From Candidatus Saccharimonadota bacterium (GTDB lineage Bacteria; Patescibacteriota; Saccharimonadia; Saccharimonadales; Saccharimonadaceae), in the NCBI GenBank assembly GCA_009777625.1, contig WRLL01000007.1, positions 1 through 37,199 of the forward strand: a DNA stretch of 37,199 nt. Direction: 5' to 3'. Below are positions 1-37,199 of the stretch, in pieces. How positions within the stretch are numbered: position 1 is the stretch's first letter; each line of letters opens with the position of its first letter. Position numbers and translations under genes: made by a program. The notes below the pieces were generated by a model that saw only the letters and a list, made by a program, of their open reading frames with translations, did no database searches and was not told where the DNA came from.

Positions 1-525
1 TATAACATGCAGAGTTTTGTCGTGAAAATCGTTCAGTCGTCGCAGAACCTTTTCGCGCGTTAAGTCATCAGGCCGACCACCTTGTCGAGTGTCACCGACA
101 GTTTCCCAGCGCCGCCAAACTTCTTCTTCGGGAATGTTAATTAGCAGAACAGCTCGTGTGTCATGACCACCACTTTTTAGCGCTTCCATAACTGGTTGCT
201 CTTCGCCAAGCCAGCGTCCGACCATACTCAAAACTAAAGGTCGACCACTTATTTTTTCATCAGTCAAATAGGGTGCGATTAGCTGCTTATATTCTTCCAT
301 TGCCATCCAGCCGCCGCGATCGGTATTTTTTGCCGCTTCCTGGATCGCTGCATTCTGGGCTCTGTCGCGAGCAGCGCGGACAATATCGCCACTGACAATT
401 AGTTCTGCGTCTATCAACTTTGCTAAACGCTCGCCGATCGTGTCCTTGCCGGCAAATGCCGAACCAAAAATATTAATCGCGCCTGTTCCGAGCCAATCTT
501 TAATCTGGGTAATTTTCTCTTCCAT
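1..525 (-). CDS. Adenylate-kinase-like nucleoside monophosphate kinase, 3' end cut by window edge
   Basis: The minus-strand frame is open for 175 codons and runs off the left edge, so the C-terminus is missing. Near the N-terminus it has a P-loop variant, GSAFAGKD (about residues 21-28), followed by an SGDIVR motif that matches the STGDllR nucleotide-binding segment of adenylate kinases. Further on, a run of arginines followed by GRPDD and RLNDF resembles the lid and C-terminal region of the family. I infer phosphate transfer between nucleoside mono- and triphosphates, in the cytoplasm. The P-loop (FAGKD instead of PGxGKG) is atypical, so this may be a paralogue and not the main Adk. The ATG at 525-523 sits six nucleotides after a good -10 box, so the mRNA is probably leaderless. 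It is divergent from the AbrB-type gene. Confidence 0.75.
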   Translation of the reverse strand, partial: MEEKITQIKDWLGTGAINIFGSAFAGKDTIGERLAKLIDAELIVSGDIVRAARDRAQNAAIQEAAKNTDRGGWMAMEEYKQLIAPYLTDEKISGRPLVLSMVGRWLGEEQPVMEALKSGGHDTRAVLLINIPEEEVWRRWETVGDTRQGGRPDDLTREKVLRRLNDFHDKTLHVI

Positions 526-531
526 GAACCG

Positions 532-560
532 ATTCTATAGGAGATTCGAACATTCGTCAA
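532..560 (-). promoter_or_regulatory. Sigma-70-type promoter of the adenylate-kinase-like gene
   Basis: On the minus strand TTGACG (560-555), a 17-nt spacer and TAGAAT (537-532) are followed after only six nucleotides by the ATG at 525. Transcription would start at about the start codon, and no Shine-Dalgarno sequence is present. Confidence 0.55.
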
Positions 561-591
561 CATTTAGACCTCAGAACTATTTACCCATCTA

Positions 592-627
592 TTGACATTC
601 TTAGTATGAAAAGTTATACTTTACGAT
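592..627 (+). promoter_or_regulatory. Promoter with embedded inverted-repeat operator for the AbrB-type gene
   Basis: TTGACA (592-597), a 17-nt spacer and TATACT (615-620) form a near-consensus promoter, and the ATG follows seven nucleotides after the -10 box. The stretch AGTATGAAAAGTTATACTT (603-621) contains the inverted repeat AGTAT/ATACT and covers the spacer and -10 box, where a bound repressor would block RNA polymerase. The identical 19-mer lies in the promoter of the ABC exporter (9176-9194). Confidence 0.75.
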
Positions 628-876
628 ATGAAAGAAGACCTAAAAGTCTACGGCGCGGCAACTATCGGCAGTAAGGGTCAGTTGGTCATCCCGGCTGACT
701 TGCGCGCCGAATTGGATTTAAAACCCGGCGACAAAGTTGTCATCGTTGGCAGCAAGGAAAAACAGTTCGTCGGCATATTGCGTGACGATGTCTTCCAGAT
801 GTTTCTGGACAAATTACGCAACAAACTCGAGGGCAGCTTGAACTCGATCGATAACATCAAAAATAGTCAAAAATAA
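628..876 (+). CDS. AbrB/SpoVT/MazE-type transcriptional regulator
   Basis: An 82-residue protein whose first 50 residues form a typical swapped-hairpin AbrB domain: a GSKGQLVIPADLR segment (residues 14-26), an L-x-PGDKV turn, and then beta strands. The C-terminal third is helical and charged and probably aids oligomerisation. Proteins of this family bind short palindromes as dimers or tetramers and very often repress their own promoter. The gene has a strong promoter with an inverted repeat over the -10 region. The same 19-bp sequence recurs before the ABC exporter at 9202, so I infer autoregulation plus control of that operon. No toxin gene lies downstream, so a toxin-antitoxin role is unlikely. 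The start is the ATG directly after the -10 box, which implies a leaderless transcript. Confidence 0.85.
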   Translation: MKEDLKVYGAATIGSKGQLVIPADLRAELDLKPGDKVVIVGSKEKQFVGILRDDVFQMFLDKLRNKLEGSLNSIDNIKNSQK

Positions 877-889
877 CGTCCAAGAAAAG

Positions 890-1621
890 TTATTTTGTGT
901 CTTTCAGCGCCTGCTCTATTGCTTCGCGCATCTTGTTGTAGTTAGCCCCTCTGATTTCTTCGCCGTTGATGAGCCAAGTCGGCGTGGCGGTTACACCAGC
1001 TACTACACCTAGTGCTTTGTCGCGATTGATCTTGTCCTTAATGCCATTGGTCATATAGTCGGTCAGTGCGGTTTTGAATTTATCCTTGTCAAGTTTCATT
1101 AATTCGGCGTAACCGAGGATTGCTTCTTCGCAACCTGACTTTTCCTGACCCTCGACGCATCTATCGTCGCTAAAGATCAACTCGTGCATCTGCCAAAAGG
1201 CGTCTGTTCCACCCAGTAAAAATGCCGCTTCGGCGCCGCTCTGGCTCAATGTCGAAGTGTTCTGATTGATGCTAAAGTGACGGTAAATGAACAGCACGCG
1301 ATCCTGGAATTCCTCGTGGATTTTGGTAGCGTACGGTGCTAGCGAGTTACAGGCACTGCAGGCGAAGTCTTCGTATTCGATAACGATGACTTTGCTGTCT
1401 TTCTTGCCCAGGAAATGATCGGGAATGATGGTCGATTCGTCGATGTCCTGTTTACCACTTTCTTTCATTGCATCAATTATGCTTTGTTTTGTGATTAACC
1501 GGGTACCATCCAAATGCTCAGTGTAAGCGGCCGTGTCGCCGCCTTGATTTTTATACCATACCAAACCGCCGACTGTCGCTACAACTAGCACCGCTAAAAA
1601 TATCCATAACCGTGTGTTCAT
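890..1621 (-). CDS. Membrane-anchored DsbA-family thiol:disulfide oxidoreductase
   Basis: A 243-residue protein with one N-terminal membrane segment (about residues 5-23), placing the rest outside the membrane. The thioredoxin-fold domain starts near residue 76 and carries the active-site CSAC (Cys88, Cys91) in a YEDFACSACN context typical of the Thioredoxin_4 / BdbD-like group. The cis-proline loop is visible as VTATPTWLI near residue 210. An extra cysteine pair (RCVEGQEKSGC) lies in the helical insert and could form a structural disulfide. The family introduces disulfides into exported proteins; no DsbB/VKOR partner is in the window. The ATG has a good Shine-Dalgarno (GGAGG, seven nucleotides upstream). 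Convergent with the AbrB-type gene, 13 nt apart. Confidence 0.88.
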   Translation of the reverse strand: MNTRLWIFLAVLVVATVGGLVWYKNQGGDTAAYTEHLDGTRLITKQSIIDAMKESGKQDIDESTIIPDHFLGKKDSKVIVIEYEDFACSACNSLAPYATKIHEEFQDRVLFIYRHFSINQNTSTLSQSGAEAAFLLGGTDAFWQMHELIFSDDRCVEGQEKSGCEEAILGYAELMKLDKDKFKTALTDYMTNGIKDKINRDKALGVVAGVTATPTWLINGEEIRGANYNKMREAIEQALKDTK

Positions 1622-1650
1622 CTAAATACCTCCATTTAATTATAACGATT

Positions 1651-1678
1651 TTAACATAAAGACGACCCATGATACAAT
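1651..1678 (+). promoter_or_regulatory. Promoter of the CBS-domain gene; fixes its start
   Basis: TTAACA (1651-1656), a 16-nt spacer and TACAAT (1673-1678) place the transcription start near 1685. An upstream in-frame ATG at 1669 would not be transcribed. AAAGGAGG (1685-1692) lies three nucleotides before the ATG at 1696. Confidence 0.5.
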
Positions 1679-1695
1679 ACATGCAAAGGAGGAAA

Positions 1696-2565
1696 ATGAT
1701 TTTTGCAGTAGTTGGTTTTAGCTTGTTGTTAGTGCTGTTGCTGGCATTTCATTTCAAACCGCACGAGAGCCGGTTCGAAATCGAACGATTGGCTGAACGT
1801 CAGAAATCTTATCGCGAGCTCAGTCGTTTCCTTGATATCTATCCCGGTCTGACCGTCATTACACACAGTTTGGCGCTGGTCGATGTCATCGTGATCGCGA
1901 TTCTCTCGGCGTGGACCTGGGGGTTCTTTGTTGGCGGAGCGATTACGTTTGTTGTTACGGCTTTGGCGGTAATCTTAGGGCGTGCCTTGCAGCCTTCGTC
2001 GACCGAAATGATCAGGAAACATTTAGGTTTCTTTACAAAGTATTTTTCCTGGGCAAAGTGGATGGCGCGGTTGAATAATCTGGGCGACGAGCCACGTATT
2101 AATTCTGAGCATGAACTGGTGCACCTGATAAAGAAAAGTGATGTCATCGATGAAAAGACCAAAAATCTTTTAACTGGCGTGCTGAATTTCCGCGACAAAA
2201 CCGCAGCTGATAGCATGACGCCGCGCGATGAAGTTGCCTTTGTGCAAGCCAAAGATCCTCTGACGCCGGGATTATTGGACGAGCTGTTTAACAGCGGCCA
2301 CAAAGTATTTCCAGTTGCTGAAAAGAATCTTGACCACACGGTTGGACTGCTGTTTCTTGATGATGTTCTGCCGATTGAACAGGAAGAAAAGGTTGTGACT
2401 AAGTCCATGCGCAAATTGCCGCCAGCTGTCGCGGCTTCGGCGCCACTGGAGTCGGCCCTGCGCCAGATGTGCGAATACAATTCATCAGTGCTGATGGTGG
2501 AAAAGGACGACAAAACGATTGGCTTCTTGACGCTGAGTGACATCACGCGCGCTCTGCTAGCTTAA
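1696..2565 (+). CDS. Membrane protein with a CBS-domain pair, CorC/CNNM-like
   Basis: A 289-residue protein from the preferred start at 1696. Two hydrophobic regions lie at the N-terminus (about residues 1-18 and 50-95). They are followed by a cytoplasmic CBS pair introduced by the MTPRDEVAFV segment that is characteristic of HlyC/CorC/CNNM proteins. The second CBS half ends in FLTLSDITRALL. It is shorter than complete CNNM transporters (usually above 400 residues) and lacks a full DUF21 domain and a CorC_HlyC tail. It may therefore be a reduced transporter or a ligand-sensing membrane protein. CBS pairs typically bind adenine nucleotides. An in-frame ATG at 1669 exists but lies upstream of the predicted transcription start. 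Confidence 0.75.
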   Translation: MIFAVVGFSLLLVLLLAFHFKPHESRFEIERLAERQKSYRELSRFLDIYPGLTVITHSLALVDVIVIAILSAWTWGFFVGGAITFVVTALAVILGRALQPSSTEMIRKHLGFFTKYFSWAKWMARLNNLGDEPRINSEHELVHLIKKSDVIDEKTKNLLTGVLNFRDKTAADSMTPRDEVAFVQAKDPLTPGLLDELFNSGHKVFPVAEKNLDHTVGLLFLDDVLPIEQEEKVVTKSMRKLPPAVAASAPLESALRQMCEYNSSVLMVEKDDKTIGFLTLSDITRALLA

Positions 2566-2580
2566 ATTTAAGGAATATAG

Positions 2581-2710
2581 TAAAATAAAATCATGAAACG
2601 AATCGGCGATTCTAATAGTAATTTGCGGGCTGGCGACGAAAGCCGGTGATTTCGTCTAGCCCACAGCCCGCCAACCAGCCGAATCAACTAACTAAAGTAA
2701 GAGGAAAATC
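2581..2710 (+). promoter_or_regulatory. Structured leader of aspS with a possible short leader ORF
   Basis: The 145 nt between the CBS gene and aspS contain a -10-like TAAAAT (2581-2586), without a clear -35, and a strong two-part hairpin: GCGGGCTG (2625-2632) with CAGCCCGC (2664-2671), and inside it GACGAAA (2635-2641) with TTTCGTC (2650-2656). A competing pairing, GGCTGG (2628-2633) with CCAGCC (2675-2680), is possible. A leaderless 18-codon ORF (ATG 2593, TGA 2647-2649) ends inside the hairpin and holds two Asp and two Asn codons. There is no U-run after the hairpin and no T-box consensus. The structure is visible; a regulatory role is inferred. Confidence 0.4.
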
Positions 2711-4021
2711 ATGAGAACTTTATCCAGGGAGCTAAAAGACAAAATCGGCCAGGGAGTTGAATTACAAGGCTGGCTACATAAAAAACGCTTGCTGGGCGGT
2801 TTGAATTTTATTACATTGCGTGACCGCAGCGGCTTAACGCAAATGCTGATCAGCGACAAAGACGAAATAGAAAAGTTGCGTGGTCTGCAGATCGGCACAG
2901 TCATGACAGTCAAAGGAAAAGTCGTCGCTGATGAACGCGCGCCCGGCGGTGCAGAACTACACGATGTAAAAGTTGAAGTCGAAGTTCCCGTGACCGACGA
3001 GCCGCCGATTGAAATCGACAAACCGTTGGGCCACAAATCGGAAAACCTCGACACGCTGTTCGACAACCGCGTGATTGGTCTAAGAAACCTGCAGGAACAA
3101 ACGATCTTCAAAGTCCAGGCTGAAATCATGCATAGCGTCCGTGCTTACTTAGACGAAAATGACTTCACCGAAATGAGCACGCCAAAACTGCTGGCCGAAC
3201 CAACTGAAGGCGGCGCTGAAGTTTTCAAAATGGATTATTTCGGCAAAACCGCTACACTGGCGCAATCGGCCCAATTCTACAAACAGATCATGGTCGGCCC
3301 ATTCGAGCGCGTTTACGAAATCAGCAAAACCTACCGCGCCGAACCGAGTGCCACGCCGCGCCACATGACAGAATTCATCACGTTTGATGTTGAAATGGGC
3401 TTCATCATTTTCGATGATTTGCTTGGCTTAATTTCTGGCTTAATGAACCGCGTCAGCGACGATGTTTTCGCAAAATATAGCGATGATCTAAAGAAATGGA
3501 ATTCCGTTAAACCGACTTTACCCAAAGAAATCCCGCGTTTGAGTATGGCAGAGATTCACGAACTTTACACCAAAGCCACCAAAACTGACACAACCGACGA
3601 GAAGGATTTGACTCCCGACGAAGAGCGCTGGATCTGCGATTACGCCAAGAAAAACCTAAACTCAGAAGCAGTTTTCGTTGTCGATTGGCCAGCTAGCAGC
3701 ATGAAATTCTATCACCGATTGAAAGCCGACGATCCGACTTTGGCCGAGCGGGCCGACCTATTATTCCGCGGCCTCGAAATCGCCACGATTTCCATGCGCG
3801 AACATCGCTACGAGATCTTGGTGGAGCAGCTGAAAACGCTGGCCGACGGCGATCCAAACGACCCAGGTTTTGTGCCTTATCTATCAGCGTTTAAGTACGG
3901 CATGCCATCGCACGGTGGATTTGGTTTGGGTATGGAACGCTTGACTGAAAAATTGATCGGTCTTAATAATGTTAAGGAAGCTACACTCTTTCCGCGCGAT
4001 ATGAACCGCTTAACGCCATAA
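2711..4021 (+). CDS. aspS: Aspartyl-tRNA synthetase, archaeal-type (AspS2), possibly non-discriminating
   Basis: A 436-residue class II synthetase charging tRNA-Asp. The N-terminal OB-fold anticodon-binding domain begins with QGWLHKKRLLGGLNFITLRD. The catalytic core shows motif 2 as YRAEPSATPRHMTEF and motif 3 as GFGLGMERL, ending in the FPRDMNRLTP tail typical of AspRS. The length (about 430) and the lack of the GAD insertion domain match the archaeal form, not the roughly 590-residue bacterial one. His23 follows GWL, where discriminating archaeal enzymes usually have Trp. This hints that the enzyme may also charge tRNA-Asn for later amidation by GatCAB; a tRNA-Asn gene lies at 23760. The start has an AGAGG Shine-Dalgarno. 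Confidence 0.93.
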   Translation: MRTLSRELKDKIGQGVELQGWLHKKRLLGGLNFITLRDRSGLTQMLISDKDEIEKLRGLQIGTVMTVKGKVVADERAPGGAELHDVKVEVEVPVTDEPPIEIDKPLGHKSENLDTLFDNRVIGLRNLQEQTIFKVQAEIMHSVRAYLDENDFTEMSTPKLLAEPTEGGAEVFKMDYFGKTATLAQSAQFYKQIMVGPFERVYEISKTYRAEPSATPRHMTEFITFDVEMGFIIFDDLLGLISGLMNRVSDDVFAKYSDDLKKWNSVKPTLPKEIPRLSMAEIHELYTKATKTDTTDEKDLTPDEERWICDYAKKNLNSEAVFVVDWPASSMKFYHRLKADDPTLAERADLLFRGLEIATISMREHRYEILVEQLKTLADGDPNDPGFVPYLSAFKYGMPSHGGFGLGMERLTEKLIGLNNVKEATLFPRDMNRLTP

Positions 4022-4039
4022 AAACTGGAAAGGTTAGTT

Positions 4040-4555
4040 ATGACGGAGCAAAATCCACAAGTCCGCCTTAGCCAAGAACATGGCAGTTACATCATTGTTG
4101 ACACGACGGATTATGTTCGCAAACTAAACTTTCCCAAAGAAATCGATGGCCTGAAATTGAAAACAGAATTCCATGTTTCGCTAATCAAATTCGCTGATCA
4201 GATTGCCGATAAGTCTTTGGCTGACCGAATTTCTGAAGCTAACAATTCGGTGGCCCATTTCATAGATGATCATCCGCCGCAGCTGGATGGCCAGTTCCTG
4301 CGGGCCTTTCAGCCGGAAAAAGACCTCGAGTCAATCGTAGGCTTAGTTGATATACTAGACTTGGAAAAATGGCGTGATGCGATTCGCGTCGTGCTGGGGG
4401 GGGGCACGGACTTTACCGTGCCGCATATCACGCTTTATACTAAGCAGTTAGACAAGGGCATCCCACTGAATAGTCAGCGCGAATTTGACCAACGCACAAG
4501 GCCGCTCGAGTTAGGGATTGTAGATAAATTACAGAGACACTTAAGCAAGGATTAG
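4040..4555 (+). CDS. 2H phosphoesterase (LigT-like) family protein
   Basis: A 171-residue protein with the two H-x-[ST] signatures of the 2H superfamily: His45-Val-Ser47 in EFHVSLI and His129-Ile-Thr131 in VPHITLY. Members hydrolyse or ligate 2',3'-cyclic phosphates in RNA or process cyclic nucleotides. The substrate cannot be read from sequence. It follows aspS by 18 nt with its own GGAAAGG Shine-Dalgarno, so co-transcription is likely, and an RNA-repair role would fit that neighbour. A nine-G tract (4396-4404) encodes Gly120-Gly122 just before the second histidine. Any slippage there would shift the frame ahead of the catalytic motif. The stop codon overlaps the convergent gene by four bases. 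Confidence 0.75.
   Translation: MTEQNPQVRLSQEHGSYIIVDTTDYVRKLNFPKEIDGLKLKTEFHVSLIKFADQIADKSLADRISEANNSVAHFIDDHPPQLDGQFLRAFQPEKDLESIVGLVDILDLEKWRDAIRVVLGGGTDFTVPHITLYTKQLDKGIPLNSQREFDQRTRPLELGIVDKLQRHLSKD
4396..4404 (+). repeat. Nine-G tract (1 of 5)
   Basis: Exactly nine G inside the 2H phosphoesterase gene, read as part of Leu119 and the codons of Gly120-122. The reading frame is intact at nine. Confidence 0.9.
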
Positions 4556-5205
4556 ACTTCAACTGCGTCGCCAGGTTGCAAATCAATGAACTCGGTGCCG
4601 TTGTCTTCGCAGGCTTTTCTTAACCAATTGTAAAAGATGCTTTCGCCAGTCGGCGACAGCAGGGCATTGTGGGTTGGAAAAACTTGGACTGGTTTGGTAG
4701 CGGCAACATGTTGCATTGATTCGTAAATTTTCAGCCACGGCGCGACGGCCGGCAAAGCTAGAATCTTCGGCTGCACTGGCGGCTGCGCAAATGAATCGCC
4801 GCCGTAAACTAGCGCATTATTAACAACCACGCCGATGTTGTCACAGGGCACGACGCCCTCGACAATTTCTGCATGGTCATGGCCAAAGAATTCAAAATCG
4901 AATGGCTCGCGTTGAACCTTTTGACCGTTTTCTGCAACGATAATTTGATTGTTTGGTAAAGTGGCTTTACTGCGCAATTCCTCAGCTACTTTGGCTGTTG
5001 TGAAGATAACTGCATCTGGGTTAAGATTGACAATTGAAGAAATTTTTTCAGGGTCGAAATGATCGCCATGTTCGTGAGTCACAATTACGGCGTCGATGTT
5101 GTTGCCTGGCTGAAAACTCGTTGAATATTCGCCGGGATCGATGACTAATGTTCGGTCGCTATTTTCGACAACTAGACACGAATGTTCATATTTAGTAATT
5201 TTCAT
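4552..5205 (-). CDS. Metallo-beta-lactamase-fold hydrolase, UlaG-like
   Basis: A 217-residue single-domain protein. The metal-binding THEHGDH motif is at residues 43-49, preceded by a VIDPGEYS strand-turn. Later ligands are a histidine in FGHDHAE and one in FPTHNALL. This matches the MBL-fold group annotated as Zn-dependent hydrolases, related to UlaG, many of which act on phosphodiesters or lactones. The specific substrate is unknown. It is compact, with no extra domain or signal peptide, so it is probably cytoplasmic. The ATG at 5205 has a strong AGGAGG Shine-Dalgarno. It converges on the 2H phosphoesterase, overlapping it by four bases. Confidence 0.85.
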   Translation of the reverse strand: MKITKYEHSCLVVENSDRTLVIDPGEYSTSFQPGNNIDAVIVTHEHGDHFDPEKISSIVNLNPDAVIFTTAKVAEELRSKATLPNNQIIVAENGQKVQREPFDFEFFGHDHAEIVEGVVPCDNIGVVVNNALVYGGDSFAQPPVQPKILALPAVAPWLKIYESMQHVAATKPVQVFPTHNALLSPTGESIFYNWLRKACEDNGTEFIDLQPGDAVEV

Positions 5206-5220
5206 ACCTTAACCTCCTGT

Positions 5221-5248
5221 TTAACTTTGAACCATTATACAATATAAT
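5221..5248 (+). promoter_or_regulatory. Promoter of the exported HNH nuclease gene
   Basis: TTAACT (5221-5226), a 16-nt spacer and TATAAT (5243-5248) stand seven nucleotides before the ATG at 5256. There is no Shine-Dalgarno, so the mRNA is probably leaderless. Confidence 0.55.
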
Positions 5249-5255
5249 AATAGTC

Positions 5256-5978
5256 ATGAGCTCAAAAGCCAAAACCTATCGTCGCCGACGTGTTGTCGCG
5301 ATTGTTATTATCTTCTTCATCATTGCGGGCGGGATTCTTTGGCAAGCCAATTCAGCGCCAAATCCTGAACCGACACCAATCGTACCAACAATTCAAAAAG
5401 ACGATTCTGATCGGTCACTGGCAGTCGAAGAACTTACTAAATTGCCTGTCAAAGACCGCGCGCCGAAAACCGGTTACAAACGTAGTGAGTTCGGCAGCGG
5501 CTGGGCCAGCTGGGGCAAATGCGACTCGCGTCAACGGATTTTAGCTCGCGATTTAACAGAAGTTAAGTACGGTGACGACGGTTGCACAGTTTTGTCCGGA
5601 GTGCTGGACGATCCTTACACTGGAACCAGAATCGAATTCACGCGCGGCACCGGCACATCCAGCGCTGTCCAGATCGACCACGTTGTGGCGCTGAGCAACG
5701 CCTGGCAGACTGGCGCACAAGAGCTCGACGCTGACCGTCGCAAAGAATTAGCTAACGACGACCTCGAATTGATTGCTGTCGAGGGCCGCGCCAACATGCA
5801 AAAGTCCGATAGCGACGCTGCCGAGTGGTTGCCGCCGTTCAAACCTTTTCGCTGCCAATATATCGCGCGCCAAATCGCTGTTAAAATCAAATACACTCTC
5901 TGGGTAACTCCGGCCGAACACGACGCTATGGCTGGCGTGTTGCAAACCTGTCCGGCGCAGCGACTTCCTGCGCCTTGA
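5256..5978 (+). CDS. Exported or membrane-anchored HNH-family nuclease (DUF1524/GmrSD C-terminal-like)
   Basis: A 240-residue protein with a basic N-terminus (KTYRRRR) and a membrane or signal segment at about residues 14-32, then a Pro-rich linker. The domain from about residue 70 follows the DUF1524 pattern: CDSRQRILARDL, a cysteine pair bracketing VLSGVLDDPYTG, the catalytic QIDHVVALSNAW, and NDDLELIAVEGRANMQKSD with conserved Asn and Lys. A WLPP...C motif follows. This is the layout of secreted, metal-dependent, nonspecific nucleases common in Gram-positives. I infer degradation of external DNA or RNA, perhaps to supply nucleotides to a cell with limited biosynthesis. Transcription is probably leaderless. 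Confidence 0.85.
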   Translation: MSSKAKTYRRRRVVAIVIIFFIIAGGILWQANSAPNPEPTPIVPTIQKDDSDRSLAVEELTKLPVKDRAPKTGYKRSEFGSGWASWGKCDSRQRILARDLTEVKYGDDGCTVLSGVLDDPYTGTRIEFTRGTGTSSAVQIDHVVALSNAWQTGAQELDADRRKELANDDLELIAVEGRANMQKSDSDAAEWLPPFKPFRCQYIARQIAVKIKYTLWVTPAEHDAMAGVLQTCPAQRLPAP

Positions 5979-6005
5979 TGCGAAATATGCTAAAATGGCA
6001 ACACT

Positions 6006-7871
6006 ATGAAAAAACTTTTTAACTTTGTAAAAGAATACTGGGAATTTGCTGTCACAGCAGTTGTCCTGGTCGCCGGATTGATCGCCGCGGCTATCACACG
6101 CGATTTCAACAATGATTTTTCGCGTTATCTGATTATCGCTTGGGCGATAATTGTTGGAACATTCTTAATTATTGACATGATCAAGACGCTGCGCAGCGGT
6201 CGCTACGGCGTCGACATTTTGGCGATCACGGCCATAGGCGCCTGTATCGCAGTCGGCCAATATTGGGCGGCGTTGGTGATTATCCTGATGTTGACCGGTG
6301 GCGAAACTTTGGAAGATTACGCCGCTAATCGGGCAAAACGCGAACTGTCTGATCTGTTAAAACGCGCGCCACAAATCGCCCACTTGGTCAAAGGCAGCAA
6401 AGTCGAAGATGTCAAAGTTTCTGAAGTCCAAATCGATCACGTGGTTTTGGTAAAACCGCATGAAGTCGTGCCAGTCGACGGCGTTTTGATCTCCGATGCG
6501 GCCGAATTTGACGAAAGCTCACTGACCGGCGAATCCTTGCCGGTGGAAAAGAAAGCTGGCGATAGCGTAATGTCCGGCGCGTTGAACGGCGACGTCGCGG
6601 TCAAAATCCGCGCCACGGCCGACGCAGCCCACTCGCAGTACGAACAAATCATCGCGCTGGTCCGCGACGCCGAATCGCAGCCAGCGCCGTTTGTGCGGCT
6701 GGCCGATCGCTACGCCGTGCCGTTCACGTTGGTATCGTACACGATCGCTGGGGCAGCCTGGGCGATTTCCGGCGAGGCTTTGCGTTTCGCCGAAGTTTTG
6801 GTTGTTGCTTCGCCCTGCCCGCTGATTTTGGCGGCACCAATCGCGCTGATTTCCGGCATGTCGCGCGCTAGTCGTCACGGTATCATTGTCAAAAACGGCG
6901 CGGTGTTGGAAAAGCTTAACAGAGTAACGGTCTTTGCCTTTGACAAAACTGGAACGCTAACGCATGGCGACGTCGAAGTCAGTCAAGTCGATCCCATCGG
7001 CAATCTGTCAGAAAAAGATTTGCTAAGTTTAGCCGCCTCGGCCGAAGCCAACAGCACGCACATTTTGGCGACTTCCCTGGTTGAATACGCCAAGAAAAAC
7101 AAGATTAAAATCCAGTCAACCAAAAATTTGCGAGAAATAACTGGCGACGGCGTTTTCGCCAACATCGGTGCAAAGAAAGTTTTAGTTGGCCGAGCCGAAT
7201 TTCTGAAGAAAAACAAAATCAAAGATTTCTCAGACGCCCACGCCGCCGTCGACCAAACCGCGATTTTTGTCGCCGTCGACAACAAATTCGCCGGCACGAT
7301 TTACTTTGCCGACCAGGTGCGAAAAGAATCGCGCCACACTTTGAAAGAATTGAAACAGCTCGGCGTCAAAGAAACCGTCATGTTGACCGGCGACCGCGAA
7401 TCGACTGCCGCCAAAATCGCCCAGAAAGTCGGCATCGACAGAGTTTTCGCCCAGCTGCTACCGGCCGACAAAGTCAAAACCATGCGCAACATCTGCGGCC
7501 GCGAAGACAGCGTGGCCTTCGTCGGCGACGGCGTCAACGACGCACCGACCTTGGCGGCCAGCGACGTCGGCATCGCCATGGGCGCGCGCGGTTCGACAGC
7601 GGCGGGCGAATCGGCCGACGCGGTTATCATGCTGGACGATTTGTCGCGCGTCGCGCTGCTCCGGAAAATCTCCATGCGCACGATTCGCGTGGCACTGCAG
7701 TCGGTGTGGGTCGGAATCGCGCTGTGTTTGGTATTGATGGGTTTTGCGGCCTTTGGCTTCATTCCGGCGCTGGTTGGCGCGGGCCTGCAGGAACTGATCG
7801 ATGTTACAGTAATCTTTAACGCGCTGCGAGCACACAGTGGCGGTTGGGGCTCAAAAGCCAAAACGGCCTAA
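6006..7871 (+). CDS. Heavy-metal-translocating P-type ATPase, P1B-4-like (SPC motif)
   Basis: A 621-residue ion pump without an N-terminal metal-binding domain. It has TGES in the actuator domain, the transmembrane metal site SPCPLILAAP in place of CPC, the phosphorylation motif DKTGTLT, MLTGD and GDGVNDAP in the hinge. SPC is characteristic of P1B-4 pumps (CoaT/CtpD type), which export Co, Fe(II), Zn or similar ions. The nucleotide-binding HP motif appears as STHILA: the His is kept and the Pro is replaced by Ile, which could change ATP affinity. Substrate metal is not decidable from sequence. A TGCTAAAAT extended -10 (5988-5996) lies nine nucleotides before the ATG, 27 nt after the nuclease gene. 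Confidence 0.9.
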   Translation: MKKLFNFVKEYWEFAVTAVVLVAGLIAAAITRDFNNDFSRYLIIAWAIIVGTFLIIDMIKTLRSGRYGVDILAITAIGACIAVGQYWAALVIILMLTGGETLEDYAANRAKRELSDLLKRAPQIAHLVKGSKVEDVKVSEVQIDHVVLVKPHEVVPVDGVLISDAAEFDESSLTGESLPVEKKAGDSVMSGALNGDVAVKIRATADAAHSQYEQIIALVRDAESQPAPFVRLADRYAVPFTLVSYTIAGAAWAISGEALRFAEVLVVASPCPLILAAPIALISGMSRASRHGIIVKNGAVLEKLNRVTVFAFDKTGTLTHGDVEVSQVDPIGNLSEKDLLSLAASAEANSTHILATSLVEYAKKNKIKIQSTKNLREITGDGVFANIGAKKVLVGRAEFLKKNKIKDFSDAHAAVDQTAIFVAVDNKFAGTIYFADQVRKESRHTLKELKQLGVKETVMLTGDRESTAAKIAQKVGIDRVFAQLLPADKVKTMRNICGREDSVAFVGDGVNDAPTLAASDVGIAMGARGSTAAGESADAVIMLDDLSRVALLRKISMRTIRVALQSVWVGIALCLVLMGFAAFGFIPALVGAGLQELIDVTVIFNALRAHSGGWGSKAKTA

Positions 7872-7886
7872 TCCAATGAAGCTGTT

Positions 7887-9182
7887 ATGATCAAATTAGT
7901 CCTCACAGATTTTGACGGCACGTTAGTTGCTGAAGACATTTTAGATATAATATGCGGCATTAACGGAAAAGAAGCGGAAAGCAAAAAACTCAATGGAGAC
8001 TTTATTAACGGAAAAGCGGATGGCTTAGTTTCCTTAAAGAAACGAGTTGATTTTTTGAAAGGCGTCAGCTTAGGTCGAATAAATGAAAAGCTAAACGAAA
8101 ACAAATACCTAACAAACGGAGCGAAAGAATTATTCGAATTCTTAGAAAATAACAAAATAAAGACAGTCCTACATTCAGGCAACATAATACCGGTCTTGGA
8201 CTATTATAAAAACATTTTGGATATTTCTTACATAGTTGGGAATGCGCCGAGGATGAAGGGCGATGCTATAGAAGGAATAGAGTTAGAAGATTTCAGAAGC
8301 AAGAATTTCAAATATGATGGCTGTAAAGAGATTATTGAAAAGCTGGGGATTATCAAAAGCGAAATATTGGCGATAGGCGATTCGCCAGCCGACAGCAAAG
8401 TGTTCAAATTAGCCGGCACAAAAGTTGTCATTAACCCCAAGGGCGGCATTGAAAAAGAAGCAGATTACGTCGTCGATAATTTGTTCGATGTCGTCGATAT
8501 TATTAATTCCAAATCATTAAAGGAATTGAATAAAAAATTCCACAAACTGCAAGATAAATATGGCGCCCAAGAACTGGACGCGATTTGCAACGGCGGCTGC
8601 GAAAGCAACCCCGACATCTGCTTTGTATTTATGAACCCAACTAGCAAAAATATTGCTTCGTCGAAAAATTGGAAAGGGATAAAATCGCCGTGGATAGGAA
8701 CCAAAAACATTTGGGATTTATTTCATACGTTAAATTTATTAGATAAAGATATTTACAACAAAATCAAGTCTATTAAAGCCAGTGAATGGACCGAACAATT
8801 CGCAGAGCAGGTATATGAAAACATCGCCGATAATAAATGTTACATAACGAATTTAGGAAAGTGCACGCAGCTTGATGCCAGGCTGTTGCCCGATAGCGTC
8901 TATCAACAGTATTTGGATTTGTTCCTGCAAGAGATCGAAATCGTAAAACCGAAAGTTATAATTTTATTTGGCAACCAGGTCAGCTCGATAGTTCTTGACG
9001 AAAAGATTTCGGTCTCGCAGGTGCGAAAAAAGAAATTTGAGAAAGAAATAAATTCAAATACATATAAATTTTACTCGTTACATTATCCGGTTGGGAATGG
9101 CCGCTTCAACATTGATAAGACAACTGAAGATTTAGAGTGGATAATTGAAAATGAAATAAAACCCTTGACACACAAAGTATGA
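7887..9182 (+). CDS. HAD phosphatase fused to a uracil-DNA-glycosylase-like domain
   Basis: A 431-residue two-domain protein. Residues 1-210 form a SerB-like HAD hydrolase: the nucleophile motif DFDGTLV (residues 8-14), VLHSGN as motif II, and GDSPADSKVF as motif IV. Residues 235-425 look like the uracil-DNA-glycosylase superfamily. FVFMNPTSKN sits where the GxxPG water-activating loop is, then YITNLGKC, KPKVIILFGNQ, and SLHYPVGNGRF where the HPS/HPA motif is found. The cysteine pattern of Fe-S family 4 enzymes is only partly present (CNGGC, KC). Base composition is much richer in A+T than the ATPase before and the ABC genes after, suggesting acquisition. I know no characterised HAD-UDG fusion; a role in damaged-nucleotide handling would be speculation. 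Confidence 0.65.
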   Translation: MIKLVLTDFDGTLVAEDILDIICGINGKEAESKKLNGDFINGKADGLVSLKKRVDFLKGVSLGRINEKLNENKYLTNGAKELFEFLENNKIKTVLHSGNIIPVLDYYKNILDISYIVGNAPRMKGDAIEGIELEDFRSKNFKYDGCKEIIEKLGIIKSEILAIGDSPADSKVFKLAGTKVVINPKGGIEKEADYVVDNLFDVVDIINSKSLKELNKKFHKLQDKYGAQELDAICNGGCESNPDICFVFMNPTSKNIASSKNWKGIKSPWIGTKNIWDLFHTLNLLDKDIYNKIKSIKASEWTEQFAEQVYENIADNKCYITNLGKCTQLDARLLPDSVYQQYLDLFLQEIEIVKPKVIILFGNQVSSIVLDEKISVSQVRKKKFEKEINSNTYKFYSLHYPVGNGRFNIDKTTEDLEWIIENEIKPLTHKV

Positions 9183-9201
9183 AAAGTTATACTTAAGTCT
9201 T
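9165..9201 (+). promoter_or_regulatory. Promoter/operator of the ABC exporter, sharing 19 bp with the AbrB-gene promoter
   Basis: TTGACA (9165-9170), a 17-nt spacer and TATACT (9188-9193) stand eight nucleotides before the ATG at 9202. AGTATGAAAAGTTATACTT (9176-9194) is identical to 603-621. Here the inverted repeat is longer, AAGTAT (9175-9180) and ATACTT (9189-9194). The -35 box lies inside the last codons of the preceding gene. Confidence 0.75.
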
Positions 9202-11007
9202 ATGAAGCAAGTTCTAAAATTCTTCAAACCATATTGGTGGATGCTCATCCTCATCCTCATCACGACCAGCGTCGGCGTGTGGGCAACGCTGCAACTACCG
9301 ATGATGATGGCCAGTATCGTCGACAACGGCATCATCGGTCAGGACGAATCTTACATCATCAGCGAGGGCCTAAAGATGCTCGGCATCACGGCGATCGGTG
9401 GCGTGGCGGTGGTCGGATCGGGTTTCCTGGCGGCGCGAATCGGGTCGGGCTTTGCTAAGGAAGTCCGCGCGGCGACCTTCGCCAAGGTCAACAGTTTTTC
9501 CCAGGCCGAAATCAACAAATTCTCGACCGCCAGCTTGATTACACGAAGCTCCAACGACGTTCAGCAATTGCAGCAGGTAACGATCCTGATCCTGCGCATG
9601 GTCCTGCAGGCGCCGATCATGGCCGTTGGCGCCGTCATCAACGCGCTGGCCACGGCACCGAACATGACGTGGGTCATGGCGCTGGGCGTGTCGGCCTTTT
9701 TCGTGTTGATCATCGCGCTGTTCATTGCCGTCATGCCAAAATTCAAAATCGTTCAGAAATTGGTCGACAAATTGAATTTGGTGGCGCGCGAGAACTTGAC
9801 GGGCTTAAGAATCATTCGCGCCTTTAGAAATGAAAAATACGAGGAAAAGAAATTCGCCGCGGCCAACGAAGACATGCGACGAATTAATGTTTGGATCAAC
9901 CGCGCCATTTCGCTGATGCAGCCGATGATGACGCTGATCGTCAACGGCGTGCTGCTGGCGATCGTCTGGGTCGGCGCGCACGAAATCGCGTCCGGCAATC
10001 TGGAGATCGGCAACATGATGGCTTTCATGCAGTACGCGCTGCAGGTGATTATGTCGTTCCTATTCCTGGCCGTGTTGATGATTTTCCTGCCGCGGGCGCA
10101 GGTTTCGATGGCGCGTATCGGCGAGATTTTGAGCACGAAAAATTCGATTAAAGAGCCGGAAAATCCCGAGCCGTTTGATCAGAATATGAAGGGTATCGTC
10201 GAATTCCGCGATGTAACCTTTTCTTATCCTGATGCCGATGCGCCGATTCTTAGCGGGATAAATTTCACGGCGCAGCCCGGCCAAACTACGGCGTTTATTG
10301 GTTCGACCGGTTCCGGCAAATCGACTTTGATAAATCTAATCCCGCGTTTCTACGACGTCAGCGCCGGCCAAGTCCTGATCGACGGCCGCGACGTGCGCGA
10401 TGTCAGCCACGAAGATCTGGTCAGGGCCATCGGCTACGTTCCGCAAAAAGGCGTGCTGTTCAGCGGCACGGTCGAATCAAACATCAAATACGGCGCGCCA
10501 AAAATTTCCGATAAAGAAGTTCTAAAAGCCGCCGAAATCGCCCAAGCCGAATTCGTACTCGACTTGGACGGTGCCTTTAAACATCATATTGCACAGGGCG
10601 GAAGTAACGTTTCCGGCGGTCAAAAACAACGTTTGTCGATTGCCCGCGCCATCGCCAAAAATCCCGAAATCTTCATTTTCGACGACAGCTTCAGCGCGGT
10701 CGATTACAAAACCGACGCCGCGCTGCGCCACGCCCTGAAACCGATCACACGCGACAAAACCGTCCTGATCGTGGCGCAGAGAATTTCCACGATCAAAGCC
10801 GCCGAGCAAATCGTCGTTCTCGACGAAGGCCACATCGTCGGCCGCGGCACACACCAGGAATTATTGTTAAATTGCAAAGTCTACCGCGAAATCGCCCAAT
10901 CCCAATTCAGCGACATCGAAATGGAACGGGAAATGGCCGCCATCCGCGTCGCCGACAGAAAAGCCGCCATCGCAAAAGATAGAGCAGGGGTAAATTATGG
11001 CCAGTGA
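9202..11007 (+). CDS. ABC exporter half-transporter with a degenerate ATPase site (heterodimer subunit 1)
   Basis: A 601-residue TMD-NBD protein: six predicted membrane helices in about residues 10-300, then an ATPase with Walker A GSTGSGKST, signature NVSGGQKQR and Walker B IFIFDDSFSAVD. The residue after the Walker B Asp is Asp, not the catalytic Glu, and the D-loop is SAVDYKTD. This is the hallmark of one partner in heterodimeric exporters such as BmrCD, LmrCD and TM287/288. The partner is encoded directly downstream in two pieces. Substrates of such pumps are drugs, lipids or peptides and cannot be named here. The promoter carries the same operator as the AbrB-type gene. Its stop overlaps the next start by 11 nt. 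Confidence 0.92.
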   Translation: MKQVLKFFKPYWWMLILILITTSVGVWATLQLPMMMASIVDNGIIGQDESYIISEGLKMLGITAIGGVAVVGSGFLAARIGSGFAKEVRAATFAKVNSFSQAEINKFSTASLITRSSNDVQQLQQVTILILRMVLQAPIMAVGAVINALATAPNMTWVMALGVSAFFVLIIALFIAVMPKFKIVQKLVDKLNLVARENLTGLRIIRAFRNEKYEEKKFAAANEDMRRINVWINRAISLMQPMMTLIVNGVLLAIVWVGAHEIASGNLEIGNMMAFMQYALQVIMSFLFLAVLMIFLPRAQVSMARIGEILSTKNSIKEPENPEPFDQNMKGIVEFRDVTFSYPDADAPILSGINFTAQPGQTTAFIGSTGSGKSTLINLIPRFYDVSAGQVLIDGRDVRDVSHEDLVRAIGYVPQKGVLFSGTVESNIKYGAPKISDKEVLKAAEIAQAEFVLDLDGAFKHHIAQGGSNVSGGQKQRLSIARAIAKNPEIFIFDDSFSAVDYKTDAALRHALKPITRDKTVLIVAQRISTIKAAEQIVVLDEGHIVGRGTHQELLLNCKVYREIAQSQFSDIEMEREMAAIRVADRKAAIAKDRAGVNYGQ

Positions 11008-12385
11008 TCAAACCGAAGAACTGAAAAAGATTCAGGCCAACAACAAGCCCCAGCGCGGTCCGATGGGCCACGGCGGCCCCGCGGCCATGATGCCTGGCGG
11101 CAAAGCCAAAAATCTCGGCAAGAGCATGAAACAGCTGGCTGGCTATCTGAAAGAATACAAATGGCGCCTGCTGACGGTGCTGATTTTCGCCGTCGCCAGC
11201 ACGGTTTTCGCCATCATGAGCCCGAAAATCCTCGGCAACATGACGAACCAAATCGTCAACGATTACATCAAAATAAAGACTTATGACACCGTCATGGAGA
11301 AATTGCCGCAGGGCGCGACCTTGCCAAAAGGCACAACCGTGGCGAAACTTAGCGACCTAATGAAACAACAGGCCGAAGTCGAATTGCAAATGCAAAAGGA
11401 CGCTATCGTTTCCTTACCTGCCGAGCAGCAAAAAATCGCCATTGAAAAACTTAACAATGAAATGGCCGCCCAACAAAAACAATCCCAAGAATTCGCCAAC
11501 CAACTAAAAAATGTCCCGCAGGATCAACGGTCAGAAATCGAAAACTTAGACTTAAGCCAAAAACCAACCATGAATTACGGCTACCTGGGCCAAACCGCAT
11601 TATTATTAATCGGCCTGTTCGTCCTCAGCGCCGCATTCGGCTACGCCCAAGGTTGGATCCTAACCGGCGTAACGCAGCAAGTCGCCTTCCGTTTCCGCCG
11701 CGACATCAGCGAAAAAATCAATCGCCTGCCGCTGAAATATTTCGACACGCGGCCGTTCGGCGACGTCCTCAGCCGCATCACCAACGACGTCGACACCATC
11801 GCGCAGAGCCTCAGTCAATCCCTCAGCCAAATGATCACCAGCGTTACGATGATCATCGGTATCCTCGTCATGATGCTGTCGATCAGTTGGCAAATGACCG
11901 GTATCGCCGTTATCACCGTGCCGCTGAGTCTGATTTTCATCGTTGTAATCGTCAAACGCAGTCAAAAATATTTCAAACAGCAGCAGGATTCTTTGGGCGA
12001 CATCAACGGCCATATCGAAGAAATCTACGCTGGCCACAACGTCGTTAAAGTTTTCGGCGGCGAAAAACGCGCCATCCAGAAATTCAACCGCTACAACCGC
12101 AGCCTGCACGAATCCGCCTGGAAGTCGCAATTCCTCAGCGGTCTGATGTTCCCGATCATGAACTTTATCAGCAACCTCGGCTACGTCGCGGTGGCGATGA
12201 TGGGCGGCTGGCTGGCCATCAACGGCCGCGTGTCGATCGGCGACATTCAGGCCTTCATCCAATATGTCCAGCAGTTCAACCAGCCGATCATGCAGGTGGC
12301 GAATATCACGAATGTCATTCAGTCTACGGCGGCGGCGAGCGAGAGGGTTTTCGAATTCTTAGGTGAGGAGGAGGAGAAGGTATGA
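10997..12385 (+). CDS. ABC exporter membrane domain only (subunit 2, N-terminal piece)
   Basis: A 462-residue protein with the complete transmembrane domain of an ABC exporter but no ATPase. A cytoplasmic N-terminal extension rich in Gly and Met (residues 1-45) precedes the first helix. Between helices 1 and 2 there is an insert of about 115 residues with a Gln/Lys-rich coiled-coil character (about 85-200), predicted outside the membrane. Coupling helices are recognisable around FDTRPFGDVLSRITNDVD. It stops right after ERVFEFLGEEEE, exactly where intact half-transporters continue into the ATPase. The matching ATPase is encoded at 13053, separated by a nucleotidyltransferase gene. The Glu-rich codons at the 3' end double as a GGAGGAGG ribosome-binding site for that gene. 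Confidence 0.9.
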   Translation: MASDQTEELKKIQANNKPQRGPMGHGGPAAMMPGGKAKNLGKSMKQLAGYLKEYKWRLLTVLIFAVASTVFAIMSPKILGNMTNQIVNDYIKIKTYDTVMEKLPQGATLPKGTTVAKLSDLMKQQAEVELQMQKDAIVSLPAEQQKIAIEKLNNEMAAQQKQSQEFANQLKNVPQDQRSEIENLDLSQKPTMNYGYLGQTALLLIGLFVLSAAFGYAQGWILTGVTQQVAFRFRRDISEKINRLPLKYFDTRPFGDVLSRITNDVDTIAQSLSQSLSQMITSVTMIIGILVMMLSISWQMTGIAVITVPLSLIFIVVIVKRSQKYFKQQQDSLGDINGHIEEIYAGHNVVKVFGGEKRAIQKFNRYNRSLHESAWKSQFLSGLMFPIMNFISNLGYVAVAMMGGWLAINGRVSIGDIQAFIQYVQQFNQPIMQVANITNVIQSTAAASERVFEFLGEEEEKV

Positions 12386-13056
12386 TAGACAAAATTGTTA
12401 AATTCACAAAACAATTTAATCCAGTTTCGGTATTTTTATATGGCTCACAAGCAACCGGCGAAACGACAGAAAAAAGTGATTATGAAGTTGGCATAGTTTT
12501 CGACGATGACAAATACGTTTCGCGCAGCGAGATAAAATCAAAACAAGATTTCGATGACGTAAGTATTTATCCATTTCGTTTAAGTGAATTGAAAGATTAC
12601 ACACTTGACACACCATTTCCGAAAAAGATCTTTGTATATCAGCTCATCAAAAGCGGCAAAACGATCTTTGGCGAAGATGTCCTTTCGCAAATTGAGATTC
12701 CAAAAATGACCAAAATTGATCTAATCGGCGCTACACAATTTCATATTGGCATAGCCTTTTGTTCATTCTTAATAATGCGACGTGGTGATAAGTTCCTGAC
12801 GAACGATAGATTTTCTAAATCCTGTTTGTATGGTTTGCAAATTTTGATTTTAGCAAAACATGATAAATTACTGACGACTTATTCTGAAATTTTTGATTAT
12901 TGCAAAGAACTAAATTTGCCAAAAGAATACCAAGAAGTTGTTGAAGCTGCTTATAACGTTAGAAAGAAATCTGAATACGTTGATGATAATCTTATCTATA
13001 AAAATATGAGTTTTTTGAATTATGTTGAAAAAGAAATATTGGGGGAAGAAAAATGA
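12382..13056 (+). CDS. MNT-type nucleotidyltransferase-domain protein inserted within the ABC exporter operon
   Basis: A 224-residue protein. The nucleotidyltransferase signature is GSQATGETTEKSDYEVGI (residues 21-38), the GSx10-11SDxD pattern of MNT/KNTase-like enzymes, with Glu35 replacing the second Asp. The C-terminal half (about 105-220) is helical and resembles the substrate-binding or HEPN-like domains that follow MNT domains in resistance enzymes and toxin-antitoxin pairs. The function may be adenylylation of a small molecule or protein; this is not shown. The gene overlaps both neighbours by ATGA, so it is translated in series with them. It is strikingly A+T-rich between two G+C-richer halves of one transporter, indicating recent acquisition. 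Its end (GGGGGAAG) provides the ribosome-binding site for the ATPase gene. Confidence 0.8.
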   Translation: MIDKIVKFTKQFNPVSVFLYGSQATGETTEKSDYEVGIVFDDDKYVSRSEIKSKQDFDDVSIYPFRLSELKDYTLDTPFPKKIFVYQLIKSGKTIFGEDVLSQIEIPKMTKIDLIGATQFHIGIAFCSFLIMRRGDKFLTNDRFSKSCLYGLQILILAKHDKLLTTYSEIFDYCKELNLPKEYQEVVEAAYNVRKKSEYVDDNLIYKNMSFLNYVEKEILGEEK

Positions 13057-13811
13057 AACCCGACGAAACCTGGCGCGCCAAAGGCAACATCGAATTCGAC
13101 CACGTCAAATTTTCATACGACGGCAAAACCCCGGTCATAAAAAACTTTTCCGCGCAAATCCACGCCGGCCAAATGGTCGCCATCGTCGGCCCGACCGGCG
13201 CGGGCAAAACGACCATCGTCAACTTGCTGATGCGCTTTTACGACCCGCAGTCCGGCGCGATCAAAATCGACGGCCGTTGCACGAAAACCATATCGCGCGC
13301 CTTGACGCGCAAACAATTCGCCATGGTGCTGCAGGACACGTGGCTGTTCCACGGCACCGTGCGCGAGAATTTGGCGTATGGCAACCTGGACGCAACCGAC
13401 GAACAAATCGAGGCCGCTGCGAAAGCCGCGCACGTCGACCACTTCATTCGCAGCCTGCCGCACGGCTACGACACCGTCCTGGACGAAGACGCCGAAAACA
13501 TCAGCGCCGGCGAAAAGCAGCTGCTGACCATCGCCCGCGCCATGTTGGCCGACGCGCCGATGCTGATCCTCGACGAAGCCACGTCCAACGTTGACACCCG
13601 CACGGAAATCCTGATCCAAAAAGCCATGGGCGAACTGATGAAGGGCCGAACCTCGTTCGTCATCGCGCACCGATTGTCGACGATTCGCGACGCCGATTTG
13701 ATCCTGGTTATGAATCATGGGGACATTGTTGAGTCGGGGAATCATGATACGTTGCTGCGGCAGAATGGGTTTTATGCTAAGCTTTACAATTCGCAGTTTG
13801 TTTCGGCGTAG
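13053..13811 (+). CDS. ABC exporter ATPase domain only (subunit 2, C-terminal piece)
   Basis: A 252-residue nucleotide-binding domain starting at the linker position where the membrane piece at 10997 stops. It has the A-loop segment FSYDGKTPVIKNF, Walker A GPTGAGKTT, Q-loop VLQDTWLF, signature NISAGEKQL (SAGE instead of SGGQ), Walker B MLILDEATS with the catalytic Glu, and the H-loop VIAHRLS. Together with the degenerate partner at 9202 this gives the one-functional-site arrangement of heterodimeric exporters. As a free soluble ATPase it must associate with the membrane piece after translation. It is coupled to the nucleotidyltransferase gene by an ATGA overlap. Confidence 0.92.
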   Translation: MKPDETWRAKGNIEFDHVKFSYDGKTPVIKNFSAQIHAGQMVAIVGPTGAGKTTIVNLLMRFYDPQSGAIKIDGRCTKTISRALTRKQFAMVLQDTWLFHGTVRENLAYGNLDATDEQIEAAAKAAHVDHFIRSLPHGYDTVLDEDAENISAGEKQLLTIARAMLADAPMLILDEATSNVDTRTEILIQKAMGELMKGRTSFVIAHRLSTIRDADLILVMNHGDIVESGNHDTLLRQNGFYAKLYNSQFVSA

Positions 13812-13820
13812 CTTATCCCG

Positions 13821-13829
13821 TGCTAAAAT
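13821..13829 (+). promoter_or_regulatory. Extended -10 promoter of the HAD gene
   Basis: TGCTAAAAT (13821-13829) is an extended -10 element six nucleotides before the ATG at 13836. No -35 box is evident. The same string precedes the P1B ATPase gene (5988-5996). Confidence 0.45.
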
Positions 13830-13835
13830 GTAGAT

Positions 13836-14696
13836 ATGATTAAAGGCATAATCCTGGACGTCGACGGCGTCATAGTCGGTGAAAAAATCGGCTACAATTC
13901 GCCCGATCCAAATGAGGAAGTCATTGATAAATTGAGATCCATACACGGGGGGGGGATTCCTGTGATTCTTTGCACCGCCAAACCGCATTTTGCGATCACG
14001 TCAATTATCGAAAAGGCCGGATTAAACAACGTGCATATCACTGACGGTGGGGCTGTTGTCATAGACCCGATCGATAACGTAATTTTGGAAAAGCATGTCA
14101 TTGACAACCGGGACGAGGTGCAAAAAATTCTTAATACTTATTTAGAAAACGACGTCTATACTGAAATTTATACGATCGACGATTACATTATTCAAAGTAG
14201 TCAAGTATCCGACATAACCGACCAGCACACGCACATTTTGCAAAGAAAACCCAAAATTGTAGATTCGCTAATCGGCGAAAGTCTAAATAGTGAAATCACG
14301 AAAATAATGCCAATTGCGTTGAATGAAACTGACAAAATCAGAGTCGCGGAATTGTTTAAGAAAGCCAACACAAACCTGACGCTCAGCTGGGGAGTCCACC
14401 CAGTCGCCTTGCCATTGCAATTCGGCATTATCACGGCCGCCGGAATATCCAAAAAACAAAGCGCGATAGATATTTCAAAGAAGTTGGATATTCCGTTTGA
14501 CAATATGTTGGGAGTCGGCGACAGCACGAGCGATTGGCAATTTATCGAACTGTGTAAATATGCCGGCGTTATGGAAAATGGCAGCAATGAACTCAAAGAA
14601 TTAGTAAAACAAAAAGGCCAAAGCAATTATATGATCGGTGGACATGTTGACGAAAACGGAATTATTGAAATATTAGATTATTTCGTAAAGGAGTAG
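13836..14696 (+). CDS. HAD-superfamily hydrolase, Cof/IIB-like
   Basis: A 286-residue phosphatase-like protein. Motif I is LDVDGVIVGE (residues 7-16), motif II ILCTAKPH, and motif IV GVGDSTSDWQF near residue 228. The large cap between motif II and the Lys region (about 85-190) places it with Cof-type or sucrose-phosphatase-like IIB enzymes, which dephosphorylate sugar phosphates or cofactors. The substrate is unknown. A nine-G tract (13947-13955) encodes three glycines (38-40) just ahead of motif II. Composition is A+T-richer than the ABC genes. The start lies six nucleotides after the -10 box (leaderless). It is the second HAD gene flanking the exporter operon. Confidence 0.8.
   Translation: MIKGIILDVDGVIVGEKIGYNSPDPNEEVIDKLRSIHGGGIPVILCTAKPHFAITSIIEKAGLNNVHITDGGAVVIDPIDNVILEKHVIDNRDEVQKILNTYLENDVYTEIYTIDDYIIQSSQVSDITDQHTHILQRKPKIVDSLIGESLNSEITKIMPIALNETDKIRVAELFKKANTNLTLSWGVHPVALPLQFGIITAAGISKKQSAIDISKKLDIPFDNMLGVGDSTSDWQFIELCKYAGVMENGSNELKELVKQKGQSNYMIGGHVDENGIIEILDYFVKE
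13947..13955 (+). repeat. Nine-G tract (2 of 5)
   Basis: Exactly nine G, read as three GGG glycine codons in the HAD gene. The frame is intact. Confidence 0.9.
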
Positions 14697-14714
14697 ACTT
14701 TTCGTCGCCAGTTC

Positions 14715-14746
14715 GTTTTGGCTTAGTTTTATATCTTAGCCAAAAC
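14715..14746. terminator. Hairpin between convergent genes, probable bidirectional terminator
   Basis: GTTTTGGCT (14715-14723) pairs with AGCCAAAAC (14738-14746). It lies 18 nt after the HAD stop and overlaps the 3' end of the minus-strand epimerase. T-rich sequence follows on the plus strand (CTTCCTTTT). Confidence 0.5.
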
Positions 14747-15676
14747 CGAATCTTCCTTTTCGTAACTAGTAGACAATCGTTGTTCGGAATTCGACCATGC
14801 CTCATAGGCGGCAGAAAGCCCAGCCGACAACGATACCTGCGGTGTCCAGCCGAATTCATCAGAGAATTTCTTGCACGACGTGACGTATGAAACGTTATCG
14901 AACGGGAAAACATCGCGATCGACAAAACCGTAATCGGCAGGGTTGACGTGTACCGCTTCGTAGTCCTTTCCGACAATTTTTGCTACAATTCTAACCAGTG
15001 AATTCAACGTAATAAATTCGTTGCCACTAATATTGTATGATTCGCCGTAGCCTTTAGGTGTTTCGGCAATAGTAAGTAGAGCAGCGCATAGGTCGCTGAC
15101 TTCTCCTAACTGAATGACTGCTTCACCGTCTCCAGGAATAAGTACCTTTCGATTTTTCGTGATGCGGTCGAAGAGGAACGTTTCCCGATCGATCGAGTTG
15201 CCCACACCGTACACATAGGAGGGGCGCACGATGACTGCTGGAAACCCGGACTCTTTGTAGGCAGAAAGAAGTACCTGTTCACAGTCGAGTTTGCCACTTC
15301 CATACTTTCCCCACACTCCGTGCGAACCCTGCGGGAAATCTTCGGGAATTGGCATCGCAAGTGGCTCAAGGTAGGTGGCCGCTGTGCTCATGAAGACGTA
15401 TTTCCCTGTACGATTGCCAAAAAGATCAACTGTGTGCTTCATGTCGTCTTTGGCGAAACCGCACATATCGAAAACCACGTCAAAACTTTTTCCTTCAACA
15501 ATTTCCGTCATTTTTGCATAGTCGTTTCGATCTGCAACGCGATGAACGACATTTTGCGAATAGGTTCTAGGGTGATTTCCGCGGTTGATTACTGTAACAT
15601 TGTGGCCACTTTCGCTGAGAATCTCGACGAGACGCCAACCAATGAAATTCGACCCACCGATGACGAGAATGTTCAT
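14729..15676 (-). CDS. NAD-dependent epimerase/dehydratase (extended SDR)
   Basis: A 315-residue protein from the ATG at 15676, which is preceded by an AGAGAGGTG Shine-Dalgarno; an in-frame upstream ATG at 15733 lacks one. The Rossmann motif is GGSNFIGWRLVEIL (residues 6-19), followed by VVFDMCGF and the catalytic YGSGK (Tyr-x3-Lys), with STAATYLEP supplying the active-site Ser/Thr. The C-terminal part (GESYNISGNEFITL, then FGWTPQVSL) is that of sugar-nucleotide epimerases or the related RNA-binding CSP41-like SDR group. The substrate is probably a nucleotide sugar, which is an inference. It shares a short intergenic region with the divergent cation ATPase gene. Confidence 0.82.
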   Translation of the reverse strand: MNILVIGGSNFIGWRLVEILSESGHNVTVINRGNHPRTYSQNVVHRVADRNDYAKMTEIVEGKSFDVVFDMCGFAKDDMKHTVDLFGNRTGKYVFMSTAATYLEPLAMPIPEDFPQGSHGVWGKYGSGKLDCEQVLLSAYKESGFPAVIVRPSYVYGVGNSIDRETFLFDRITKNRKVLIPGDGEAVIQLGEVSDLCAALLTIAETPKGYGESYNISGNEFITLNSLVRIVAKIVGKDYEAVHVNPADYGFVDRDVFPFDNVSYVTSCKKFSDEFGWTPQVSLSAGLSAAYEAWSNSEQRLSTSYEKEDSVLAKI

Positions 15677-15740
15677 CGCGCACCTCTCTTTCTTTACTAA
15701 TAATATAATAACAAACTGCCTCTTGTTTGACAAAGCATTG

Positions 15741-15749
15741 TGCTATAAT
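15741..15749 (+). promoter_or_regulatory. Extended -10 promoter of the MgtA-like ATPase
   Basis: TGCTATAAT (15741-15749), an extended -10 element, lies 14 nt before the ATG at 15764. A TTGACA-like box upstream is too close (about 11 nt) to serve as its -35. Confidence 0.5.
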
Positions 15750-15763
15750 TAACCGCAAGCACC

Positions 15764-18283
15764 ATGTCAAAAACCCCTGATCCCAACACCGAAAGCATCG
15801 AAACGGCCGCCAAAGATTACTCGCCGAGCGGCCTCAGCTCGACCGCCGCCAAACAAAAACTGCAACAATTCGGCCCCAACGCCTTTGCCAAGGAAAAACT
15901 CTCGGCCATCAAAACTTTCGCCAAACAGCTTTTCAACGCCTTGAACTTCATCTTGATTTTCGCGTCGGCGTTATCATTTTACCTGCGCGATTATACCGAC
16001 GCGCTGATCATCTTGGCCATCGTGCTGCTGAACTCGATCCTCGGCTTCGTCCAAGAATATCGATCAGAAAAAGCCGTCGAAAAGTTGTCAGAACTTCTCA
16101 AACACGAAGCCCTGGTCATTCGCGACGGCAAACAGATTCTGATCGACGTGGCCGACCTGGTGCCCGGCGACACGATAATTCTGAAGGGCGGCGACATCGT
16201 GCCGGCCGACACCAAAATCATGACGGCGGCCGACCTGTCGGTCAACGAATCGCAACTGACCGGTGAATCGGTGCCGATCGACAAAAAGCCCGACGACGCG
16301 AATTCGCCAAAAGGTTTGCTCTACACCGGTAGCGTCATCGAACGCGGCGATTGTCAAGGCGTCGTCTATGCCACCGGCAATCACACCCAGCTCGGCAAAA
16401 TCGCCCAGCTGTCCAAGGACACGAAAAAAACCACGCCGTATCAGAAATCGATCAGCGAGTTCAGTTTTTCGATCATGCGCATCATCGGCGTAACGATCAT
16501 TTTGATCCTGGTGGCCAAATCGTTCAGCATTCAGGGCACCAGCGATCTGGCGAGTGTTGTGCTTTTCACAATTGCCTTGGCCATGACGGTCGTGCCAGAA
16601 GCCCTGCCGATGATCATGACCGTCAACCTCAGCAACGGTGCGCTGAAACTGGCTCAGCAAAAAGTCATCGTCAAACGCCTGTCGGCCATCGAGGACCTGG
16701 GCCGCGTCAACATTCTCTGCACCGACAAAACCGGCACGCTGACCGAAGACAAATTGGCTATCACGGAACTGTTTTCCGACGACGAAGATTTGTTCAAGAA
16801 ACTGGCGATTGCCTCGATCGAGGATGCCAAGATCAAGCACGGCCAGCTCAATTCGTTCGACCGAGCTTTCTCAAACTTCGTGCCGAAAGACATTCAAGCG
16901 ACAGTCGACAATTGGAGACAATACGAATCGCTACCGTTCGATCCGGACGCGCGGCGGCGGCGTATGATCGTCGAAGATCCTTCGTCCAAGAAATTCTATT
17001 TGGTGGTGATCGGCGCACTGGAAGTGATTTTGGATTTGGCCAAGGACGCGAATATTAAGGAGTACAAAAAACCGATCGACCAGGCCGGCAAGGAAGGCAA
17101 ACGACAATTGGCGATCGCTTATAAAACAATCGACTACCACCCAAACTTTGACATCTTGGCAGCCGAAAAAGATTTGAAATATTTAGGTTTCGTTAACATG
17201 CTTGATCCACTCCGGCCGACGTCGAAAAAAACCATCCAACAGGCCGAAGCGCTAGGCGTTCACATCAAAATCCTAACCGGTGACAGCGTCGAAACTGCGA
17301 CGTATATTGGCCAAGAAGTCGGCTTGGTCCAGCCGGGCGAAAAAGTTTATTCCGGCGCAGAATTAGACAAACTGACCCACAACGAATTCAAAAAAGTCGT
17401 CCAAGCCAGCTCAGTCTTTGCCCGCGTCACGCCCGAACAAAAATACCGCATCATCGAAGAACTGAAACAAACCGGCAACGTCGTCGGCTACCAAGGCGAC
17501 GGCATCAACGACGCGCCGTCGCTGAAACTGGCCGACGCGTCGATCGCAGTCAAAAACGCCACCGATGTCGCCAAAGACAGCGCCGACATCATTCTGACCG
17601 AAAGCAGCCTTGAGGTCATCATCAACGGCATTCGCTACGGCCGCAGCATTTTCGTCAACATCAACAAATATATCAAGCACGCCATGGTCGGCAACATCGG
17701 CAACTTTTTCTCGCTGGCGGTATTTTATGTGGCGTTCGCGGCCGGCCTGCCGATGCTGCCGATTCAGCTGCTGATCGCGAATTTGCTGCAGGACATGCCA
17801 CTGATGACCGTAGCGTCGGACGGTGTCGATGACGATGAAGTCGAACAACCCCTAGTTTCAAGCCAGGTCAAAAGCACAGTGCGAACTTCACTATTGCTAG
17901 GTATCTTCACAGCGCTATTTTACCTAACCTATTTTGTGTCGGTCGGCACGACGGCCAACGACGCGACGCGGACTAATCTGTTTATCTTCTTTAACTTGAC
18001 TCAGTTGCTGATAATTATTTCCGTACGTGTGCGAGGACGATTCTTCTGGCAAGGTGTGCGACCGTCGCGGTTGTTGCTGGGCATGATTTTGCTGTTTGTT
18101 GTCGGCTCGATCGTCATGACATACATTCCGCCGATTGCGAACCTGATGGGATTTGTGGCGTTGCCGCTGCCTGAATTACTAATGATAATTGGTGTTTCAG
18201 TGTTGTTTATTCTGCTACTTGATGTTGTGAAGGTCGGCCTGAATAAGTTCCAAACACGAAAAGTACAGGCAGCTCAGCGCTGA
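15764..18283 (+). CDS. Cation-transporting P-type ATPase, MgtA-like (P3B)
   Basis: An 839-residue pump. An N-terminal cation-ATPase domain (residues 15-70) is followed by TGES in the actuator, VPEALPMIMTVNLSNG in TM4, CTDKTGTLT phosphorylation, KILTGD and GDGINDAPSL. The TM4 motif and the tail PMLPIQLLIANLLQDMP resemble magnesium-importing MgtA/MgtB (PEMLPMI and LPLHLLIQNLLYD) more than calcium pumps (PEGLP). Import of Mg2+ is the most likely role, but Ca2+ transport is not excluded. The length fits MgtA (about 900) with a slightly short N-terminus. It is a single-gene unit with its own extended -10 promoter. Confidence 0.85.
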   Translation: MSKTPDPNTESIETAAKDYSPSGLSSTAAKQKLQQFGPNAFAKEKLSAIKTFAKQLFNALNFILIFASALSFYLRDYTDALIILAIVLLNSILGFVQEYRSEKAVEKLSELLKHEALVIRDGKQILIDVADLVPGDTIILKGGDIVPADTKIMTAADLSVNESQLTGESVPIDKKPDDANSPKGLLYTGSVIERGDCQGVVYATGNHTQLGKIAQLSKDTKKTTPYQKSISEFSFSIMRIIGVTIILILVAKSFSIQGTSDLASVVLFTIALAMTVVPEALPMIMTVNLSNGALKLAQQKVIVKRLSAIEDLGRVNILCTDKTGTLTEDKLAITELFSDDEDLFKKLAIASIEDAKIKHGQLNSFDRAFSNFVPKDIQATVDNWRQYESLPFDPDARRRRMIVEDPSSKKFYLVVIGALEVILDLAKDANIKEYKKPIDQAGKEGKRQLAIAYKTIDYHPNFDILAAEKDLKYLGFVNMLDPLRPTSKKTIQQAEALGVHIKILTGDSVETATYIGQEVGLVQPGEKVYSGAELDKLTHNEFKKVVQASSVFARVTPEQKYRIIEELKQTGNVVGYQGDGINDAPSLKLADASIAVKNATDVAKDSADIILTESSLEVIINGIRYGRSIFVNINKYIKHAMVGNIGNFFSLAVFYVAFAAGLPMLPIQLLIANLLQDMPLMTVASDGVDDDEVEQPLVSSQVKSTVRTSLLLGIFTALFYLTYFVSVGTTANDATRTNLFIFFNLTQLLIIISVRVRGRFFWQGVRPSRLLLGMILLFVVGSIVMTYIPPIANLMGFVALPLPELLMIIGVSVLFILLLDVVKVGLNKFQTRKVQAAQR

Positions 18284-18331
18284 TAGAGCAGTTTATCTAT
18301 AATCATTGTAAATATTACATATCAAAAACTC

Positions 18332-18360
18332 TTGACCCAACATGTATGGTGCGCTAATAT
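18332..18360 (+). promoter_or_regulatory. Promoter of the nrd operon
   Basis: TTGACC (18332-18337), a 17-nt spacer and TAATAT (18355-18360) place transcription start near 18367, immediately before the NrdR-like site and riboswitch. Confidence 0.6.
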
Positions 18361-18383
18361 AGTATAAGCACTATATCTAGTGC
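18337..18383 (+). promoter_or_regulatory. Pair of NrdR boxes
   Basis: GCACTATATCTAGTGC (18368-18383) closely matches the NrdR consensus ACACTATATATAGTGT. A weaker copy (10 of 16 matching) at 18337-18352 lies exactly 31 nt upstream, the usual tandem spacing. The pair flanks the -10 box, so NrdR binding would repress the nrd operon when dATP is plentiful. Confidence 0.65.
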
Positions 18384-18516
18384 CACGGGACACTGGGATT
18401 CAGAACCCAGCGTTGACCAGGGAAAGACGGTGAAACTCCGTCGCTGTGCCGCAACCGTATAGCCGGGCTGCCTGTTGTCCGTCATCTCGAGCAAGGACTG
18501 GCATTAGACCTCTCCA
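18379..18516 (+). promoter_or_regulatory. Adenosylcobalamin riboswitch
   Basis: The leader has the ordered conserved parts of a cobalamin riboswitch: an AGTGCC start, a CTGGG...CCCAG stem, GGGAA, the CGGTGAAACTCCG core stem-loop, a GCTGTGCCGCAACCGTA segment, and a B12-box-like GACTGGCATTAGACCTC near the 3' end. The CCTCTCC at 18509-18515 can pair with GGAGGGG at the nrdD ribosome-binding site (with one G-U pair), suggesting control of translation. Known behaviour is shut-off of the downstream gene when AdoCbl is present. Confidence 0.85.
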
Positions 18517-18560
18517 TGAAACGAGAAAAATAAACTAAAACCCATATTTAAGGAGGGGGT

Positions 18561-20687
18561 ATGTTTCAATATATCAAAAAGCGCGACGGCCGCCGCGTCA
18601 AGTTCGATGCGGCTAAAATCACTAACGCGATTGCCAAAGCCGGTGCAGCAACAGAGGAATTCGACGCCAAACAGGCCGAACGTTTGACGGCCAAAGTCCT
18701 AGCCGAAGCGGCCGATGTGGTCGAAACCAAAACGCCAACCGTCGAACAAATCCAAGACATCGTCGAACAAATTTTATTAGCATCAAAGTTCAAGAGAACC
18801 GCCAAAGCCTATATCTTGTACCGCGACCAACACGAAAAATTACGTGAATTGACCAGCCAAGAACAAATTAACTTGGTCGACGATTACATAGGCGAGCTGG
18901 ACTGGCAGGTCCGCGAAAACTCCAACATGGGCTATTCTTTGCAAGGCCTTAATAATTATATAGCTGGCGAAGTCAGCAAAAATTATTGGCTGAATAAAGT
19001 CTACCCGGCCGAAATCCGCAACGCCCACAAATCCGGCGATTTCCACATTCACGACCTGAGTTTGTTGTCAGTTTACTGCGTCGGCTGGGATTTGAAAGAT
19101 TTATTGATGGAAGGTTTCACTGGTGTCAAAGGAAAAGTTTCGTCAAAACCCGCCAAGCATTTAAGGACTGCCTTGGGCCAAATCGTAAACTTCTTTTACA
19201 CATTACAAGGTGAAGCCGCCGGCGCTCAAGCTTTCTCGGACTTTGATACATACCTAGCACCGTTCATTCGCCACGACAACTTGAACTACAATGAAGTCAA
19301 ACAAGCCTTGCAAGAATTCGTTTTCAACGTCAACGTGCCGACCCGCGTCGGTTTCCAAACGCCCTTCACCAACATCACGCTCGACCTGACACCGCCGAAA
19401 GATCTGGCTGGCGTACCGGTGATCATCGGCGGGGAAATGCAGGACACCGATTACGGCGACTATCAGGAAGAAATGAATACTTTTAACCGCGCCCTGCTTG
19501 AGGTCTTGGCTGAGGGCGATGCCACCGGACGCGTGTTCACCTTCCCGATTCCGACGTTTAATATCACCAAAGATTTCGACTGGGACAATCCGGTGGTCGA
19601 AACGCTGTGGGAAACATCGGCCAAATACGGCATTCCGTACTTTAGCAACTTCATCAACTCCGACATGGACCCGGGCGACGCACGCTCGATGTGCTGCCGT
19701 TTAAGGATCGACAACCGCCAGCTGGAATATCGCGGCGGCGGATTGTTCGGCGCCAATCCGCTGACCGGTTCGATCGGCGTGGTTACGATCAATTTGCCGC
19801 GCATTGCCATGGAAACCAAGACCGAAGCCGAATTCATGAAACTGCTGAAAAAGCGCATGGACCTGGCGCAACAATCGCTCGAGATTAAACGCGACGCGTT
19901 GGAGAAACTGACGGCCAGTAATTTGTATCCTTACACCAGTTTTTACCTGCGGAATATCAAAGAACGCTTCAATCAATATTGGAAGAATCACTTCTCGACG
20001 ATCGGTTTAATCGGCATGAATGAAGCGGTCGAAAACTTGCTAGGCGTTAACATCGGTACCGAAAAGGGACGCAAGTTTGCCGAAAAAGTCATGGACTACA
20101 TGCGCGATACATTGGTCGAATACCAAACCGAAACCGGCAACAACTACAACCTGGAAGCCACGCCGGCCGAAGGCACGACCTACCGTTTGGCGCTGCTGGA
20201 CCAAAAGAAATATCCAGATTTAGCAACTTTCGTCAATGGCAAAGGTAAAGATGTCAAGTACCCGTTCTACACCAACTCGACGCACCTACCGGTCAACTTC
20301 ACCGACGATCCGTTCGAAATCTTGGAATTGCAGGATGAATTGCAGGCCAAATACACCGGTGGCACAGTCATTCATTTCTTCTTGGGCGAAAGAGCCGATC
20401 CGCAGACGTTAAAAGGTTTGGTCAAGAAGATCTGCGAAAACTACAAATTGCCTTACTTTACCTTTAGCCCGAGCTTCAGCATTTGCCGCAACCATGGTTA
20501 TCTGGTCGGCGAAGTCGAAGAATGCCCGACGTGCCACGAGCCGTGTGAGATCTATTCTCGCGTTGTCGGTTTCTTAACGCCGACACACCGCTGGAACGAC
20601 GCCAAGCAAGTTGAATTTACCATGCGATCGCACGTCGACAAAGCCATGAAACCAGAATCGAAAAAGAAAAAGCCGACCGAGGAATAA
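18561..20687 (+). CDS. nrdD: Anaerobic (class III) ribonucleoside-triphosphate reductase
   Basis: A 708-residue glycyl-radical enzyme making dNTPs without oxygen. It has an N-terminal ATP-cone (KKRDGRRVKFDAAKI, residues 5-19) for allosteric control, the active-site cysteines in ARSMCCRLRI, and a C-terminal zinc site (CRNHGY, then CPTCHEPC). The glycyl-radical motif is SRVVGF, followed by WNDAKQVEF. The tail is Lys-rich. The start has a strong AAGGAGGGGG ribosome-binding site that can be masked by the upstream riboswitch. Control of a B12-independent reductase by AdoCbl usually means the cell also has a B12-dependent class II enzyme; that gene is not in the window. nrdG follows after one nucleotide. 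Confidence 0.95.
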   Translation: MFQYIKKRDGRRVKFDAAKITNAIAKAGAATEEFDAKQAERLTAKVLAEAADVVETKTPTVEQIQDIVEQILLASKFKRTAKAYILYRDQHEKLRELTSQEQINLVDDYIGELDWQVRENSNMGYSLQGLNNYIAGEVSKNYWLNKVYPAEIRNAHKSGDFHIHDLSLLSVYCVGWDLKDLLMEGFTGVKGKVSSKPAKHLRTALGQIVNFFYTLQGEAAGAQAFSDFDTYLAPFIRHDNLNYNEVKQALQEFVFNVNVPTRVGFQTPFTNITLDLTPPKDLAGVPVIIGGEMQDTDYGDYQEEMNTFNRALLEVLAEGDATGRVFTFPIPTFNITKDFDWDNPVVETLWETSAKYGIPYFSNFINSDMDPGDARSMCCRLRIDNRQLEYRGGGLFGANPLTGSIGVVTINLPRIAMETKTEAEFMKLLKKRMDLAQQSLEIKRDALEKLTASNLYPYTSFYLRNIKERFNQYWKNHFSTIGLIGMNEAVENLLGVNIGTEKGRKFAEKVMDYMRDTLVEYQTETGNNYNLEATPAEGTTYRLALLDQKKYPDLATFVNGKGKDVKYPFYTNSTHLPVNFTDDPFEILELQDELQAKYTGGTVIHFFLGERADPQTLKGLVKKICENYKLPYFTFSPSFSICRNHGYLVGEVEECPTCHEPCEIYSRVVGFLTPTHRWNDAKQVEFTMRSHVDKAMKPESKKKKPTEE

Positions 20688-20688
20688 C

Positions 20689-21378
20689 ATGAAAATCGGC
20701 GGCCTGCAAAAATTGTCGCTGGTCGATTATCCCGGCCACACGGCCGCGGCGCTGTTCACCATCGGATGCAACATGCGCTGCGGCTACTGCCACAATCCAG
20801 AGCTGGTTTTGCCGGAAAGATTCGCGCCAGAAATTCCTTTAGAGCATATTTTCAATTTCCTGGCGCGGCGGCGCGGATGCTTAGACGGCGTAGTGATTTC
20901 CGGCGGCGAACCGACCATGCATGACGACTTGCCGGCCTTTGCTGCGACGATAAAGGAAATGGGATTTTTGGTTAAGTTGGACAGCAACGGCACGCGGCCC
21001 GACATGCTTAAACAAATGATACGCGAAAAAAGTTTGGACTTTATCGCCATGGATATCAAGGCGACTTTGGCCAAATACAGTGCCGCCATCGCCCGGCCGA
21101 TTGACACGACAGCTTTGCAAGAAAGCATCAAACTGATCATCGACTCGGGCCTGGATCACGAATTTCGCACCACGGCTGTTCGACAATTGATGAATCTGGA
21201 AGACTTCGACGAAATCGGCCAAATGATCCGCGGCGCGAAACGCTACGCCTTTCAACATTTTCGGCCCGGGCGTTCACTCAATTCGCAGTTCGACAATTTC
21301 GGTAGTTTCAGCGACGCAGAAGTCGAAAAAATTAAAGCGACGATGCAAAAATACGTCGAGAAAGTTGTAGTCCATTAA
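20689..21378 (+). CDS. nrdG: Anaerobic ribonucleotide reductase activating protein (radical SAM)
   Basis: A 229-residue radical SAM enzyme that installs the glycyl radical on NrdD. The [4Fe-4S] motif is CNMRCGYC (Cys27, Cys31, Cys34), introduced by LVDYPGHTAA as in the NrdG/PflA-like group. A GGEPTM segment near residue 85 corresponds to the SAM-binding GGE motif. It is longer than E. coli NrdG (154 residues) and resembles the longer form common in anaerobes. It starts one nucleotide after the nrdD stop and abuts the flavin-reductase gene, so all are co-transcribed. It needs a low-potential electron supply. Confidence 0.92.
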   Translation: MKIGGLQKLSLVDYPGHTAAALFTIGCNMRCGYCHNPELVLPERFAPEIPLEHIFNFLARRRGCLDGVVISGGEPTMHDDLPAFAATIKEMGFLVKLDSNGTRPDMLKQMIREKSLDFIAMDIKATLAKYSAAIARPIDTTALQESIKLIIDSGLDHEFRTTAVRQLMNLEDFDEIGQMIRGAKRYAFQHFRPGRSLNSQFDNFGSFSDAEVEKIKATMQKYVEKVVVH

Positions 21379-22074
21379 ATGAAACCGTATGTTATCACCA
21401 AAGTCATTCGCGAAACGCCCGATGTCGTAACGCTGCATTTTCTTGACAAAGAAGGCAAGCGGCCGAACTTCATCGCCGGCCAATATGTTACGGTTTTGTT
21501 CCCCGATTTGAACGTGCCAGAAGGCAAAGCCTACAGCCTGTCCTCCGCGCCGAGCGATCCGTACCTGGCCATCACGGTCAAGAAACTGAAACCCGGCAAT
21601 TATTCATCGCGCCTACACACCCTGAAAGTCGGCGACGAATTGCTGGTCAGCGAACCGTATGGTTTTCTGAATCCGCAGTTCGACGCGCCGCTAATAATGA
21701 TCGCCGGCGGCGTCGGTATTGCGCCGTTGATGTCGATCATGCGCGACACGCTAGCGAACGATCCGAGCAGCGAAATCGAACTATGGTACAGCAACCAAAC
21801 GATCGACCAAATCGTGTTCAAGAAACAGCTGGACGACATGACTAAGGATCACAAACAGTTTCACGTTAAGCACTTCATTACGCAGCAAACAAATTTGCCG
21901 GATAGTTACGAAAAAGGCCGAATCGATATTGCAAAAATCCTGAACAGACAAAAACCTGAACCCGAAAAATTCTATTTCATTTGCGGCCGACAAAATTTCG
22001 TCGGCGACATCTGGCATGCGCTGGTTGTCGCGGGTGTAGCTGAAAACAAAATTGCCACGGAGACGTTCTATTAA
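21379..22074 (+). CDS. Ferredoxin/flavodoxin-NAD(P)H reductase-like flavoprotein
   Basis: A 231-residue FNR-superfamily protein: an FAD-binding barrel with KAYSLSSAP (RxYS-type, Arg replaced by Lys), then a Rossmann-like NAD(P) domain with GGVGIAPLMSIM and FICGRQNFVGD, ending in ETFY. The C-terminal aromatic residue is typical of reductases that stack it on the flavin. Its place between nrdG and the next gene, with no intergenic gap, suggests it passes electrons from NAD(P)H to the NrdG cluster, as flavodoxin reductase does in E. coli. That role is inferred from context. The stop shares a base with the next start (TAATG). Confidence 0.85.
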   Translation: MKPYVITKVIRETPDVVTLHFLDKEGKRPNFIAGQYVTVLFPDLNVPEGKAYSLSSAPSDPYLAITVKKLKPGNYSSRLHTLKVGDELLVSEPYGFLNPQFDAPLIMIAGGVGIAPLMSIMRDTLANDPSSEIELWYSNQTIDQIVFKKQLDDMTKDHKQFHVKHFITQQTNLPDSYEKGRIDIAKILNRQKPEPEKFYFICGRQNFVGDIWHALVVAGVAENKIATETFY

Positions 22075-23720
22075 TGGAAGGCGTAGCTGTTGCGGAAAAG
22101 TCGGCGTCGGTTGTCGAATCGGCACCGAATGTTAAAACTGCAGCCGAAAGGCAAGCCGCCATTGGCTCTACCTGTCTGCAAAATTGCGGCGATTGTTCAG
22201 CAGTTACAGATTGTTGGGTTAGACAGCAACTATTGTCTAGGCAGTCGCAACAACCATCAATTGACCCTGAAACTGAGGCTAATAAAATTCCTAAGCTGCC
22301 AGAATCTAATCCTATAACAAGAGCTGAGTATATAGATGAAGATGATCCAGATCTTCAAGACAGCTCAAATCTTGGCGCGCCGTTCTTTGAATCGTTTAAA
22401 GCCAAAGTTCAATCGGGTAATAAATTTTTGCCTGATCCCAGGGGGGACCTTGCCGAGCAAGAGCCTCGAGCAGCTACGGCCGAGGCAAACAGCAATCCTG
22501 TCTTAGGCCAACTTGAGACAAGCAGCGGAATCGACGAGACGCCCAAGGAAGAAGCTAGGGATAACAGAAATCCAGCCTCGTTCGAGACGAAAAGTGACTC
22601 TATCGATCTGCTCAAGCCGAAAATTGAACCCGTACCAACCGAATCACCAAGAACCCCGGCGCCATTGCCAACGAAAATTGAGATTCCAAAAGCCATTCAT
22701 ACTCCCGAACCTGGAATAGAAACTGCCGATACCGCTCCGACACCAACCAGCAAAACGGTTCAGGAAGTTAAAGCAGATCAAAAGCCCGCCAAAATTCTAG
22801 ACGGACTAATTACACCAACCGAAATTCCACAAACTGAACCGCGCGCAATCTTAACGAGTTCTGCGCTGCAAGATAGGCCGGCCGTCCAACCCATAACTAA
22901 AAAATCTTTAAGAAAAGAACCAGCTGTCGACGAATGGAATATGGCATTGCCACTCGTCGAACAAAAACCATCGCAGGATGAGGGGATATATGACTTACCG
23001 TTGATTCCTATGATAGACAGAACCGCCGATGCGACAATTGTTGATCAGACGACCGACTATTTGGACACAGAAGAAACAACTAATTTTGATCTCTCTGAAA
23101 AATTTGTTGCGAGACCAGAGGCACCCGATGAAGTCCCGCAGACTTTTTTGTATGTTGAAAACGAAACATCAGAAACACCAAAACCCGAATTGGTAATTGA
23201 AGTTCATTCAACTCACCAGGCTGAGACTCCTGACGACCCGGAAACTTTAATGTCGGTGATTGAATCTGAGCCTATGCCGATATTTCCTGTTGAGACCGAA
23301 GTCGAGTCAAAACTCACGACCGAATATAAACCTGAGACTCTGCCGATTAACGACCTTGAACCTGAATTGCCACCTATCGAATGTATCAACAAATCGGAAA
23401 TTCCCTCAGAAGCCGAAGCTGTAAATACTGATGAAGAAGCCGCCAGTGAATTGGTAACCAACGATAACCTTTCGGATTGGTCGGAACTTGAAATTGTCAT
23501 GATCTGCAACAATAATCACAGCGCACCAACTTCTGTGACGACGGAGCTTCTTGACGAGACTGATTTGCCAGACGAGGAACAGATTTCCAATAAACCAAGA
23601 AAATCTAGCGCGCGACGCGGCACTTCATCGTCTGTCAAATCAAAAATTCGCGATGTCATACTGAAATTCTTAGCGCAAAAAGCGTTGAACTATACGGCGT
23701 TGACTCGCATGATAACCTGA
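22074..23720 (+). CDS. Acidic, largely disordered protein with an N-terminal cysteine cluster; function unknown
   Basis: A 548-residue protein that I do not recognise. The N-terminus holds Cys34-x3-Cys38-x2-Cys41-x5-Cys47, a spacing suited to metal or Fe-S binding. From about residue 60 to 520 it is rich in Glu, Pro, Thr, Ser and Asp with almost no hydrophobic core, so it is predicted to be disordered. The last 40 residues turn basic and helical (KSKIRDVILKFLAQKAL). There is no signal peptide or membrane segment. It is translationally coupled (TAATG) to the flavin reductase and so belongs to the nrd operon. It could be an electron carrier with a long flexible arm or a scaffold, but nothing proves this. 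The long low-complexity region could be variable in length between strains. Confidence 0.7.
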   Translation: MEGVAVAEKSASVVESAPNVKTAAERQAAIGSTCLQNCGDCSAVTDCWVRQQLLSRQSQQPSIDPETEANKIPKLPESNPITRAEYIDEDDPDLQDSSNLGAPFFESFKAKVQSGNKFLPDPRGDLAEQEPRAATAEANSNPVLGQLETSSGIDETPKEEARDNRNPASFETKSDSIDLLKPKIEPVPTESPRTPAPLPTKIEIPKAIHTPEPGIETADTAPTPTSKTVQEVKADQKPAKILDGLITPTEIPQTEPRAILTSSALQDRPAVQPITKKSLRKEPAVDEWNMALPLVEQKPSQDEGIYDLPLIPMIDRTADATIVDQTTDYLDTEETTNFDLSEKFVARPEAPDEVPQTFLYVENETSETPKPELVIEVHSTHQAETPDDPETLMSVIESEPMPIFPVETEVESKLTTEYKPETLPINDLEPELPPIECINKSEIPSEAEAVNTDEEAASELVTNDNLSDWSELEIVMICNNNHSAPTSVTTELLDETDLPDEEQISNKPRKSSARRGTSSSVKSKIRDVILKFLAQKALNYTALTRMIT

Positions 23721-23728
23721 GATATAAT
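23700..23728 (+). promoter_or_regulatory. Promoter of tRNA-Asn
   Basis: TTGACT (23700-23705), a 17-nt spacer and TATAAT (23723-23728) overlap the end of the preceding coding region. Start would be about 25 nt before the mature tRNA 5' end. Confidence 0.55.
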
Positions 23729-23759
23729 AATCTTGAACTTCGAAAAGAAGTCAATGTTT

Positions 23760-23834
23760 TCCGGCGTGGCGCAGCGGTAGCGCAGTTGACTGTTAATCAA
23801 TTGGTCGCTGGTTCGAATCCAGCCGCCGGAGCCA
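23760..23834 (+). tRNA. tRNA-Asn (anticodon GTT)
   Basis: The acceptor stem TCCGGCG (23760-23766) pairs with CGCCGGA (23824-23830), followed by G and an encoded CCA (23832-23834). The anticodon loop CTGTTAA has GTT at 23792-23794. The T-arm GGTTCGAATCC is standard. If AspS at 2711 is non-discriminating, this tRNA may be charged with Asp first and then amidated. Confidence 0.95.
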
Positions 23835-23872
23835 AAATAAAATTATGACCCCAGTGGTCGTAATTTTATTTT
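23834..23872. terminator. Strong bidirectional terminator between tRNA-Asn and argH
   Basis: AAAATAAAATTATGACC (23834-23850) pairs with GGTCGTAATTTTATTTT (23856-23872) over 17 positions with one G-U pair and a five-base loop. A/T-rich arms give a U-run in both directions. It overlaps the argH stop codon. Confidence 0.85.
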
Positions 23873-25059
23873 AGACCTTTCTTAACCTGCTGATATGCAT
23901 CGCGAAACGGCACACCCTGTTCGACCAACTTGTTGATTTTGGCCACAGCATACAAATCGTCAGTCATCGCCGCGTTCAAATTGTCAGAATTGACACGCAG
24001 ATTTTCGACGCAAACGGTCAATGCTTCAATAGTATCGAGCACAATTGAGAAAGCTATCAAAGTCGTTGATTTTGTGATTTGCAAATCCCGATGGTAGCCG
24101 CTGCCGACTCCGCTGACGACGTTCTGCAGAGCAACTAAATGTGCCGGAAATTCATGTGCTCGAGCGCGGATGATTTCGAAAACATCGTAGTTGCGTTTTT
24201 GCGGCATGATCGACGAACCGGTCGTCATCGAATCGGGCAGGGCGAAAAACTTCAGCTCTTGCATGGTGAACTGGATCATGTCGGTCGCAAATTTTCCTGC
24301 GTAAATCATGATCGGGCTTAGCGACTGCAATGCGATCAATTCAAAAACTCCACGTGACATACCGCAGTACATTGGATTGTCCTGAACTTTTTGAAAGCCC
24401 AATTCTTTGGTTGTGAATTCCCTGTCCAAAGGCAATGTGACACCAAACCCAGCGGCCGAACCGAGTGGGTTTTGATCGATCATATTCGTTGCTGATTCTA
24501 TATATTTTTCAGTATCAGTAAAAGCCTGCTGATAAGCTCCCAGCCACATGCCGACGCTAGCCGGCATGGCTTTCTGCGTATGTGTGTAGCCGGGCATTGG
24601 TTGATCGCCAACCGACTTAATTTTTGTTAAGTAAGCGTGGTCAAGTTTTGACAATTTTGCAGAGACTTGCTTCAACTTGTCTTTAAGAAACAATCGCATC
24701 ATGACCAAAGCCTGATCATTTCGACTCCGTCCCGTGTGAACTTTCTTGCCAATACCACCAAGTTTTTCCGTTAAGTATAATTCGATTGCCGAATGACCAT
24801 CCTCCAATTCTTTGGCGATTTTGAATTGACCGCTTTGCCATTTCTTTAGCAGTTCATCCAACGTTTCAGAAATTTTGTTGGATTCGTTCTTAGAAAGAAT
24901 GCCGATTTTCTGCAACATGTGAGCGTGGGCTTTAGTCGCCGTGATGTCGTAACCAAGCAATTCTTGATCCAAGATTTGATCGTCGTCGACCGTGTAGCGT
25001 TCGATGACAGGGTGCAATTCAGAACCGTCATCAACTTGCCATAATTTTTTAGTTGTCAT
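23866..25059 (-). CDS. argH: Argininosuccinate lyase
   Basis: A 397-residue member of the fumarase/aspartase superfamily that splits argininosuccinate into arginine and fumarate, the last step of arginine synthesis. Signatures are VHTGRSRNDQ (about residues 107-116), YTHTQKAMP, and the flexible catalytic loop TGSSIMPQKRNYDVFE. The usual sequence in that loop is GSSxMPQKKNP, so Lys to Arg and Pro to Tyr are unusual. It is about 60 residues shorter than typical ArgH (about 460), mostly at the C-terminus, where AYQQVKKGL still resembles the family end. It overlaps argG by 11 nt, so both come from one transcript under the attenuator upstream. Confidence 0.92.
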   Translation of the reverse strand: MTTKKLWQVDDGSELHPVIERYTVDDDQILDQELLGYDITATKAHAHMLQKIGILSKNESNKISETLDELLKKWQSGQFKIAKELEDGHSAIELYLTEKLGGIGKKVHTGRSRNDQALVMMRLFLKDKLKQVSAKLSKLDHAYLTKIKSVGDQPMPGYTHTQKAMPASVGMWLGAYQQAFTDTEKYIESATNMIDQNPLGSAAGFGVTLPLDREFTTKELGFQKVQDNPMYCGMSRGVFELIALQSLSPIMIYAGKFATDMIQFTMQELKFFALPDSMTTGSSIMPQKRNYDVFEIIRARAHEFPAHLVALQNVVSGVGSGYHRDLQITKSTTLIAFSIVLDTIEALTVCVENLRVNSDNLNAAMTDDLYAVAKINKLVEQGVPFRDAYQQVKKGLK

Positions 25060-26308
25060 AACTGTATACTCCTTTCGCGGTTTTTTGCGCCAATGAATAG
25101 ATTTCGATAAACCCGGCCGAGGCGTTTTGATTGAAAGACATATCAGAATTAAAGGTTGCCAATTTGTGGTCGAACAACGTATACGGTGATGTCAAACTGA
25201 CAACAGTTAAATTGCCTTTGAACAATTCGACCGTGACCTCGCCGGTGACCTTCTGGTTGTGATGGTCAACGTAGGCCTGCAGATGGCTCAGCGCCGGGTC
25301 GTACCACTGGGCGGCGTAAACCATGTAGGCCCACTTGCTGTCGATGTGTTCCTTCAGTTCGTTTTCGGCCCGCGTCGAAACCAATTGTTCGAGCTTTTTG
25401 TGAGCGGCAATTAATATAGTTGCGGCCGGGTTTTCGTAAATACCCCGAACTTTCAATCCAACCAATCGATCTTCGATCAAGTTAATCACGCCAATGCCAT
25501 GCTTGGCGCCGATCGCGTTACAGTTTTTCACAATTTCGGATAGTGTCATTTTCTCCCCATCAATCGCTACCGGAATTCCTTTGTCGAATTTGATTTTAAG
25601 AAGCTGCGATTTGTCAGGAGTTTCGGCGATCGGCTTGCACCAACTAAGGATTTTATCCAACTTTGGTATCTCACCCGGGTCCTCGATTTCGCCACCCTCG
25701 CTGGTGATGCCCCACATGTTTTCGTCCTTGGAATAGGGCGAATCGACGGTTTGGTCGACATTGATGCCGTGTTCTATGGCGTAGGCCAACTCTTCTTCCC
25801 GTCCCATGCTCCATTCCCGAACCGGCGCCAGAATTTTCATCGCCGGATCCAACGTCGTGATGTAGGATTCGAAACGCACCTGGTCGTTGCCTTTGCCGGT
25901 GCAGCCGTGGGCGATGACTTGGCAGTCGTTTTCTTTAGCGAATTTGACGGCCAATTGCGAAATGATGACTCGGCCCAAAGGCGTGCTAAGGGCATAGCCA
26001 CCTTGGTAATCGGCATTGGCTTTGATGGCTTTCGACAACAGATGGTTGGCAAAATCGTCTTTCGCGTCATAAGTAATCGTCTTGATCGCACCAAGTTTCT
26101 TGGCTTTTTCTTCGATAGCTTTTAGATCGTCAACAGTTTGCCCAATGCCCAAAGTCAGCGTAATGACTTTGCAATCGTACTGTTCCTGAATCCACTTCAA
26201 CATGACAGAAGTGTCCAAACCGCCTGAATACAGCAGCAGGCATTTCTTAAACTCGCCTTTTTCGGCCTCGTGCGAAGCCACTTTTTTGTAAGTAATTTGA
26301 TCGTTCAT
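25049..26308 (-). CDS. argG: Argininosuccinate synthase
   Basis: A 419-residue ATP-dependent ligase joining citrulline and aspartate. The N-type ATP pyrophosphatase loop YSGGLDTSV is at about residues 27-35; AHGCTGKGNDQVRFE and the SPYSKDENMWG segment are strongly conserved in ArgG. The ATG at 26308 follows an AAGGAGAA Shine-Dalgarno. With argH alone the cell can make arginine from citrulline, but no ornithine or carbamoyl-phosphate genes are in the window, so a citrulline source is needed. The leader has the features of a ribosome-mediated attenuator with arginine codons. Confidence 0.96.
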   Translation of the reverse strand: MNDQITYKKVASHEAEKGEFKKCLLLYSGGLDTSVMLKWIQEQYDCKVITLTLGIGQTVDDLKAIEEKAKKLGAIKTITYDAKDDFANHLLSKAIKANADYQGGYALSTPLGRVIISQLAVKFAKENDCQVIAHGCTGKGNDQVRFESYITTLDPAMKILAPVREWSMGREEELAYAIEHGINVDQTVDSPYSKDENMWGITSEGGEIEDPGEIPKLDKILSWCKPIAETPDKSQLLKIKFDKGIPVAIDGEKMTLSEIVKNCNAIGAKHGIGVINLIEDRLVGLKVRGIYENPAATILIAAHKKLEQLVSTRAENELKEHIDSKWAYMVYAAQWYDPALSHLQAYVDHHNQKVTGEVTVELFKGNLTVVSLTSPYTLFDHKLATFNSDMSFNQNASAGFIEIYSLAQKTAKGVYSYDN

Positions 26309-26329
26309 AATTTTCTCCTTAGATAATTG

Positions 26330-26355
26330 AAAAGCCCCCGAGTTCTCACGGGGGC
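26330..26355 (-). terminator. Attenuator terminator of the argGH leader
   Basis: On the minus strand GCCCCCG (26355-26349), an eight-base loop, CGGGGGC (26340-26334) and then TTTTC. The T-run is short. A flanking pair TAATTGAAAA/TTTTCAATTA could extend the stem. Confidence 0.75.
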
Positions 26356-26412
26356 TACCAAGGCTTTTTCAATTACAATTTCAAGAGCAGCCCCCGCGGG
26401 TACGGTCGCTGC
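26333..26412 (-). promoter_or_regulatory. Arginine attenuator: mutually exclusive hairpins before argG
   Basis: Read on the minus strand, four segments appear in order. Segment 1, GCAGC (26412-26408), lies among the Arg codons and can pair with GCTGC (26391-26387) in segment 2. Segment 2, CGGGGGCT (26396-26389), can instead pair perfectly with AGCCCCCG (26356-26349), segment 3. Segment 3 can also pair with CGGGGGC (26340-26334), segment 4, forming the terminator. This is the 1:2, 2:3, 3:4 logic of classical amino-acid attenuators: stalling at the Arg codons frees segment 2 to form the antiterminator. Confidence 0.8.
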
Positions 26413-26452
26413 GACGGCGGATGACGGCTGGTGCGAAATTACTACTAATCAT
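26381..26452 (-). CDS. Arginine-rich leader peptide of argGH
   Basis: A 23-residue ORF (ATG 26452-26450, TGA 26383-26381). Five of its residues are Arg: codons 12-14 (CGC CGT CGC), 17 (CGT) and 19 (CGC), just before and within segment 2 of the attenuator. A ribosome held at codons 12-14 for lack of Arg-tRNA would leave segment 2 open; one reaching the stop would cover it. The ATG lies nine nucleotides after a -10 box with no Shine-Dalgarno, consistent with other leaderless starts in this window. The peptide has no other recognisable feature. Too short to be found by ordinary gene calling. Confidence 0.75.
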   Translation of the reverse strand: MISSNFAPAVIRRRSDRTRGGCS

Positions 26453-26461
26453 ACTTATCTT

Positions 26462-26490
26462 AAAATAACACATTGATTTCAGATTTGCAA
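26462..26490 (-). promoter_or_regulatory. Promoter of the argGH leader
   Basis: On the minus strand TTGCAA (26490-26485), a 17-nt spacer and TATTTT (26467-26462), nine nucleotides before the leader-peptide ATG. Confidence 0.5.
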
Positions 26491-26519
26491 GGGCCATGCG
26501 CGGTTATCTTGAAAAGTGT

Positions 26520-26525
26520 TATAAT
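26520..26525 (+). promoter_or_regulatory. -10 box that sets the GTG start of the downstream gene
   Basis: TATAAT (26520-26525) lies eight nucleotides before GTG at 26534. An in-frame TTG at 26525 overlaps the -10 box and cannot be in the transcript. No clear -35 box. Confidence 0.5.
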
Positions 26526-26533
26526 TGTTTTTA

Positions 26534-27037
26534 GTGAAAAAGTTCATAATAGCAGCAATTGCATTAGTAGTATCCTTGACCGGCGCCTTCGCCGTGCCAA
26601 AGGCTTTAGCGATGGATTATGATTACGCAATCATGATGGCTAACTGCCACGCTGCCCAGGCTGTGATAAGCCAAATCGAAAAAGCCGACGCTGTGTCACG
26701 TATTAATCGTGGGCGGGCCTATAACAATACGTTAGATCTGTTATTTGCTATGAATGCTCGATTGTCTAACAATCGCATTGCCGCACCGCGTTTGATCGAA
26801 CTGACGTCAGATTTCGAGACTCAGTTGGCCGCCTTTCGCGCCAGTTATGATCGCTATGATGCCGAACTAACACGTGTTATTGACATTAATTGCGCTCAAA
26901 AACCAACCGAGTTTTACGACCGATTATCCAATGCTCGCGAGTATCGCCAAACAATAGCCGACGAGATAAAACAGCTTAACAAGATCATCGACGAATATAA
27001 AAGCGAACTGAACAAAGTTGCCGAGGGACTGGAATGA
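26534..27037 (+). CDS. Exported helical protein of unknown function
   Basis: A 167-residue protein from the GTG at 26534. A clean signal peptide (KKFIIAAIALVVSLTGAFA, with probable cleavage after VPKALA) is followed by an all-helical mature part with coiled-coil character and two cysteines (NCHAAQ, DINCAQKP) that could form a disulfide once exported; the DsbA-like protein at 890 would be a suitable catalyst. I do not recognise the family. The next gene starts inside its stop (ATGA overlap) and encodes a membrane protein, so the two probably form a surface-associated pair. Transcription is likely leaderless. Confidence 0.75.
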   Translation: MKKFIIAAIALVVSLTGAFAVPKALAMDYDYAIMMANCHAAQAVISQIEKADAVSRINRGRAYNNTLDLLFAMNARLSNNRIAAPRLIELTSDFETQLAAFRASYDRYDAELTRVIDINCAQKPTEFYDRLSNAREYRQTIADEIKQLNKIIDEYKSELNKVAEGLE

Positions 27038-27405
27038 AAAAAACCAAGAATTTTAGCAAGTTCGTCAACCAACATCAATTGGCTAGTATGATTGTTATAG
27101 CGTTACTGGTTGCCAGCCTGATGACGGGCCTTAGCTTGTGGCTGTACAGAACTAGTGGCGCGTTCCGTCTCGACCTTAGCCGCCCTGGCTATGAACAGGT
27201 TCGAGGAGATGTTATTCATGACAGCAAAGAAGAAAAACCCTTTTCGTCATCAGGTAAACTAACGCCAGAAGTAATCGACGATTTTAACGCGCGGCTGAAC
27301 AAACAGCAGAACGATCTGTCTAAGATGGGCAATTTTGGCGGCGAAGCCTTGTCTGACAGCAATTTGGGCCTGGAGCAACCAGAACAGCCAGAGCAATCCG
27401 AATAA
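27034..27405 (+). CDS. Single-pass membrane protein of unknown function
   Basis: A 123-residue protein with a basic N-terminus, one membrane helix (about residues 15-40, ASMIVIALLVASLMTGLSLW) and a hydrophilic outer part ending in a Glu/Pro/Gln-rich tail. No known domain is visible. It overlaps the preceding exported-protein gene by four bases (ATGA), so they are co-translated and may interact at the membrane. The following CIRCE element starts three bases after its stop, so this pair is a separate unit from hrcA. Confidence 0.7.
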   Translation: MKKTKNFSKFVNQHQLASMIVIALLVASLMTGLSLWLYRTSGAFRLDLSRPGYEQVRGDVIHDSKEEKPFSSSGKLTPEVIDDFNARLNKQQNDLSKMGNFGGEALSDSNLGLEQPEQPEQSE

Positions 27406-27407
27406 GT

Positions 27408-27446
27408 TTGGCGCTCCTTGCTGTCGACTGCTAATTCTGATATAAT
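27408..27446 (+). promoter_or_regulatory. CIRCE operator and promoter of hrcA
   Basis: TTGGCGCTC (27408-27416), nine bases and GACTGCTAA (27426-27434) match CIRCE (TTAGCACTC-N9-GAGTGCTAA) with three differences. The -35 TTGCTG (27418-27423) lies in the loop, and TATAAT (27441-27446) follows after 17 nt. HrcA binding would occlude the promoter. Confidence 0.8.
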
Positions 27447-27456
27447 TACCAGCGTT

Positions 27457-28167
27457 ATGACCGATCGTCAAGCCAAAATCCTGGCCGCCATCATCGAGCA
27501 ACACGCCGAACTGGCCGCACCTGTCGGTAGCGTCCTGCTGGCCAAATTATTCGACATTTCGCCCGCCACCGTTCGCGCTGAAATGGCCAAACTAGAAGAG
27601 ATGGGCTATATCAAACAACCTCACACTAGCGCCGGCCGAATTCCGACCGATCGCGGCTATCGTTTATACGTCAATAGTATTGTTGAAACCGGCGGCGTCA
27701 ACAACGTAGCGTCTGATAGCCGCCAAACTCGTGCTATTCGTGCCCGTGTTGCCGGCAACGAACGCGCTGATTTTGCCATAAAATCAGCTGTCGATTCGTT
27801 GGTTGAAATGACGCATAATTTGGGTTTGGCGACGATTGGTGACCAGTTATATCTGTCGGGATTGGGAAATTTGTTTGCTCAGCCGGAATTTCTCGACGAC
27901 GGCGAACATGTCCGCGATGTGGCGCGCCTGCTGGATAACCTTGAACCATGGCTGCGCGAGGCGGCTCCCAATGAAACGCTAAACGTTTTTATCGGCAATG
28001 AAAATCCGATTGGTCGTAATAGCGGTGTTAGTCTGATCATTTCGCGTTTCCGTTCGCCTTATTCTGATCGCAGTTACATTGGGGTTCTCGGGCCCACGCG
28101 CCAGAGTTATGCGCGTGTCATGTCACTGGTCAGCGAAACCGGCAAAATGCTGGAAAGGGTTCTATAA
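27457..28167 (+). CDS. hrcA: Heat-inducible transcription repressor HrcA, short form
   Basis: A 236-residue repressor from the ATG at 27457; an upstream TTG in frame lies within the promoter. The N-terminal winged helix contains the hallmark segment LAKLFDISPATVRAEMAKLEEMGYIKQPHTSAGRIPTDRGYR (about residues 26-67, only partly listed here by its key words SPATVR, HTSAGR and PTDRGY). The C-terminal part ends in SLIISRF and GVLGPTRQSYARVMSLV, the conserved core of the dimerisation domain. At 236 residues it is much shorter than usual HrcA (about 340) and has lost much of the middle. Its own promoter and that of dnaK (33050) carry CIRCE sites, so it is autoregulated. Confidence 0.93.
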   Translation: MTDRQAKILAAIIEQHAELAAPVGSVLLAKLFDISPATVRAEMAKLEEMGYIKQPHTSAGRIPTDRGYRLYVNSIVETGGVNNVASDSRQTRAIRARVAGNERADFAIKSAVDSLVEMTHNLGLATIGDQLYLSGLGNLFAQPEFLDDGEHVRDVARLLDNLEPWLREAAPNETLNVFIGNENPIGRNSGVSLIISRFRSPYSDRSYIGVLGPTRQSYARVMSLVSETGKMLERVL

Positions 28168-28290
28168 ATGGAGACTACAAGCTTCATTGCTCGTTTTGTT
28201 CTGGCCATTGTTGATATTGCTATGGATATATGGTATTTCATAGCAGAAGGATTTGGCAAGAAAAGAAGGAAAAAGCATGCCAATAAATAA
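28168..28290 (+). CDS. Small membrane protein (40 residues)
   Basis: An ORF of 40 codons starting on the base after the hrcA stop, with a GGAAAGG Shine-Dalgarno nine nucleotides upstream. It encodes a hydrophobic helix (IARFVLAIVDIAMDIWYFIA, about residues 7-26) followed by a strongly basic tail (KKRRKKHANK), the pattern of small single-pass proteins with a cytoplasmic C-terminus. It overlaps the NUDIX gene start by 14 nt, so it is embedded in the heat-shock operon. Function unknown; interaction with a membrane protease or stress sensor would be speculation. Confidence 0.55.
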   Translation: METTSFIARFVLAIVDIAMDIWYFIAEGFGKKRRKKHANK

Positions 28291-28849
28291 GACTATTGAT
28301 TGGCAAACCATATTCACCGGCAGCCTTTTCGAAATCCTGCAGAACAGCAAAGGTTGGGAGAAAGCAGTCCGTGCACCTGGCGTGCGCATCATCCTGGATG
28401 ACAAAAAATCTGGCAAGATACTATTGTCGCAAGAGTTTCGTTACGAACTAAATGAACACGATTTCCGTTTGCCTGGCGGTAAAGTTTTTGATACCTTGGA
28501 CGAATATACAGCTTTTCGCGATAACAATGCTGATATGCTAGTGCCAGCCGCCAAACGTGTCATCGCCGAAACCCGAGAAGAAGTCAATTATGATATACGC
28601 GCCCCGCGCTTCTACGATAGATCAACACTTGGCGCAACAGTCGAGTGGGATCTGTACGTTTTTGTGACAACAGACTTCAATGAAACATCCGAGGATTTGC
28701 GCGAAGAAGACGAAAAAGATGACATCGCCAGTGCTGGATGGTACACTTACGACGAAGTTCGACAAATGATCATGGAAAAGAAAATGCAAGAAGACCGCAT
28801 CGCGATGATTTTACTGCGATATTTGGATGAAAAAAAGGAGGCAGCATGA
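28277..28849 (+). CDS. NUDIX-family hydrolase with an interrupted Nudix box
   Basis: A 190-residue protein from the ATG at 28277, which has a GAAGGA Shine-Dalgarno; an in-frame TTG at 28253 does not. The Nudix region reads LPGGKVFD, then an insertion of about 20 residues, then AAKRVIAETREEV. The glycine pair and the Glu-rich helix are recognisable, but spacing is longer than the canonical Gx5Ex7REUxEExGU and the RE pair is altered. This places it with divergent NUDIX proteins acting on nucleoside diphosphate derivatives; whether it is active is open. It overlaps the GNAT gene by four bases (ATGA). Confidence 0.75.
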   Translation: MPINKTIDWQTIFTGSLFEILQNSKGWEKAVRAPGVRIILDDKKSGKILLSQEFRYELNEHDFRLPGGKVFDTLDEYTAFRDNNADMLVPAAKRVIAETREEVNYDIRAPRFYDRSTLGATVEWDLYVFVTTDFNETSEDLREEDEKDDIASAGWYTYDEVRQMIMEKKMQEDRIAMILLRYLDEKKEAA

Positions 28850-29343
28850 CTAATAAAAGCCAAATCATCGTCAAAGAAGCCACCCTCGACGATCTAAAAG
28901 CCGTTCAAGATTTAAGTCATCAACTGTTCGAGCACGATGTACCATTCGAACCGGCGCTAAATATGAATTGGTCTTACGAAGAATCCGGTCGAAAATTCTT
29001 TGTCAACGCGATTTCCGATGACGACAAATGTTGCTTTGTAGCGTTCAATGATGAAGAAATCGTTGGCTATTTAGCTGGCTCAGTCAAACCGGGTCAGGAT
29101 TATGAGAAAGGCACTGTAGCCGAGCTGGATAACACGTTGGTTTTGGACGAATATCGCGGCCTGGGCGTCGGACGAAAACTGTTTGACGAATTCAAAATAT
29201 GGGCCAAATCCAAAAAAGTCGATCGATTATACGTCAGCGCATACTTTGACAACAGTGACGCGGTGGCGTTTTATCATGCAGTCGGTTTTAAAAATTATGG
29301 TTGGTCATTGAAAATGGAGGTGAATAATGACGAAGAAAGTTAG
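28846..29343 (+). CDS. GNAT-family N-acetyltransferase
   Basis: A 165-residue acetyltransferase. The acetyl-CoA-binding motif is VLDEYRGLGVGRKLFDEF (R-x-x-G-x-G/A pattern), preceded by the beta-4 strand and followed by VSAYFDNSDAVAFYHAVGFKNYG, the typical end of the fold. The acceptor is unknown. It overlaps the NUDIX gene by four bases and grpE by 17, so it is locked into the hrcA-grpE operon. Such insertion of a modifying enzyme between hrcA and grpE is unlike the compact hrcA-grpE-dnaK-dnaJ operon of Firmicutes. Confidence 0.88.
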   Translation: MTNKSQIIVKEATLDDLKAVQDLSHQLFEHDVPFEPALNMNWSYEESGRKFFVNAISDDDKCCFVAFNDEEIVGYLAGSVKPGQDYEKGTVAELDNTLVLDEYRGLGVGRKLFDEFKIWAKSKKVDRLYVSAYFDNSDAVAFYHAVGFKNYGWSLKMEVNNDEES

Positions 29344-29800
29344 TGAAAAAGAAGCAGAATTAATTGAGCAAATTGCCGATTTGACGGCGGATTTACAACG
29401 CACTCGCGCGGATTTTGAAAATTATAGAAAGCGCGTCGAAAGCGATTTGGAACGTGCTACGTCAACTGGCGAAAGTCGCGCTGTTGCGAGACTTTTACCG
29501 CTGATTGACATTTTGGAGACGGCTACCACTCATGTACCAGATGATTTGAAAGAGAATTCTTGGGCACAGGGCGTTGTGGCCGCTAGAAAAAACCTAGACA
29601 AAATGATGGACGAAATCGATTTAAAGTTGATTGAAGCAAAAGTCGGGACTCACTTCGACCCCGATTTACACCACGCTGTCCAGTTCGACGAAGACTCGGA
29701 CGGCGAACACGAAGTCATCGCAGAAGTTTTGCAAAATGGTTACACCTATCGCGGGAATGTTCTGCGGCCGGCCATGGTAAAAGTCCATCGCGAAGACTAA
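29327..29800 (+). CDS. grpE: GrpE nucleotide-exchange factor
   Basis: A 157-residue cochaperone that releases ADP from DnaK. The long coiled-coil (residues 5-50) contains the conserved RTRADFENYRKR. The beta-wing domain ends with the family signature NGYTYRGNVLRPAMVKVH. The length is slightly short for GrpE (about 190), as the disordered N-terminus is missing. The ATG has a GGAGG Shine-Dalgarno inside the GNAT gene. It ends the operon that starts at the hrcA CIRCE site; dnaK is a separate unit 3.3 kb away. Confidence 0.93.
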   Translation: MTKKVSEKEAELIEQIADLTADLQRTRADFENYRKRVESDLERATSTGESRAVARLLPLIDILETATTHVPDDLKENSWAQGVVAARKNLDKMMDEIDLKLIEAKVGTHFDPDLHHAVQFDEDSDGEHEVIAEVLQNGYTYRGNVLRPAMVKVHRED

Positions 29801-29816
29801 ACTACTTTTCTTTACT

Positions 29817-29845
29817 AAGCCGTGTTGTAAATTTCACGGCTTTAC
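29817..29845 (+). terminator. Possible terminator after grpE
   Basis: AAGCCGTG (29817-29824) pairs with CACGGCTT (29835-29842) around a ten-base loop. Only three T follow, so it may be weak. Confidence 0.5.
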
Positions 29846-29850
29846 GGGCG

Positions 29851-30130
29851 GAGATACTTAGCATATACTATATATAGCGTAAAGTTAAAGTGGAGGTACA
29901 ACACATATAGAATGCGCCAAGTATCTCGTGCCGCTAGATCCTCATGAGAGACGGATATGGCCGCACGAACATAAACATCTTCGCGGGAGTTTTGGCGACG
30001 TCCGCGGCGATAAAACAAGAGAAAGAGAGAATAAAATGAATCTCGTTCATTTTATTCCGAGTGAACGAAGTTTTATCTTCAGATAAAACTTACAAAATTT
30101 TTATAAGTAAAACTCATAAATCTTAATGTT
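29851..30130 (+). other. Structured intergenic region, possible cis-regulatory RNA
   Basis: Nearly 350 nt separate grpE and the DUF4430 gene. A promoter-like TTTACG-17-TATACT ends at 29869. An inverted repeat GAGATACTT (29851-29859) / AAGTATCTC (29919-29927) straddles it. Downstream, GAATAAAATGAA (30029-30040) pairs over 12 bp with TTCATTTTATTC (30046-30057), but TCGTTCA (30043-30049) could instead pair with TGAACGA (30062-30068). AGTTTTATCT (30069-30078) pairs over 10 bp with AGATAAAACT (30081-30090). Competing stems like these are typical of an expression platform. I could not match it to a known riboswitch. Short ORFs (ATG 29944, GTG 29928) lack convincing ribosome-binding sites. Confidence 0.45.
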
Positions 30131-30148
30131 TTAATGGAGGGCAATAAA

Positions 30149-30625
30149 ATGGCAAAAAATAATGTTAAAAAATCTGGAGACGTCAGAATGAACGGCACTT
30201 GGATCCAGAGAATCCACCCGGTATTTGCAGCAGTTACTTTTATCGTTGTGCTGGCCACTTCGTTCGGCGTTGTCGGCGTGGTATTGAAGGACCAGAGTCG
30301 CGAAATTCGTGATCTGCGAAACCAGGTCACACAAATCAAATCCGACCAAAAAGCAGTCGATGTACGTGAAAACGGCATCAGCTACGAAGGTAAAGACGGC
30401 AAAACCGCCATGCAATTGCTAGAGAAGAAGCATGAAGTCGAAACCAAAGATTACGGCGACATGGGCAAATTTGTCATCTCGATTGACGGCGTGAAAGCCA
30501 CCGATGGCGAAAACTTCTGGGCGTTTTATGTTAACGGTCAAATGGCATCAGAAGGTGCCTCAACTTTCCAGACCAAGGACGGGGATAAAATCGAATGGAA
30601 ACTCGAAGCAGTTTCAAACTACTAA
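30149..30625 (+). CDS. Membrane-anchored DUF4430-domain protein (transcobalamin C-terminal-like)
   Basis: A 158-residue protein. The ATG at 30149 is preferred because GGAGGG lies just upstream; the in-frame ATG at 30134 is itself part of that ribosome-binding site. One membrane helix (about residues 20-42) is followed by a short coiled-coil linker (KDQSREIRDLRNQV), then an external domain of about 75 residues. Its pattern NFWAFYVNGQMASEGASTFQ and DGDKIEWKLEAV fits DUF4430, the fold of the C-terminal lobe of cobalamin carriers. In bacteria such domains are often found on ligand-binding proteins working with ECF-type importers. The next gene encodes a plausible membrane partner. Confidence 0.8.
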   Translation: MAKNNVKKSGDVRMNGTWIQRIHPVFAAVTFIVVLATSFGVVGVVLKDQSREIRDLRNQVTQIKSDQKAVDVRENGISYEGKDGKTAMQLLEKKHEVETKDYGDMGKFVISIDGVKATDGENFWAFYVNGQMASEGASTFQTKDGDKIEWKLEAVSNY

Positions 30626-30648
30626 AGAATCGTGAAGGGGTGGGGCGC

Positions 30649-31221
30649 GTGGATTTGCTGAAATCTACGCGCTCTCAGATTCTGATCGCGGTGCTACTGA
30701 TCGCGTTGATTTTCGCGGCGCGGTTGTTGCCGCATGCAGCGAACTTTACTCCGGTAGCAGCAGTCGGTTTGTTCGCCGGCGTTTATCTGCGTGGCAAGTG
30801 GGCGCCGTTTTTGCCGCTGGCCGGGCTCTTCTTGAGCGACCTGTTTATCGGCGGTTACGGTATACGCGGCATGACGATCGTGTATGGTGCTTTTATCTTT
30901 ACATTTTTGATCGGCAAAATCATGGCACGACGCGGAGTGTTTAATAGTAATGGCAAATTTGGCGCGAAATTTATGCGAGTTTTCGGCGGCGCAATTGCCA
31001 GCTCGGTCCTATTCTTTATCGTCACCAACAATATTTTCCTCTACACGCCGGCGTTTTATCCGATGACGTTCGACGGCATGATTGCCAGCTATGTCATGGG
31101 TATCCCGTTCTTCCGCAACCAGATTTTGGGCGATTTGATCTATTCAGGTGCGTTGTTTGGTGCTTATGAGGTAGCGCGAGTTTTGTCAGCACGGTTTGCT
31201 TTGCGGTCGGTTGAATCTTGA
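30649..31221 (+). CDS. DUF6580-like / ECF S-component-like membrane protein
   Basis: A 190-residue membrane protein with five or six helices. It opens with the conserved RLLPHAANFTPVAAVGLFAGVYL, a pattern seen in DUF6580 proteins that are related to ECF substrate-binding subunits, and ends with NQILGDLIYSGALFGAYEVARV. GTG at 30649 is chosen because a GAAGGGGTGGGG ribosome-binding site precedes it; an ATG at 30595 would extend it back into the upstream gene. Together with the DUF4430 protein it may import a cofactor, cobalamin being the best guess in view of the AdoCbl riboswitch at 18379. No ECF ATPase is in the window. Overlaps the convergent gene by 58 nt. Confidence 0.72.
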   Translation: MDLLKSTRSQILIAVLLIALIFAARLLPHAANFTPVAAVGLFAGVYLRGKWAPFLPLAGLFLSDLFIGGYGIRGMTIVYGAFIFTFLIGKIMARRGVFNSNGKFGAKFMRVFGGAIASSVLFFIVTNNIFLYTPAFYPMTFDGMIASYVMGIPFFRNQILGDLIYSGALFGAYEVARVLSARFALRSVES

Positions 31222-31796
31222 TTTTCTTTTAGCTGTTTACGTCGCACCAGCAAAAACACCGCGGCGCCTACGTAAAGCACTGTCCAAAATGCCGAGTTAA
31301 AAATCGTCGTAAAGGTGTAAGAAGCCACAATAATCCCTGTTAATATATAGCGAAAACCATTAACTGACCAGGTGAAAGCACTCTCGTCGTAAGGACTTTG
31401 GTAAGCTTTTCGCAGCGCCGGAATGAATCCGATAAACGACGCGATAGTTAGCAGCAACACCGCTAAAGCTGGCTGGTTAACTAATAGCCAAAATCCCAGC
31501 GCAATTATTGAGGTGACAAGACAAACCCAGTCGCTGGTCGTGAAGGTTACTTTCCTAGCGAACTTTAGGCCCAGCACCAGAACTGCTGCGTTGATCGTAG
31601 CCAGCGTAATATTCACCCACGTTGCCCAACCGCCGTCATTGTGCATCAGCACCAGCGAATAAACCGAAATAATAATCATCCACGACAACCACTGAGCCGG
31701 ATGTGGCACAATCCGCCCGCGAAAAATTCCAGTGAAGTATGGAATATACGATACGGCGATCAGAACTAAAGCCAATATAAAGATAGACAATTTCAC
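31164..31796 (-). CDS. Multi-pass membrane protein, PQ-loop-like
   Basis: A 210-residue protein with six or seven membrane helices and a short charged C-terminal tail (KENQDSTDRKANRADKTR). RGRIVPHPAQWLSWMI and IGFIPALRKAYQSPYDESAFTW resemble the paired PQ-loop repeats of small sugar or amino-acid transporters (SWEET/SemiSWEET, cystinosin), although the PQ dipeptide is PA in both. Substrate unknown. The tail overlaps the end of the convergent DUF6580-like gene by 58 nt, so opposing transcription may matter. The start at 31796 has no strong Shine-Dalgarno. Confidence 0.65.
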   Translation of the reverse strand: MKLSIFILALVLIAVSYIPYFTGIFRGRIVPHPAQWLSWMIIISVYSLVLMHNDGGWATWVNITLATINAAVLVLGLKFARKVTFTTSDWVCLVTSIIALGFWLLVNQPALAVLLLTIASFIGFIPALRKAYQSPYDESAFTWSVNGFRYILTGIIVASYTFTTIFNSAFWTVLYVGAAVFLLVRRKQLKENQDSTDRKANRADKTRATS

Positions 31797-31815
31797 GTAC
31801 GGCAGTATATGTCAC

Positions 31816-31824
31816 GGGGGGGGG
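31816..31824 (+). repeat. Nine-G tract (3 of 5), intergenic
   Basis: Exactly nine G between two minus-strand genes, eight bases before the left 29-bp direct repeat. It is not coding. Confidence 0.9.
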
Positions 31825-31831
31825 CAGTCAA

Positions 31832-31860
31832 GTACTTTTGTAAATATCACAACAATTAGC
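31832..31860 (+). repeat. Left copy of a 29-bp direct repeat
   Basis: It matches 33026-33054 at 25 of 29 positions, sharing an uninterrupted GTAAATATCACAACAATT (31840-31857). The two copies bracket the orphan gene at 31919-32986 together with its promoter. Confidence 0.8.
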
Positions 31861-31918
31861 AAATGAAAAATTTGAGCCTGCATAGACCCCTGTGGACTCG
31901 GCCGGAATTATATCCTCC

Positions 31919-32986
31919 TCAAGATTTTGCGGGACGAATCCCAAACCAGGATCTACCATCCCAAGTTTCAGACTTCCATCCAATGCAGATAGTCTCTTCG
32001 GAGCCAGAGAAAAAACCATGACATGTGCCATGTGGAGCACCTCCAAGTCTAGTGCGATCATTTCCTTGTAGCCATGTATAATATGTATTATTTGGGTCGG
32101 GTTCTAAAATGTGTCTATCGACACATGGCTGTCCCTTCTGTTTCTTGTGTGCTTGCAGCAGCAAATACTCAATAACAGTTGGATGGTTTTGATATTTATC
32201 GTAGGCCCCATTCTTCCACGGTAGGGGGTCTTCTCCTGGAATAATTCGAATAGTCCATGAATTAGAGGCTGTCTTGACCGTTTTAGGTAATGAATCTAAA
32301 GCCAGACTTTGCCATGACGATGCGGCTTCTTCGTCCATTCTTAAACCAATACATAACTTTTCATAAAGTTTATATAATTTATCGAGATCCATCGCTTGGT
32401 TAGCAATGACAATCACGTCACCTTCTTGGTATTGTCTGACTAGTTCTGCAAAATCGTATCCAGATGCGGCAAAATCGTCGGGAGATGGCATGGAAGAGCC
32501 ATTATCGACCATATCGTATAGTCTGCCAAAATCATAAAAAGCTTCTTCGAAAGTTTCCCTCAGATCATGATCTAATATTCTATCAATAATTGGATCTCTA
32601 TCAATGTCAGAGCCATAATCGGGGTCAGTGTCTCTTGGCTTATATCTGCCGGTGGTGGGCGGCGTGTAAGATATGTGCAGGGGGGGGGTATTTGGGTCTT
32701 GTGACTGATCTGCATCGTCAACGGCATCTTCTTCATTTAATAACATTGGCTCATAAGTATCGCAGCCATCAGTTGCAGTCTCAGGCTTCTCTACCCCTGA
32801 ATATAGGCCTCTGTTTGCTGCGTCTATTAGGCTGCGATAGTCGCGTCTATCAAGTTGCTCTTCTATCAATCTTGCTATTGCCCGAGATATGGGACCCCTG
32901 CCGTGCAGTTTGTTTGCAACAGATTCCCAGAACGATGGCTTATCGGGGGGGGGCATACTCCAGGGGGAAGGATATATCTCACTCAT
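31919..32986 (-). CDS. Orphan soluble protein of unknown function in a repeat-flanked cassette
   Basis: A 355-residue protein I do not recognise. The N-terminal third is rich in Pro, Asp and Glu and probably flexible (PPPDKPSFWE, then an Asp-rich NEEDAVDDADQSQ). From about residue 140 there is a helical region, then a C-terminal domain with several aromatic and Gly motifs (TWLQGND, GTCHGFFSG, CIGWKSETWDGRSWFG). No signal peptide or membrane helix. ATG 32986 is preferred: it lies seven nucleotides after a -10-like box, whereas the in-frame TTG at 33022 is part of the -35 box. Two nine-C runs in the coding sense encode parts of proline stretches. Direct repeats on both sides suggest an inserted cassette. 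Confidence 0.7.
   Translation of the reverse strand: MSEIYPSPWSMPPPDKPSFWESVANKLHGRGPISRAIARLIEEQLDRRDYRSLIDAANRGLYSGVEKPETATDGCDTYEPMLLNEEDAVDDADQSQDPNTPPLHISYTPPTTGRYKPRDTDPDYGSDIDRDPIIDRILDHDLRETFEEAFYDFGRLYDMVDNGSSMPSPDDFAASGYDFAELVRQYQEGDVIVIANQAMDLDKLYKLYEKLCIGLRMDEEAASSWQSLALDSLPKTVKTASNSWTIRIIPGEDPLPWKNGAYDKYQNHPTVIEYLLLQAHKKQKGQPCVDRHILEPDPNNTYYTWLQGNDRTRLGGAPHGTCHGFFSGSEETICIGWKSETWDGRSWFGIRPAKS
32680..32688 (+). repeat. Nine-G tract (4 of 5)
   Basis: Nine G on the plus strand, antisense to the orphan gene, where they read as ACC CCC CCC C (Thr-Pro-Pro-Leu). The frame is intact. Confidence 0.9.
32945..32953 (+). repeat. Nine-G tract (5 of 5)
   Basis: Nine G on the plus strand, antisense to the orphan gene and read as three Pro codons near its N-terminus. 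The frame is intact. Confidence 0.9.
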
Positions 32987-32993
32987 GAGCTTA

Positions 32994-33022
32994 ACGATAT
33001 CATATATAAGCATTATTGTCAA
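32994..33022 (-). promoter_or_regulatory. Promoter of the orphan gene
   Basis: On the minus strand TTGACA (33022-33017), a 17-nt spacer and a poor -10, TATCGT (32999-32994), then seven nucleotides to the ATG. Confidence 0.4.
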
Positions 33023-33025
33023 TCT

Positions 33026-33054
33026 GTACTGACGTAAATATCACAACAATTGGC
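33026..33054 (+). repeat. Right copy of the 29-bp direct repeat
   Basis: Partner of 31832-31860. Its last bases (TTGGC) form the start of the dnaK CIRCE element, while the left copy has TTAGC. Confidence 0.8.
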
Positions 33055-33088
33055 GCTCTTGACATGCGAGTGCTAACCTTGATACAAT
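33050..33088 (+). promoter_or_regulatory. CIRCE operator and promoter of dnaK
   Basis: TTGGCGCTC (33050-33058), nine bases and GAGTGCTAA (33068-33076) match CIRCE, with a perfect right arm. The -35 TTGACA (33059-33064) fills the loop, and TACAAT (33083-33088) follows after 18 nt. The transcript has a leader of about 60 nt and a normal AAGGAG ribosome-binding site. Confidence 0.9.
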
Positions 33089-33153
33089 GATTGCCAGTTG
33101 GCGGTCGACAAGCTAAACTGCCAAACATAATCGTAAAAGTTTAAGGAGAAAAA

Positions 33154-35046
33154 ATGGGCACAATCATCGGAATCGACCTCGGTACGACCAACAGCGCCTT
33201 TGCGTATATGCTGGCCGGAAAACCAGAGGTCATCAATAATAAAGAAGGCAGCCGCACCACGCCGAGCGTCGTCGCGATCAACAAAAAGGGCGAACGTTTG
33301 GTCGGGCAGGTCGCCCAGCGTCAGCGCGTCACCAACGCTACTGGTACGGTTTACGGCATCAAGCGCCTGATCGGCCGCAAGTTCAGCGCCAAAGAAGTTC
33401 AGGACGACATCAAAATCATGCCGTACAAAATCGTCGACAACAAAGGTAACGCCGGCGTCGAATTGGACGGAAAAGTTTATAGTCCAGAAGAAATTTCAGC
33501 AATGATCCTGGGCAAGATCAAGGCTGACGCCGAGAAATTCCTCGGCCAGCCGGTTACCGAAGCTGTCATTACTGTGCCGGCCTACTTTGACGATTCGCAA
33601 AGACAAGCCACCAAGGACGCCGGTAAAATCGCTGGCCTCGAGGTCAAACGTATTATCAACGAGCCGACGGCTGCGGCTTTGGCTTATGGCCTGGAAAATA
33701 GCAAGGAGGAAAAGATCGCCGTCTTCGACCTTGGTGGCGGCACGTTCGACGTGTCAATCTTGGAGCTGGGCGACGGCGTGTTCGAAGTGAAATCGACCAA
33801 CGGCGACACGCATTTGGGCGGCGAGGACTTCGACAATCGCATCGTTAATTATTTCCTGGAAACTTTCAAAAATGACACCGGTATTGATTTGAAGGACGAC
33901 AAAGCCGCCATGCAGCGCCTGAAGGACGAAGCCGAGAAAGCCAAAAAAGAGCTGTCGACCACGACCGAATACGAGGTCAACCTGCCGTTCATCACGGCCG
34001 ACGCCGATGGGCCGAAGCATTTTGAAACGAACTTGACGCGGGCGAAATTGATGGAACTGGTTGGTGATTTGATCGAACGATTGGCGATTCCGTGTGAAAA
34101 AGCTTTGAAAGACGCTGGCCTGAAAGCTAGCGACATCAACGAGGTCGTCCTGGTCGGTGGTATGACCCGCATGCCGGAAGTAGTAGACAAGGTTAAACAG
34201 ATCTTCGGCCGCGACCCAATGCAGGGCGTCAACCCCGACGAAGTTGTGGCAATCGGCGCGGCGATTCAGGGCGGCGTGCTGTCCGGCGACGTGAAAGATG
34301 TTTTGCTGCTAGACGTCACTCCTTTGACATTGGGAATTGAAACCATGGGCGGCGTGCGAACTCCTTTGATTGACAGAAACTCGACGATTCCGACGTCGAA
34401 ATCCGAAACCTTTTCAACTGCGGCCGACAACCAACCGCAAGTCGAAATCCACGTCCTGCAAGGCGAGCGCGAATTTGCTGCCGACAACAAAAGTTTGGGT
34501 AAATTTATCCTGGACGGAATTGCCCCGGCACCGCGCGGCGTGCCGCAGATCGAAGTGACCTTTAATCTCGACGCCAACGGCATTCTGAATGTCACGGCCA
34601 AGGACAAAGGCACCGGCAAAGAGCAGTCGATCACGATCCAGAACAGCGGTAATCTGAACAAGGAAGACATCGCCAAGGCGCAGGCCGAGGCCGAAGCCCA
34701 CGCCGACGAAGACAAGAAAAAGCGCGAGCTGACCGACGCCCGCAATCAGTTGGAAAACATGATTTACCAGGCCAAGAAAATGCCCGACGAGTTCAAGGAC
34801 AAAATCAGCGACGAGGACAAATCTGCTATCGAGGGTTCGGTCAAAGAAGCTGAATCCAAGTTGAGTTCAGAGGACAAGGATGAGTTGGAAGAAGCTTACA
34901 AAACTTTGAGCGAAAGAGTGCAAAGTATCGGTGCGAAAATGTATCAGCAAGCTGAAACGGAAACAAACGAAAGCCAAGAAGCAGACGATTCTGACAAAAA
35001 ATCAGACGAGCCAGTTGAAGGTGAAGTAGTCGACGAAAAGAAATAG
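33154..35046 (+). CDS. dnaK: Chaperone DnaK (Hsp70)
   Basis: A 630-residue Hsp70. The ATPase domain opens with [16 protein letters not shown], with phosphate-binding [14 protein letters not shown] and the adenosine motif [13 protein letters not shown]. The linker [18 protein letters not shown] leads to the substrate domain and a Lys/Glu-rich lid, ending in a disordered acidic tail (EGEVVDEKK). The length and tail are standard. Expression is under CIRCE, so HrcA represses it and heat induces it. dnaJ does not follow, and grpE lies upstream in another operon. The orphan cassette is inserted directly before its promoter, next to the CIRCE element. Confidence 0.98.
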
Positions 35047-35071
35047 CTTTTAAACTACAAAACGAAAAATT

Positions 35072-35103
35072 ACCTGGCAAGAGCTCAAAAAGCTCTTCCG
35101 GGT
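35072..35103 (+). other. Hairpin between dnaK and the nitroreductase gene
   Basis: AGAGCT (35080-35085) pairs with AGCTCT (35091-35096), extended by ACCTGG with CCGGGT (one G-U). No T-run follows, so it is more likely an RNA processing or stability element than a strong terminator. Confidence 0.4.
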
Positions 35104-35130
35104 AAATAAATTCAATCAAGGAGGTCCCCA

Positions 35131-35850
35131 ATGAACAAATCCGACATTCTAAAAGCCGCCAAGTGGCGCCAGGCTATCAAACAATTCGATCCCACGCGAA
35201 AAATCAACGACGACGATTTCAATTTCATTTTGGAAATTGCTCGAATCAGCCCGACGTCGAACGGCATCGAACCATGGAACGCGATCGTTGTTCAAAATGC
35301 GGATTTGCGTCAGAAATTAATCAAAGTTGCCCCCGGCGGCACCAGTCAACTTAACACCGCCAGCCACGTTGTAATCCTGACCACAAAACGCGCTTCACAA
35401 TTAAAACCGGGCAGCGATTACATCAAACACATGTCACGCGACGTACATGATCATCCGGCAGTCCAATTTGCCGCGTGGAAACAAGTTTATAGAGTTTTCC
35501 TATCGTCAATGCTGGGGGTTCTGAAAAATGACGACCTGCTGGAAGCACACGCTCAGCGCCAAGCCTACATCGTGCTGGGAAATATGATGTTGGCCGCTGC
35601 CGAAATTGGCATTGACAGTAGCCCAATGGAAGGTTTCTACTCCAAAAAGTTTGATAAGACTTTAGCCGAAGCTGGCGTGCTCGATCCAACGACGGATCGT
35701 TCGACTGTAATGGTGGCGTTTGGTTATCGACCATCAGATACGGCCACGACCAAAACGCGACCATCAGAAAAACTCAAGAAATTAGTTTTTGATTATGATG
35801 GCGATCACAAAACACGTCGAAGCTTGGACGAAATTGTAAAAACTGTATAA
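35131..35850 (+). CDS. Nitroreductase-family FMN oxidoreductase (NfsB-like)
   Basis: A 239-residue flavoprotein. FMN-binding segments include WRQAIKQFDPTRKI (residues 12-25), ARISPTSNGIEPWNAIVV, and GIDSSPMEGFYSKKFD. The C-terminal VMVAFGYRPSD is the usual family end. Such enzymes use NAD(P)H to reduce nitroaromatics, quinones or flavins as a homodimer. The physiological substrate is unclear. An AAGGAGG ribosome-binding site lies six nucleotides upstream of the ATG. It stands 84 nt after dnaK with no clear promoter, so read-through from dnaK is possible and would make it heat-inducible. Confidence 0.92.
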   Translation: MNKSDILKAAKWRQAIKQFDPTRKINDDDFNFILEIARISPTSNGIEPWNAIVVQNADLRQKLIKVAPGGTSQLNTASHVVILTTKRASQLKPGSDYIKHMSRDVHDHPAVQFAAWKQVYRVFLSSMLGVLKNDDLLEAHAQRQAYIVLGNMMLAAAEIGIDSSPMEGFYSKKFDKTLAEAGVLDPTTDRSTVMVAFGYRPSDTATTKTRPSEKLKKLVFDYDGDHKTRRSLDEIVKTV

Positions 35851-35916
35851 AACTCACTTACGGTTCAGACAACGAACCGGTCGACGAGAAAAAATAAAAC
35901 TTGCCCGTAACAACTC

Positions 35917-35950
35917 AAAAGTAGGTCGCGACAAACGACCTTTTACTTTT
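35917..35950. terminator. Terminator between convergent genes
   Basis: GGTCG (35924-35928) pairs with CGACC (35936-35940), flanked by AAAAGTA and TTTTACTTTT, giving U-runs in both directions. It overlaps the stop of the minus-strand gene. Confidence 0.75.
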
Positions 35951-36509
35951 ACCAGTCGTGCGATTTATTGATTTCAACGTAAACCATGGTCGGCCCGGCG
36001 TTCGCGTCCACCAAATTGGTTGCTTCTTCTTGGGGTTGACCCATGATGATGGCGTTGATAAATGCGTCGAAATGTGACTTACTGTTTAAATTAACAATTA
36101 AGAAATTGCCGCGATCGTTCTTGAAATGCAACATATTGGCGTTATCGGGTTCACCTTCTGGCCTGGAACCAATGAATTCCCATCCGGCGTCTTTCGCGAC
36201 AGATTTGATCTTGTCGACAGTCTCTCTAACGGTTGCACCGTAAACGAATGAGCAGGCTGTACTATTATTGTCGCGCCGACCGTCGATTTTACATAACTCA
36301 TAGCGTGTAAATCCTTTGTCCCCCAGATTCAACTGCTTGAACGCCTCTTTACGAAATTTATATCGCATAACTGACGGCGTAGCTATAACCGTACCCACGA
36401 TGACCAAAGCCAGAATCGTACCAATAACAGTGAACAGTATCAGATTCCAGTTCACGCCTTTATGCGCAGCTTTAGATTTAGTAGCCTTAGTAGATTTTGA
36501 TTTAGCCAT
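35949..36509 (-). CDS. Membrane-anchored protein of unknown function
   Basis: A 186-residue protein. A Lys/Ser-rich N-terminus (residues 1-18) precedes one membrane helix (about 24-48, LILFTVIGTILALVIVGTVI). The outer domain of about 135 residues has two cysteines (LCKIDGRRDNNSTAC) likely to be disulfide-bonded outside the cell. The end has no recognised motif. I do not recognise the family. Start ATG at 36509 has a GGGAGGGG ribosome-binding site, with a minus-strand TATAAT at 36547-36542. It is a single-gene unit ending in a shared terminator. Confidence 0.7.
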   Translation of the reverse strand: MAKSKSTKATKSKAAHKGVNWNLILFTVIGTILALVIVGTVIATPSVMRYKFRKEAFKQLNLGDKGFTRYELCKIDGRRDNNSTACSFVYGATVRETVDKIKSVAKDAGWEFIGSRPEGEPDNANMLHFKNDRGNFLIVNLNSKSHFDAFINAIIMGQPQEEATNLVDANAGPTMVYVEINKSHDW

Positions 36510-36587
36510 TTCCCCTCCCTATGTTAAAAAGCACTAGTATGATTATACATGAAATGATTTTAATATTGTAGGCTTGCGTCAATCGTT

Positions 36588-36616
36588 TTGCTTTATATGA
36601 GAGAATAAGCTAAAAT
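36588..36616 (+). promoter_or_regulatory. Promoter of the threonine dehydratase gene
   Basis: TTGCTT (36588-36593), a 17-nt spacer and TAAAAT (36611-36616). A short leader of about 22 nt carries an AGAGAGG ribosome-binding site before the ATG at 36645. Confidence 0.5.
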
Positions 36617-36644
36617 ATCCAACGTATTATAAAGAGAGGCAAAC

Positions 36645-37199
36645 CATGAAAACTTCTGACATCAATGACGCTATGCGTCGCATAGAGCCAGCCGTCCATA
36701 AAACTGCACTGGACTTTTCAGAGACCTTTTCCAGGCTCAGTGGCACTAATGTTTTTCTAAAACTGGAAAATCTGCAAAAGACCGGCTCGTTCAAAGTCCG
36801 CGGCGCGTTCAACGCCGTAGCCAAGTTAGCTGAATCCGGCAAAGTCAAGAATGTCGTCGCAGCCAGCGCCGGCAATCACGCGCAGGGCGTGGCCTACGCG
36901 GCGCGCGAATTGGGCATGAAAGCCACCATCGTCATGCCGCGCTCGACACCGGTGGCCAAAGTTCTAGCCACCAAGAACTACGGTGCTAAAGTCGAGCTGG
37001 TCGGCGATTTCTACGACGACGCCTACGAACACGCTGTAAAACTGGCCGACAAAACTGGCGCGCAGTTCATTCATCCCTTTGACAACGAAGATGTTATCGC
37101 CGGACAGGGAACTATAGGTTTGGAAATCCTTGACCAGAACCCGGTGATCGACACTGTCGTCGTGCCGGTTGGCGGAGGAGGCTTGCTAGCGGGCGTAGC
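36645..37199 (+). CDS. ilvA: Threonine dehydratase, 3' end cut by window edge
   Basis: The first 185 codons of a fold-type II PLP enzyme. The PLP-binding lysine is in LQKTGSFKVRGA (about residues 44-55), AASAGNHAQGVAYAA binds the PLP phosphate side, and VVPVGGGGLLAGVA is the glycine loop at the window end. These are typical of IlvA/TdcB-type threonine ammonia-lyases that make 2-oxobutanoate; serine racemase is a less likely alternative. Whether a C-terminal ACT regulatory domain follows cannot be seen. No attenuator or leader peptide is visible in the short leader. Confidence 0.9.

Follow-up and report, generated by a model that had tools for sequence, protein, structure and literature searches.

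A short, arginine-rich ORF lies ahead of argG and argH in the 37,199-nucleotide stretch of DNA analyzed here (contig WRLL01000007.1; hereafter, the window) and raises the question of whether a ribosome translating this ORF sets the transcription of the two genes. A first-pass annotation had proposed a ribosome-mediated arginine attenuator with a leaderless leader peptide at 26330-26490; counted with its promoter and the start of argG, the whole feature extends over 26490-26308. The proposed identities of argG and argH were borne out by NCBIfam models TIGR00032 and TIGR00838, both scoring above their cut-offs, and the two genes overlap by 11 nt. The argG of the window is 78-80% identical to argG of MAGs, two of which are named Saccharibacteria or Saccharimonadia; its sequence places the window in a Saccharimonadia genome, and the bacterium is very small and probably host-dependent. 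The leader ORF is located between a divergent plus-strand gene (start near 26525) and argG (ATG at 26308). Just downstream of argH, a tRNA gene with the anticodon GTT (Asn) is present on the opposite strand (23760-23831, plus strand), and an inverted repeat after it could terminate both transcripts. The features of the locus are as follows.

23866-25059, minus strand: argH, argininosuccinate lyase (TIGR00838, 307 bits; cut-off 279.5)
25049-26308, minus strand: argG, argininosuccinate synthase (TIGR00032, 458 bits; cut-off 268)
26315-26320, minus strand: Shine-Dalgarno sequence of argG, AAGGAG (sequence)
26329-26340, minus strand: segment 4 CGGGGGCT (26340-26333) and U-tract, 3' arm of the terminator (terminator scan)
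26349-26356, minus strand: segment 3 AGCCCCCG, arm common to antiterminator and terminator (pairing, terminator scan)
26381-26452, minus strand: leader peptide ORF MISSNFAPAVIRRRSDRTRGGCS, 23 codons and a stop, no Shine-Dalgarno sequence, predicted to be leaderless or to have a 0-3 nt leader
26387-26396, minus strand: segment 2 CGGGGGCTGC, 5' arm of the antiterminator (2:3 duplex energy, covariation)
26387-26412, minus strand: segment 1:2 hairpin GCAGC...GCTGC, candidate anti-antiterminator (in the full-length MFE structure)
26404-26402 and 26398-26396, minus strand: the remaining Arg codons of the leader ORF (sequence)
26411-26419, minus strand: adjacent Arg codons CGC CGT CGC, codons 12-14, putative sensing position (sequence)
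26462-26490, minus strand: best-scoring promoter, with the −35 box TTGCAA (26490-26485), a 17-nt spacer, and the extended −10 box TGT-TATTTT (26467-26462)

The leader ORF (ATG at 26452-26450, TGA at 26383-26381) is present as originally described, and its five Arg codons comprise an uninterrupted run at codons 12-14 and two more at codons 17 and 19. The three stems described with it are also present, i.e., GCAGC/GCTGC, segment 2 with segment 3, and segment 3 with segment 4 followed by the T-run. The stop codon does lie just after segment 2, with the correction that segment 2 is inside the ORF. The core of segment 2, CGGGGGCT (26396-26389), is complementary to segment 3, AGCCCCCG (26356-26349), and the antiterminator is mutually exclusive with the terminator, as backed by covariation. 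The intrinsic terminator stem (26356-26333) has 8 pairs, of which 7 are G-C, a loop of 8, and then TTTTC; this 3:4 hairpin has an energy of about −18 kcal/mol and was the sole terminator-like site detected by the terminator scan within 26250-26600. Thus placed, an intrinsic terminator with a U-rich tail lies between the leader ORF and the first gene, and the five Arg codons precede argGH. No Rfam family matched the element of the window with a score above any gathering threshold, and the T-box model RF00230 gave no match.

Based on this anatomy, its conservation, covariation, the promoter spacing, and the matching of codons to genes across operons, we consider it very likely that the element controls argGH by ribosome-mediated transcription attenuation in response to charged tRNA-Arg; what we infer from these features is that the ribosome stalls, that transcription terminates, and that the genes are regulated in the cell. 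According to this model, transcription would begin at the leader ATG or within a few nucleotides of it, and the ribosome would start on the leader ORF without a Shine-Dalgarno sequence. If Arg-tRNA is plentiful, the ribosome would reach the stop codon and mask segment 2, leaving segments 3 and 4 to pair as the intrinsic terminator and transcription to end before argG. If Arg-tRNA is scarce, the ribosome would stall at CGC CGT CGC and mask segment 1; segment 2 would stay free to pair with segment 3, the terminator would not form, and argGH would be transcribed.

How far does the window alone take this argument? The ORF could encode a small functional peptide, or its Arg run could be due to chance, beside an ordinary constitutive terminator. 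Terminator-like hairpins are common, and Arg-rich short ORFs arise by chance in the window: the probability of at least 5 Arg in 22 codons is 2.2e-3, and RRR with at least 5 Arg occurs in 9 of the window's 716 short ORFs, although 3 of these 9 are nested forms of the leader ORF itself. Folding of the leader, which had been proposed as a check, gave a divided outcome. The 2:3 pairing is exceptional, being equalled by only 1 of 500 shuffles (duplex energy, −24.9 kcal/mol), but the energy of the whole leader is not (z = −1.15; 29 of 200 shuffles were equally stable) and is uninformative as proof. Taken alone, therefore, the window makes a moderate, suggestive case for an attenuator. It is the relatives that weigh against a functional peptide or a chance run: within family f1, the leader peptides differ outside the sensing Arg codons, whereas the position of the codon pair, the stems, and the promoter spacing are conserved. 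We regard this alternative as highly improbable, and because the anatomy is conserved in relatives, the leader is real beyond doubt.

This conservation is evident in ten leaders upstream of argG (the window, L002, L003, L005-L008, L023, L025, and L030). They share a promoter in which TTGNNN and a TANNNT box lie about 17 nt apart, a start codon usually 6 nt beyond that box, an ORF of 14-23 codons that includes a run of three or four Arg codons, and, after it, segments 2, 3, and 4. An alignment of argG leaders from related genomes had been set as a test beforehand, and in it the Arg codons are kept and the stems show compensatory changes (GGGGGC/GCCCCC, GAGGGC/GCCCTC, GAGGGTCG/CGACCCTC, and GAGGTG/CACCTC). 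The third bases of the Arg codons vary synonymously (CGC, CGT, CGA) with Arg retained, and for 30 of the 32 Arg leaders the RR pair starts between residues 10 and 12. By keeping both the Arg codons and the competing stems, the relatives support the attenuator reading. In one relative (L008, 2700-2945), two Arg leader-attenuators are arranged in tandem ahead of a single argG, the second ORF starting right behind the U-tract of the first terminator without a Shine-Dalgarno sequence.

Among the 393 genomes of the class, only 23 have argG above the Pfam cut-off, and in 13 of these the arg operon begins with an Arg leader, which takes this place whichever gene comes first (argG, argH, or a GNAT gene). 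One of the 23, G374, has a T-box in place of the leader, and 9 have neither a leader nor a T-box at argG (in families f27 and f29, plus one f1 and one f6 genome); the leader is therefore not universal. A search of 14 genomes that carry the element detected no ArgR (PF01316). The covariance model R1, for which eight f1-family leaders were used, found matches in families f6 and f31 at the heads of argH-argG or GNAT-argG operons, with scores of 31.3 bits (L035), 29.9 bits (L026), 23.7 bits (L024), and 17 bits (L021 and L012, confirmed by eye), and the peptides of these leaders are of the RRSSRI or RRTRI type. Conversely, a model built from these five leaders of other families with the window left out (R2) recovered the window with 25.4 bits (E = 0.0011). 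Most family-wide R1 matches scoring under about 30 bits proved to be leaderless protein starts (GCTATACT-N6-ATG) or simple terminators, and this group was discarded; on inspection, the phylum matches L201, L203, and L204 and the class matches L191, L198, and L205 were terminators or coding sequence. L052 (150-330), which also has an R1 match below about 30 bits, has a possible leaderless leader, MKVYAISNYHHNLLGVS, with a terminator, ahead of a gene of roughly 310 aa that by sequence is perhaps glutamate-cysteine-ligase-like; it is an unproven lead. An Arg leader also precedes argG-argH in two genomes outside the class (G533 and G546), which may reflect transfer.

The pairing itself was analyzed across the family. 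In 42 aligned leaders, 93.4% of the antiterminator helix is paired, all 9 pairs show two-sided changes at least once (71 double-changed cells; a level reached in 0 of 500 shuffles), and pairing falls to 28-53% when the partner is shifted by 1-3 columns; this alignment was fitted to the structure, which favors the pairing result. In an unaligned test with arms set by hand, segments 2 and 3 of the same leader paired with a mean of −16.6 kcal/mol versus −10.9 kcal/mol for swapped leaders (0 of 5000 permutations). With in silico masking of 16 leaders, P(antiterminator) was 0.54-1.00 for a ribosome stalled on the first Arg codon and 0.00-0.40 for one that had reached the stop codon, the corresponding values for the window being 1.00 and 0.25; in this in silico model, it is the position of the ribosome that decides between the antiterminator and the terminator. 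For the naked transcript, P(antiterminator) is 0.04-1.00 across the family and about 1.00 in the window, and an untranslated leader of the window would therefore read through rather than terminate. The 1:2 stem exists, but in the untranslated transcript of the window it is not predicted to outcompete 2:3 as long as segment 4 has yet to be transcribed.

A leader with consecutive Arg codons could also work through translation or RNA stability, as in Salmonella orf34/speFL, with the hairpin having no function as a terminator; uORFs with Arg codons that work via Rho and RNase G are known (PMC6386406). The family argues otherwise: essentially every member has a G-C rich hairpin with a U-tract, segment 2 mimics segment 4 and can therefore steal segment 3, and the Shine-Dalgarno sequence of argG lies outside the terminator hairpin. 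We consider such a mechanism improbable and retain transcription attenuation as the preferred reading.

Is the sensor leaderless, as initially suggested? The promoter of the window matches 8 of 12 consensus positions and is weak, for which reason a regional promoter scan missed it; its −10 box TATTTT ends 9 nt ahead of the ATG, and an alternative −10 box, TAAGAT (26462-26457), overlaps it. From this spacing, the transcript of the window is predicted to be leaderless or to have up to about 3 nt of leader. In the family, the start codon follows the −10 box by 6-9 nt in 33 of 44 leaders (best promoter for each leader), and a Shine-Dalgarno-like sequence is present in 2 of the 44 only, suggesting that the leaders are leaderless or nearly so. 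By sequence, a leaderless sensor is accordingly well supported for the family and weakest for the window itself. It also fits the genomic habit seen in the relative G015, where −10 boxes peak 6-7 nt before start codons (38 and 31 per 1000 vs 4-6 in controls); 98 of 586 genes in G015 look leaderless. In G015 stretches L075-L112, a −10 box lies 5-7 nt ahead of a start codon in about one sixth of the long ORFs, pointing to leaderless mRNAs being widespread in Saccharibacteria.

The attenuator assignment at argGH stands, but the element is part of a broader family, not confined to argGH, within the order Saccharimonadales. Scans with R2 and R3 gave many more members in families f6, f21, f27, f28, f29, f31, and f34; most of them come from genomes that lack argG. 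Further Arg leaders, of the MxxxRRSSRIxGSCPC type, precede argS, alone or behind a GNAT or argB-like gene (L148, L153, and L154; also L151, where argS is named by resemblance only), argH (L187), and, in G223 (L158), a complete argH-argF-argJ-argB-argD-argC-argS operon. In the non-Arg members, this position immediately 5' of the hairpin is occupied by other codons. Leaders with Pro codons precede proB-type kinases (peptides MFKLQFSCIAPPSPR, MNYQYQYTKLNLPRPLPI, MNYLYQYTTSILPIPAPR, and MVQYRFSALPAPLPI; kinases at 100-173 bits, under the curated cut-off of 186) and proS (MNHICQYTISVLPTPPLT, MRYQSTFSVLPIPRPA, and MITFNLVTFITPPAPIRHRRLG), and some proS operons also hold a lysS-like gene further down. 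A Leu leader (...WQLLTLPSW...) precedes leuS, a Phe leader (MSYLLSQNQLFFSSSRGGLASFCK) precedes the prephenate dehydratase gene pheA (PF00800, 127 bits), and a Trp leader (...GAWQSSRY...) precedes an operon with trpS. In every leader whose operon can be assigned to a single amino acid, the codons match the genes (24 Arg, 7 Pro, 1 Leu, 1 Phe, and 1 Trp), with the genes named in part by family models and for the rest by resemblance. Several members precede genes without a clear amino acid link (GNAT, AstE/AspA-like, Asp/Glu racemase, and uncharacterized ORFs). These comparisons suggest that the element of the window is a member of a Saccharimonadales family whose codons at the stall site change with the amino acid of the operon.

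This codon switching bears on a further alternative, namely that a riboswitch, a protein, or a tRNA binding the leader in the manner of a T-box controls termination without translation, the Arg codons being incidental. The arg operon of G374 has a T-box (L073; RF00230, 32.7 bits, below gathering; AGAGUGGUACCGCG motif), showing that direct tRNA sensing occurs in the order, and the nucleotides of a CGTAT stretch close to segment 1 are kept even by some non-Arg leaders. Set against this are the lack of any matching Rfam family, the retention of start codon, frame, and stop, the synonymous variation of the codon pair, and its change to PP, FF, LL, or W before cognate genes; a riboswitch needs neither a kept ORF nor cognate codon switching and is disfavored for this reason. 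We give direct binding little chance. We lean toward the view that in Saccharimonadales one ancestral leaderless attenuator scaffold, read by the ribosome, would serve as a general amino acid response, with its codon pair swapped (Arg, Pro, Leu, Phe, Trp, and probably others) in an exchange like that of T-boxes.

Further leaders occur in other settings. In G015:C1 (near 978084, minus strand), a leaderless leader with aromatic codons (MSHITNSSYWYIDTSRGDL) and its own terminator precedes GNAT and AstE/AspA-like genes, and L147 and L155 have Arg leaders before GNAT and AstE pairs resembling this one, suggesting, at the sequence level, an amino-acid-specific acyl-amino-acid metabolism. The scaffold members L159, L164, and L188 have Trp/Tyr codons before uncharacterized genes, one with a luciferase-like monooxygenase domain, and apparently lie within longer transcripts instead of at a leaderless promoter. 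L160 (G397:C47, about 1001-1123), also a member, has the Shine-Dalgarno sequence AAGGAG and His/Arg codons (MSNPNCNSHHNNHYRVRISGGCS) before an uncharacterized 469-aa protein, and the members L195 and L199 have Leu/Val codons (MKNNLLLVEVLITR and MYTMTSAFNLVVVVESR) before uncharacterized genes.

The element resembles the trp/his/leu attenuators of Proteobacteria in its short leader ORF, its runs of cognate codons, its stop near segment 2, and its mutually exclusive antiterminator and intrinsic terminator. In contrast to these, it senses Arg (and, in relatives, Pro), has no Shine-Dalgarno sequence, is predicted to be leaderless, and occurs in a Patescibacterium, and the 1:2 pre-emptor is not clearly dominant in many members of its family. 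The leaderless sensor had been put forward as a novelty; however, published reports already document it in Corynebacterium and Streptomyces. A leaderless leader ORF is the sensor, as here, for C. glutamicum IlvL, the C. diphtheriae ilvB leader, and S. lividans leuL, trpL, ilvL, and thrL, with a TSS one nucleotide from the start for Corynebacterium IlvL (PMC11857589), a leaderless leader peptide within an attenuator in C. diphtheriae (PMC5784534), and leaderless leader peptides also before aminoacyl-tRNA synthetase genes in S. lividans (PMC8079986). The actinobacterial attenuators respond to Leu, Ile/Val, Trp, Ala, Thr, or Met rather than Arg or Pro, and the accessible text of these sources describes no common scaffold with exchangeable codons for them (PMC11857589, PMC5784534, PMC8079986). 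A comparative survey of Actinobacteria reports no RNA element at arginine operons, and it cites T-boxes for arginine elsewhere (PMC1262725). Salmonella orf34/speFL likewise reads the arginine supply through consecutive (two) Arg codons in a leader ORF, but its target is an ornithine decarboxylase, it acts via Rho and RNase G, and it has a Shine-Dalgarno sequence (PMC6386406). The T-box, too, is a sensor of tRNA charging before biosynthesis and synthetase genes with one scaffold and exchangeable specifier codons; however, it binds tRNA directly without translation, whereas the specifier of the element sits in a translated ORF. In L073 (G374:C15, about 3428-3565, minus strand), the T-box-like leader precedes argH-argG, placing the same genes behind a different tRNA-sensing RNA. 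Finally, ArgR shares the target genes and the purpose of the element but is a protein repressor.

To our knowledge, few regulators are known in small-genome members of the candidate phyla radiation, and the open full-text literature yielded no account of attenuation or of leader peptides in either Saccharibacteria or that radiation. Within the literature that could be searched, the novel points are leader peptide attenuators for arginine and proline, the lineage in which they occur, and a single scaffold whose codons follow the operon. To the same extent, arginine (and proline) biosynthesis would gain its first leader peptide transcription attenuator with this element, and the candidate phyla radiation its first described case of leader peptide attenuation. 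Because the leaders form a natural codon-swap series, with one RNA frame and matching genes, the logic of attenuation can be tested by comparison. Moreover, the leaders indicate the amino acids whose shortage Saccharimonadales must answer to.
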